Assembly: GCA_006384855.1 (NCBI GenBank)
Contig: VCJN01002913.1
Span: 1 to 64,000, forward strand
Reading direction: 5' to 3'
Origin: Tetraselmis striata
Lineage: Eukaryota > Chlorophyta > Chlorodendrophyceae > Chlorodendrales > Chlorodendraceae
DNA length: 64,000 bases
Positions 1-64,000 of the stretch are shown in pieces. Below the pieces are notes generated by a model that saw only the letters and a list, made by a program, of their open reading frames with translations, did no database searches and was not told the DNA's origin. The translations under genes and the position numbers were made by a program. Each line of letters opens with the position of its first letter. The first letter of the stretch is position 1.

Positions 1-2290
1 TTTGCCGACTAGAAAATGCCGGGCGCAGCAGGCCACGGGCGGGGTTCACGGGCGGGAATGTTGAAGGCGACGACATGCCAGCGGGGTGCGCCCACAGGAA
101 GGCGGTCGCCGGTACGGCCAGGAATGAAGAGGTCATGGCGCGGCTTCCAAGAGCGCATGTCGGAGCACATCTCCGAGAGGAGCTGGTACCAAGCTTTGTC
201 AGGCCAGTAGGGAACAATGACGATGGCTGGGGCACCGCTGGACTCAAGTTTGGAGACTAGATCGCCGATGAGGTTCCACGGAGGGTTACACCAGTTACGT
301 TTGCAACGCCATGCAGCGTCGGAGAGGCGCAGGGCGTCGACGGCCTCGCACCGCGGGTCACGCCAGCGGGCGTTGTAGCAAGGCAGGCTGGCGTTTTCAG
401 AAGTCGCGAAGCGGTCGATGGTGCAGGCGCCCCATTTAGCAGTGAGCGAGGCGAATCGACGAGGGTTGAACTGCCAGTCGTCGCAATCAACCTCGCGACT
501 AAGGCGGTCAGCCCATATATTCGCCGCAGAACGGATGTAGCGCACGGAAAGGGTGATGCCGTGCGTGTCCATGAGGTACCACGTTTTGCGTAGCTCAGCC
601 ATGAGGCGTGGAGAGCGAGAGGTGAGGTTAGTGAGGACGCCGACAACTGCTTGGTTATCCTCGTGCAAGCGGATGTGGCGGTTTTGGAGCATGGGGAGGA
701 AGGACTCAATAGCCAAGCGGATGGCTTTGAGCTCTTTCCGGGTAATGTGCGCATTGCGGTCATCGTCGTACCAAAAACCCCGAGCTTCATGGTGCTCGTT
801 CAAAACGGCACCCCAGCCGTACGACGAACTGTCGACGTGTAGGTATCCGGTTTCGACGGGGCGGTTAATGGGACGGCCGTTGTGTTGGGTGGGCACACCC
901 ACCCACCATTGCAGATCGCGTTCGAGCTGGCGGGTAAGCTTGACGCGGCCGGGCCAAGAGTCGCGCGTCTTGACCACATCATGCAGCTCACGAAGGTAGA
1001 AACGGGTAGGGGCAATGGCCAAGTAGAGAAACTGGCATTTGCCCGCGAGAGCGGCCAACTCGCGAGCTGGCAACCACCGCCGATCGCGTTATGCGCGTTG
1101 GATTAGGCGTTTGGCCGCGCGAGCAATGCTGGCGAGTTTCTCAGCGGGCGCACGAAGAGTAGGTGACCCCGAGGTGTCAATTTCTAACCCCGGGTGCACG
1201 AGCTTCTGGGTGGGCTCCCACACGCCCTTGTTGGGGTTGCGCAGCAGACCAAAGCCCGAGAGGTGGCGTTCGATGTAGTCACGTTGCCAGATGGCCTCAG
1301 CCTGAGTCCGAGCTAGAAACAGGAAATCGTCCATGTAGGGCAACATGCGCATGCCAAATCGTCGCCGGGGAATAGGTGTGCAGTCTGCTTCAGCCGGGTT
1401 ACGACGCAATGCCCTAGTGAGGACGTTGGTGAATTGGCAGAAGTAATAGGGGGAAAGAGACCAGCCCATGGCAAGGCCAGCCAGTCGGTACAGAGTGCCG
1501 CGGTAATCGACATTGAAAAAATCCCTGTCCTCAGGGGCGATTCCAACCGCGTAAAACCCGTCCTGCAGGTCCATCTGCAACATGTAGTCCCCAGGGCGCG
1601 CCAGGTTGCGTAAATGCGAAAGCGTCTCAAACGAAAGATCGCGCGTCTCGCAATAGCGGTTCAGGGGGCGAAGGTCTATGATGAGCCTCCATTTGTGTGT
1701 TCCAGGCTTAGGAACCAGGAACAGCCGGGACACCCATTTTGCGCCGTAGCCTCGCTCCCAGGCCCCAACGGCCATGAAGCGAGCCAATTCACCGTCCATA
1801 AACTCCAGTTGATCAGGAGTAGCATCCCCCATTGACACCCCCTGATGAAAAGAAGGTGGGGCAAGCCCGTCCAAGAAAGGAACGCGTACACCTCGGGATA
1901 TCCAGTTGAGAACACTGCGATTTGCGCCAGCGGCTTGCCAGTTGCCGAGATTACGACGGACGCGATGTCTCATAAAGGGGGAGTCGGGAGTACATGAATT
2001 GGCGCGATAGATGTCGCGAGGGGGGCGAGCAGAGCGCCTTGTCGCTCTGCTGGCCCTCTCCGCGTCGGCGTCAGGGTCCACGGTGCACGGCACAGTAGGA
2101 GTGCCGCGGCGTGGGAGTAGCCTTGTGCCACTGGGCGCTGGCTTGGCCACTGGCAGTGTACTGTCACTTTGTACTCGAATATGTACTAGACGACGGGCAT
2201 ACGCCGGCATACGCCCCAATCGGAGCGCATCGCGACACCTACGCAGGGTAGGGGCGAGTACAGATCGAGCCATGCCCACACGGGAAAGGG
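1..2290 (-). mobile_element. DIRS-like tyrosine-recombinase retrotransposon fossil (RT, RNase H, MT region)
   Basis: Two long coding-like stretches on the minus strand read as a DIRS-family pol region. The right part (about 1.1-2.3 kb) has reverse-transcriptase signatures, including LVPKPG, IIDLRPLN, LQDGFYAVGI and GLAMGWSLSPYY. The left part (about 0.01-1.07 kb) continues into RNase H (HVDSSSYGWGAVL, RKELKAI, LHEDNQAVV, RSAANIWADRLSR). After that comes the methyltransferase-like region typical of DIRS elements (IDRFATSENA, NWCNPPW). The element runs off the left edge, so its recombinase and terminal repeats are not visible. It is broken, with at least one visible break, and is probably old but still easily recognised. 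A second copy of the same family lies at 8.2-25.6 kb on the other strand. Confidence 0.85.
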
Positions 2291-3529
2291 CAGCCAGGGG
2301 TTACTGGTCGAAACTGGTCGAAGGTCTTGGACCTTGTTCCACTGAATGGGGAAGCGCTGCAGCTTCGTCCTCTCCTCGCGTTGGGCGAGTAATCAACAGC
2401 TCGTTCGCGGGTAGTAGTTAGCACGTCGCAAGCGGCGCGCGTACATTAACCACACAAACCCTAACGGATTTCTCCCTGGGGGGGGCCCGAAAGGCGTCGC
2501 TCACCGTACATGGTACGATGGCGGAAGACCGGCACCCTGCGCGGCAAAATTGCCGCGACTTTGCTGTGGTGCGCTCGATGGAGCGTGCCACAGCAAAGGA
2601 GAGTGACCGGTCGGTCCGCCGTGAAGGTTGGTGGTGGCTCTGACCGGCCCCCGCAATCGTGCGCGCGCACACACGCGCTACGGGCGCCGCGCCAGGGCTA
2701 TCTCGTACAAGTAGAGAAACCACATAAACTAGTTTAGAACATAACGATAACTTCCTGCCTAACCCACATCGCAGAATGCTCACCCACACAACCCAGTCGC
2801 CGCTCGACAATGATTAACTTCGCTGGCATGACACGGATACCCGCAGGGAAGCATTTCATATCCCACCAAGCTGTTCGCTTGACCTCCCCCCTATCACCTT
2901 TGGAACTGGCACATGTCCTCTACGGCTGAAAAATCCTCAGTCCAGAAGGCAGTGCGCCTATTACCTCGGATCTTCCGTGTAGGGAAGTGCTTCCAACGGG
3001 AGTTCTCTGCGAAGGTTTGGTGGAAGGAGTAGAGCATGGGCACCGTCCAGCGCGTCACCCCCAACGCCCTCGGCGCCCTCGGCTTCCGGTGAATCACGTC
3101 GGCAAGCTCCGCTCAGCACGCCCGCTCGTCGCTCAGGGCGGTCCGGACACTTAAGGGGGTGTCGCAGGCCGTGCATCGGCCGTGCACATGGGGTAGCTAG
3201 GTCGTTGAGTCGCTCTGCAGCGCACGCATCGCCAAGCAAGAACCAAACATGATGCATCTGCACACAGCAACATATATGCAAACACCACATGTCACACAGG
3301 GGGTCGACACACATTCTGACCGGCAGAAACTTTGATCCAGCGATGCGTCTATTTTTCGGCGGTGAGCTTTATTGCCGTACGGGTACCCGTATAGTGCAGC
3401 GGATCGGGCCTCTAGGTGCATGACTAAAGCGCTTATCTACTGGCATGTACTACTAAGTACCATAATCCACCCACTCGCCCACGGTCCATTATTACACAGC
3501 CGTCCGATTACGATCTCACGGCTGGGAGG
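2291..3529. other. No gene recognised; possible 5' part of the DIRS-like fossil, then unique sequence
   Basis: Short frames exist on both strands but none has a recognisable motif or convincing splice structure. The part next to 2290 lies upstream of the DIRS-like pol on the minus strand and could hold its degenerate gag region, but I see no diagnostic sequence. Confidence 0.4.
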
Positions 3530-4268
3530 TAGGTACTGGTACTGGTACTCGCTCCTCGCTGCTGGTAATTGAACAAAAGACTCTGGTACCGGTAGCGACT
3601 ACTTCAAAGCTGGTAAAAGTAAAGTAAAGTTCGCCCCGGGACATCGGCCGAACGAAGCCGCCCCAGCACTTGACCTCGTGCGCCAACTGCAGCCGTAGGT
3701 CTGGCATCGCCCATAGACCATTATTGCATCATTCGACGAACCCCGAAGGGCTAATGCATCAACCGGGTAAACCCGGGACACGCCGGGCCGATATTGCCGA
3801 AATACATCTGCCAGGAATCGAACCCGGGTCTCTCGCGTACGAGACGACCGCTCTACCGAGCGGACAAGGGATGCTCTCAAAGCTGGTACTCGCTACTCGC
3901 TGCTGGTACTGATGGTCTGGTGTGAATTACAAAAAAGGCAGTTCCCTAGAACTGCTGGTAGTGGGGTGAATTACAAAACGGGCAGTTCCCCAGAATTAGA
4001 AAATCAGCACAGCTGGTACTGGTACTGGTACTCGCTACTCGCTGCTGGTATTAATGAAAAAAAAACTCTGGTACTTCAAAGCGCTGGCAATGCAAACGCT
4101 GGCTGCTGGTACTTCAAAGCGCTGGCAATGCAATTCATGGAACTGTAAAAGTAAAGTAAAGTTCGCCCCGGGACATCGGCCGAAGCCGCCCCAGCACTTG
4201 ACCTCGTGCGCCAACTGCAGTCGTAGGTATGGCATAGCCCGTAGACCATTGCCTCATTCGAACCCCAT
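3530..4268. repeat. Duplicated dispersed repeat with CTGGTA microsatellite
   Basis: Two diverged copies of one module lie at about 3533-3725 and 4015-4249. Each begins with CTGGTA-type short repeats and a CGCTACTCGCTGCTGGTA stretch. Each then has AAAGTAAAGTAAAGTTCGCC and a long shared block that includes CCCCAGCACTTGACCTCGTG. Between them, two copies of a shorter motif (GAATTACAAAA then GGGCAGTTCC) lie at about 3922-3950 and 3970-3997. A third copy of the short motif occurs inverted at about 43.85 kb, so the family is dispersed. Confidence 0.7.
3804..3874 (-). tRNA. tRNA-like sequence (tRNA-derived SINE head or pseudo-tRNA)
   Basis: On the minus strand a 71-nt stretch has tRNA geometry. It has a D-arm CCGC-TCGGTAGA-GCGG, a T-arm CCGGG-TTCGATT-CCTGG that includes a good B box (GGTTCGATTCC), and an anticodon stem GTCTC/GAGAC. 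The acceptor stem pairs in only about five of seven positions and the anticodon loop is eight bases, so a functional tRNA is doubtful. It sits between two copies of a dispersed repeat, which favours a SINE or other tRNA-derived repeat. Confidence 0.4.
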
Positions 4269-4890
4269 GGAACTGTAGGCCAGTGATATAGAACCCGTTC
4301 TTTTAAAATTTTCTGAATAATCGACGCATCGGTTATTCAACTGTCAAGCTACTTCATATGGTTCTATGCTGCCGGATTATGAAGTTTGACTAGGGCGGGT
4401 GCCGGATCTGGTTCTTGGATCACTTTGACATCGAGCACTGTGAGATTCAGATGTGAGACACGGGTGACGAAGCACTACCGTACCGGTACCACTATTATCC
4501 GTGAAAGCTGCTGCTGGTGGCGGCATGTCCATCCAGTTACGTGCGAGTACATCCGGCGTTATTGCCGGCGGGCGATAAATCCTTTTTGTAATCATTGTGG
4601 TAGTCGTACATGACGTGTGACGTGTTACATGGCACTGAAGTGTAAGGTGCGAGGTTGTCCGTGTAGTACCGGGTAGTACGCGATATATTTATTAAGCCGG
4701 TACCGGGTATCTAGCACGAACCCGGGCGCGATGACGAGTCGTCATGTGGATAACTACGACTATTAGTACATGGGAGCGCAAATCGCAGCCGTACTATTCG
4801 GCTAGGGGCCTGCCCGCCGTCCGATCAAAGGTCATCAGACGGGCGGTTTGGCTGCCATGTTTTGCCAAAAAGTGCTCACGTTACATAAAT
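4269..4890. other. No feature recognised
   Basis: Only short frames without recognisable motifs, and no clear repeat. Confidence 0.4.
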
Positions 4891-4898
4891 ATTTGCGA

Positions 4899-5115
4899 GG
4901 GGGGGGAGGGGAGGGGGGGGCAGGCAGCGGTTTGCCGAAGAATGATTGAATTACAATATTCGCGACAGCTGCCATCGGGGAATGTGGCCGGGGGGAGGGG
5001 GGGGGGGGGGGGGGGGACCACGCCCGCTCCCCCCCCCCCCCCCCCCCCCCGCCGCCAGCCGCTCCCCGCCTGGTGGGGGGGGGGGGGGGGGGGGAGGGGA
5101 GGGGGGGGGGGGAAG
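4899..5115. repeat. Cluster of long G and C homopolymers
   Basis: Dense poly-G runs (about 4899-4920, 4989-5016 and 5078-5112) surround a roughly 20-nt poly-C run (about 5031-5050). Facing G and C runs could pair as a very stable stem or form quadruplex/i-motif structures. Apparent Gly- or Pro-rich frames here are products of the homopolymers. Confidence 0.85.
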
Positions 5116-5708
5116 CTACTGCTTGTTCTTGTTCTTGCGTGCCCGGGGGACCCGCCTCGACCTCGCTGCCTCCGCCTCCGCCTCCGCCTCCGCCTCCGAC
5201 TCCGACTCCGCCTCCGACTCCGCGACCGTCAGTTTCTTACCTGGGCGCTTCTTCACTGGCCTCTTCCGCTTCTTGTCGGCGTCCGACTGCTTCTTGTCGG
5301 CGGCGTTCATCCAGCACAACCTTCTCAGTTAGGGGTGGGCGGGGCAGCGGCGCGTCCGGAGGGAGAACGGCGGCCGTCAGTGTCTTCACCACCCCGGGAG
5401 GTTGTGCCGTCGACGACGCCGCCATGAGCTTCCTTGCCTTGGCGTCGGGACGCCCCCTCGAGGGGAGGAGGGTCGCGGTTTAGCAGAAAGTCGAGTGCGC
5501 AATGTGACTCGCCCGCGCTCACGTGACAAGCTTCGGCCGTGCTCCGCCTGGATGATGGCGAAAACCATCGTGGCGGCAGCTTTAGTATCCTCGAGACGTT
5601 GTGCCGGACCCTGAGTGACCGAACCGTGTATGGTCGCCCCACGAGCGGCGGGCGTGGGATGGGTGGTGATGGCCAATTGATACTGATCCGGGCGCGTCGT
5701 GTAAGCAT
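5116..5708 (-). CDS. Possible small nuclear protein gene with Lys/Arg-rich and Ser-Glu/Ala-Glu repeat end
   Basis: Minus-strand frames here look partly coding but I cannot give a firm model. The 3' part (5116-5319) ends in a highly basic segment (DKKRKRPVKKRPGKK) followed by alternating SE/AE repeats and a basic tail, typical in composition of a nuclear protein. The repeats come from a CTCCGC hexamer array on the plus strand (about 5168-5224). Upstream are an ATG-initiated frame (from 5425, MAASSTAQPPGVV) with a GTAAGA donor-like site, and a further coding-like frame at 5580-5710. I do not recognise the protein. Shadow coding is a real alternative. Confidence 0.3.
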
Positions 5709-5719
5709 ACAGTGATGCG

Positions 5720-6300
5720 GGCCGCGGCGAGGGCTACTAAAAATAATGTGCCGATACCGGTACGTACCCTACAGTTAGCCGTGGGCATGCGTTTAGCCCT
5801 CCTTCCCCTCAGAAATACGGCGCTTGGAGTTGCGACGCCCCATGGCACACCACTACTCGGCGCCGGCGGCTCACATCGTGTGGGGGTGGGTAGGAGGTAG
5901 CCACTGGCGCTCACGCTGCTGCGATGCATATGGTTAACTGCCCGCCCGCACTGGTAAAGTGTCTGCGGGACTTGCAACAATTCAGCCGACGGTTTGAGGC
6001 CGTTGGCCGTTGCGTCGCCACGGAGCTTGTGACACGTTAAAGTACAATGTGGTGAAAGTGCCACACGATTACGGGTTGCCGCGCTCGGCGCGATGTGGGT
6101 ACAATGTACTGTGAGGATGGCACATGTTACTGGTAGGAATTACGGAACGCGGGCAGCCGGGCACTCCAGTGCGACTACCGAGCCTAGCACAAAAGTGGCG
6201 ATTGTGTACACGGTAGATACGGCGATTACAACCCCATTCCGTGGGAAAATCACGATGATTACGGGCCATTACATTGTAATTACGAGACATGCTGGGAGCC
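5720..6300. other. No gene recognised
   Basis: Frames in this interval carry no recognisable domain. The sequence GATTACGG and variants recur several times between 6060 and 6270. Confidence 0.4.
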
Positions 6301-6305
6301 TAGTG

Positions 6306-6359
6306 GTGATATGACACGGTTAGTTGGTCACATCGAACCAACCAACAGTGTCATATCAC
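6306..6359. repeat. 54-nt hairpin with a 23-bp stem
   Basis: A perfect 12-bp outer stem (GTGATATGACAC at 6306-6317 with its complement at 6348-6359) continues into an 11-bp inner stem with two mismatches (6318-6328 with 6337-6347) around the loop CACATCGA. It could be a tiny foldback element, a recombination site or a structured RNA; nothing adjacent decides this. Confidence 0.75.
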
Positions 6360-6639
6360 ATGATGTCCGGTGTTTGTGATGTGACATTGTTTGTCGATCA
6401 TATCATATCGTATGTAATGCGTGCCACCCGCGAACCGACCCACACCGGGAATCCATGGACTCTGCGCTTTACTGCAAAGAGGTGGCCTTTGATAGCCGCG
6501 CTCTATCAAAAGCGCGGAGGATCCATGGATGACACACTGCGAGAGCCGGCGGCAAAACCGCCCGGCCTTATGGCGGCTCCTATCCTCTCCTTGAGCGAGC
6601 CCTGCCCTTGTGCTTTTTGCTCCTTCTCGGTACAAGGCA

Positions 6640-7350
6640 TGCTGGCCCGTTTTGAGGGTGTTGGCGTGGTGTTCGCTCCTTCGGCTTGCTTGGGCGGTCG
6701 CGTACGCTGATCACGTGGCACGTTGCTCTTGGGGCGACTCCAATCACGCCGCATGCGAGTGGGCGGCACATGGCCATTCCGACATTTGCTACGACGTTGA
6801 GTCCGCCCTAGGCATGGGTGTCCAGATCCTCACAAGTCCGTCTGACGGTGCTTGTTTCTCTTCCGAAGGGCAACGCCGGCCGGCCTGCCGATGTTGGGCT
6901 TTTTGGGTATGGTGATATCCGCGAGAACTTTGTTGCTATCGATACCACCATTGCCCCTATCTTCGGCGTATCAAGCTCGGATCCAGCGACTGCATTGCGG
7001 GCCGCAGAGCGCCACAAAATCCAAAAGTATGACGAGGGTGTCCGTAACGCCGCCGGCATGCTTCGCATTGTACCTTTCGCAGTCTCCGAGTTCGGCTCGC
7101 TGGCCCATCACACTGAGGCTTTTTGGTGGAGCTCGCGAAAGCTAGCCACACGCACATCGGCCAGAAAATCGGCGAGCTCGTGTCTGCGTGGTGCCGCCGT
7201 TTCTCCTTGCTCATCAACATGGCGCATGCAGACAACGTTTTTGGCGGGGTTGCGGCACGTGAAGGTGCTCCTGCGCATGCGTCGCGTCGCTCGTCAGCAT
7301 GTGTTGATATGACCCGCGTCATCGGCTGCAAGCGCACTCGCCGCGGCTGA
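6640..7350 (+). mobile_element. Decayed LINE (non-LTR retrotransposon) 3' coding end
   Basis: The plus strand carries the region that typically follows reverse transcriptase in many LINE proteins: a DHVARC/H-x-H block (about 6705-6800), then GRPADVGLFGYG, then AERHKIQKYDEGV with a proline- and phenylalanine-bearing stretch ending SEFGSLAHHTEAF. It continues as LVELAKASHTHIGQKIGELVSAWCRR read in pieces. The pieces lie in different frames, with shifts near 6860-6880 and 7110-7125, so the copy is dead. The RT core itself is not visible upstream. A T-rich run of TTGG/TTCC words (7370-7520) after the end may be its 3' UTR. Assignment is from recalled motif order, not a search. Confidence 0.45.
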
Positions 7351-7599
7351 TGGCCCACCCCTAGGGGGTGCTTTTCATTGGTTTTCTGTTTCCTTTTTGG
7401 TTTTTTTTGTCGTTCCTTGGCTTTGAGTCTTTCCTTGGACCCTTTGGTTCCTTGGCAACTTGGTGACTTCCTGGTTTTCTTGGCTCTTCCTTTGTTCTTG
7501 GCTCCCTTCCCTCCTGCTTGACCCTTGGTCACATGCTTATATATCGCTTTTGCTGGCGACCTTTCACATTTTGTATTAGTTCTGCTTTTAATTCGCACT

Positions 7600-7798
7600 T
7601 GTTAGAGCACTGATGTAAGAAAGGAGCACACTGCGAGTGTATCGTATGTATGGTCGCAATACATCGTGAGAATATCTCCTTACTGTGAATTACAAAATAT
7701 AATGAGGCAGTAACACAATAAATCCGCCGCTAAAAGTTGCGCAGTACGTAATCCTTCCTGAAAGATCAACACAAGCCGCTGCTTAAAAGCGGCCCGCA
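7600..7798. other. Unclassified DNA ending in a hairpin motif shared with 38.66 kb
   Basis: No gene is seen. The end (7764-7800) holds GATCAACACAAGCCGC followed by an inverted AGCGGCCCGCATC. The same motif occurs at 38659-38692, and sequence just upstream (AAATCCGCCGCT...) is also loosely shared. Confidence 0.5.
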
Positions 7799-8110
7799 TC
7801 ACGGTATTCGTTCAGTAGTGGGGGTCCCCTCATCATCGTAGTCAGGCTCGATTTTTTTCTCGGGCGCTATGAATAAACGCGTACGGGTACCTGGTATATG
7901 GGTATATTGTAGCGATTTATTTCCTTCTCTACTACACGCGTCAAATATAGTATTGAATGGGTCGGTCTTAATAATCCGTGCGCAGGCTTCAAGCCACGTG
8001 TCACCAAACTGATTGCCGCCCTGTGAGCATATATCCTCATCTTCCCGCGAGCTAGCCGCCCCTAGTAGCCGCATAATGTTTGCGATGGCGTGTGGTGGAC
8101 AGATACGCAT
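7799..8110 (-). pseudogene. Unrecognised 103-aa ORF, probably the end of a mobile-element gene
   Basis: A minus-strand ORF (contains LLGAASSREDEDICSQGGN and FGDTWLEACARII) looks coding by composition but has no domain I recognise. Just past its stop lies the GCGGCCCGCATC/GATCAACACAAGCC hairpin motif that also follows a decayed minus-strand coding region at 38.7 kb. This suggests both are 3' ends of one element family. Confidence 0.35.
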
Positions 8111-8219
8111 TTACATCTAGCATTGTCGAAATGCTACATCTTGCCAGATGCAAATAATGCGTTACATCGATCGCATGCATGCAGTGTACATCTCGGTTAT
8201 TTAGGGTATTTCTATGCCC

Positions 8220-9683
8220 TAATCCGAAAACGAGCGGGGCCACTTTCTGCCTTTGCGCCAGCTTGACAGCTTGCGCGACGACATCGCCTCTTCGGAGGGG
8301 TGCAAGGTGTAACTACTCGCGAGTGTACGGTATTGACCGACACACCCACTCCCTACACCTCCCAGCTAGAATGGCGGGTGGTAAGAATAACCCAGGCGGC
8401 TACTCGAACGACAAACACACAGAGAAATCCTCCAACAAGACGCGGTAGCCGATGGAGCAAACGACAGCGGAGGCTACGCTTACGATTATGCAAGCGTTGT
8501 AACTGCAATTCGACAACCTATCCAACCGGCGCTAGAAATACAATAGGAGATAAACCAACAGCGTGCCAATACCGCGACCAACGACGACGAGGACGAGGGC
8601 GGTGGTAACGACCCGGCGGTGGACGACGCCCGGACAGTAGCTGCGACGACGGCGATGTCTACGGCAAATTCATCGACTCCCTTGATTGGGTAGACGACCT
8701 ACCCTACGCCTACCACGACGTCCTCCCACCTCTGGGGGTGCAATGACGCCCCAACCTCTTAAAGCCTGCTTGGCGCGACTGGGCGGACCTCTACTTCACG
8801 GAGGCGAACAAGACGGAATCTTGGGACGAGTACCGAGCGATAATTTTGGTACTGTGGCCTTTTCCACACGGGCGCGGAGTCGGCGGCAACAACGGCTATG
8901 GCATCCACGAGGGCGCCCAACGCCACCATCCGCACGAAGAGGGAAGCCCTCGACTTACTTGAAACCGCGTTTCGCACGTTGGCGGCAGTGAGCGACGAGC
9001 ACGAGGCCCGGGTCACCTACCTACGCCGCTTCAACGCCAAGAAGGCACACACCGGCGAAGATCAAATCGAGGGGCGCCTCATCATTTACTCCCGCGCCTT
9101 CGACCGCGCTGAGCATGAGCGCTCCGCCAACGTCGTCGACGGCCTCCTTGCCTTTGTCGAAGCTAAGCGCCGCGAGGTAGGTCGGCCTTGCCGCTGCAGC
9201 CAAGGCACCGGGCGCGGCAAAAGTTAAAGAAAAACGGAGCGGGAGGAGGATTCTGGCACCGCCGCCTCGCGGAAGATCAAGGGCAAGACGGCGCACGAGA
9301 AGCGGGAGCGCCGTGAGGCGGAGACCAAGAACAAGAATGACAAGGGCGATAAGGGCCACGGCAACGGTAACAAATGACGTGTGGCGCGCCGTGCCGACGG
9401 TTGAAGCCCCGGCTCCGACTATATGCGACACCGCACGTCGGAGATGGCGGCGATGGCGAGACATCGACGCGAGCGCGCAAGTGCATACTTAAGCTGGATC
9501 CGGGAGGGCATACTAGTACCTTGCCGCAATGGCCGGCCGCCCTCAAGATTCAACCAAGACGTCTCCTTTCAGGACGCCTAGCCCAACTCAAATTCCTCTA
9601 CTCCGAGCTACACCGCTTCACGACTGCCGGCGAGTGGGAGCGGTAGATGTGCGCGTGGTGGGTCTCGCGGGCCTTCTTCGTAC
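8220..9683 (+). mobile_element. DIRS-like fossil, left part (gag-like region to start of RT)
   Basis: This is the left half of a second DIRS-like element. A coding-like stretch at 8898-9227 (ALDLLETAFRTLAAVSDEHE, alpha-helical) sits where a gag-like protein would be. The RT begins near 9560-9680 (motifs LHRFTTAGEWER and WVSRAFFV). The copy is interrupted at 9683 by the 12.6-kb DNA transposon and resumes at 22256. A 38-bp block at 8240-8277 matches 25383-25420 at 33 of 38 positions and may be a remnant of the element's repeated ends. It is broken in several places and clearly older than the insertion. Confidence 0.65.
9680..9683. repeat. Left copy of 4-bp target site duplication (GTAC)
   Basis: GTAC directly precedes the first base of the inverted repeat at 9684. 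The same four bases follow the other end at 22256-22259. GTAC is its own complement. Confidence 0.75.
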
Positions 9684-9710
9684 AACAGTAATTTAACCTA
9701 TTTTGCGCCG
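9684..9710 (+). repeat. Left terminal inverted repeat
   Basis: Twenty-seven bases match the complement of 22229-22255 with three mismatches; similarity fades further inward. Confidence 0.8.
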
Positions 9711-10099
9711 TGGAATTCATTTTGCACCGTAGGGTTTGTCTATACCCTAGTTCCCGGGTTTACTATCAGTACTTAAGACTCACTGGTGATGTAGCTTGGG
9801 TTTGTAGACCTTGGGTGCAATGCAGCATTCAACATCATGAAGGCCAGCCGCGACGCATATCCAATGTTGGTTTTGGAGCATTTTGTCCAAAATGGGACAA
9901 GATGAGGCAATGAAATCAATATTTATTATGATTATTACATCCAGCGGCTAGCTAGCCACAAGACGTTGCTGATAGTTTATTCTTTGAGCATCCCCAACTC
10001 AAGCAAGTCCTGCTTCGTGGCTGCATTAAACTTGACGACTCCGCCGGGTTTGCGTTGCGCTGGGGTGGTTGACATGGCGTGGACGCAGTTGTTTCGTGG
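9711..10099. promoter_or_regulatory. Left subterminal region with TTTTGTCC...GGGACAA motif
   Basis: This is non-coding. At about 9881-9902 lies TTTTGTCCAAAATGGGACAA, an imperfect palindrome. Related TTTGTCCC sites occur near the right end (21.95-22.12 kb) and in the last intron of the transposase gene. Recurring subterminal motifs are a usual place for transposase binding; that role is inferred. Confidence 0.5.
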
Positions 10100-13000
10100 C
10101 TAGCTGATTTGCCACCCAGTTTGCGCATATGTCTTCACGACTTGGACGCTTTTACCGTACCACTTCTTTCTGACCATGGTGCCGTCCTCGTTGAACACCT
10201 CTCGACTTCCCGACGCGTCGTGGATGGCCTTCGCGTACGATAGGGGGACGGCTTCAACAAGCTTCCAAGGAAGCGTCAGGCACTTCTCCCAGCTTGTGTC
10301 AACTGGCTTCTTCCCTCCTTTTGTCTGCGCGTATAACCATAGGGGCATAAGGGGTTTGCCCTTTGCATCGGCATGGAAGGGCTCGTATACGGCCACGGTC
10401 AACGTGTCTTCGGTAGTCTCGCGCGACTTCACAAGCCCGATGACGAATCTCGACTCCCAATCACCAAGAGTTTCAGGACACTTGTCTTCCTCATGCACCT
10501 AACGATGACCAAGACCCCGAGCTATGTTAGTCCCGAGCGAGACGCCACGCCATTTTTGTCCCAGCTGGGACAAAATAACAAGCAAGGTAGAAGAACCAAA
10601 TTGTTTTGTCCCGTAAAGGACAAAAATGACAAACAATGGGACTCACATCGGAGACGTCGATGACAACGAGGTTCGAGCCCTTTGCATCGCTGGGCGATGT
10701 GTTGTCATGAAGCCTCTCCTTGGCGCCGGCGTGAACTCCCCGGAAGGCGCTGTCATCTTGAAGCATTTGAGCACGAACCTCGGCTTCCACGCGAGCGGCT
10801 TCGGCATTGTTGAGGTCTGCGTTAATAGCCATCGTGTGACGTGCCTCAGCATGCGCGGTCTGCCCGTGCTCGCGCAAGAAGTCGTCAACTTCCTCTTTCC
10901 GTTGCGGCCAGAACCCGGAGAAAGCTGCCGAAGGAGCAGTTTGCATCTCATCCAAGTCGTCGAGCAGATTCTTCCAGCTCTCGCGCTCGACTGGGGAGAA
11001 GTGCCACTGGACCGCCAGGTCCGTGATGTCCGACCTGACCTTCTTGAAATCATCCAAGTACCTCTGGACCTTCACCGCGTCGGGCTTCTTTTTGTCGCAG
11101 AGAGCGTACAAAAGGGGCCGGCCCGCACGAATCTCGGGCGTCCCAGTTGGCGCGCTCTTCAAGATCTGCACGGGCTCCGAAAGCGGTGTGTTGGACCACA
11201 AGGCGGTGCGCAACGAGCCGCCAGACGCGGCGGCGTCGTCACGGGTGAACTCGAATTTGTGCGGCTTACTGATGTCATGAATGTGGTCTTGGAAATGGGG
11301 CCTTAACCACTCAGAGAAGTCGAGGGAGAATGAGAGCTCAGCAATCTCCGGAGTGGGCGAGAATGCCTTCGCCACCAAGTCAAGAAAGGCCTCGATTGTG
11401 TAGGCGGAGCTGCGAGATAGCGCAAGACTGATGCGGCTGAAGATCTGGTCAACCCGTTCGTGAGTGTGCCCGACAGGCAAGAAGACCAAATGAATGACGT
11501 CGCAGATGCCGATAGACACAAGCCAATTGCAGAGGGCCGCCACGTTCCTATTCTTGTTCTCCCTGACGGTGTTGTCCATCTGGATTCTGATGTACGGAAT
11601 CTTTCTACCACGGTGTTGAATTTCCTGCATCGAAGACAAGCTTTCATCAGTCCATGGCTACCGGACAACCACGGCGAACCTATCGGGAGGCTAACGAGCT
11701 CACCTTCATGATCGTGATCCATATCAGAGTGCACGTCGTGGACGAATCGTGGGGGATGGTGTTGGTGTAGTAGTAGATGTCGTCCGGGCGGTATCCGTCG
11801 TACTTCACACAGGTGAGGTGGTACTTGAGGAGCATGTCGGGCTTCACAGTCTTGGGGATGCGAACCCAGTGAGGCAGCAGGGTCTTCGCGGAGTCCATGC
11901 TATCAATTTCGAAGAAGAAGAAGTTGCCATGGCCAAGGCGCGACTGGAAGACGGCGTTGTTCAGATCCCTTCGTTCCTGGCGCACTCTCTCGAGGTGTAC
12001 CTTCTGCTCAGCTCTGACCTGACGCCTCACCAGCTGCTGATGTTGACGGTGCACTTGACGTTCCTCTGGCGTCATGTCCTTTGTGCAAATCTCGCGAGCT
12101 TGGTCTCTGAGTGCTTTGCCCGCCGCGCATATGGGACAGTGGCTGAATCGCTTCACCTTCGGCGTGGTGACATCCGGGAAGTCTTCCTTCCAAGTCCGGC
12201 GGAAAGTGTCGAACGATGCGAGCTTCACTTCGCTCTCGGTAGCCAAATCTACAAAGGGGCAGGGGCGTGATATGTCGGTATACAAATAAGGTCTCATAAT
12301 GCGAGACAGAAAACTTCGGTCTGAAGTGGGTCAAAATAATTATATCGGTAGTGGGTGAATAATTCTGTAATCAGCATGGCGAAACAATCTGTCATCAGTG
12401 TGACGACACGGTATGTCAGTAGTGGGACAAAACCGTCTCTCAGCAGTGGGACAAGACGTTCTCTCTGCAGTGGGACGATATCGGCTAATTATGTGGGACA
12501 AATACTTTTGCGGTCGGTGGGACGAAACGGTATGCCATGAGCGGTGCGAAACGTTCTGTCATCAGTGGGACGAAATCGGTCCGGCGTCGGTGGGACTAAA
12601 CGTTTTGTCGATAGCGGGACGAAACGTTCTGTCATCAGTGGGACAAAACGGTTTGTCATCAGCGGGACAAAACGGTTTGTCATCAGTGGGACAAAACGGT
12701 TTGTCATCAGTGGGACGAAACGGTTCGTCAACAGCGGGACAAAACGGTCTGTCAGCAGCGGGACGCAACGGTTTGTCATCAGTGGGACGAAACGGTTTGT
12801 CATCAGTGGGACGAAACGGTTTGTCATCAGTGGGACGAAACGGTTTGTCATCAGTGGGACGAAACGGTTTGTCATCAGCGGGACGAAACGGTATGTCATC
12901 AGCGGGACGAAACGGTATGTCATCAGTGGGACAAAATGGGCCTCACCACGGAGAATGACGTTGTCGTCCTCGGCCCACGACTTGTAGTAGTAGTAGACGC

Positions 13001-13772
13001 AAATCTTGGTCATCCAGGGAGGTAGGTGCTTCTTGAAGGTCTCGCTGTTTCCGTCATGAAAAGGCATGATCTCGACGTGACCGAGGTCATCCGAGAAGAA
13101 GTGCTCGAGAAACATGCGCACATGCTCCCTCGGTCCGGTCTGTCCGCTCTCGTATTGCTTGCGCTGCCTGATGTACGTGGGTTCGTTATCCACCACCGAC
13201 CGCTGGATCACGAGACGTCTGTGTTTCGAGACCTGATGCAAGACCTCCCACGCACGCCCACACGTGTAGATGGGGCCGCGATGATCGAAAGATCGCAAGT
13301 AGCCACCGTGATCGAACATGTAATCGAACTTGTCGGATGCCGACTCGTAGCCACCCCTGAGAACCTGAGCGAGCCGGTCAAAGGAGCGGTTCTGATTGCC
13401 AGAGTATACGGTCAACGCACGGTCCAACACGGCATCAACGAGGGCCCCTCCGCACTGTGTGTATAGCTTGTGCACGCACTTGCGCGAACAGCATGGCGAC
13501 TGCTCGCTAGCCTCCTTGGCGAGCATGAGGCGGATACAATCGCGAGAGGTGCGCTTGCGGATCAGAGACGAGACCTTGCCATTACCGCTTTCGGCGACCT
13601 CATCGCAGCCCTTGCCCCACGTGTACTTCCTTTTCTCAGGCTCCTTACGATCACTCGCACGCGCGTCGCAATCACACTAGTACCCGCTGCGGCACGAACA
13701 CAGCGGTAATGTAACTGTAGTGTCCGACGCGCCGGATCCTGGAGAAGAGGCCATGCTTTCGACCGCCGCCAT
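10100..13772 (-). CDS. Transposase-like protein, DUF7869-type (RNase H-fold), at least four exons
   Basis: Candidate transposase of the 12.6-kb element. Exons, read right to left, are about 13772/13676-12947, 12248-11704, 11624-10647 and 10498-10100. Phases match at every junction from 12947 onward. Order of features: an N-terminal basic region, a Cys/Trp segment (CGRAWEVLHQVSKHRRLVI), a Cys pair (HCPICAAGK), an acidic/hydrophobic strand EIDSMDSAKTLLP, then IQMDNTVRENKNRNV and FLPVGHTHERVDQIFSRIS. A 133-aa C-terminal exon follows. The Asp and Glu/Asp positions in the last three motifs have the spacing I know from DUF7869 proteins and could be a DDE-like triad. The 12249-12946 intron contains a satellite array. 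The start is uncertain: MAAVES at 13772 is in frame, but a TAG at 13677-13679 must be skipped by a small intron or is a real stop. Confidence 0.7.
10554..10575. repeat. 22-bp perfect palindrome (TTTTGTCCCAG / CTGGGACAAAA)
   Basis: The two 11-bp halves are exact complements. The palindrome lies in the last intron of the transposase-like gene (10499-10646), which also holds TTTTGTCCC and GGACAAAAATGACAAAC at about 10607-10635. The core GGGACAAAA resembles GGGACGAAAC of the 24-bp satellite and the right-end TTTGTCCC sites. Confidence 0.8.
12345..12937 (+). repeat. 24-bp satellite array A, about 24 units
   Basis: Tandem units with core CATCAGTGGGACGAAACGGT, period 24. The left third is degenerate and the right two thirds are nearly uniform. 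The array lies wholly inside an intron (12249-12946) of the minus-strand transposase-like gene. Because 24 is divisible by three, most frames stay open (FVPLMTNR, TKRFVISG and so on); these are not proteins. Confidence 0.95.
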
Positions 13773-14312
13773 GCAGCGCGGGGCGAGTGGGTGGGGGGGG
13801 GGGGGTGAAGGACTGTGATCTGTGGTGAGGAAGAGTGACGGCCGATGACCGTTCTCGGACGGGCCGTTGACCGGGGTGCATAATATCCAGGTACGGGTCA
13901 AAATAATTGATGACTCAAATACCGTGTTATTTCGTGCTTCTTTCGTATGTCGGAAATAGTTCTATACTAGTAAGTACACCCGAATCCAATCCAAGGAATA
14001 TATCATCCCATGAAGGAATATTATTGCCACGCCACTGTACTCTCGTACCGTTATGACTCTCGAGTAGGGAATATTTTATCTTCCAATAATAGTAATATAT
14101 AGTCGCAGTAGTTAGCCCTGCATATTCGTCGCGGTGCAAAATACATGAACCTGATGACGACGACGAGGTACACTGTAGTGTGCGCACGCGCGCCGTTGGT
14201 CCAGCAGGGGTCAGAGCGGCGGCAGACGGAAACCACGTCATTTCCACCTCTCCCTCACCCCTTCCCACCAAGAAACCCGCTAATCTACCGCGTCAACCTA
14301 CCTACCGCCAGA
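13773..14312. promoter_or_regulatory. Divergent intergenic region between the two transposon genes
   Basis: About 540 bp separate the likely starts of the minus-strand transposase-like gene and the plus-strand gene. It contains a short poly-G run (13793-13805) and an AT-richer stretch (13905-14110). A shared bidirectional promoter is the simplest reading; no defined promoter element was identified. Confidence 0.45.
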
Positions 14313-17300
14313 ATGGCGCCGAAGAAGAACGAGCCTGCCAAGGACAAGGAAGACAAGGACGACGCCACCCCAGGTGAGTTGCGCGCGCGTACAGTAGCTG
14401 CCTGCCTGCTCGACGCGTGATACGGCCAGATCTAGCGAGTTCGGTTAGGGTTCACTGTAGAAGCGGTGTAATCTAGGACCACTCGAGGTGTAGGCAGACG
14501 AGTGGCAACGTACAGTAGCCGCCTGCCTGCTCGACGCGTGATGCGGCCAGATCTAGCGAGTTCGGTTAGGGTTCCTTGTAGAAGCGGTGTAATCTAGGAC
14601 CGCTCGAGGTGTAGGCAGACGAGTGGGAATATAAACACAAACGAGACGAGCGGCATCAGGGTCCTGCATGGTAGTATTACGTCCCGTCGAGGCAGCTGTT
14701 GCAAGCAGTAAGGATGCTAATTGGTGGTGGGAGGGGGTGGGGGTGAAGAGCGGCCAGGGGGAACCTCTGCCTGTACTCCGCCGTAAGGAGTGGTTTAATA
14801 TTAGTGTGAAGCGCAGTACTTACAGACATTACATTATTAAACCGCAGTACATAATGTATTGAAAATAGTTTTGTCATCAGTGGGACAAAACGGTTTGTCA
14901 TCAGTGGGACGCAACGGTTTGTCATCAGTGGGACGAAACGGTTTGTCATCAGTGGGACAAAACGGTTTGTCATCAGTGGGACGAAACGGTTTGTCATCAG
15001 TGGGACGAAACGGTTTGTCATCAGTGGGACGAAACGGTTTGTCATCAGTGGGACGAAACGTTCTGTCATCAGTGGGACGAAACGGTTTGTCATCAGTGGG
15101 ACGAAACGATATGTCATCAGTGGGACGAAACGGTTTGTCATCAGTGGGACAAAACGGTTTGTCATCAGTGGGACGAAACGGTTTGTCATCAGTGGGACAA
15201 AACGGTTTGTAATCAGCGGGACGAAACGGTTTGTCATCAGTGGGACGAAACGTTCTGTCATCAGTGGGACGAAACGGTTTGTCATCAGTGGGACGAAACG
15301 GTCTGTCATCAGTGGGACGAAACGTTCTGTCATCTGTGGGACGAAACGTTATGTCATCAGAGGGACGAAACGGTCTGTCATCAGTGGGACGAAACGGTCT
15401 GTCATCAGTGGGACGAAACGGTCTGTCATCAGTGGGACGAAACGGTCTGTCATCAGCGGGACGAAACGGTCTGTCATCAGTGGGACGAAACGGTTTGTCA
15501 TCAGTGGGACAAAACGATATGTCATCAGTGGGACGAAACGGTTTGTCATCAGTGGGACAAAACGGTTTGTCATCAGTGGGACGAAACGGTTTGTCATCAG
15601 TGGGACAAAACGGTTTGTAATCAGCGGGACGAAACGGTTTGTCATCAGTGGGACGAAACGTTCTGTCATCAGTGGGACGAAACGGTTTGTCATCAGTGGG
15701 ACGAAACGGTCTGTCATCAGTGGGACGAAACGTTCTGTCATCTGTGGGACGAAACGTTCTGTCATCAGCGGGACGAAACGGTCTGTCATCAGTGGGACGA
15801 AACGGTCTGTCATCAGTGGGACGAAACGGTCTGACAGGATATGATATTTTTAGGTCGAAGGTCCAAGCGGACATCAAAACCTACCGAGAAAGCAAAACAA
15901 TTCGATGCGCTCGGAGCGCTAGTCGGGAGAAAACACAAGGCGTCATCTTCTGTGCCCGAGCAGCCGGCGGCGAAGAAGAGCCGTGCAGCCTCAGCTTCTG
16001 CGGCTAGAGCCGGCGCTGAGGCATCAGGTAACCCCTGGAAACCGAGCCTTTTAGGAGGTAGGGTGCCGGCTTACGGCACGCACTCGCAAGGAGAAAGATC
16101 GGCCGCCTTGCTTTTGAGGGCCCGAATCAAGAGCGGACAAGTCCTCTCAGATGCTCAAATGCAGACAGCGCGAAGGCTAATCGATTACGGAAAACTCATG
16201 CAAGCTTACTATCAATCAGGTCTTGCCTCTCCAATCATATGATTTTTGTGAGTGCACTGTGTCATATTGACATTGGTTGAAATCATGTGTGTTGACAGGT
16301 TCGAATTAAAGGACGCGCACATGAGCCAGTAGCGACTAAAGCTTCAAAGGAATCCAAGGGAAAAGAAAAAGTTTCAGAAACGATTGTGACTCCAGGTAAT
16401 TGTGACTGAAAGTATCAATCCCTGCCTTTGTGAGTGCACTGTGTCATATTGACATTGTTTGAAATCATGTGTATTGACAGGTTCGAAAGGACGCGCACAT
16501 GATGAGCCAGTAGCGACTCAAGCTTCAAAGGAATCCAAGGGAAAAGAAAAGGTTTCAGAGACGATTGTGACTCCAGGTAATTGTGACCTAAAGTATCAAT
16601 CCCTGCCTTTTCACTCCCTTCGATTCCTTTCTCGTCAACGAGTTATCTGACGTTCCAACAGGTCGTAAATTGGCGCAGGCAACCGCGTCGGAAGCAGCTG
16701 GTAAATCGGGATCCCCAGGTAAGAAAAATTACGCTTGGCTTTGACGGTGTATGGCGATACCGTGCAGTAGTTAATCGTGACGCCCACTGCAGGTGTGTTG
16801 AGTACTCTCTACTCATTCTTTACAGGTTCCCCGAATCAAGGCTCTTCTTTGTCTAAAGGCCCATCTCAAGTACCGGAAACAGAGCCTGAGCCTGAAATAG
16901 AGCACACTGAACCGGAGCCCGAGCCCGAGCCGGAGCCGGAGCCCACTCGGCTTGACCCGGAGCCAGAGGCCGAGCTCGAGACTCCAGCGCCGACTACCGG
17001 GCAAGCGTCCGGGTCTGGAGCCTCTGGTTCTCGAGCCCCTATTGCCGAGGCTCCGAGAATGGTTCCTGAATTCCTCAGTATGTGCACGGATGAAGAGGTC
17101 TTCGGCACAGAGGAAGAACAGAGGCAACGGGCGGCAGAGAAGCGTAAGCAAGCTCTCGACATCACCGGCACTCCTGGACCCGAGAGGAAGACAAAGCTGA
17201 TGACGGTCGCTTCTTACGACGACTTCTTTGACGAGAGGGACGGGTCCCAAGAAAATGACTCCTACAGCGACTTTACCTCAAGGAGCTGGACTATCCACTG

Positions 17301-20300
17301 GTTCAAGAACGCAAGTGCTGAGGTAGAGATCTATTTGTACATCGAATTGCACAAGGCGAGCTTGCTGACTGGCAAGGACTTTTTCGATGATCCGGAGGGG
17401 CCACTTCTCGCGTGTATCGGAAAGATCAAGGACGTCGAGCTGGACTCGGCCGGAAACTACGAGGTGAGTAAAGCTTACATGATGTCTGAATTCGTGTCAA
17501 TGTCGTGTTTCAATAAGTATTAATATTCTTATGCTTGTTACCGCAGATCTCCCTTGAACCTTATCGCTTGACAGTGCACAAGGAGTTCAGGATCGATGTC
17601 AGCTTTGAGAGGTTGCTACTCCACGCGATGCAGCCGCCACTCTCCTTCCAGCCGCGGTTCCAGTCTTACTACGCATGGACTTTGGTCGAGCGCAATGTGC
17701 TGGCTCAGGCGCTGACAGGTTTCGCGTCTGGTCAGATTGACATCAATGACTTGGCCAACATTGACAAGAATTTTAAGAACGCGCTTCCATACGTCAACAC
17801 GTTGGCCGTCCCGCCGGCCTTGAATGGCTTCCACAACACCGGTGCCGTCGACTGGATCTCTTACGGCCACCTCAGAGTCGAGATTGCTGATCCAGAGGTG
17901 AAGACATCTCACGGTGGCGACATCAACACCCTATACGCCGACAGAGTCAACCTCGTCGTCGACAAGGATACGGGGCTGCCTCACATTTTCAGCTTCATAT
18001 CCGATAAGTTCGTCGCTCCGCCGCCGGAATTTGAATTCCGTTCCCCAAAGCTGCAAGACTGCAATATGGTGGCGCAAAGCTACAAGGTAAAAGCCTATCG
18101 CGACCTGTTGTACCTATCCGGTAATCAATACACAATGCAACTTACTGACATCCATTTCTTGCATTTGTTATTCAGAGGAATCCTTCCCTATCCGCCGAGA
18201 ATTTTTCGGTGTCCTTTCCAGTAGTCCCTAAATTCGGTTCTTTCCGCGAAGAGTACGAGCCCCTCGCTCTGACCATGGCCAACTTCAAGGAGCTAGTCGC
18301 AGCACACGAAGGCGGGGAGAACCCGAGGTTGGCGGATTCCAGTTCCTACAAGCCAGAGATCGACGTCATCATCGATTTTCTTAGGGCATGCAATGCGCGT
18401 CAAACCAACATCGACGGCAGCCACAGACGGGAGGCAAAGCGCATGGTGAAAGAAAACTACCCGGAAATCTACAAAGCCAACAAAGGCATCCACCTCACGT
18501 CGGCTAAGATGTACATCGGCCTCTCGCCGGAAGTCTGCCGCTACATGTCTATGAAGCTCAACGAGGCGGGTCACACCGTCGTGGGAGACACGTCGATGCA
18601 CAAACTCCTGGTGAGTGACCCATTCTCCCAAATTATTAATAAGCTGACCGTGGCAGCAAATAGGCGTAAAGTGTGACAAAAGTCGTTCTTCGTTAGCGTG
18701 TTAAACATATGTCACAGTGGGACGAAACGGTCTGTCATCAGCGGGACGAAACGGTTTGTCATCAGTGGGACGAAACGGTTTGTCATCAGTGGGACGAAAC
18801 GTTCTGTCATCAATGGGACGAAACGGTTTGTCATCAGTGGGACGAAACGGTTTGTCATCAGTGGGACGAAACGGTTTGTCATCAGTGGGACGAAACGGTT
18901 TGTCATCAGTGGGACGAAACGGTCTGTCATCAGTGGGACGAAACGGTTTGTCATCAGCGGGACGAAACGGTCTGTCATCAGCGGGACGAAACGGTCTGTC
19001 ATCAGTGGGACGAAACGGTTTGCTTGTCATCAGCGGGACGAAACGGTCTGTCATCAGTGGGACGAATCGGTTTGTCATCGAGGTACATTAGTTCGGAATT
19101 TTGAAATCAGTGCAATTGTTTCTGCAGAACCTTCGCAGATGTTTCGAGAGCTGGTATGCAGAACAGGATGCAAATCGCCCCGGCTTTAGGGCACTCCCGC
19201 AAATCAGGGTAGTGAAGGAGTTCAAGAAGTCTGAAGTTCTTCAAGTTGAACTTGAGAAGATCGGCATCAAAGATGAGAAGAGCAGCGAGTTCTCAAATTT
19301 GATTGACCTCTGTTCGCGCCCACAACGGTGAGCTGCGTGCATGATGAAAATTTATCGTGTTGTTAATGCTGCTAGATTCTGACAAATGATTTGCGCAGTG
19401 TTTTTGAGCCCCTTGAGCAGATTTCTGAAGCCTACCGGCATGTGGAGCTCGGGGTTCGAGGATGGGACGAAGCCAGAACCAAACTCGGAGACCTGTTAGT
19501 GTACTACGAGCAATAACTCGATAGAGTCAAGCGCCTCAATTCCGGCAGGCAACTCACCCAGAAGGAAGTGAGCAAGGTTTACGAAGCAATTCGGAAGCCT
19601 ATCAATGCAATCCTCGATAATAAGAAGTACGGCTTCGGCAAAGACAGAGCTCACTTCCGAGTCGCACTCATGGAGGTAAGTTGTGACCGACCCCAGTGTC
19701 TTAATCACATTGAATACTAACATGTCTTTCTCCGTACTGAAGTTTGTTTTTCGACCCAGGATGTTGGCTTTGGACCCCATGCGCCCTGGCTAGACGAGCC
19801 GTCTCTTGCCAAGCAGAGCGACAGCGCGGATCTCCCTGTGGGCCAGATGTACCTGGTGGTTGGACTGCTCATCCAAGGCGAGCACAGTGTGACCCCGAGC
19901 CTCTACGAGCTGGTGCATGACATTAAGCATGCCGGCGACGATGGCCCCATGGCTGTCACGCACACCAACGCGGAGTGGCTCGCGATGATTGAGACCTGGA
20001 GGTTTCGCGATCTCTTGCGTCGAGCAAGCATCAAGCTCATGAATGTCATTGACACGGCCAAGGGCAGGGAGACAATCCAACTGCTGACGCCGGACGAACC
20101 GGCCAGGAATTGGGGGAAATTTCTCTCGGACCACATCATCGATTGGGATGTGCAAGACAAAGTGTCGGATGAGCAAGCGGCCGCTCGCCTTGACGCTATC
20201 ACCAAGTTCCAAGCCAAGGTTGATGACCTCGGCCCAACAGGCTTCCCCAGAAAGTTCCAGGATTTGTTCAAAGGTGCTCATCGCTCCGGTCCTTTGTTGG

Positions 20301-21909
20301 TCTTGCTGACCCCTCCTGCCAGATGGGGGGACATGAAATCCGCCGATTGTCTCACACCACTACCGGTTCGAGAGCATATCGCGGCCACCAACACCACCAT
20401 CAGGAGTGAGGCGTATCGCATCAAGAATCAGATGCCGGAATTGGTCATCTCCTTCTTCACAGAGTTTGCTCTTCTCGCATGTGCGCCGGAGCTTATCGCG
20501 GTTTCCGCTCCGAATGTTTCTAATGAGCTGTGGATATCGATGAAGGTAACTAAGATCTTGTGCGACCACAAATGCTCTTCTGAATTTTCGTTGTGAGCCA
20601 TTAACCCGAATCTGTTTTCTAATACGCACAGGCCGAGGAACTTCCGGTGATGCCCAAGAGAGAAGGGGTCGAAAGGGATGAGAAGGTGTGGTTGAACACG
20701 GAGCTTTGCAAGACTTGCATTGTGGAGGGGAACTTTAAGGCTCCCGCGACAAAACAATTCGTCGCGGACGCCATGTCGGCAGTTCGTGCCAGAAAGGCAA
20801 CAGTGTTCATTGCCGACGCGCTTTTCGGAGCTGGTTCGCACACATGGGACTCGAAGGATGATGCGTGGGGTACGGACGACTTCAACGACGTGTTTGCTTT
20901 CGCCAGGCAAGACAACCCCCACAACCCCGGTGCGTAGATGACTGTGCTTTCATTTATCCCATTCCCGATTTACCCCCGCGCAGGCAGTTGAATATCCAGA
21001 CTGGATCTTCTGACGTCCACACTGCTCTCGATGGGTGCCATTTCTTCATTCACCTCTCGGACCAGCAACTTGGATCCGCAATCACAGCCGTTCAAAAACA
21101 AGCTGAGGACCTCATCTATCACGTCCTGACTTGGGCCAAGGATTGCGGGATGAAGATGGGCAGCTCTCTGCGTCACGACGCTGAGTACTACCTCTACGTT
21201 AGGAAGCCTCCGCCAAGCATCATAGCTGACAACATCCGTTTCGATGATCCCCGAAGGTGAGATTTGATCCGTGGAAAATAGCGGCTGATTTATTTACTCG
21301 CTAAGCCGGTTGTGCCTTTCCAGGTTCTCTACATCCATCATATTGGGCCACTTCAAAGACAGTTCGAAATTGAAGGACGAGAACAGACAGACGGTGAACA
21401 AGTACCAAAAGCCTATCGCTCTCTTCGCCAAGCACCTTAAGATGGCGGCAACAGACGGGACAACAATCGTCGACGTCACGGCCGGAACCGGGACAACCGC
21501 GGTGCGTGAGGGGTGCAACCCGGGTGAGTGTCTTAATGGGATCAAAAAAAAAATTAACGCCTTGTGCGATTTGCCACGCCTTTTCCAGGTCGCTGCGGCC
21601 TTTTCCGTGTGGTGGGACCATATGGATCATACCTACTCGTTCACACACAGGAACTTGAAGATTATCCTCATTGACAACCAGAAGACGCAAATCGTTGGGA
21701 TGAAGTCCAGGATGACCTCATGGTTCAAAGAGAAGCCATGGGACGAGACTCAACAACTGCGTCCAACTGACTTCGAGAAGTGGCCGGGTCTACCCCATCC
21801 AATGACCGAGGGAGAGGAGTTCGCAGAGCGTCTTGAGGCAGCGAAGAAGAGGCGAGAGGCGGCAGAGCGCCGAGGGGATTATGTGATCGAAGATGATGAT
21901 GATACGTAG
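14313..21909 (+). CDS. Large intron-rich protein with C-terminal beta-class DNA methyltransferase-like domain
   Basis: Second gene of the 12.6-kb element. Supported exons: 14313-14373, 15854-16219, 16299-16395 (decayed), 16481-16576, 16662-16718, 16826-17463, 17547-18086, 18176-18610, 19128-19327, 19399-19675, 19760-20545, 20632-about 20929, about 20988-21256, 21324-21501 and 21590-21909. N-terminal exons are short, Lys/Ala-rich and all phase 1; a Glu-Pro repeat lies at about 16890-16960. The middle (17.2-20.5 kb) is globular and unrecognised. The last exons follow the class-beta order: a motif-IV-like ADALFGAG then WDSKDD (20812-20860), WAKD...EYYLYVRK (21.13-21.21 kb), a motif-X-like KYQKPIALFAKHL, motif I DVTAGTGTTA, and RNLKIILIDNQKTQIV. 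The catalytic DPPY is replaced by DALF. One in-frame stop lies at 19514-19516, and the junction near 20930-20988 is unresolved. The copy may be recently inactivated. Confidence 0.6.
14389..14625 (+). repeat. Two tandem copies of a ~121-bp repeat in intron 1
   Basis: ACAGTAGC-GCCTGCCTGCTCGACG through GTGTAGGCAGACGAGTGG occurs twice with an offset of 121 bp and few differences, directly after exon 1 of the methyltransferase-like gene. Confidence 0.9.
14867..15836 (+). repeat. 24-bp satellite array B, about 40 units, with a 408-bp higher-order repeat
   Basis: Same unit and orientation as arrays A and C. It lies in intron 1 (14374-15853) of the methyltransferase-like gene. Marker variants recur exactly 408 bp apart (17 x 24): the GATATGTCATC variant at 15108 and 15516, TTTGTAATCAGCGGG at about 15206 and 15614, and CATCTGTGGG at 15331 and 15739. 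A 17-unit block was therefore duplicated in tandem. Confidence 0.95.
16220..16580 (+). repeat. Tandem duplication of an intron-plus-exon module
   Basis: Two copies of intron end (TGTGTCATATTGACATTG... to the acceptor), exon and donor (CTCCAG|GTAATTGTGAC) lie about 182 bp apart. The second copy's exon (16481-16576, 96 nt) keeps the frame (GSKGRAHDEPVATQ...). The first (16299-16395, 97 nt) has an extra TTAA after TCGAA and a 3-nt loss later, which gives an early in-frame TAA. Confidence 0.85.
18714..19078 (+). repeat. 24-bp satellite array C, about 15 units
   Basis: Same repeat and orientation as arrays A and B. It fills the intron between exons ending 18610 and starting 19128 of the methyltransferase-like gene. 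Six-frame openness makes it look coding, but flanking splice sites and repetition argue that it is intronic. Confidence 0.95.
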
Positions 21910-22228
21910 TACAATTCCGCAAAATTAGCCCCTCATATGTTTTGTCCCGGCTTTGACAGAGGTTCAGCCCCGGACGGCACAAACTACTTGTAGCCATCAC
22001 GGCCCCCGCCCTTATTTTTGTCCCAGTTTGGACAGAGTTTCAGCCCCCGACGGCGCAAACTACTTGTAACCATCCCGTTTCCTTCACTCTTTTGATTTGT
22101 CCCTGCTTGGACGGAATTGGTTTCCCCGACTTGGCACAAAATGAACCAACCGGCATTCATGTTAGCTTTCAATCCCACTGCTGCCCCCAAACCCTAATTT
22201 AGACCTAACCACAATGCACCGCGTGCCT
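21910..22228. promoter_or_regulatory. Right subterminal region with three TTTGTCCC-type repeats
   Basis: Three related blocks, TTTTGTCCCGGCTTTGACAG (about 21949), TTTTGTCCCAGTTTGGACAG (about 22016) and TTTGTCCCTGCTTGGACGG (about 22097), are spaced roughly 70-80 bp apart. The first two are each followed by a shared CAGCCC-CGACGGC-CAAACTACTTGTA block. They echo the left-end and intronic GGGACAAA motifs. Confidence 0.75.
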
Positions 22229-22255
22229 CGGGGCAAAATAGGTTGCATTACTGTT
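22229..22255 (-). repeat. Right terminal inverted repeat
   Basis: Complement of 9684-9710 with three mismatches; followed by GTAC (22256-22259). Confidence 0.8.
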
Positions 22256-25200
22256 GTACCAAAGCCCGGCGACAACTAGTGGCGGTTCGTCATCGATCTA
22301 CGCGTGCTCAACACCTATTGCGCTCGGAAGCGCCTCCGGATGGAGACGCTCATGGATGTGCGCCATCTAACCAAGAAAGGGGACTACATGTTCTCCTTCA
22401 ACCTCCATGACGGCTTCTACGCCGTGGGCATCGCTCCCTCCGACCGAGACTACTTCACGGTGAATTGTACTGGCTCCGCGGGCTACCGATGGGGTGGTCG
22501 CTGAGCTCTTACTACTTCGTTAGCTTCACCATGACGTTCGTGCAGCACCTACGCTCCCCGGCTACGCTTGCTACGCGGCTGGCAATAATACCGTGCCCCG
22601 CTCGCGCCGCTGGCTCCGGAGAGGGCGATGGCGGGGCGCACGCATCTTACCGTCCGACTTCATTGGACCCGGCGGCGCTGGAGCTCCGCTTGCGCGTCGC
22701 AGAATGGCTAGACGCAGGTTGGGGCGGCTGCAACGCAACCCCACGAAGGGGTTGCTGTGGGAGGCCGTTCAATACGTGAAGCACCTGCGTGTGGACATCG
22801 ACACGGCTATGGGGGGTTTATGCACATGAGGCCAAGCTTGCCAAGTTGTCGCAGCATGCCAACCAAATGCTGCAGCGGGCCGCCCGCAAGGCGCGATAGG
22901 TGCTCGTCCGAGCGTTGTTGACCGTGGCGGGCCGAGCACAATACACATGTACCTGGCAATTCCGGCGTCCCGCTTCTTCTTGCGCGAGCTCCACGACGTT
23001 GTGGGCTCCAGGTGGGGCGGCCACGTCCGGATGATGCCGCAGCTTCGTCATGACATACAGCGGCGAACATATGTCCGCTCATGCCAACGACAAGCCCATT
23101 CACCGCCCCGTCGAGACCGCCTACATCCACTGCGACATCTCGGACTACGGGCGGGGGGCGGTGCTCAACTGCCACCTCGAGGCGCGATGCTTTTGGGGGC
23201 CGGAGGATGAGCGGCGGCAGCACATCATCGGCAAGGAGCTCAAGGCCGTCCTGCTGACGATGGAATAATTCTTGCCGCAACTCGCCGGTCGCCGCGTGCT
23301 GTTGCACGAGGACAACCAGGCGTTTAGCAACGTCCTCGCCGGGCACACCTCCCGGTTCCCGGAGATGATGGCGGAGCTGCGCCGGCTGTGGTACATGCTG
23401 GATAGCAACGGCATTCACGTCAGGGCGCGCTACATCCGGTCGGCCGCCAACGTGTGGGCGGACTGCATGAGCGGGCGCATGGACAACGACGACTAGCAGT
23501 TGGACCCCGTGCTCTTCGCGGAGCTCGAGACCGAGTGGGGGCTCCATTCCGGCGACCGCTTCGCATCGGCCCTAAACGTAGTGCTACCCCGCTGCAACGC
23601 GTCGTGGCTGGCCCCGGGCTGCGAGGTGGTGGACCCCCTTCACCTGTCCGATGTGAGCTATCTACGGCAACCTGCCATGGTCGCTCCTGCCATACAAGGT
23701 GCAAATAAGGCTGCGGCAAAGCGGAGCCGCCCCCGCCGTCGTGGCGCCCTGGTGGGAGGGCAAGGTGTGACACAAGGCACTCACCGTGATGGCCCTCGCC
23801 GAGCGGGTGGTGCCGCCACTTCTCGAGCTTTTCATGCCAGGGCGCAAGGTAGGACGCGGTATGCTCGGGGCGCCGCGCTGGGCCGTAAGCATCTTCCGGG
23901 TGCCATTCCGGCAAGGCTGTACTTGCGCCATGGCGCCGTGAATGAGCGCTACCATGAAGCCTTTTCCCGTACGAGGCCTGCCCGTGGTGGTTTCCGCGCG
24001 CGGGGCGCGCGCCTAGAAGTAGAACTACTGTCTAGACATTGAGCCCGGTGGCACCAATCCATGGGCGGACACTTTGCGCCCGTACATGCGTACATTGTTG
24101 GGTACCGAGCGATGGGCTTGGCGAAACGGCGATAGATTTGTTCGGCTTGGGCCAAGGACATCGGCGAGACGTACGGCAACGCGATCAAGCCTTTCTTCCG
24201 GTTTTGCAAGGAGCACGGTGTACCCACCATGGATGCCACTGTGTCTACCATCGCGCAGTACATCGCATGGCAGGGATTGCGAGGCACGGTGAGTCCTGAC
24301 CCAGAGCATGCAACCCTACCTGTCGGCCATCATCGGTTTCTACCATGATCACGGCGTGGAGCTTGTGGCCCCGGGCGACCTCATCGCCAAGATGAGGAAG
24401 GGCCTGGCGGCGTCGCAGGTGGAGAAGGAGCCACCCGGGGTCCGCACCTATGCGCCGGCCAACCGCCTAATGGTCAAAGCACTTCAGTTGGCGGAGCAAT
24501 GGCGCGAGGAGTTGGGCAGCTCGTGGGAGCAACATCAACATCTTCGTATCGTATTGTTCCGCGCGGTGATCGCGGTGCCCGACATGTACGCGTTCTACGC
24601 GCGCGGCAAGGCGGGTGTGCAGTGCGCTACGGGCAATTTCGTCGTTAAACCGGACGGCTTTCTTTTGCTGTACCATTCTACACGCAAGGACAAGCGTGCG
24701 TGGCGTGGAGCGCGACAATAAGTTATTTTGCCGCATTCCGGCACAAGCGCAGCCCCGGATCGCGCCCTTGCTGAAATATCTTGATGCTGCACGCACGCGC
24801 CGGATACAGTGGTGGGCGAGGGCCGAGGGCTGCCGACGGCTCGATGGACGATCACCCACAGCGAGGCGACGGCTAAGTAGACGCCAGACAATGTCGCCGC
24901 TTGGCTGCAGCGCGTGGCACGACATTTGCTGGGGGAGCAACCGCTTGACGGCTTCCTGTGAGCATCGCACTCGCTGCACAAAGGGTGCCGCTACTGCATC
25001 ATACGCCGTCGGCGTAGTGCTGCAGAAGATCAAGCACTTCTGCGGCTGGGCTGTGTTGTCAAGCGTCGTGCTGATCGATGGACTGCTACATCGACGCAAC
25101 AGCCGTGCCATGCGCTGCTTCTTGGCAGCTCTTCGGGTGGGGGCAATACTCCACGGCGGTCTGCTCGCCCATGGGCGGCAGCCTGATGGCAAATGCGGCC

Positions 25201-25600
25201 CCTTTCTGCTTGAATGGTCATATTATTTGGTAATATAGAGGTTTGAATTCCACTAGGCAAGCGGCCGCTTCGTATTCCGCTACCAATGCCGCTATGTCTA
25301 GGCAATGCCCATGACCATTGGCAATGCACGCACCAACCTCAGTCAGCCCTGCTATATGACGCACCGGAGCAGCGATGGGAGTCCACCTTCTGCCTTTGCA
25401 CCCTCCTGACAGCTTGCGCGCCCACCCACCCCCCCTTTTTCTCATTCCGGATGGCATGGCCCGTTGGCCTGTTTGCCTACAAAAATGTAAGCGAGTAACA
25501 TCTTTGGCAATTATCCCCCATGCCGCCCGAATCCGCCCCATCGTGAACCCGCGACTCCAATGCTCGGAATTCTAAAAAGGACTGATGTGACCAACCCCAT
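22256..25600 (+). mobile_element. DIRS-like fossil, right part (RT, RNase H, MT region, tyrosine recombinase)
   Basis: Continuation of the fossil split by the 12.6-kb transposon. RT motifs (FVIDLRVLNTYC, LHDGFYAVGIAPSDRD) start right after the GTAC duplication. RNase H-like sequence follows (ELKAVLLTME, LHEDNQAFSNVLAG, RYIRSAANVWADC; 23.1-23.5 kb), then a weak MT-like region (23.5-23.9 kb). Last comes a tyrosine-recombinase region (24.2-25.2 kb) with the familiar KGAAT and the GW...YID end. It is broken with multiple breaks. The block at 25383-25420 matches 8240-8277 near the left end. Family and order agree with the fossil at 1-2290. Confidence 0.8.
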
Positions 25601-25848
25601 CACAGCCAGGCTGCCGCGCCATCAAACCCAGCCAGCGCGCCGCCTGTGATGGGATAGGTCACACGGGTCTGAAAGATCCTGTCGTCGCGGTGCTCGCTTC
25701 GCCTTCGTCGCTTTAAGATCAGCGCAGCGCTGCCGACAACCGCAACATCAGTGCTTGGCCAGTCACCTGGGCGGATCTGCAGCTGCAGCGCTCCTGCAGG
25801 GAAGATATCGTTCGCGGAGTCACCGCTGTTGTGGGCCGCGGGGCGACG

Positions 25849-26667
25849 ATGGCGGGCGGAAACCGGCGCGGCGTCGCTCTCGGCAGCGCGGCGGGGGTTG
25901 TGGCGGGCGCGCTACTCGGCCGGTGAACGCCTCGCTTGGCCCTCCCTCCCTCCCTCTTGCTCTCTGGCGAGGAAGGCCGCTACCGTGCTGGCTGGCGTGG
26001 CTCATCTGCGCAACAGTGGGCTTGATGTGGGAGTCGGGGCTGCGAGTCCGGGAGTTCAGGGGGATGGTGGGGGGGGGGGGGGGGGGGGGGGGGTGCGGCA
26101 GAGGCGGAGGCGGAGGGTGCCGGATGGCCGCGGAGCCGGCTGCGGACTAACGACGCCGGGGAGGTCAGGCGGACTGAGCCACGACGGGGGGGACTTCTCC
26201 CCCGATCCCCGTACAGGGTGTTTTCCCGTGGCGGTGGCAACCGCACCGCGGTGAGGGCCACCCACAAGATGCTGGGCGACAACCTGCAGATGCTCAGCAC
26301 CAAGGCGAGCCCCCCTGCCTACATGCACGCCTGCCTGCCCGTCCGCCTGCGTGCTGGCCTGGCTGTGTCATTGCGTGCTGGATGTTGGCTTGGCTGAGTC
26401 TGCCCCAAGCCAACTCCCGCTCCGTCGCTGTTGCCCCCCCCCCCCCCCCCCCAGGAGCGCAAGCTGGTGGACTCCCTGGCGGCCACCGGCTACGGACACC
26501 TCTTCCGCAGCTGGCCGCGTGCCGGCACGCGCGACAATGCCAAGCGCGCGCTGCTGGTGGCCGCCGCGGGTGGCATGGACGAGCTGTCTGCAGGGCTGGA
26601 GGCGCAGCGCCTCGGTGAGACGGCCACCCACCGCCGCCTCTTTCACGCCGCCATGCCGGCGCTTTGA
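25849..26667 (+). CDS. Small 124-aa protein, three exons, unknown function
   Basis: Exons 25849-25922, 26217-26304 and 26455-26667 join in frame (phases 2 and 0) to an ATG-to-TGA reading frame. The N terminus (GVALGSAAGVVAGALLG) is a Gly/Ala-rich hydrophobic segment that could be a membrane anchor or targeting signal. The remainder (DNLQMLSTK, ERKLVDSLAATGYGHLF, SWPRAGTRDNAKRALL) is weakly reminiscent of the N-terminal helical region of UTP-sugar pyrophosphorylases, but no catalytic part is present, so no function is claimed. Intron 2 would use a GC donor (AAG|GCGAGC). Both introns contain long homopolymers (G about 26067-26091; C 26434-26452). Confidence 0.5.
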
Positions 26668-27159
26668 TTGCTCGTAGTGTGCCAGTGCAAGGAGTGAGCG
26701 GCTGGGTCGCCAATGTGGTACGGCGCCAGCAAGGCGACCGATTCATCATCTGGTATTCTCGAACAAACAATCACCTGGGTGGCTCGGAGGGCTCGCTGGG
26801 CGCAGCATAGGAGGACGCCTATCCATGCTTCTCTGCTACACATCGCGCGTGGTGATGCGTCATGCGATGGGGCTTATGCAGCGCCAGGCCCCAACCACTA
26901 CATTGCCTCAATTACCAAGTGGCGCCTTGGCAACAGGGGGAGGGGGCTAAGGGCAGCGCATGTAGCCGGGCGCTGCCTTGTATCTCACCCGTGCCAGCGT
27001 CGATGGATTGCAGCGGCGACAGGATAGTCGTGTCGCTACCGATGAGGCCCAGTTGCCGTGTCCACAGCCGACACTCACGTGATGGATGCTGAGCCATGAT
27101 CATGGCGGGCAGCGCCCTCTGAGCCCCCCAATCCCCCTCCCCCCCTCCGCCTTGCGCAG
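26668..27159. other. Intergenic or 5' region of the oligopeptidase gene
   Basis: No convincing coding exon is visible. The oligopeptidase start codon must lie here or further upstream, because its first recognisable exon begins at an acceptor (27157-27159). Confidence 0.4.
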
Positions 27160-28418
27160 AGGTGCTGCAGCCGCCTCAGCCAGAGAAGCGGCCGCACCAG
27201 CTCAAGGTGCCTCATGCCCCCCCCCCCCCCCCCTCCTCTCTTTCCCTGCCTGCCCAATATTAAATGGCACGGCGTGCTGTACGGCGCCGCTCCCCCTTCC
27301 GTTATCGCCCCCCATGCTGGAGGGAGGGAGGGAGAGGGAGGGAGGGAGGGGTATTGAGCGGGGCGATGCGCGGTGGGTGTGTCGGCAGCACGTGGCGACG
27401 GGCGAGGTGCGCGAGGACCCGTACTACTGGTTCCGCGACGACGAGCGCAAGGACCCCAACGTCATCGCGCACCTCAATGCGGAGACCGCGTACTGCAAGG
27501 CGGCGCTCGCGGACACAGAGGCGCTACAGGAGGAGCTGTGAGCCCCCCCCCCCCCCCCCCTTTACCAGACTCCAGTGACTCTCAGGATGAAAACGAGCCT
27601 GAGAGGGGGGGGGGGGGGGGGGGGTTGCAGTTGTGATGGAGGGATTGTTCAAACATGCGGAGGGCTTGTGACCCGGCGCTGCCGGCGTGCCCTCCGACCC
27701 TGCCGGCGCCGCCGCCCGCAGGTACAAGGAGATGCGCGGCCGCATCCAGGAGGACGACGAGAGTGTGCCGGTGCGCGACGGCGGCTACTACTACTACACG
27801 CGCACCATCCAGAACACACAGTACCGGGTGCGCCCCCGCCCCCCACGGCCAGTCACCGGTGCATGCATGTGGATGGGCGCAGCATGTAGCTGCCTGGCTG
27901 CCGTCTTCCTGGGTCGGTGCACCTGCGTGGATGCTGTGCCAGGGGGAAGTAGCAGGGAGGTAGCTGCGCCATGGTCATCCCGCCGCCGATCCCGCTGGGG
28001 CGAGTGCGGTGCCCGGGTGTAGGCGCCCACCTAGGCCGAGGCCCAGGTTGGTCCGCTGTCAGGCTGGCTGACGGTGCGGCGCGCAGGTGCACTGCCGCCG
28101 GGCGGTGCCGGACCCGTCTCGCCCGCCCGCCATCGGGGACAAGCTGGACACGGAGCAGGTGCGCCGCGCCGGTGGGGTGGTGCCACACAGGAGGAGGCGC
28201 CTGGGGTGGGGGTCCCGGGGGGATGACGGGGAGCGCCTGGGCGGGTGGCAGGGCTGACCCGCTGTCGGCGCGGGCTGGTGTGTGGCTGCGCAGAAAGAGG
28301 AGATCCTGCTGGATGAGAACAAGGAGGCATCGGGGCACAGCTTTTACATGGTCGGCGCCTTTGAGGTGCCACCCCCCCCCCCCCAACCCCCCCCCCTCTC
28401 CCCTCCCTCCCCACCTCT

Positions 28419-28460
<42 letters not shown>

Positions 28461-31400
28461 TGACTCACTGACTCACTAACAGCGCAACACCACCCGCCAT
28501 TGTGCCGCCCTATCAGCCACCCCATGCTAGACGCGCCCGATCGCGTAGTGTCAGACCTCATGCCAATGACATATACCCTAGTTAGGGTATATCTGGCTTA
28601 AACCCCGTAGCGCCGGTTGCCCAGCGGTGACCTTTGTATCCGGCGCCCTCTTGTAAGCCCTACAAAAGGCAGGGTCCAGGGCTAGGTTGTCGCACTAGGT
28701 TGCCCCCCCCCCCCCCCCCCCCCCCCATCCCCCCCCTCTCCCCCTCCAAAACAGCCACACAGCCACACAGCCACACAGTCCTGCTGTTGCGACAGAGCTG
28801 GCGTGATCTCCCTGACTGGCACGGCTGCCTTGACTTGCGCGACAGGTGTCGCCCGACCACAAGCTGCTCTGCTACGCGGTGGACACGCAGGTGCGGAGGT
28901 GCCCCGAGCGGCTCATCCCAGCCGTATCCATCGCGGCATGCAAGCAGGCGGAGTCTGCAATAGTCCACTCGGACGAGAATTTACAATATGGAACTTTTGA
29001 GACATCTGACTGCACCAAACTGCTGCGTTGCGATGGGATCGCGATGGACCTCGCCTTGTGTCTATGCTATGACCACGTACCCGGACGATGTCTTTCATCA
29101 CATGCGCTGCTGTGAAGAGGCCATGCAGTCGTATATGCGTGTATATCGCATATGCGGACCTGCCGGGACGGGGATGGTTTGAATGGAGGGGGGGGGGGAG
29201 GGGGGCAGATTGTGCCGCTTTGCCAAATTAGGACCGCTCTGCCGTGGCTGACCACATACTGCGCTGATGGGCTCCGATGACAGGGCGGCGAGAAGTTCAC
29301 GCTGTACGTGAAGAACCTGCAGAGCGGGAAGCAGCTGCTGGCGAAGCCCATCCCCGACACGGCGGGCGACGCGGTGTGGGCCAACGACAACAAGACGCTC
29401 TTCTACGTGACCAAGGACAAGCTGGACCGCCCCTACAAGGCAACCAGTCCCCCTCCGGCCCCCCTTCGCTGTGTTTTCCCACCCCGCTGATACATGGAGC
29501 ACCGCCGCTGGACAGAGCGACGGCATGTATTGACCCGTCATGGTCGGGAGTGTACTCTGCCCGATTCTCCTTTGCGCGTTGTCCGCCTTAAGTTTCGGCC
29601 ACTCCAGCTGGGCGCTGGCCGCCGTGCGACGATGGCTGAGGGATTGATGTGCGCAGGTGTGGCGGCACACCGTGGGGAGCACGCCCGGGAGCGATGAGCT
29701 GGTGTTCCATGAGGAGGTGCGGACGCCGCTCCCCGTGTAGCTACACATCCCTTGTGCCCCCCCTCCCCCCCCCCCCCCCACCGACGTGCCCCCCCCTCCG
29801 TCCCACACCACAACGCCAAGACACCGTGCCCCGATATCTCGGGTGTGTCTTCAATATCGCATTTCTACCCGCCTCGAATCACCATTTGCCAGTTGTGCAA
29901 GTACATATATCGAACTCTGTGCCATATCAGCGTCAAGTGGACCTGCGGCCTATCACGTGATGTGGAAACGTCTTGTGATCGTAACATCGACGCCAACTCG
30001 CCCGGATATGTGCCGCCACATCCGAGCACTCGTACAGCACTCCCAAATCAATCCACCGCACTGTTTGAACGATGCCATAACATAGCGCATGTAACGATAC
30101 TGCACAAATAATGTTGCTAATATTTATTGATTACGGGTAGATGGTGCCGTCCTCGTGATGCCGGTGTATGTGATTTGCTACGAGGTCGCGTATGATGGGT
30201 TCAGGTACCAGCACCCTAATTATTACGAGAACGACCCACCAAGGCTTTTAAAACATGGATTTGAAGAGTGTACAGTTGCAATGTGCCGATTTATTTGTGT
30301 TCAGCGTCAATAGTGCCCCCCCCCCCCCCCCCCCCCCCCCGTATGTATATAGACGGGAGATACAACCATTCGTAGATAGGGAGCAGATTGTACCAGTATC
30401 AAAGCGAAGTTGTGTAGCAATACTATCGGCCGGGGTGAATCGGAGAGGTGCCTGGTAATGGTGATGGTGATAATGGGCCAAGCAGGTGCGCCCTGCCTTC
30501 GGTGTGGGCGCGCAGTAAAGAATGCCTTCTGCCAATAAACTGACGTGTAGTAAAGTATAGTAACCCGGAACCAGAGCCCGACCGCAGTGTATCCAGATGG
30601 TCACCTAGGCACGTGCAATCCTCCGCAGTCCCCATCCTCGCACCACCCTAGGTCAGGCCTAGCCAATTTGATGAGTGCGCCATTCGCACCCCGGACGGCC
30701 AATGCGCACCCGTGGGGCGCCCCGGAGCTCGTAATTGCGGGTATTCATGGGCCAGGGTTCGAACCAGGCTCTCTCGATCACTACGAGCACGGACTCAGGC
30801 TCGACGTCTCAACCAATTCACGAACGGAATCACCTGCCAGCAACTCCCCCCCTCCCCCCTGCCACGTCATGCTGTTGCGCTGCTGACCCTTTGGGTGCGG
30901 GCTGCGCAGGACGAGGCGTTCTATGTGGGCGTGAACCGCTCCCGCAGCGAAGACTACATCTTTATCGGCAGCGGCAGCGCCGTCACCAGCGAGGTCCTCT
31001 TCCTCAACGCCAACCGCCCCAACGGCACCTTCAAGGTCCCCCCCCCCCCCCCCCCCCCGCCCCCCGTTCCTCCCCCCGTTACCCCTCAAAAGTTCATTGT
31101 CTGACATTGTCATCGTGACTCCACATCATTCTGGGCAACCGGGCCAAACCAGCGCGTTCTGATGTTCACTTCACCATAAAAGGGATAGCATCCACCGATT
31201 TTGCCCCCCCCCCCCCCCCTTCCCTGTCTGGCTTGCTCATAGCACACATTCACGCGGTATCCAGCTCATGCGATTCTTCCTGACTCATCGTAGCAGTGGC
31301 CTTCGGGCTGTCTTGGGCAGAAAGCTGTGGCGCCCTGATCTATTCCCTAGATTTCCTGCTCAATATACAGGGACACTGATGTTATGTCATGTCCATTCGC

Positions 31401-34400
31401 ATAACTTTTTATTTAGCTAGGCCAGTCTGGCGGATGCCGTTCCCATCTGGTCAACGCTCATCTAGACCGCCTGCGGATGTCGTCGGTTCCAGAATCAGCA
31501 GTTGATCTCATTGGGGTATCTATACCGGGCCTGTCATTTGGGGTGGAGCTCCCCGGAAACCAGTGGCAATCGGCACTCGGTAGCCTTTGCTGGCGATGCA
31601 ACATGCCGCGCTGGCTAGCGGGGTAGCTGCTGCTTGCATGTATTGACATTGTGCGTGTTCGTTGTGGATGTGAATCTGGATCCGGGTGGCAGTAGTAGTA
31701 GTAGCAGTAAAGTTTGATCGGTTGTTGGCATTCGCAGGCGGTGCTGCCTCGCGTGAACGATGTGGAGTACTCGGTCACGCACCGCGGCGCGCACTTCTAC
31801 ATCACGCTGCGCGACAAGGACCGCCCCAACAGCGAGCTGCTGGTGTCGCCGGTGGAGGAGCCTGCCGCCACCGCCGTCCTGATGCCCCACCGCCAGGAGG
31901 TCAAGGTAGAGCCCCCCCCCCCCCCCCCCCCCCCCTCCCACCTCTTTCCCGAGAAATGCCGGTGCTAAGACGTCAAATCATGTGGTGGTGGCATCTATCA
32001 AAGTGTGTCTTTCATCAGGCAACCCGCCGAAGTTGCGCCACCCCTTATATGGCACCCTGACATCGGGTGTTGCTGGATGATGCTGATGATGGTGGCTATT
32101 GTGAATGCCTTACTCCGATGGGCGTTGCACCAGCATTGCCTTCTGTGATGCCATCAGGCGTCTTTTGCCGGACCAACCGCTCACTTTGAGACCATCTGCC
32201 ATTCCCTGTTCCCGTCGCTGTTATGGTGCATGGATTGCGGAATCACCGCCGGTCATCTCTACCAAGTCACAATATTGTAAATAGCTGTATTAGGGGCGCT
32301 GTGCTATTGAGCCAAAAGGCAGCGGCACCACGCAATGTGAGAGGGTGGCGGCATTCAACTACACCGCATGGGAACCCGCCGTGATTGCGCATCACTGCCT
32401 GACGTGTTATAATGCATCCTCATGGTCGCTCACTTGTCCATGGCGGCGCTCGGCATGTTCCAGATCGAGGGGGTCTCCCTGTGCAAGGACTACATCACCA
32501 TGTTTGAGCGGAAGAAGGGGCTGCAGGTAAAACTGGTTCATAATACCCCCCCCCCCCCCCCCCCCCCCTCTTTGGAATTGTATTGCCATCTCGGGGCGAT
32601 CGACCCCCCTCCCCCCCTCCCCCCCCGAGAGCCTGAGTCGAGACTGTGCGGGGCTGTGCTGTACTATGCCTCCAGGTGGCCACTGTGTATGGGCTCCCTG
32701 CCGACGGGTCGGTTCCCAAGCGCGAGCAGCTGGCACCGTGGGACGGTCGCGAGGTGGCGATGGACCAGCCCGCCTACGAGCTGTCCTCTGGATCGCAGGT
32801 GCGCGCGCCGCGCTGCCTGGCGCGCATGGACTCGCGCCCCCTTCAGCGCAGACGGCGTCTGTGTCTGCGACGTCTACACATCGAATACCCGTGGCGTTGA
32901 GTCATGTTTTCTATTCTCGACATCTAGACCATGCAACTACTCTTCCGACACGTGGTCCTCGTGCAACCTTATCTACACGTCGGTCGGCTGTCTGTGGAGA
33001 CAGGTATATCGACTCATTACCGTAGCGCGAGGTAGAGTTCGAATCACAAGCATCACTCGATCCCGGGAAGCATTGGGCGAGAAGGATCGTTTTCCATTGC
33101 ATCGGAATCTGCGACGTCTACACATGTAATACCCCTAGCGACTAACCCCGAATAATGTTTCATATTCTCGACATCTATACTATTCAAGTATTTCTCTTCC
33201 GAAACGTGGCCCTCATGCAACTTTTTATACACACACGTCGCGGTCGCCCGTATGTGGATATCGGTCTTTCGACACATTACCGCACCGCGAGGTAGATTTC
33301 GAATGACAAACATCATTCGATCTCGGCAAGCATCGGGCGAGGAGGATGGTTTCATTACCCGTATATCGAAAATTTGACAGTCACTTTGGCAGGCCCGTCC
33401 GGCCGATGCTGCCGTCAACCGATATATTCACTACTCGTATCGCGGATGTATTCATTTCCCGCATCGGGAATATCCGGCGAGTCGGTGGTAATGTGCGTCG
33501 TCGACAAGCGCTTCTGGACGATGTCTTCTTTCAGGTGGGCGTGGGCTGCGCTTTTCAGTTCTTAGTGCTCCCACGGATAGCAGCATCGACTTGCGAGAGT
33601 CGAACTGTCTGGGCACCGTCTGCGACCCTGCCAGCTGATGCGGACGCTGTAATGTTCTGACTTCGCAGGGCGACTTCGACAGCAAGGTGCTCCGTCTGGT
33701 GTTCTCCTCGCTGGCGACGCCCACCAGTGTGATGGACGTCGACATGGTCAGTATGGAGCGGCAGGTGAAGAAGGTGCAGCCGGTGCTTGGTGGCTTCGAC
33801 CAGAACAAGTACAAGACCTTGCGGCTGTGGGCGGTGGCCGAGGACCAGACTAAGGTGACCCCCCCCCCCCCCCCCCCCCCTTCGTCTACCTCCCTCCTCC
33901 ATTCGCCGCATTGCGTTCGCAGTCGCTTCTGCTGTGGGCGCAGCAACTAGTCCAGCATCGGAGGGGGAGAAATACCCCATCGGGAGCAAGCTGCCGACCG
34001 AATGATATGGAGCGGCGGCGTAGCTTGTTTGCCGCTCTGCGCGGCAGCGTTTAGGCTGACGCGATACACTATCGCCGACGCTTTCGTCTCGCGCCGTCGA
34101 CCGCCAGCCACATCGCTGCATCCCGACCGGACGGGCGACGACTACGACGGCTCGTCGACCGCTGTTCCCGGGGCGGCGACTTACGGCTGATGCTCGATCG
34201 AAGTCGTGTCCACCCACGTAATTTCATGTCCAGTTTTGGACCTGCTTGCGCGCTCGACGACCGTTTCGAGCAGCGGCAGCCCTTTTAGTCTTTTCATTAT
34301 AATCTAGTTTTATCATAATCTGCAGGTTAGAAAGAAAGTGTAAACTCCTTTGGCACACCGAGTACATCCCATTTTCGTCTGGGACAGAGTGATGTCGGAA

Positions 34401-37400
34401 TGAGCTCTGCCCTTCAAAGCTGGCGGTGGCGTACCCGTGCTGGTGTAGCTGACGCATGCATGCACTGCGCTGGATGCAACGCTCAGGTGCCCATCAGCCT
34501 GGTGTACCGCGAGGACCTGGTCAAGCTGGACGGCAGCGACCCCATGCTGCTCGACTGCTACGGCTCCTACGAGGTCTGCAACGACCCCTACTTCTCCTCC
34601 ACCCGCCTCACGCTCATCGACCGTGGCTTCGTCTTCGCGGTGGCGCACGTGCGCGGCGGCGGCGAGATGGGCCGCCACTGGTGGGGCGAACCTCCCCTCA
34701 AATAATACAATATTCAGAACCCCGGGAAAAACAGAAAGAATAGCGCAATAGCTATATTATAAGTAAATCAAATATAGTGTATATTACTAACTGAGACCGA
34801 CCCAATTCCGCATATTACATTTAATTCAGATAGAAATGTAAATTTCTTTCATATTGCTGTATATGAATTATTACAATGAAGTCATTTGAAGTATCACCAT
34901 CTGATAACGTGACAAAATAGCTTGAAGGCATCAAAGGGCACAACTGGTAATAGATTGCCGTTTGAGGCGCCCACTCGCCGCTGCGCGCCCAGGTACGAGG
35001 ACGGCAAGTTCCTCCACAAGAAGCACACCTTCACGGACCTCATCTCCTGCGCGGAGCACCTCGTGCGCGAGAAGTACACCTCGCCCGCCAGGCTGTGCAT
35101 TGAGGGGCGCTCCGCGGGCGGGCTGACGATGGGTGGGTCCCCCCGCGCCGCCCCCTGCGGCACAGGAGGCCATCCTGGGCCAGGCATGGCAGCCCTGTGT
35201 CCCATCACTGCCTCTCCAGCGCCACTCCTGTGCCTGTGCGCTGCGACATCCCAGGCCCGCCACACTGATGCTCCCCTCAATAGCCTTTGTTCATTAATAA
35301 CCATTAAGCAGAGAGCTTCGGCAGGAAATACCAACTGACGCAAAGTAGCGCCTAAAAAAATGCATCGCCCTGTTTTGAAGCTGGAACTGGAGTATATATG
35401 ATGAAAAGGAGGCGAATATATATGATGTCAATTAAGGGCAAGATGAACGAGGCTCTGACTTGTCCTTGAGATTGAGCTAATCAGTGATACAAAGTCAAAT
35501 TTCCGCCACTATGGTTTTATTGAGTTCAAAATGTATAAACATCTAAGATTGGTAGAAGGAGCTTGTGTATCCATACGTGTATGTGTAAAGATGTGCTAAA
35601 AATGCGGTGAAGATTAGCCAACTACCTCCGCTCTGAGGATGGGCCGGCCAGCTGGCGCCGGAGCACTGTCCCTCCGTCGTCTGACCCCCCCCCCCCCCCC
35701 CCCCCCCCCCCTTCCCGGGCCCTGCAGGCGCGGTCCTCAACATGCGCCCGGACCTGTTCAAGGCGGCGATCATGGGCGTGCCGTTCGTGGACGTGCTGAC
35801 CACCATGCTGGACGAGACCATCCCGCTCACGGCAATAGACCCCCCCCTATGTTCCCCAGTCCAACCAATACATACATGTGTGCGTGTGCGTGTGTGTGTG
35901 TGGGGGGGGGGGGGGGGGGGGGGGTCATTCGTGCCTAGTTAGGAGCATTCCGCAATTGGGTATCACTGCCACCCAACTGGAGACTTCAAGCAGGCAGCTA
36001 CAGTCCCACGCTGATATGTCTGCCGTATGTACATAGTAGTAGTCATAACAATCAAGCATTGGTAGCAATATAGGTGCAGATGACGGCGTATCTTTGTCTA
36101 CTTAATGTGGGAAGAGGGGCGCCCGGGGCAGTGTCAGCACCGCCCCTCCATTGCGTCTGCGGGCCGGCCACTGCCCGGGTGATTGTGGGACGGTACTCTG
36201 CCACGCCGGCGAAGCGCACGCCTAACGCGCCGCGGTGCTCGCCGCGCAGGTGATTGAGTTTGAGGAGTGGGGCAACCCGGCGGAGGCGGAGTACTACCAC
36301 TACATGAAGAGCTACTCGCCCGTGGACAACATCCAGGCGGCGGCGTACCCCAACATCCTCATCACCGCCGGCCTGCACGACCCCCGCGTGGGTCAGTCCC
36401 CCCCCCCCCCCCTCCCCCCACCGTCCCAATAAATGAGAATCTATAGTTGTATGGCGGATAGAGATTGAGGATTGATTTCATGCAATCCTTAGGTCGTGTG
36501 TGATCGGGCCGAAGTAAGATACTGCCATGCCGTACGGTAGTCAAATGGCATAACGCCAAACGGTATGCATTGCCAGCGCTACAGTCGCTAGTTGCGATAT
36601 ATATAGTCGCCTTACGGTATATCGACCAACCTAGTTACCATGGTCATATGTACCGGACACCTACGGTGTTATCATTGCGAAGACGCTTACCCCCAGATCG
36701 TTGTCTGATTGATTCTGTAAGTTCACCACATTAGCATTGACATTAACATATTTATTAGATATTAAATTCGCCAGCGACTCCGAATCAGTATCGTGGATTC
36801 GGCAGGACGAGTTACGAACAGATGTCGAAGCAGCTCTAGAATCTCCAGGTGGGGGATTTGTGCGTTATGGTACGTGACGGAACGGAACATTTGCTGATGT
36901 GGCACTTCAAGAATTAAAAACAAAAAAGGGGAGGCCGACCCCCTCCCCCCTCCCACCTCCGGCAAAGCTGAGGCAAAGGGTTTTAGGTTTAGGGTTTTAG
37001 CCCACCATGCCATCATGCAGACGAGTAGAGCGCCTGGGGTTATTGAGCAACAGCAGCCCGGAAGGGTTTCGGCGTAGGGCTTGGGGCTGCGACATTAACC
37101 CCAGACTCTCTGCTCCAAACCCTGAACGCCCTACCACGAAACACCTTTTACCCCCTCTTTGGCGCGTGTGCGTCCAGGCTACTGGGAGCCCGCCAAGTTC
37201 TGCGCGCTGCTGCGCGAGCAGAAGACCGACGACAACTTGCTGCTGTTCAAGTGCGACATGGGCGCCGGCCACTTCTCGCAGTCGGGCCGCTTTGACAGGT
37301 GCGGGCCGGGGCCGGGGCAGCCCCCCCCCACCCCCCCCCCCCCCCCCTCGCCTTCCACTCCCACCCCCACCCCTGCGCGGGCCTTCATGGTGCCGACGCG

Positions 37401-38000
37401 GTGACGAGAGAACTGCGCCCCCGAAGCTGCCCCGACTGCCCAAGCTTGGAATGTCGACATTGGGCGGCCATACAATAAATAGCCCCATGGGGCGCATGCG
37501 AGTATGCGACCCGCACTTCGGGGGCTTCTGAGTAGCGACCGAGTTGGTTTTTTTTTCCCGCCCCCGGGACAGGACTGGCACCAGTGAAACCCTTGCAGCG
37601 AATGGGTGGGCGCACCTAGCAAGTGGGGGTGGTATTGGGAGTGTCGGTACCTGGGTACCCAGGTTAAGCTCCATGTAAAGGGACACCCTGGACCTGCGAC
37701 CCACGAAAAAAAAACCCTAAAAACCCGACCCTAGCACACGCCCCCATCATCACGCAGGGCCAAAGAGGTCCCGGTGCCCATTCCTCGAGCATATGGTACC
37801 AAGCGCAGGAGTCGTGCCATGTTGGGGCGGGTACCTGCGTGGATAGGCGGGCGCCTGTCTGCCCCGGCGGAGTGGCTGACTGATTGACTGACTGACTGGC
37901 CGCCCGGCTGGGTGGATGGAGCAGGCTGAAGGAGGTGGCGCTGGAGCACGCCTTTTTGCTGAAGTGCCTGGGCATGCTGCAGACGCCGGCGGCCAAGTAG
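27160..38000 (+). CDS. Oligopeptidase B (protease II), S9A serine peptidase, 19 exons
   Basis: Cytosolic or organellar serine peptidase that cleaves short peptides after Arg/Lys. Exons: 27160-27206, 27389-27537, 27722-27827, 28087-28158, 28294-28365, 28846-28890, 29284-29439, 29657-29716, 30910-31035, 31738-31905, 32464-32526, 32676-32798, 33669-33854, 34487-34680, 34993-35132, 35728-35831, 36250-36391, 37178-37298 and 37925-38000, all phase-consistent, about 716 codons (E. coli PtrB is 686). N-terminal signature DPYYWFRDD, then a beta-propeller region to about 33.85 kb, then the alpha/beta-hydrolase: [30 protein letters not shown]. Catalytic Ser in EGRSAGG (35111-35113), Asp in GLHDPRV (36379-36381), His in [11 protein letters not shown] (37270-37272). 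Introns after 29439 and 35831 use GC donors. The initiator exon was not found. The gene looks intact. Confidence 0.92.
28418..28457 (+). repeat. (AC)n microsatellite in an oligopeptidase B intron
   Basis: About 19 AC units follow a C-rich tract after the donor at 28366; a short TGACTCAC repeat follows. Confidence 0.95.
28571..28592. repeat. Near-perfect palindrome ATATACCCTA-GT-TAGGGTATAT
   Basis: Ten-base arms around a two-base loop, in the intron between exons ending 28365 and starting 28846. Confidence 0.85.
30650..30860 (-). repeat. Possible tRNA-related SINE in an oligopeptidase B intron
   Basis: On the minus strand a B-box (GGTTCGAACCC, 30755-30765) lies about 60 nt downstream of an A-box-like TGAATTGGTTGAGAC (about 30813-30827). 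A complete tRNA fold is not evident. The insert sits just before the exon at 30910. Confidence 0.3.
32866..33350 (+). repeat. Two diverged tandem copies (~244 bp) in an oligopeptidase B intron
   Basis: GCGACGTCTACACAT... ATTCTCGACATCTA... CGAGGTAGA-TTCGAAT...GGGCGAG-AGGAT occurs at about 32867-33110 and 33111-33350 with moderate divergence. Parts may recur at 33420-33500. Confidence 0.8.
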
Positions 38001-38658
38001 TGCCCACCCGCAGGGAGGGCGCCGTCCGGGGGGCGGGGGGTCATCCGGCTGAAGGGGGTTCCGTATTTTGGCGGTGGGTGCGATTGCTTAAACACTTGGC
38101 AGATGCGCCACCGATGGCGGACAGCTTTTGCAGCGACTCTGGCCGGCCGGTCGGGCTGTTTCAATGCGATTCCGTCCGCTTGCCTGCGGGCCCAGTGGAA
38201 CGAGCAAACCCACATGAGGGCACAGTGTCAAGGCGCCACCCCACCATATGTCGGCGGAACCGGCCTAGCCTGTGGCCTGAGCCGCGCAAGCCGATGCACA
38301 CCACCCCCTGTATTCCACATATGGAATTCCGATTCAGTTCAGGCTTTAGTTAGTTGTTATAAGAATGGGCATGTGGGATGCACGATGTCGACCGCGGAGT
38401 ATTCACATTAATGCCTGGTGTATTACACTACTGAGGGGCAAGGATTTATCTGTTAGCGGTAAGGATTCAATCCTTACTCCTACTTTCATTGGTTTCAGGA
38501 GCAATAGGTCACTTGTTCAAACCCCTTATCACCCTGAATTCGGATTATTAGTCGCATGGGCGTCCGCTATATGGATAAGATGGGATGGCGTGTTACCTGT
38601 ACTCGTGTGAATTAAAGAATCGCCAGAAACAAATCCACCGCTTCTTACAGTACGGATA
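38001..38658. other. Oligopeptidase B 3' flank; no further gene recognised
   Basis: Short frames only. No clear repeat or domain. Confidence 0.4.
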
Positions 38659-39800
38659 GATCAACACAAGCCGCTTACGAGCGGCCCGCATCCCGCACGC
38701 GGCGGGATGGATGAGTGACGCGCACCTGATTCAGAGTCCGGGCCACGCGTGCACGTGTCTGCGAGGGTGATGAATGCACTGACGCGTTGTGCAGCTTCGG
38801 CAACGGGATGGCGGACGAATCTGCGCCGTCTGATGAGGCAGCGAGCACGCTCTCGAGCAGCCACCGAGCTTGTTTCCGAGGAAATCTCTTGCGAATAAGG
38901 CCTCCTGGTGAGCCCGGGTGGTGCACCAAGTGCCCCGCGATGAGAGGGCGCCCCGATCCGCGGCCAAGCATGTGACACCTCGCACCGTGCGGCGCACCCC
39001 CTTGCTCACCTCGCCCAATGCGCCGAAGGCCATGCCCGTATACTCCGGCACGTCCACGATGTCTCGAAATGGACCCCGTTTGCCCCGACGGCTCCGTGTT
39101 GTGCCACGCCGCATCCCGCACTGTCAATAACCCCCGTTGTATATCGTCCAACAGGGAGCGCACTAGGCACGTGAGTTCATCCCTGGATACATCGTTGCCG
39201 TGAGGCACTGCCTACTGGAACAAGTCATCCACCTCCCGGCGAACAGTGATGCCCAGGTCGTGAACACGGTAATCATGGAAGGCGTCTGCGATAGCGTCGT
39301 GTTCTACACGCCAGTGAGCGTCTCTAGGTGCCGGTAGGTTCATGAGCGAGTCGCCATCGAGGTCGACAGTGACGAGGTTGTACTATGTCGAGGGCGTAAT
39401 GATCTGGCTCCCAAGCAACCACCGAGGCCAGGCATGGGCTAGGCAGCGAGAAGTGCTCGGCATCAACCTCCCGCAGCTCATGCGGAGTCATGTCCGTCCG
39501 CGCAATAATGGGGTTGGCCACCGTCTACATGCCCGACGCAGCGTCGAGTTTGCGAGCAATAAGATCCGTTCTCTACATGTGACACGGAGATTGCCCACCT
39601 CATTATGAAGCCGAGAGTTGTTAATCTGGTCCAAGAATGCCGTCAGCTCCTTCTGCGAGCCCGGCGCAGCCTCCGCCTCCCGCTCCACCACGCGGGCATC
39701 CGCATTACCGTGGTGGCCACTCATACCGATACATACTCGGCTGCCCGGGTTCGATACTCTTATGGCGCGATATATTGGTACTCTGCTGCGATACACCGCG
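38659..39800 (-). mobile_element. Decayed coding region of an unrecognised mobile element
   Basis: Minus-strand frames between 39.75 and 38.68 kb look coding in pieces: an N-terminal charged helix (NADARVVEREAEAA, KELTAFLDQINNSRLHNEVG), then DMTPHELREVDAEHF, DELTCLVRSLLDDIQRGLL and FRDIVDVPEYTGMAFGALG. They lie in different frames, so the copy is dead. The 3' end carries the GATCAACACAAGCCGC / GAGCGGCCCGCATC hairpin (38659-38692) also found at 7764-7800 after another minus-strand ORF. I do not recognise the family. Confidence 0.4.
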
Positions 39801-41624
39801 CGCGTGTACCGGATATACGACTACCTAGTATACATCCATGATACAAGTTGTTGATGGTAGGATTTGTAGCGCCACAATGATGTTTTACATGCATATACGT
39901 AAATTTATTGTAGTAGCTCGGCTGCCGCGGTAATCCTTCAATATGACATGCACGCTGTTCGGATATTATTATTGTGTAACGCCTTCGGCAATATCGGTTT
40001 ATTACGTACGGGAATAGTAGATGGCGGGAGGGGGTCACCTGTGACCAACCCGTTCACCCTCCAACCCCCCCTTCCCCACCACCTTCCCCACATAAACACC
40101 GTTCATCCGGCAAGTGCGGCGTTTTCAAGTCATGGTTGCAAAGGCTTAGGTAGGGTGGTTGCGCGACCGCGTGACCGCCACGAGGCTCTTTGGCTCAACT
40201 CGACTCACCGAACTTGACGGTATATGCCACACTGGCGCTGTGAGCCACACCTTTCCTCTCACGTGCCCAGGTGCCCCTTTGATTTCCCCCGTGGTGCTGC
40301 GCCCATCGAGGGGACGCCTATTGTATGTGTCCTTGATGTTGGGGATCCCCGTCGGTATCGGGCTTACGTAAGCCAAGCATGATCTGAGTTTAGGTTCTGT
40401 GGCTGCCTTGACGGAGCGCCCTGCAGTACCGTCCCAAACAATCAGGTTTGAAAGGAACCCGTCTTGGAGCTGATCTTGGAGCTGAAAAGGAGGGCATGCA
40501 TCGGGCCCAACCGGCGATATGGGGGTTCATCCTCTCGGCGGGCCGTGAGACAGCTGGCATGGTGTTGAGCAGTAATATATTACACTGGTCTGTTACTGAT
40601 CTACTGATCTGACTGTAAGGCCACCAGCTGCAGTGTTAGGCAGACTGCACTGCCCACTGAGAGCTGCATGTGTTGCGCCGATATTTGGCAGTAGTACTTA
40701 GGTATAGTACATAAATGGCATAATGTATTAAGGAGCTGAGAGCTCCACCAGGAGCCCAGTTCCTAGGGAGCCATGAGCAGGCAGGTGGCTAACATGCTCA
40801 CTCCAGATTGACCTCAGATGGTCATGCAACTCTGGGCACCACCTCAGCCAGTAGTTTAGAGACAGAATATACTGGAATACTAGAATACAGCATTTATATA
40901 CTAGAATACAGCAGTGCCAAGGTGCACCAGCTATCATCCCCAGCTGAGCCCATAGCCAGCAGGTGTAGCTGCTATTAGTACTAAGGGCTCTGTTGAGCCC
41001 TGAGAACTGTAACACATTCTAAGCCACCCTCAGCTGCTGCTTGTCTGCAAGGCAACCTGCACCAACTCCAAAACATGGGCACGCCCAGGATTAAAATCGT
41101 CCCAAATTTCCGGTTGCGTTCCGGTAGAGTTCCGGTTGCTTTACGAGCCCCCGGCGCCATCACTGCAGAGCTGAGATTGCGAGGCGGCCATGCTGCAGCG
41201 CGTGCGTTGTGTCACCTCCAGAGGGTACCACCGTCCCGGGTTGCGGCGTGTGTGCTGAAAATTCGTATAAAGTTTCTTCCCGTCCAGCTTCCGGCCCGAC
41301 CTCAGGAACCCGCGTAGGGTCGGCTGGGCCCGCTGCATGTCGCTGTCAAAAAATACGCGTCGCTACTAATGTACACTACTACAGCCACTTGATGTCGAGT
41401 CGAGGCACTGCTGTGGTGCAGGGCCGCCGCTGCCGCCCGATCGTTCGTTCGCTATATGTGCAGGATACTACCGTGCGCAGTGTAGTACAATGCAGTACAG
41501 CGCGCCCACACCAAACTTCAGAGGGGCTGCAACAGATTGGGATGGTCGCAAGGGCATAAAACAAATCCGGGTGCGTTCCTCTTGGGCGGGCACGTTTCCG
41601 CATCGGAAAAGGCGTGGAGGGGGC
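39801..41624. other. No gene recognised
   Basis: This interval has frames up to about 90 codons without motifs or convincing splice chains. A short CTAGAATACAG repeat occurs twice near 40880-40915. Confidence 0.4.
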
Positions 41625-43395
41625 TCATGAGTCGGCGGTGCTGGAGGCCGCCGGCATCTTGGGCAGCACCGGAAGCAGGTAGTTTCCAAAGGGGGAGTCG
41701 AACGCTGCGCAAAGCAGCGGCGACGGCAGTGCAGTGGTCAGCGCCTGGAGCGATAGCCGTACTCTACCTGCTATGGATGAGGGGCTCTCGCTGTACCCGA
41801 AATTAGGGTTTTGTGTTAGGGTTTTACCCCTATGCGGTGCCAGCCTGCCCTTTGCCCACTGTATGCGTCTAAATATCGCCCGCCTGGCCGCCGGACGGCT
41901 CCTGCACGTGAGGTTCTCTCCTAATTGTATCTCCCTCTCTCTCAATGCAGCGGTCGGGCCGGCGGGGCAGCAAGGGGGGGGGGGGGGGGGGGGGGGGGGA
42001 TTTCAAAGAGGCTTTGGCCAATAGTCGCAGGAGAGCAAGACCCAGGGCGTAGCCCACCCCCGGAGCAACTCGGCGAGATCGGGTTTAGGGTTTATGATTA
42101 AGGGTTATAAACCCTAAAAACCAAAGGACTATACAATCCGCCCGTTGCCCGTCAATTCATCCCCATTTCAAAGTCAATGCCCAGGCAGACAGTGCGGGGC
42201 AGCGCGCACCTAGGTAGTAGGCGGTGGCCTTCTCCGCCTGCGCCAGCGCCGCCTTCTTCCCCTGCGCCGCCCACACCCAGCACGCCCGCCGTCAGCCCCT
42301 GCCGCAGCCCCGCCCATGCACTTCATGCCCGGCAGCCGCACACCCCACCCCCCCCCACCCCCTGGCTTCGCCTTTCTCCCCCCCGGCCTGCCGGTGGAGC
42401 GCGCCGCACCTTCTGGATCTCCGCCTTGTGGCGCTCCGATATCTCCCACTTGTCCTTCCCCTGCCAGCCCGCATGCCCCCATCAGGTCATGGGCTTCCCA
42501 GCACCTGGCGGGGGCACAGACCCCTCCCCTCCCGCCCCTCGTGGTGCACTTGTTGTAAACAGAGGAATGGGAGAGCAGGGGGGGGGGGGGGGGGGGCCAC
42601 CTGCTGCTGCGCAGCCGCCTTTGCTTGCTCCGTCTTCACCACCACCGGACCGGTGCGCCTGCCATCATCGAGGGACACACGCGTGCATGCCGTCACGGCG
42701 TCACGCGGGTGCGCAAGCAACCCACCCAAAGGGGAAGGTGGGGGGGAGGGGGGGCTCACCTGGGCTGGGTAACGGGGCCGCCGACGCCGCTGGGCCGCAG
42801 CGCCTCCTCTTTCGCGCGCTTTATCCGGGCTGCGTCACTGCGGGCGGCAGCACGCAGTCCGTTGGTCTCTCGAGGGCAGAGCGCGAACCGTGGTGGGAGT
42901 CGCCCAGAGCAGGAGCAGGATGGCACGTGTGCGCAGCAACCAAGCAAGCGAGAGAAGGGGTAGGAGAGACCTCACATGGAGCTGAGGGCGGTGCTAGGGC
43001 ATCACTGCCTCCCACGCTTAGTGTGACACAGCTGATTCCTTGAACAACCCAAAAATACTCGACAAACAATTCGCCGACCGGAGTTGTGGCACTGCGAGGC
43101 GGTCATTTGGCTTGATGGCCCGCGCGAAGGCGGAGCTGTCGCCTACAAATGCCGACGGGGCGAGCTGTAGCGGCTATTGACTGGATTGCTGCCTCGTGGA
43201 TACGCTGCAGTTTTTTCGCTGTTACCTATCCTGTCCCGGGGGCGGAAAAAAAAGGGGAACCGGTCGACCCCCACCCCTCCCTCCCTCCTCCACCCCAACC
43301 ACCCCACCCCACCCTCGGCGCATTGGGCTGAGGACTCGGAGGTACCTGGCGCCCGGCGGCTCGTCCCGCTTGCGCTTGCCAGGTTCGTCTGCCAT
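41625..43395 (-). CDS. 122-aa Lys/Ala-rich protein of unknown function, six exons
   Basis: Exons (right to left) 43346-43395, 42760-42837, 42601-42658, 42410-42460, 42210-42261 and 41625-41704 join with matching phases across all five introns from ATG (MADEPGKRKRDEPPGA) to TGA (...MPAASSTADS). That consistency is the main evidence. The N terminus has a basic GKRKR patch suited to nuclear localisation. The middle (RIKRAKEEAL, KTEQAKAAAQQQ, KDKWEISERHKAEIQK, KKAALAQAEKATAYYL) is strongly helical and charged. The C terminus (FDSPFGNYLLPVLPK) is short and hydrophobic. No family is recognised. Intron 3 begins gtgg followed immediately by a long C run on the coding strand, as in other genes here. 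Confidence 0.65.
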
Positions 43396-44818
43396 GGCGC
43401 GCCCTCACCTAGCCGCCCTCCGCGCCACGACGACAGCGCCTGCCCGAGGCGCGTGCCGGGTGGGCGCGGTATGGCGTGAGGGGTGGAGGGTCGGTAGAGG
43501 GCGCAACCGGCCGGCGCAGAGTGATGGTGGAGTGGAGGAGATGGCCGGGGTAGCCAGATAATCCTGTCCGCAGCTGCTGTCGGAAGAATATCCGGGCGCT
43601 GCGCCAAATCCGGCGGGCTGCAGGGGAGCAGTGACAGTGCCGACGAGGGCTATCAGCAGCGCGGAGGGAGGGGGCTGTTTGGGGATGCGGGAGCCGAGTG
43701 AAGTGGTGTGCCCTCAGCCCCGCAGCAGGTCATGGCGCAGCCTCGTTACAAAACTTATCGGTGGTTCGATATGAGGGCTAGGATGACGACAGGCTGCTTG
43801 CGGACCCACGGCGGTGTCCCCCCCCGCCGTACCAGTAGTGCTCTAATTCTGGGGAACTGCCTTTTTTGTAATTCACACCAGTAGTGCTGTAGCGACTACC
43901 TGTAGGTTGAGGAGCTGCGATTCTGCACGATTGCGCGGCGCGGCGGCGGCGTGGCATGTAAAATACTTCGAATAATCTTACATCATGATCGATATAATAT
44001 ACGGACTTAATAGGATTTTACATGTCGTCATATTTTATTGGATCGGATTTCATTTACTTTATATTGGTATACTACTCGGACTGTTGCACATGCCCTCTAT
44101 TAATATATTTATTTGCCAAGCTCCCGGGTAATAGGATGTTGTGGGTACGCAAACACAGAGTACATGGTAAAACATACCGATGCCCCCTTGCGCATGTGCG
44201 CATGCGCACCTTACAGGTAACAGCGCGACCACACGGCCAACCTGTTGATTGGATGAGTGACAGATGCAGCCAAGCTACGGTTGAGCACTTGCATGAGCGG
44301 GTCGCATGATCGCGCATTCCCTTCACGGAGCACCAGGAGCATGTGATAACTAGTGATGCTCGTGTTTGTTGTATGCAAATTGAAAGAAAGTAGGCGCTAC
44401 TTTGTTCTGTTTTTCTTTGTTAGACGATGGCAGCGCAGATGGCCAGATCTGACGTACATGCATGCCCGCCCCCCTCCCTGGGCCTGTCTCATCCCAGCTC
44501 ATCTACATTCTGTGCCCTGCAGTACCACATGCACAAAACGAACATCCCTGAGCTCCTGGCTGCGCTTCAGGTGCGCTTGATCCTGCAGCTGTTTTGCTCA
44601 CAGCAGCACTACCACACCATAGTAATGCAATGCAATGCACTCTACCTTAGGTACTGGCACATTTTACAATCGGCAATCCCAAGGTGTATGTAAGGGACCA
44701 ATATATTCCCAGACTGAGGCTACACGGTCGGCACACAATGTGCATGGTCAGTTAAGACTTTGCTGTCCTTACGCTAGCATCTTTGAGCAAGTTATGCAAA
44801 CCTTGAGTGTTGCTGCTT
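43396..44818. other. Intergenic; contains an inverted copy of the 3.9-kb dispersed motif
   Basis: At about 43847-43890 the complement reads GAATTACAAAAAAGGCAGTT then CCCCAGAATTAGA, as at 3.92-4.0 kb. A run of T/C next to CGCCCCCGGGACAGGA near 43225-43253 (minus) matches 37547-37575. An exon-like 48-bp stretch with acceptor and donor at about 44522-44569 stands alone and is not called. Confidence 0.5.
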
Positions 44819-45565
44819 TCACATCAATGACACCAGGCGTGTCACCAGCTCCATGTAGTCGATGTACCCGTCATTGTTGACGTCAGCTTCTTCAAGCAGC
44901 TTCTTGGCAACATCTTCTTCCATCGGCGCGGCCCCAGTTTTGGTTAGCAGCTTCAGCAGGACGTCCGAGGACACCTTGCCGGTGCCATCCTTGTCCAACG
45001 CCGAAAAGGCGGCCACGAGCCCCTCCTGCGATGCCGACGTGTTGGCTGGTGGCTCCATCATATGCTTGCTCATCATCTTGAGAAACTCCGTCCACTCAAT
45101 CTTCCCGTCCTTGTTATAATCTCCCTCCTCAAACATGGTCTGCAGCTCCTCCTGAGTGGCGGTGTACCCCTGGGACAGCAGGCACTTCTCCACCTCCTCA
45201 ACCGTGATGCTGCCATCCCCGTTGCGATCGTACAGGTTGAACTTTTCCTCCAACGACTCCAGGAGTGATTCACTGATGGTATGGTACAGCTCCTCGTCCG
45301 GCGTAGGCTCCTCCACGCCCCACTTCTTGCACATCTCCGTAAGGAATTCGCGCCAGACGACGCGCTCCTTCCCCGCAAACAGCGCGTCCATGGTGCCCTG
45401 CGGGAGGCGGTACTCGCCGTTGTCCATCAGCGTGAGCATCTCCTTGCGGCTGATGGACCCGTCGCAGTTCAGGTCCAGCCTGACGAAAGAGTCGCGCAGC
45501 TTCCCAATCATCTTCCTCCTCCGCTGTTCTGCTTGCTTCTGTCCGCCGAAACCACCGCGTGCCAT
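44819..45565 (-). CDS. Six-EF-hand calcium-binding protein, intronless
   Basis: Single open frame. I prefer the start at MARGGFGGQKQ (45565; 248 aa) because upstream codons (to 45661) look like leader sequence; the longer 280-aa form is possible. Counting from the longer form, canonical calcium loops begin at residues 63 (DLNCDGSISRKE), 145 (DRNGDGSITVEE), 181 (DYNKDGKIEWTE), 223 (DKDGTGKVSSDV) and 260 (DVNNDGYIDYME). A sixth, degenerate loop lies near 97-106 (GKERVVWREF), giving three EF-hand pairs. Loop 5 lacks an ideal acidic residue at position 12. No kinase or transmembrane part is present, so it is probably a soluble calcium sensor related in fold to calmodulin/centrin. It is the only host gene here without introns, which may indicate an mRNA-derived copy. 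Confidence 0.9.
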   Translation of the reverse strand: MARGGFGGQKQAEQRRRKMIGKLRDSFVRLDLNCDGSISRKEMLTLMDNGEYRLPQGTMDALFAGKERVVWREFLTEMCKKWGVEEPTPDEELYHTISESLLESLEEKFNLYDRNGDGSITVEEVEKCLLSQGYTATQEELQTMFEEGDYNKDGKIEWTEFLKMMSKHMMEPPANTSASQEGLVAAFSALDKDGTGKVSSDVLLKLLTKTGAAPMEEDVAKKLLEEADVNNDGYIDYMELVTRLVSLM

Positions 45566-45661
45566 CTCGTCTGTCGCCGATCGCCGACTGCTCTGAAAAA
45601 AACTGCTCGCGCGCGGGCAAGAGGCGTTCACGCCGGTTGCTGCACGGGCGTTCCCGGGCAC

Positions 45662-47030
45662 CTTCTTTTACTGTTACGCAAAGGCACAGGCGAAAGCACT
45701 GGCCGCAGCACCGCAGACGGATGGCCGCGTTGGACTGTGTCGGCCCGCAGGTTTCAGTACGTACAGACTGGGCGTGGGTAGGGTTGTGAACGGAAGTATG
45801 CTTACGGCGTTATGGGGTCGGTATGGGTGTGAGCAGCGGCATGTCGCTGTATCCGCGCCGCGCGCCTGCGCGCTGCCCTGCTGTACAGGCTGTAATGCTT
45901 AGCATCACCATAATTTATCGGTACTGGTGGTAATCCTTACCAGAAAGACGGCAAGTACGGCTACCACAGCACCCGAGTAATCATGTACCAAGTGAAGGAT
46001 TCCCCCTGCGCGGCTGCGCGCGTCCTGGCAACGTCGCACGTGCGATGCAGGGCTTTCCCAAACGCGAACTACAAACATGCAGCAAATGTTAGTCGCGATT
46101 ACGGACACCCTGTGTTAACCAAAAAGATAAAATTACGGACACAACAATCCTTTTTAAAATTCCAAGCAGGGTCTCGCGGGTTTGCGACTATAGAAGTACG
46201 AGTGCGGTACTAGACGAATTATGGACGTTTCATAACGAACTATCCGTTTAGTGAACCAAATCCCGAACTCAAAAATCCGGCCATGTCGCGCCATCGCCCG
46301 TCATTTGAGGGTGCCCTCCCGAGAAAGTGTCACTTCGCGGAGTCGGCACCTCATCCATGCAGAGCAATCGCTTTCAGTTCCGGGATTGTCAGCGTTAGTG
46401 TTTCGTTGAGTATTCGTTATTCCACCCGCCGCTGTGCGGTACCTGCAGCGTACAAACGACAACCCAAGTACATTATTCCATCTCCTTAAAACATTGCTCG
46501 AATTCTAAATAGGATTGCTGTGGAAGTCGCCGCGTACGTATGTAGCAACAACCGGCGAAAAACTCGTCATTAATATTGGACTACACGACACATTGCGCGT
46601 ACATATCGTCCTTTATTTTAAAATTAATGTTGTTTTGCGCCGCCAGTCGGCCAGCCCGCCGTCAAGCAGTGACGGAGGGGCCGTCGTCGAGGGTGTCGAG
46701 CGAAGCGCCGCCACCTTGCTCAAGGCACGGGCCTCCCGGCCGGCAGCGCACAGCAGGTAGCGACTACCTTATCGGTACCAAGAGCTGCACCATCGTGAAT
46801 ACAGCGCTGCTTGGCACTGCTGTCCCTGCATCTACCCGCCTTTGCGTCGGTGCCGCATCCAGCCTCGCCAGCCCCCCGAGCACACACCTCCGATCAGCTG
46901 TCGTCAACGCGCCCCGATAGGAAGCAGCATCGAGCTCACCCCCGACTGCCCTGGCCGGCGAGCTGTCGCACCCGTTCATCCACACGAGGGTGCAGGCGGG
47001 TGCTTCACATTCGAGTGGCTGCGCGGAGGG
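45662..47030. other. Intergenic region between divergent EF-hand and methyltransferase genes
   Basis: The two genes diverge from this 1.4-kb interval, which should hold both promoters. An open frame from 46842 runs into the methyltransferase first exon; it may be 5' UTR or an extended N terminus. No motif was identified. Confidence 0.45.
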
Positions 47031-48554
47031 ATGGCTGCTTCACTCGAGCAGCAGGACCCCCCCAGCAGTCCCGGGGCAGCGCACCGAGCGGGGCCGGAGG
47101 AGGCCAGCTCCCAGGGCAGCGCGGACAGCAGCGCTTATGTATTCCAGCTATGGGCCAGCACCGGCGGATTAGCGGGCAACCAGGATGAGATATGCGCCGG
47201 GGACGACGTATTTGTGAGCTTGCGGTCTGATAAAGACACTGGGAAGGCGAAAGTGCTGGAGGTGATTGACGACCCAAAGCACAGGTACCACGGGAGAATG
47301 AAGGTACCGCCCACAGAACACCCCGCCCCCTGGAGCCTGCGGTAGTGTCAGGAGGGCTGCACAAGCGCAGCCGCCACCCCCTGGCTTACAGATGTGACTG
47401 GCCCTGTCCCCACCAGGTGCTGTACTATGATGGCTCGGGCCACTACCATGTGCGGCCGACAAAGATGACAAAGGTGCGGGTCGCCTCTGGTGTGCTCTCA
47501 TCACTGCGTGGCCACATGCCCCCCGCGGCGACACACACCATAATTATCTCAGCAGCCGGCGGTGGCATGCAGATTCACTATGGTGGGCAAAAGAAGGTTC
47601 TCATCGTGCCAGAGACATCTGACTTCCGGATCATGGCGAGGTGGGCGGTTGCCCCCCCCCCCCCCCCCCGTCTCCACCTCTCCTCATCCGCACTGGCAGT
47701 GTCGGCGTGGCGCCACTGCGTGCAGCTGAGTGTCTGCGCCCAAGGGGTGTGGAGGTGTACTGTACGCACGCGTGATGGCCCGGCATGTCATTCAGGGCAA
47801 GAAACCCCCGCTGCCCCGCCGCAGGACGCAAATCGAGGCGGACGACCGCGTGATCGACATCGGCAGCTCGTACGGGGTGTGCACCAACATCCTGGCGCAG
47901 TACTGCCGGAACAATGTGCTTGGCATCGACATCGCCCTGGACATGGTGACGGCCGCGCGGGAGCGCTATCCCGAGCAGGAGTTTGTCCAGTTTGATGCGC
48001 TGGAGGAGCGGCAGCGGCTGGTCCAGGCGTGCGCGGGGGCGGACAAGGTTTTCCTGGACTTGGGCGGGAACAGGCCGATGGAGTCCATCGTCGCGCTGCT
48101 GCCCGTCCTCCTGAGCGCGGCCGGCCCTGCGCTGGTGGTGGTAAAGAACAGGGAGCTGGCAAAGTACGCGCTGAAGCACATCCAGAACTGGGCGGGGGAT
48201 GCGGCCAGCACGGGCGTTATCGTCAGGCACGAGGAGTGGTGGCGGAACATGGAGCTGCACTGCGAGCAGCTGCGCTCCCAGCGGGGGGCGAAGAAGCCGT
48301 CCCCGTACCAGCTGGCGGAGTACAGCGGGGTGGCGCCGGTGCGCTTCTTCAAGTACCCGCTCCACTACAAGCACCGCGAGACGGCGGCGGGGGTGCGGAT
48401 CTGCAGGTACTACAACTATGGGGTCTGCCCGGATCCGGCATCCTGCAGCTACGACCACGGCCACTGCCATCACTGCGGGGAAGCGGGCCACATAGCGAAG
48501 AACTGCCTGGCCGGCATCCCCAGCCCACCCCCGCCCACGGCGGCGGCTCGGTAG
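47031..48554 (+). CDS. SAM-dependent methyltransferase fused to CCCH and CCHC zinc fingers
   Basis: Exons 47031-47303, 47417-47473, 47573-47640 and 47825-48554 join in frame, 375 aa. The first three encode a beta-rich module with repeated strand motifs (GDDVFVSLRSDKD, VLYYDGSGHYHVRPTKM, KVLIVPETSDFRIMAR). The last exon holds a class I methyltransferase fold: motif I VIDIGSSYGVCTNILAQ, an acidic strand end VLGIDIALDMV, then KVFLDLGGNRPMESIVALL and ALVVVKNREL. Next is a CCCH finger with spacing C-x6-C-x5-C-x3-H, followed directly by a zinc knuckle C-x2-C-x4-H-x4-C (CHHCGEAGHIAKNC). Tandem RNA-binding fingers suggest an RNA or ribonucleoprotein substrate; that is inference. The C terminus is Pro/Ala-rich. 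Confidence 0.8.
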
Positions 48555-51500
48555 ACGGGGGTGGTCTTTCAATTTTAAACTGGCTGGAATCGCCTGTCCA
48601 TAGAGTGGGTTCTCCTGCCGGTAACTCTGTACGCTGAGAGGTTTCCCCGACCAGTTTCGGTCCTCCTGCCTTCCTACCATGACTATCCTGTTGAGCTGGC
48701 TGCTCAGCAGCAAGAACGGCACTCAACTGCGGACGAAACAGATGTTTCCATTATCAATAAAGATATTCTTTACCCGAAACCAGCCCAGGCACCCTGAACT
48801 CGACGCCTGCGGGTGGGACAGCTGCCATCAGCACCGCGTGGAATCCCTGGTATCCAGCCGTATTGCGTGCCTGTGCTTGTTTGTCGATGCACCTGCCTGC
48901 TCTGGACAACCACCCCAGATAGCGCTACACCCCTCCACAAAAGTCATAGCCCCTTTTCTCGTCCGCGCTTGCGAATAGCAGGGCAGCTGAATCTAGGGTT
49001 TGTGACCTGAAATCCTGGAGGGTTGCACATTATGCTCAGCCTTTGTCACCATAGCGTGTAAGCAAGCCCTTTGGCCCTAATAAGTGCCCTACAGGACTGG
49101 CACTTGCGCCACACTGAGCGTTTCCAGTGTACCCCCACAACAACGGGGGTTGGTGCCCCGCACGCCCCGCCGCGCATGCATCGACCATTGCATGGCGGGC
49201 TGGCCATGGGCGGGCGAGATAACATTTCAGCAAAGAGGCTAGGGTACTTTTGGGTGGGGTGGGGCCATAGTGGCGTGCGCCCGTGCACGATGTGGCATGG
49301 TACCATCGCCATAGATTGCAGTGCTGCCTTGTGGTGCAGCTCTCAAACTCGCGGTATCGCTGAGTGCGTTGCGAGGAAACGTCGGAAAATTTTCACATAA
49401 ATACCAATGAACTCGACGCGAGCATGGCTACAACTTATCCACCTCTGGCATGCGGTCGTCTGAGATGATTTAGGCAGTTTTTCGATGTTTTTAGAAATAA
49501 TTGGTCCAAATATGGCGTCTGTGTCAGCGTGTGATCGGCGTGAAACTTTACGTTAAGTGGATCTCAAAACCTGGTACACGATGGCGGGACAGTGTGTTGC
49601 ATGTACTCATGCACGGACTTGGCACATGCCCTTCCTTGAGCGATACTCACGGCCGCCATGCCGGACCCCCCCCCCCCCCCTTTCACAGCATTATTTCCAC
49701 CAGCATCGACGCATCAAGGTGCTCGCGATTGCCGTCCCACTGGGCTCACCATGGCGCGCTATGAGCATGCGGCCAGGTACTACTATGGAAAAACTCTGTC
49801 CTACGGCAAGGAGGCCGCAAGAGCCCTCTCCCGCATGCGCGTGCAACGATCACAACCGCATTTTTGTCCATGATTTTACCCATGAACCATCGCCATCGAC
49901 ACGTAGGGCTTGGTCCAGGTCGTGAACGACCCAATTTCAATGCCCTATACGTGTATGGTGGATAGTTATCATACCAAGGGTGATGTGGTATGAGTACGGC
50001 GGGGACAATGGTGTCCCATGCCTATTTAAAACGCACAAGAGTAGCGCAATTTGTGGTTTTGAAGCGCTAGCGCCATGAGCCCTGCTTTGCCTAAATGAAA
50101 GTGTTGACGGCAACGGCTACCGCGTGGCTATATCGGGTGTATCGCGCTATCGCGGCATCCCTCTTCAGCCGTACGACCCTGGGTAACATGCATGCACGCG
50201 CGCACGGTCTCAGTGTAGCCGCGCATGGGCATGTGCTTGGATCGAACTCGCAAACCCCATGATTATGTGGAGGGGTGTAGTTATGTCATGACAAAACAAA
50301 CCACCCCACGTCCCACTTCTACACAATCCTGGTTTTGACCCCCCCCCCCCCCCCTTCCCACTCCCCGCCCCGAGATGATGGCTTCATTATTTTTAATCAC
50401 CCCCCCCCCCCCCCCCCCCCCGCGCGCGCGCGATAAGTTACTTACCATGTCCGCAGCAAATGTTGCTGTCTCAATCGCACTTATCTAACCGGTACCACTC
50501 GCCATTGCGCAAAGGCACTGAACAAGTAGATATGTGCCCCCACGACGAGACATTTAAGACATGGGACGACGGAAAAGAATTGTGAATGTAACCTCCCCCC
50601 CCCCTCCCCCACCCCCGGGCAGGGAGTCAAAGAACGTATATAAACTTATTATAGTAGATCATCGCGGATTTCAACAAAATATTACACCCTTGCACGAAAG
50701 TCTGGGTTTTGCGCGTCCAACTTGCCTATACGTCGCATCATCGACGAGGCCGAATGCGCATGCCTCGAGACGACCACCGTTTGTCCCATGCATGCTACTG
50801 AGGGTACGCCACCTTCGGGCAAAAAAGCTTTGAAGGCGCGTCATGCTCAACCGGTCATCGCCGCAATCGTTGCCGAGCGCTTTTTCAATTTCGCGAACTA
50901 AACAATAGTGTGTGGCGATATGGCGCTGCAAAACCACATGTTAAGCTATCCGTGCGCATTAACACCAATGCGAATACCTGCCACCGTAATATTGACATCA
51001 CGTCATCACCCTTTGCATGGTACCCGTAACTATTCACCATGCGGGAGGTAGGTCATTGGACACATGCCGTCAAGGGTTGTGGACTAGCCCTAGGCCTATA
51101 TTCCCCGTGTCCATGTACGCGCTAATAAATCACGGGCTAATAATGTCAATTGTGATTGTAATCCTTGCGCATGCGTATGGATGAGCGACGACTTCTCGCG
51201 CCCTCTTGGCCGCGGGGTGGAGCTCATCTATCATGGCGTTCTGCTGCATATGCTCACTCGTTGCACGCTATGGTGAGCCGAGCGACATCGCGTGAATGGC
51301 GTGCACGGCAATGCCTGAATTGTCGGTGAGCACCAAAACATACAACAAATAACACATGGCGCATGTATGCATTGCATAAGATGACGAGCGTGTACCACGT
51401 ATGGGTAGTATGTGTGCGCACGTACACCCATAATTCTCACTATCGCCACACCACCGAGTACCGGTGAACGAGTAATAAGACGACGTGCGTGGGGTAACGT

Positions 51501-52499
51501 TTTATATAGCTCATGCTGGTGGCCATGCACATGCTCGGAAATCGGAAAATCAACGGTTTCGGGCTGGATTGCCGCCTATGACGACGATTTTTTGTAAAAG
51601 TGTTTCACGGCCAAATTCGCCCATGAAAGCTCACCTCAACCTCTGCCCGCCCAAATCGCTCGGAAAAGATAGATTTTTCGGCACGTGGTCGCTTCTTGCA
51701 ACGTAGCTATCACGTTTAGAGTCTCGAGAGGTTGTGTCCACGGAACCTTGCAACACTAGAGATATTCTGTTGTTGGCACGATACATATCGTCGCATCGTG
51801 TACATAGTACATGAATACATGATTGCACCACGCCCCTTTCAAGTACATGGATACATGATTGCACCACGCCCCACGTCGCCGATTCACCATATCCCCTTGC
51901 TACCAATGAGACAATCTCCAGCGTTTGGAGACACAAGACACATGTGGTGGTGTTCAGTGTTGGTGCGGAGACGAGCGACGGCAATGTTTCTTCAGAATAA
52001 CATACAAGTTGCCACCACCCACTGCTACAAATATTATTGGCGTCGTCGGCACTGCTGGCCGTCTTGCCAGGCCGACCTCTAGCATCAGCACGTCCGCTGC
52101 AAAGTGCGTCACCGTGGAGTCGGAGTCAAACACAAGGCAACATGTCCTTCAGCCTTGTTGCTGTACGGCAATACACACATAATACATGCCCATCGTTGTC
52201 AATACATAATGTATTTGACAAGACAGGCAGACATGATTATATATGATAAACACAGCAAGCGCCGAGGTAATGAATGATGAGATAGTGAGATACGAATATT
52301 CGTGCTCGTGTCACACGCGCATTCGCACGAGTACCCGTTGTACCCGTAGAATGATACACCACCAGAGGGTACTAAGGTACCCGTAACGTATTATGCTAAA
52401 CGTAGTGTAAGACATATTAAACAAAAGAATGCCTGTCACACTTCACATCTCCCTTCTTGCGCGCATTGACAACATGGCGCAAGTAGTAGTAGTTGGTTG
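48555..52499. other. Gene-poor region
   Basis: No domain or splice chain is recognised. Poly-C runs lie at 49667-49680, 50340-50354 and 50401-50421, the last followed by (CG)n. A 32-bp unit (ACATG-ATACATGATTGCACC) is tandemly duplicated at about 51808-51872. Confidence 0.5.
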
Positions 52500-53200
52500 T
52501 TAGCAAGTTGTTAGTAGTTGGAATCCTAGCCGGACATTTATTTAGCCGCATGCTGCAGCAACTCATCTTGCTCAGCAAATTGAATCCACATCGGCGTATC
52601 CATAAAATTCGGCAAAGCGACGGCCCGTTTTACATCAAACATACTGATGACGACGCCACACAGGTGCAATCGTATGATCTTCAAAGTGCACCAAACATTG
52701 TAATTGAGATCCTTTGCATCAAGTGACGAGGACTCGCGTGCCAACTTCGATAGGGGATATTTTCTCAATTTCAAATTTCCGGCTGTCAGGGTTATCTCCG
52801 GAATCTGTGACAATTGCCACAATCGGTCGAATAGATAGTTACAATCGGACAAGGCCGCAAACTACTCACATGAAAAAAGAGGATGCAACTGCAATCCCGG
52901 AAATAGATGTAACCTATAATTGCCATTTTTCAATAATCGAAAAAGGACCCAACTGTTTATCCATAAATTTGTGGCCTCTTGGCCGGTGATTTTCAACAAG
53001 CGAGTTACGATACTCACTTTATCTCTGACATTGAAAACGGAAACAACCCTCTGTTGTTTTTCCGCAGGACGACAAGTCAATTCATCCGTAAGCGGGCGTT
53101 CATATATCGTGAGAGGCAAGTCGTACGTGGTACGACAACTACCCGCTGACCACATTATCGCCCCGGTCAACATTATGGTAGGAAATCCGTACGAGAGGAC
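52500..53200 (-). mobile_element. Ty3/Gypsy-like LTR retrotransposon fossil (3' end of pol)
   Basis: Minus-strand sequence resembles the integrase C-terminal region and the following chromodomain-like segment of Ty3/Gypsy elements: FNVRDKVSIVTR, LGPFSIIEKW, NYRLHLFPGLQLHPLF, RKFEIEKI. The fragment is broken and truncated. No LTR or RT was recognised nearby, and the copy looks old. The assignment rests on remembered motif order. Confidence 0.45.
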
Positions 53201-53454
53201 TCGTACCAGGAATGCAGGTTTTCCGATAGGAGAAATCTCTTACTAGAACAGTTTTACAAGAACTCGGCTGTACTTGACACACAGTACCTCCACTACCGCC
53301 CCAACAGCTAGCATTCCCACGATGCCATCATTGCACCACTCAGCCCACAAACGCGCAAGAGCGGCAGAACACCGGCACCCGTATCGTGTATAGCCGCAGA
53401 TTCGACTACTCACGGACATGCCCGAATGCCACAGATCTGTCTATTCCCCGTTTA

Positions 53455-53601
53455 CCGTCGCCGCTCGGGTGTTCGGGCATCGCGCACCTCGTGCCTCCGC
53501 TCGCAGCGCCGGTCAGCATACCACGGAGGCTGACCGTCGCAAACGCTGACCGGCGCGGCGGGTGTAGCCGTATAGGCGACCGAACGCCCGAGCGGTGACG
53601 G
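53455..53601. repeat. 147-bp foldback (MITE-like) element
   Basis: Twenty-two-base arms at 53455-53476 and 53580-53601 are inverted complements at 20 of 22 positions (CCGTC-CCGCTCGGG-GTTCGG). The interior contains a second inverted pair around CCGGTCAGC...GCTGACCGG. No target duplication is obvious. Confidence 0.75.
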
Positions 53602-54085
53602 AATATATAGGTGCAATTTACTGAAACCACGGTGATATACTTTTCGAAGTTGTGAATTGCATGCCCATGGCAGTGAGCCCCCGAGTGTTAGAGCGCGTGC
53701 TAGTTCACTACAGAGTGCGCACTCTCTGCAGTTTGGGCATAGGCCATGGACGGTTAGCCACCGCTTCAGTTGCATTGGCCACAAGGACACACTTCAAACT
53801 TTCCCCCGCCTACCGGTACCGGTACATAGCGACGCTCACATGATGAGCGCACCGGACGATGGAATCACCGGTATTGTCCAAAACCCCCCGTCGTGAATTG
53901 CGATCACGACTCGTGATCGCAAACAACCACATGGCTAAAGTACAGTGTGCCTGGCCACGATCCGTAGTCACCGGCGGTCACACGCTCCTCCACTGACTTC
54001 GCCACTAGCCGCACGTAGCCAGTCCCCCCCCCCCCCCCCCCCCCGCCGCGCGCATCCGATCATGCCACACGGACACGGACAACTC
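53602..54085. other. No gene recognised; poly-C run at its end
   Basis: Frames lack motifs. A poly-C tract lies at about 54025-54043. Confidence 0.4.
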
Positions 54086-55055
54086 CGTGCCCTCAGCAGA
54101 GGACATGGACGAGAAGGGGGATGTGGTGTCGCATGGCGAGCTGGGGCCGCGCGACGCGAACGACGATATCCATCTAGACCCGGCGCGGAGCACTCCCACC
54201 GGCGGCGCGGACACCCCGCCCGCCGCCTCGCAACCCACAGCTCACACGCTCGATTGTGCGGCCGCTGGCCGCAGCAACCCCGACCCCTTGCCTTCTAACC
54301 AAGTCATGGCGACCGAAAAGGACAAGCTTCAGGCCGGCAAGGCAGCAGCAGTCCCGCAGGACTCGGCAGTCCGACCCAGCACGCCGGTTGATCCGGCCTC
54401 CCTCACCCCCGCCGGTCCGTACGGACGCATGCACTGGCAAAAGGGCCCCCGTCCGCCGCCGCATCTCTAATCGCATAGCCCGCATGCCTCGGCAAATGCA
54501 GTGTCAAAACCACAAGCCCACGCCCAATCGCCAGAGCTGCCCAACGGGCACTGGCTGCGGCGTCGACTTACGATCCCGGGTCCGCCGGTGCTAGTGACGA
54601 CGGCGCTGCGGCAGCGACGGCCAAATTTCCAACCGCCCACACGGCAACATTCCGATCCAGCGACGCCCCACTGCAGGTGCACGGGCCAGCGGACCCCAAG
54701 GGGTCCTCTGGCCGGCCGGCTATAGCCAAACCACCCCGCGCAAATTCGATGGCCGCTTGACTTTCCGTTGCTGCCGGCAGCGCCGCTTTTGTGCAACTCG
54801 CCGCAAGCGGCTCTCTCTTTCCACCAACCAACAATCCCACGCGGTGATGTCACGTCTGCGGTGGACGCGCTACGCACGGACGCCAAGGCAAAAGTGTACG
54901 CTCACCCCGCTCTGCTCCCACGCCGCAATCTCCCAAAGGGGCCGAGGTCCCCTATGGCCCCTCATGGCCATCGTGGCATCATGCGGCCCCTCCCCCATAG
55001 GGGGGCTTCCACCACGCAAACCGCCTACCAACCTTTCCGCGTAGGGGCCCGCTAG
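54086..55055 (+). pseudogene. Pro/Ala-rich coding-like region, unrecognised
   Basis: An ATG-initiated 127-codon frame (MPSAEDMDEKGDVVSHGELG) and a further coding-like frame to 55055 (GDVTSAVDALRTDAKAKVYA) have similar acidic, Pro/Ala-rich composition. They may belong to one decayed gene, possibly the structural protein of a retroelement. No diagnostic domain is visible. Confidence 0.3.
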
Positions 55056-57531
55056 GCGCAGCCCAATAGCATAATATGGGAGCGGATTGATGGCCAGCCC
55101 TACCACATACCCTGGACGATGCCCTAGCAAGTGACCTTATGGACCCACTCATTGTACCCCTGCGCAGTACGGGCTGAAGCCCGGCTCAACCAAGGGTGCA
55201 TTGAATGCTGACGGCAGCCGTAGGTGGCATGGTTTTGGAGCAAGCCTTAATTGCAGTATTGGCCGTTGTGCGGGAACTGCTCACTTACTTGCATGCCGAC
55301 GGCGGGGAGAGCGCACCTTTGTGAATGTGCTTTACGATGGTAGAGCTAACTCTTGGCATGCAGCCATACACATAGAACGCATAAACGTGCGATATAAAAA
55401 TCGTGCCCTCGTGACATTGGGTTATCAAATTCATTACTGACCATGGACAATGACACGCACACGTATGGCTTTTACGAGAGCACACCAAACGCCACTAAGG
55501 GCTGCCCCCACGCATGATGTCATGTTCGCGTATGACGCATTGAAGGGCGCGGCCGGAAACGAAGGTAAGGGCTCATAATGGGCCAATCTACAATTGATGC
55601 TTGACAAGGGGGGCAAGAATTTCGTGGGCAGGTGTAAGTTAAGTCATCCCGTACGTAATACGTGTACGTGTGCGCTGGATTATAATCCTTAGCATATAAA
55701 TGATATATCGTTGTCCTAGGTGCGGATCAGGGTTTTTAGGTTTGACATGCAAGCAGCAAGGCCGCAAGCGCACCAGATGACGGCATGACGGCATAGTATA
55801 TATATTGCCGATAACTGGAACACTCTTGAATGGGAACGCGAGCACATCATGCCAGGGTATTTGAGTTATGAACGCGGGTGCAGCGAAGTAAATATGATGA
55901 ATGGGAAGAATGATGAAAGTCGCGGTTAGCAAACGCAACCAACACATACATCAGCAGTATTTTACATTAATGTTACTAATACAGAAAACATTAGCACGCA
56001 AGTGAACGGACGTGTGCCGGAGAGATCTGGATTTGAGAAGCTCATATATTTGAAAAACTCGAATACGAGGAATGTTAGCGCGGGTAACTCGACATCGCAG
56101 GGATCTGAATTGAAGTAATCCTGATACTGATCATCGCATACGCGGTTGAATCAGACGCACTTTTGCCGTGCTCTTGCATCCAAGTACGTAGAATGACGCG
56201 CCTTATCCTCGTCAGCCATCTCATGGTGTGGCATGTGGCATTCTCACCGTATATTGAGTCCTGCTATTACGAGTATACAGGCTGGTGCGACCGCGCGGTG
56301 ACTTTGTGTACTAGTGGCGGCGCACGTGTTCATTTCATCCGTAATCCAAGTAATCTTCAAGCATTTCTGGGAATTTAGTATCATTTAATTGAATAATGCT
56401 TATCTGGACGGTTATCGAATGACTCATATATGGTACGTTCGTAATAATTTCAAATATGCGGGATTCTATCGGGATGAGGTCGGATCATCCAAAGGTGATG
56501 ATTCGATTATGGTCCAGTTATTGGGTAATTTTCAGCATTTTGCAATTCTACGGATTTACATGAATTATAGGGGTTTCATATTCTCATAATCGGATTATGC
56601 CAGCGTGTCTTTCAAGAGTCTGGTACCTGCTGACTCAAATATGGTACGTCCATGTCATTTCGAAATCCAACGAACACTCTTATCCGATGTGGTCGGATGC
56701 TCCAAGACCTTCCAGAACATCGCGCCGCGCCTTGCTGCACGTGGCCGGAGAGGGGGAGGCTACAGACATGCAGGTGCAGCTCTGGATTTAGTAGATAACG
56801 CCAATTCCTGTCGCTCGATACCTTCTGGTACGTATATGCCCGCGATTCCCGCGCCCAACGACGATGATTACCCGCTGATTGATGTGTCCGTGGCAAGCAA
56901 CAGTCCGAAGAGAGCCGGGCAGACAGGTGCGCCATATCGCACTGCCGCAGCCACGACCGGCTCCGAGGCCGCGAGGAGTGCCAGCTGCTGCTACATGGTC
57001 GGCTTGTGCATGGTCGGCGAAGGTGACTGAGCCGCTGCACCCACTGGAAGCTGCGGGTCGGGCTTGCGGCTGCCTCCGCTGACAGGTTCCTAGCTGTGCT
57101 GCGCTGAATTTTTCCGACACACGCCAGTTCAGCTCGTCGGGTTGGGCTCGGGGCGGGCAGACAACGCACGGCTCGGCGAAGCGAAAGAGCACACCCCTCC
57201 CATTCACCCCCCTTCATCCATTGCAGCGGTACCCCTCACCTGTAGGGGAGAACAACCTGCGGGTATGGTTACTCGAGCCAGTAAATGCCGGCGTCGCGTT
57301 GGCGGCCTGGTGGCGTGCCCTTCGAGGTCTCGAGGTACGCGTTCCGGTCGCGCGCGCTGTGGCTGTTCGATACACGACGTTCGGCATATCGACCAGTGGA
57401 CTCCCAAGAAAACAATGTGGGCGGGCGGGGCGGTGGTTGTTAAACGCGGCACAGCGAAAATCTAACGATAACAACGGCCGTCTTCATTTCTATGCGGCCA
57501 CGGCTTTCTTGTTTGCAAGGAGCTGTTATCG
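55056..57531. other. Gene-poor region with a diverged ~212-bp duplication
   Basis: GACTCA-ATATGGTACGT...GAGGTCGGAT(C/G).TCCAA occurs at about 56419-56505 and 56633-56715. Short frames carry no recognised motif. Upstream exons of the WD40-like/RRM gene could lie in 57.2-57.5 kb. Confidence 0.4.
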
Positions 57532-58119
57532 ATGCCGGGGGCGGGGGAGGCGGCGGGGGTCGCCTGTATTTGGCGTTTGTTAGGGCCGGAGGGCATTTCC
57601 TTTCTTATTGGCTGGTCCGAGAGTTCTGATCGCGCCACCCCACTACTGTTGTTATCAGGCCCGCCGCATGTATTTGCCGAGGCACACATCGAAAGGTCTC
57701 TGCGAGCCGTCGAGGGGAAGGTGATCGATATGACAATGGTAGGAACCAAGAACAACTCTGCCTCCGAAGGCGGCGAGCTGTCGGAGGTGTGGTCTTTCCA
57801 CGCCGGCTCGGCACTCAGCTGCACAGCTGCTTCACCTGACGGCGCCTTCATTGCCTTGGGCACCGAGACTGGCGTGATCCTCGCCACCGTCGGCATTCCG
57901 GAGAAGGAGGGATCACTCACCCCGCAGCTTCTCGCCCACTATCCTGGCGAGCCCACGTCGGCCCTCGCGTTCGCCCCACCCCGCGGCAAGAACGAGCCAA
58001 GCGGCCTCCTGGTGGCTGGCACCAAAGCCGGCAGTATTCGCTTATTGAGCGTGGAACCAAGCTTCAAGGAGCTCAAGGTGTCCGCTGCCCCCATCTTCTT
58101 GCTTCTAAGTGTTGTACAT

Positions 58120-58164
<45 letters not shown>

Positions 58165-61100
58165 ACGCCTTGGGCCCGGGACGGGTTGGCTTCTCGTCGA
58201 AAACGGCGGCAGCTTGTTTTTCACGCTTCGACGGAGGGCGGCTAACAGTTGCGTTTTCGTGTCGAGCTGAAATAGCCTCTAACTCTGCGCCTTTCGACCC
58301 CCTCGCCGTACGCGCCAGACGCTCAGCCTCATTGACGAGCTTGGCGAAGACCCCGCTGGAGATAAGGCTGTGCGTCACGTCGTGAGCAATCCGGTTGGCG
58401 AACTGTTTGCCGCGATGATTGGCAGGTATGCTGCGTGACGACTGTGCTGGGAAGCCTGTGATACGCGTTTGGTGCAACATATGTGCCGCCCTCCACCCTG
58501 CTTTCTCGCGTTCTGTGCTTTTCTGAAATATTTTCGAAGGTACTTCCAGTCTCACAGTATATGTGATTATTATGGCTTGTGCAACCAGTGCTCTGCCAGT
58601 AGAGAGCTGCCAGTAGAGAATAAGCGTACGAAGTACACAAAGTTTCTGCTTGTATAGAGCCTTGAACCTTGCAGAACGCCTTTTGACTGTCCTGGGTGCT
58701 TCAGATGCATGCTTATCTTCACCTGCAAGTGCGAAGTCATCAGCCGGGTGGAGCTGGACGTCGATGACTGCCACGCGCCAATCTGGCTCCCCTGTGGCAC
58801 TCTTCTCTGCGCCGCCGGCGAGAGCATTTACTCCTGGGCGACCGTACTCGTTTCTCACGATCCTCGTAAGCCAACGACAATGTGTGCCAAGGAGGTGGTG
58901 CCATCAAGGAACGGGGCCAAGATTACCGCTTGCGGTGTGTCCGAGCTCCGCCTGGCCATCGGCTATGACGATGGCACAATCAAGATATTCTTTGGGACTC
59001 CGGAAGTTGGTCTGAACTGCAGCAGGATCATACATCTCAGCGACGCTGGACTTGACAAGGTAAATCATCTCACCACTCTCTATGATGCCTGCACTGTCAT
59101 GCCCAACGCTGGCATTTGATTGATACAATGTGCTGAACTCGTAACAGCTGTGCACAAACAGCCGCAGCATGGCCGATCAAGCAACCTTATCTAACCTCCA
59201 TTTGCTGCCCTCCACAGGTGTCAAACATTGTCTTTGACATGTCAAGTGACCGTCTCTACCTCTGCGCGTTCAGCGAGACCATGATGGCCATCTGGTGCGC
59301 ACGCACAGATTGTACACTGGCGTATCTCGGCCTCGCAGTCCTGCGGCATCAGCCATACCAGTAGCCCCTTGTGTTTGACTTCTGCTGTTATGCAAATCTG
59401 TTGCAGGGATCTCACCCAGCATGGCGCCGAGCGCCCCTTCCTGCCTGTGGCGGTGTTCAACTGCCATGAGCGCATCACCAAGGTGGCCCTGAACAAGCAC
59501 GCAGCCATGGTGGTGAGAGGCTCCATTTCCCATCGTGCCGCAATTAGGTCTCTGTTGCAGTGATTTTCTGTTCTTTATTGCCATTATTTCATTGCGATTG
59601 TGCGGACTGGCCAACGGTATTTTAGACATTGAGCGCCTGTAACACTGATCTGGATGACAATCGTTGTTATTTGATGCTTTCATGCCACGTGCAAAGTGGC
59701 TCAAGGGAGACGTTGCCCATGCCGCAGGTGGCCGCAACAGCGTCGGGGAATCTACTTCTCTTCAAGGCTGACAACAAGTCAAGGACTCCGGCACTTGGCC
59801 CCTGCCGCAACGCAGGGGACAAGCTCACCGTGGACTTCATTGAATGGCACCCCACTGGCTTGATCTTCACCGCGTCGAAGGACGGTCAGCTGTGCTTCTG
59901 GAAGATCCCCAATGGCCCGATCCAGGAGGCGATCAGCGCTGAACACCTCAGCTGCTCCATGATGAGCCTACTGGTGAGTGGGCAGGCCACCTGAACCCGC
60001 TGGCTGTTGTTTCTACACCAAGTTTTCCCACCGCATAGCGCTGAACACATTTGTTTTGTTCTCCTTTGCAGTCAATCTCGCCGGATGGCGCTCATGACAA
60101 GAACGGCGTCAACGGAAATGGCAAGATTAACGGCAACGGGCATATGCCGAGGGGCAGAAATGGCACTACTGGGAATGGCAATGGAAATGGACGTAATCTC
60201 CCCAGGCCCCAAGCTGAGCAGGTGCTTTCTATTTGCGTGCTTTGCTTCCTCCCCGTACGAGGATGAGCATGTCGCCCTACTTCATGCTTTCTTGAGACTG
60301 GGCCCAAAAGTGGCTGAATGGCTTGTCTGTGTGACCTGTTTGCAGGCGGCAATCACAGAGACGCCCAACATTGGGGCCTCAACCCCCGTGACCCCTCAAG
60401 CCCTCCCTGTCCGCCCTGTCCGTGTGGACCCCGCCAGCGGCAGCACCGTATCGCCTGCGCCCTTGTCTGACTCGGACCAGGGGTCCCATGGCCCGCCTTC
60501 TGCCACGAGCGTACCCGGCGAGACCGAAGAGTGCAAGACCCCCAGACCCGTCCCGGCTGCCCAGCCACCCCAAGACAGGCATTCTGAGGCCCCGGTCGGC
60601 GAGTCTGCACTATCCTCATCCAAGTCCTCCAAGACCCCCCACTTTGGCGTTGCCAGTCATGGCCATGGAGCCCCAATGTGGCCCCGTCCCCACATGGGCA
60701 GCAGTCCTCCAGACCGGCCGCCTCCTCCCACAGCTATGGCAGCGGCCGCCGCCGGCATGCCCTACTTGCCCGGCGGCTGGTATGTGCCTCCCGGCGCTCC
60801 GCCCTCTCCGCAGATAGGCGCAGTAATGCCAGGCGGCATCCCAAGCAACGGGCAAATGATGCCCCAGATGATGCCACAACAACCGTGGCAGCAACTCTAC
60901 CAACAGCAGATGGCACAGCAGCTCTGGCAGCAGCAGCAGCAGCAGCAGTACATGCAGTACTACTACAACCAGCCCCCTACCACCAGCATGTACCCCGCCA
61001 TGCAGATGCAGCCACCTTCCATGATGCCAATGCCTGGTGGCATGGTACCTGGCATGGATATGCATGAGATGCACGTGGACAACCTCCGGGTCAGTGCGCT

Positions 61101-61773
61101 CTGCCCTTCACCAGCCCCCAGGCCTATCATAATCTTCTATGCCCTATGGTCATAAAGGCTGATATGTGCCGCCGCCTGTCATGCTCACAGGTGGACACCG
61201 CTCAGCGCGACCATCACCCATACGTGAACGTGCTTACTCTGTATGTTGGCAATCTGGCAGCTCGTGTGGACGAGCCAGTGCTGATGGGAGCATTCAACCA
61301 CATCGGCCCGATCACCAACATCCAGGCAAGCAGATACATGCCCCCCTCCCAGTCTCTTTCCTGCGCCCTACATGAAAGGCCATGCCATATCGCAAAGACG
61401 GCGCTGACAAATACTGCCTTACTATGCCACAGGTGATACGCGACAAGGTCACCGGAATGTCCAGGGGCTTTGCATTCATCACCTTCGAGCATCCCCAGTA
61501 TGCTCAGCTCGCCATGTACTACATGCACGGCGTCGTTATGCAAGGCAATTTTGAAGGCCGCACCCTGCGTGTTGCTCCGTCCAACAGGTACCTTCACACC
61601 GCCAATGACATTTTCTGTTGCTCAATCCTATCGCGGCAGCCTGTACACTCACGGCCCACCATGCTGTGCCATCTGCTGCTTTTCAAGCTCCTGCGGCCCC
61701 TGATACTCACATGACACACCCCGCTCCCTGGCGCAGGAACCTGCAAATGGGGAGCAGCAGCTGGGCCAACTAG
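57532..61773 (+). CDS. WD40-like / Gln-Met-rich / RRM RNA-binding protein, about 11 exons
   Basis: Exons: 57532(?)-58077, about 58658-59059, 59218-59294, 59407-59512, 59728-59973, 60072-60221, 60346-61089, 61191-61325, 61433-61587 and 61737-61773; the junction around 58.1-58.7 kb is unsettled. The N-terminal half has beta-propeller-like repeats (SALSCTAASPDGAFIALGTETG, RLAIGYDDGTIKIF, DFIEWHPTGLIFTASKDGQLCFWK). An Asn-Gly-rich linker follows (60.1 kb). Next is a Pro/Ser segment and a Gln/Met/Tyr-rich low-complexity region (QQQYMQYYYN, PPSMMPMPGG). One RRM closes the protein: RNP2 LYVGNL (61.24 kb) and RNP1 RGFAFITF (61.46 kb), split by an intron that uses a GC donor at 61326. The low-complexity part is prion-like in composition and could support granule assembly (inference). 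The start is uncertain. Confidence 0.75.
58120..58164 (+). repeat. Poly-C tract of about 40 nt in an intron
   Basis: The longest homopolymer in the window, starting about 45 nt after the donor at 58078. Confidence 0.95.
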
Positions 61774-62421
61774 AGCACTGGCTGTGGAGCACGCCGCCGT
61801 TATTTGTGCCATCCACAACCCACCACGTGAGCGACCCCAGAAGAAGATCATAACCAAAAATGAACCGTATTCCTCCCTGTCCGAAGAATTGATGACCTAT
61901 GCGCGGCTCTAAAGGCAGGAACGTGTACGTCGAATGGCAGTACAGGTGTAGGCACGCCTCAGGCAACCCATCCAGTACCAGTAGTGTGCAAATAGAGCCC
62001 ATGTTTTTGGTGGGAGTATGGAATGGGCACACAGGGGCGCGCTTATTACCCTTACATGCATAGTGCTGGATCGTCAGATTCAGCTGGGCCGACTGGCGCA
62101 CCCGAAGCCACGCCGGCGGTGCTCACAGCTTACCAAGCTCCGTGCTGAGCACTACCGCAACGGGCGCTGGAATGTAAATAAACCGATTCAGCGCCGGTTG
62201 CCACCGTCCAGTGGTTGCTTGCCTTAGCGCCCCTCAGAAACCACTGTCAATTCTGATTACCCTGCTGACTACCTTGGCATCCCCCCCCCCCCCCCCCCCC
62301 CCCCGGGGATCTTTCTCTCTTTCTTCGCCATGCTTATGGGATTGCTCTGAGTCCAGGGCGTTGTCATTGTCTGCAATATGTAATCAACGTTGAAATCCTG
62401 GTTTATCACTGTCACACTAAG
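61774..62421. other. Convergent intergenic region (3' ends of the RRM and SNARE genes)
   Basis: No coding sequence is recognised. A poly-C run lies at 62281-62304. TGTAAATAAA at about 62174 could be a polyadenylation signal on the plus strand. Confidence 0.4.
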
Positions 62422-63654
62422 CTAGCGTATGCCTGGGGCAGCCGCCGCGGCAGCAGCGGGTGCTGGAGCTGGCGCAGGAGCGGCGGCGGCAGGCGCTGCG
62501 GCGCTTTGTGCACTGGACGACGCCAAGCAGTTCCCGCCGTTGAAGCAAATCATGAGGAAGAGCCCGACGACCACCGACGCGGCAATTCCGAAGAACATCA
62601 GTTTGGTTCGAAAGTTGTGCCACCACATCTTCTTCTTGAGGTCCCTACCCACGCGATGAAAACGATCGGCCTGTGACCACAGGCACACTTCATCATCAGC
62701 ATGGCGAAGTTTCAGCATGCGCCGTCGTATTCTGCAAACATGACCCGCGTGAAATGCTAAATGCTTTCATAAATACCAGCCGGAAGTAGCGGTGGCAGGC
62801 CTGCCGCACCTGACTCTTCATGGTTTTAGTCTTGTCAACCAGGTGGTCGATCCGGTCGCCCCGGTCCAGGACTTTGTCGATGTTGTCTACCATGACAGAG
62901 CGCACATCATCCACCTGATGCGTCGCAGCGGCCCAGTTTATGACCTGCTGCTTAGCTGTCCCCGTCAAGCACCTTGTACGCCACATGCGAAAGCCCCACT
63001 TACCTTCCGCTGCACGAGGGCCACCTTGTTAAACTCCTCTGGGTGGCAGAGAACATACTCCATATTTGCTTTCAGCCGTGGCCTGTATACGGAGGCAACG
63101 CGTCGTTACACGTACAATTGGGTCAGACACGAACACATCCGTCATGCCGTGTGCTCACGCCATGATAGCCACCATCATGATGCCTGTCAGTGGCCATACC
63201 CAAATATCTTGTCCATGCTATGGGCCATCGCGTTCTCCGCCTTCTCCTGGTACTTTGTCATAAATTCTTGCCGTATTCTTTCCAAGTACGCGTACGGCAG
63301 GCTGCGGCCCAGCGAGTCCTCCGCCACAACGCAATACACTGCGATGGTTGGAAGACCGAATGCCGGTTAGCGGTAGCCTCACATTGTCTCAGAAGGGTGA
63401 GCACAGCGACGACACCACCTGAACCCGGGACCACGCAAAGGGGCAGCTGGCTCCGTACCAAATCCTTGATCTACGAGGTAATTGAAAGTGTGTCTATCCG
63501 CCGTGAAGGTCAGCTTCTGCTGCGGGTCGCCGGGCTGAGAGGGTGGACACTTGTTGAGGCACTGAATAGCGACCGTACTGAAGTTGCCGCTGTACGACGT
63601 CTCCTGCGCAAGTACCGTCGTTCCTTTCGCCACCATGCTGTATATGAACGCCAT
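62422..63654 (-). CDS. R-SNARE, VAMP7/VAMP72 type, with an unusual luminal tail
   Basis: Membrane-fusion protein of endosomal/secretory vesicles. Exons (right to left) 63459-63654, 63200-63338, 63004-63082, 62810-62914 and 62422-62670 join in frame to 255 aa. The longin domain starts at MAFIYSMVAKGTTVLAQ and continues through HTFNYLVDQG, VVAEDSLGRSLPYAYLERI and MEYVLCHPEEFNKVA. The SNARE motif VDDVRSVMVDNIDKVLDRGDRIDHLV has the Arg expected at the zero layer. A basic KKKMWW segment precedes a single transmembrane helix (LMFFGIAASVVVGLFLMICF). The family normally ends within a few residues of the membrane; this one continues for about 40 residues of Ala/Pro repeats. The gene looks intact. Confidence 0.9.
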
Positions 63655-64000
63655 GGCAACGCAGCCGCCCGTGCTGTCGTCAGCCGCGCGACCTGCTCGC
63701 CGGGTTGAGTCGCACTGTCGGGACGGCCGGCGAACCCCCAGCGGCAGCTGTCTCTCGCGGCCGAGGAGATCCCCTCCTCGCCGTGCCGCTCGGCGAGCAC
63801 AAGCTTCCGACCCCACGTCGCACGTCAGGGCTCGTCCACGGCTCGAGACCGTCTATGATCCCTGCTCTCGGGTCGTTGTATGAGCAGGGTACGGCTTTCC
63901 CGCTGACGAGCTGTGTTTCGCGTCAGGTTTAGGTGCGCCAACGCCCCACTTCCGCACCGGTCCACTCGCCGGCCTCCCCGCAAAGGCTCACAGGCACGCT
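63655..64000. other. 5' flank of the SNARE gene
   Basis: The minus-strand frame stays open upstream of the SNARE ATG to 63816, but this is Arg-rich and probably 5' UTR. No other feature is seen. Confidence 0.4.

Follow-up and report, generated by a model that had tools for sequence, protein, structure and literature searches.

A segment of 12,572 bp (about 12.6 kb) in the genome of the green alga Tetraselmis striata is very probably one member of a large and recently active family of two-gene cut-and-paste DNA transposons that would work in a Sola-like manner. The window analyzed was a stretch of 64,000 nucleotides at the start of contig VCJN01002913.1. Exact ends, inverted repeats, varied 4-bp target-site duplications, paralogous empty sites, and a high copy number were established for the family from a single assembly, in which no transposition was seen. 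Both genes, one transposase-like and one methyltransferase-like, are under purifying selection across copies. The features of the window copy are listed in the table.

The earlier note on this DNA had described defined ends, with inverted repeats differing at three positions in 27 and a GTAC duplication, and each of these descriptions was borne out. The first 27 nucleotides inside the two ends differ at 3 positions, the terminal inverted repeats extend over approximately 30 bp inside the element with termini AACAG..CTGTT, and GTAC is found directly outside both ends. Longer arms of 37 nucleotides (9677-9713 and 22226-22262) are 86% complementary, with 7 nucleotides of each lying outside the element. 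Both end positions are exact, and other copies terminate at the same base rather than elsewhere: in 62 distinct flanks beside the end motifs, similarity ended at the first base of AACAG, with no outside column exceeding 30 of 62. A second copy had been proposed as a check, and there were hundreds of end sites; a 26-nucleotide end motif (≤3 mismatches) was found at 668 sites in the assembly (342 + 326), compared with 0 + 0 for the reversed control.

The 4-bp duplication was perfect in 15 of 21 paired copies, matched at three of four positions in 2 more, and was not recognizable in the remaining 4. The 15 perfect duplications represented 14 different 4-mers, and GTAC was present at only one other insertion besides that of the window copy. 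GTAC was thus ruled out as a fixed target or terminus and belongs to the window insertion only. A preference for palindromic targets was unsupported (34 of 120 complementary pairs versus 28.8 in shuffles; P = 0.15).

At paralogous empty sites GTAC, or a close variant of it, occurs once and the insert is absent. At the clearest of these (L035) both 500-bp flanks were contiguous, 96.6% and 95.6% identical to those of the window copy, and overlapped by exactly the 4 nucleotides GTAC, in agreement with the earlier claim that the same interrupted fossil lies on both sides. Sites L036 to L045 likewise lacked the insert. The flank is repeat sequence (40 sites scored out of 197 candidates). It looks by eye like a broken reverse transcriptase, but two pieces of it had no match in Pfam, so its repeat nature is all that is established. 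No point was found in favor of a chance or assembly artefact, in which a repeat would have coincidental inverted ends; 668 sites against 0 in the control, exact ends in 62 distinct flanks, and the empty sites refute it, and it deserves practically no credence.

Features of the transposon in the window (positions are those of the window; a point marks features without strand)
Feature	Position	Strand	Remark
Whole element	9684..22255	.	Inverted ends, 4-bp duplication, common end bases across copies
Target-site duplication GTAC, left copy	9680..9683	.	Single copy in paralogous empty site L035
Target-site duplication GTAC, right copy	22256..22259	.	Directly outside right end
Left terminal inverted repeat	9684..9713	+	251 left-end sites in assembly (38-nt motif; control, 0)
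Right terminal inverted repeat	22226..22255	-	255 right-end sites in assembly (40-nt motif; control, 0)
Transposase-like exon 4	9977..10498	-	Premature TAG at 10100-10102 in window copy
TTTTGTCCC motifs near left end	10554..10612 (10554 +, 10575 -, 10604 +)		Inside intron 3 of transposase-like gene
Transposase-like exon 3	10647..11624	-	IQMDN..REN and PVGHTHERVD motifs; core of DUF7869
Transposase-like exon 2	11704..12248	-	CxxC zinc-finger-like motif; first conserved Asp, FFEIDSMD
24-bp minisatellite array 1	12388..12936	.	Intron 1 of transposase-like gene
Transposase-like exon 1	12947..13772	-	Premature TAG at codon 32 in window copy
Methyltransferase-like exon 1	14313..14373	+	
24-bp minisatellite array 2, 40 units	14870..15830	.	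Intron 1 of methyltransferase-like gene
Methyltransferase-like exon 2	15854..16219	+	Basic, NLS-like by eye
Methyltransferase-like exon 3	16481..16576	+	
Methyltransferase-like exon 4	16662..16718	+	
Methyltransferase-like exon 5	16826..17463	+	Glu-Pro repeat, then unassigned region
Methyltransferase-like exon 6	17547..18086	+	
Methyltransferase-like exon 7	18176..18610	+	
24-bp minisatellite array 3	18710..19079	.	Intron 7 of methyltransferase-like gene
Methyltransferase-like exon 8	19128..19327	+	
Methyltransferase-like exon 9	19399..19675	+	Premature TAA at codon 837 in window copy
Methyltransferase-like exon 10	19760..20545	+	Includes 20273-20371
Methyltransferase-like exon 11	20632..20933	+	Motif IV position DALFG instead of DPPYG
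Methyltransferase-like exon 12	20984..21256	+	Part of N6_N4_Mtase match
Methyltransferase-like exon 13	21324..21501	+	AdoMet motif I VDVTAGTGTT
Methyltransferase-like exon 14	21589..21909	+	Carries stop
Subterminal TTTTGTCCC motifs	21940..22024 (21940, 22016)	+	Related to minisatellite unit

Ten full-length copies were 94.9 to 99.5% identical, and two 7.3-kb deletion copies did not keep the whole methyltransferase-like gene. As the earlier note had proposed, the element carries two divergent, intron-rich genes, both spliced and in opposite orientation. Both were open in one of the ten full-length copies. In the window copy premature stops interrupt both genes, and the copy is itself dead.

The transposase-like gene encodes a protein of 956 amino acids that, in the search with hidden Markov models proposed earlier, was a clear member of the DUF7869 family (Pfam PF25273; E value, 1.1e-43; 149.5 bits versus a curated cutoff of 26). 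The frame was open with GT-AG introns in three of the ten full-length copies, and pN/pS was 0.24 (bootstrap, 0.16 to 0.34). Eight other full-length copies retain the region of codon 32 and have no stop at this codon; C140 has lost the region. A 30-nucleotide first intron was rejected, as the window copy has a stop in it and the frame continues uninterrupted across it in other copies. In an eight-row alignment reaching homologues 26 to 46% identical, the residues of the MDN, EN, and HTHExxD motifs were invariant. Three acidic positions were kept in homologues, D (IDxM), D (QMDN), and E/D (HTHExxD), the first of which was comparable in few rows. We infer that the DUF7869 protein is the transposase.

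The structure model of this protein had a pLDDT of 45, and Foldseek returned no match with an E value up to 0.001, so an RNase H fold has no support from the model. The weak Foldseek matches (E > 0.2), which were not relied on, included several Argonaute chains; the PIWI domain of these proteins is RNase-H-like. A sequence search of the PDB gave one match, NinB (E value, 0.73). The sole relative in bacterial and archaeal contigs, 26% identical, was on a 5.2-kb contig that is binned as Bacteroidetes and appears eukaryotic by eye; a prokaryotic origin was rejected. PF25273 is annotated as a family of unknown function, and DUF7869 was not named in any paper found by the literature search. Here a member lies within a mobile element whose ends and target duplications have been mapped, and this context makes a transposase role directly testable.

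T. striata is known for integrations of viruses and Polinton-like elements, and the host genus, the large size, and the methylase gene would all suit an integrated virus or Polinton-like element instead of a transposon. This is very improbable given the 4-bp duplications and short ends. No capsid, polymerase (PolB), ATPase, or integrase domain was detected among the proteins scanned with Pfam, which were a subset of the open reading frames, and neither a single sequence nor an alignment found relatives of the transposase-like protein in IMG/VR (records near this genome possibly excluded).

The earlier statement that the element could not be placed in a known superfamily was too strong, as 4-bp duplications and conserved acidic positions (D, D, and E or D) fit the description of Sola, whose founding paper reportedly dates from 2009. 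Kolobok duplications are TTAA, and both piggyBac and Kolobok were rejected because the 4-mers are varied, with TTAA absent from the 15 perfect duplications. Ginger, with its Gypsy-like integrase, was rejected as well; neither the transposase-like protein nor the scanned part of the second, which began within exon 5, gave an integrase-domain match. The 4-bp duplication also ruled out hAT and KDZ/Zisupton, for which 8 bp is usual (hAT) or stated (Zisupton) (PMC12730594), and MULE, with 7 to 12 bp (PMC10741241). Members of the CACTA/EnSpm-Transib group (CMCT) have C(2)C and H(3-4)H between the second D and the last acid and, in most cases, termini CA..TG (PMC12730594); membership was rejected, with termini AACAG..CTGTT and, by eye, no C(2)C/H(3-4)H between QMDN and HTHExxD.

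Sola elements are described as having 4-bp target duplications, inverted ends of 11 to 1124 bp, variable termini, a DDD transposase, and sizes mostly of 2 to 9 kb, with some >15 kb (PMC10741241). The element shares the duplications, the inverted ends, the variable termini, and the size range, and its three conserved acidic positions may be compatible with DDD. By this description it appears compatible with the Sola superfamily, the passages on which mention no counterpart of its methyltransferase-like protein (about 1,500 amino acids). No account of the element was found among the titles and abstract openings listed for the literature on Tetraselmis or on transposon-borne adenine methylases, and the transposon family is likely undescribed.

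The methyltransferase-like gene has 14 exons and encodes a protein of about 1,510 to 1,570 amino acids with an N6/N4 DNA-methylase domain at its end. In the profile search, which had been proposed for both proteins, the domain matched N6_N4_Mtase (PF01555) just above the curated cutoff (28.7 versus 26.7 bits; profile positions 47 to 199 of 221). Fourteen exons were counted because an intron at 20273-20371, kept as coding in gene model P0086 and skipped in P0066, would lack GT-AG, and the stretch was open in all ten copies; the profile match and the pN/pS values were computed without its 33 codons. The frame was open in three of the ten full-length copies, two of them with GT-AG introns. Over the whole gene pN/pS was 0.52 (bootstrap, 0.43 to 0.64). 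The structure model had a pLDDT of 48 with no Foldseek match at an E value up to 0.001, and a PDB sequence search with the methylase domain gave no match.

The second gene might be a chance-captured passenger without a role in transposition. Gene capture by transposons occurs, and the transposase-like gene was the less variable of the two (pS, 0.031 versus 0.062), but the methyltransferase-like gene is in the same place in all ten full-length copies, the interval of its pN/pS lies below 1, and its frame is open in three copies, which makes this origin unlikely.

Motif IV of N6/N4 DNA methylases has the consensus (D/N/S)PP(Y/W/F), although it varies among known methylases. The element departs from this form with DALF in eight of the ten copies (C238 has a deletion there, and the position could not be read in C226), and P0114, a relative of different source, reads DANY. 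Furthermore, pN/pS in the methylase part was 0.65 (0.40 to 1.04) over 20632-21501 and 1.23 (0.71 to 2.79) over the last exon (21589-21909), compared with 0.43 and 0.43 in the preceding stretches. These results suggest that the methylase may be inactive, with the fold retained in a subunit for DNA binding or scaffolding that aids transposase assembly, and we consider this a serious possibility at somewhat less than even chances. METTL14 beside METTL3 is a precedent for such a non-catalytic partner. Against inactivity, motif IV keeps the Asp and the aromatic residue, and the AdoMet-binding motif I (GxG) was intact as VDVTAGTGTT in nine of ten copies (VDVTTGTGTT in C24) and present in P0114 (DVTCGTGTT).

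The three intronic arrays of 24-bp units recur in the same introns of the ten full-length copies, with 51 to 70 units. The array unit contains the motif TTT(T/C)GTCCC, of which the element has 74 occurrences and the remaining 51 kb of the window none. A shorter end-like motif, TTTTGC-CC, did not distinguish the element, with 4 sites in it and 4 in the remaining 51 kb.

In the proposed cut-and-paste mechanism, the DUF7869 protein would bind to motifs in and close to the element ends, cleave at the AACAG termini by means of a D/D/(E or D) active site, and insert the element into its target with a 4-bp stagger. More speculatively, the second protein might dock on element DNA, plausibly also on the minisatellite arrays, and methylate adenine (N6) or cytosine (N4) there, which might either mark copies against host silencing or regulate transposase binding. 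A bolder version, which we regard as rather unlikely, is a transposon that sets an epigenetic mark on itself. A divergent N6-adenine methyltransferase, with motif IV as D-A-x-F/Y, would methylate element DNA; the arrays, whose motif recurs in the subterminal regions, would serve as platforms for docking or marking, and copies would be kept active or recognized as self. With hundreds of end sites and ten copies 95 to 99.5% identical, whether the partner writes, reads, or blocks marks can be addressed with native long reads.

The pairing of transposase-like and DNA-marking-like proteins may reveal how mobile elements alter the chemical marking of their host genomes, and the element, with its DNA-methylase-like partner and unusual motif, is a new entry among mobile elements that carry DNA-modifying enzymes. 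DIRS retrotransposons with a Dam-like adenine methylase and DNMT-bearing retrotransposons (PMC5890265) are likewise mobile DNA with a DNA methyltransferase; however, they are retroelements, whereas the T. striata element is of the cut-and-paste type with an N6_N4_Mtase-type domain. Fungal DNA transposons of KDZ, hAT, IS3EU, and other superfamilies carry TET/JBP enzymes, which are thought to counter silencing and act on existing marks rather than writing them (PMC12730594). Mariner elements linked to algal viruses also combine a transposase with methyltransferase genes in a DNA transposon, but the transposase is of the Mariner type, the methylases are of other types, and there is an added endonuclease gene (PMC3627910).

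The element at 9684-22255 is real and well delimited, and the account of it in the earlier note is mostly correct. The 12.6-kb sequence with near-identical inverted ends is present, AACAGTAATTTAACCTATTTTGCGCC and AACAGTAATGCAACCTATTTTGCCCC differing at 3 positions, and both the GTAC duplication and the single interrupted repeat described as surrounding the element were confirmed in the sequence. The left flank consists of repetitive sequence. A paralogous empty site (L035) aligned to both flanks (96.6% and 95.6%), its two halves overlapping by exactly GTAC with no sequence between them. Ten more distant paralogues (L036 to L045) were continuous, without an insert; the two flank alignments overlapped by exactly 4 nt in seven of them, whereas in L037, L043, and L044 at least one of the two stopped short of the junction. 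These empty sites are paralogous, not allelic. The old repeat around the element (flanks 9184-9683 and 22256-22755 and loci L035 to L045; 40 of 197 candidates were scored) resembles reverse-transcriptase sequence by eye, and a Pfam search of two pieces of it gave no match.

The assembly (224 Mb, 2,903 contigs) was searched for further copies. When up to 3 mismatches were allowed, the 26-nt end motif occurred at 668 sites (342 forward, 326 reverse), and the reversed pattern, used as a control, at none. Longer end motifs located 251 left and 255 right ends, also with empty controls. If most end sites are paired, the assembly would hold an estimated ∼330 elements, which at ∼12 kb each would add up to ∼4 Mb (1.8% of the total sequence). 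Pairing was examined among 100 listed sites of the 668, which included at least 20 neighbouring facing pairs, spaced by 11.0 to 12.8 kb in 14 cases, 7.3 kb in 2, and 15.7 to 28 kb in 4. Two right ends ∼14.6 kb apart on one contig (L012, C42:103227; L013, C42:117797) are flanked by an identical 12-bp sequence, as would be expected if a local duplication had taken in the element end.

When the 20 facing pairs and the window copy were considered together (n = 21), perfect 4-bp target duplications were found in 15 (GGTA, TCAC, GTTA, CGAC, GCAG, GTTC, AACG, GTAC, ATGT, GCCA, ACAC, ACGC, AGCT, TCAA, and a second GTAC). Two further pairs (C455 and C488) had a one-base mismatch, and four (C58, C200, C226, and C436) had no recognisable duplication, a 2-nt match at C226 being counted as chance. 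Of the four long pairs, C264, C345, and C483 have perfect duplications and are therefore probably elements into which other DNA has been inserted. There was no strong target consensus across 62 distinct flanks, and a test for a palindromic target preference was negative (p 0.15).

Features within the element (window coordinates)
Feature	Position	Strand	Remarks
Gene 1 (transposase-like), exons	13772-12947, 12248-11704, 11624-10647, 10498-9977	minus	956 aa
Gene 2 (methyltransferase-like)	14313 to 21909	plus	14 exons, borders chosen by hand
24-bp-unit arrays			three, MINISATELLITES, in introns of both genes

The three introns of gene 1 are each GT-AG, and its protein matched the Pfam family DUF7869 (E 1.1e-43). 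Comparisons covered the 10 full-length copies (the window copy and nine others), with two 7.3-kb copies excluded. The acidic motifs FFFEIDSMD and PVG.T.E.VD were found in all 10 and a third, IQMDN..REN, in 8 (C58 has RES; C163 had no match); a CxxC motif (HCPIC) lies upstream of the first Asp. The MDN, EN, and HTHExxD residues are invariant among relatives 26 to 46% identical, and most are kept on a remote, eukaryotic-looking contig. The reading frame is open throughout in three copies (C58, C154, and C238), and pN/pS across the 10 is 0.24 (bootstrap, 0.16 to 0.34). The window copy is nonfunctional as it stands, being interrupted by two premature stop codons, one at codon 32 and the other at 10100-10102. 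Among the 63 protein matches, 59 came from T. striata gene models (jgi Tetstr1, TSEL), including the best ten, which were 81 to 97% identical; the names of these proteins point to T. striata, a green alga, as the host. The other four (P0030, P0047, P0062, and P0063) came from different sources and lie on contigs of 1.8 to 2.8 kb. Two T. striata matches with DUF7869, P0036 and P0045, are only 55 to 57% identical, so the species probably holds further, older families. A structure model of the protein (pLDDT 45) had no significant Foldseek match.

The 24-bp arrays occur in the same order in all 10 full-length copies with varying unit numbers (16 to 24, 14 to 40, and 5 to 32; 51 to 70 in total per copy), and the two 7.3-kb copies retain two and one of them. 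The unit includes TTT(T/C)GTCCC, which is also present near both element ends and occurs 74 times in the element versus none in the remaining 51 kb of the window. The inverted-repeat core TTTTGC-CC resembles this motif but is nonspecific, with four sites in the element and four in the remaining 51 kb. As a guess, the transposase may bind these repeat motifs.

The methylase partner is the testable point about the element. All 13 introns of gene 2 in the window are GT-AG. A further intron at 20273-20371 was rejected, as there are no GT-AG borders there and all 10 copies read through without a stop; public gene models differ, some retaining these bases and others skipping them. The window frame of 1,509 codons has a premature stop at codon 837. 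Three copies (C24, C54, and C154; 1,523 to 1,567 aa) are open throughout, of which two look intact, since in C24 one intron no longer has its splice signals; both genes are open in one copy of the 10. Only the C-terminal part of the protein was recognised (N6_N4_Mtase, 28.7 bits; cut-off, 26.7), with weak matches to CcrM, far under its cut-off, and to phage DNA methyltransferases (PHROG 67). Motif I (VDVTAGTGTT) is intact in nine copies, and motif IV reads DALF rather than DPPY in the eight that are readable. A relative from another source, P0114, has DANY, so this departure probably predates the spread of the transposon family. Relatives from other sources were P0080 (1 of 22) and P0114 (1 of 44, from a search scoring the 7,997 candidates that shared most words), on contigs of 1.8 to 2.8 kb. 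Calculated without the 33 codons of 20273-20371, pN/pS is 0.52 (0.43 to 0.64). Constraint is weak on 20632-21909 (0.65, interval to 1.04; last exon, 1.23), a reason to treat methylase activity as putative. The structure model (pLDDT 48) gave no significant Foldseek match. Synonymous difference across the 10 copies is uneven (0.031 in gene 1, 0.062 in gene 2), as if the element halves had different histories.

The element has fixed ends, duplicates 4 bp on insertion, is present in high copy, and carries two genes under selection. The DUF7869 protein would carry out cut-and-paste transposition, and the second protein might act on the element's own DNA, either by methylating it or as a binding subunit. 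In the tested features the element fits Sola, a group whose membership is defined by protein comparison; Sola elements are described as having DDD, 4-bp duplications, variable ends, and lengths mostly of 2 to 9 kb, some >15 kb (PMC10741241). The preference for AT-rich 4-bp duplications (AWWT) described for dictyostelid Sola2-type elements (PMC3627910) was not seen in this family. Mobile elements bearing DNA-modifying enzymes are already known: accounts include DIRS elements with adenine methylases and DNMT-bearing retrotransposons (PMC5890265), fungal DNA transposons with TET/JBP (PMC12730594), and virus-linked mariners with methyltransferases (PMC3627910). Among the papers listed by literature searches, none was seen to describe this element or a transposon pairing DUF7869 with a methylase, which does not prove that such a description is lacking.

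A second multicopy N6_N4_Mtase set (C761, C2208, C2618, C2762, and others; 19 rows, 36 to 39 bits) has open frames of 115 to 242 aa, mostly 223 to 242, and in C2762 and C2865 it is distant from the end sites of the element among those listed. The two best methylase matches in the assembly, L088 (C1010) and L089 (C2009), lie amid intron-less, bacterial-looking genes, and these contigs are therefore probably bacterial contamination.
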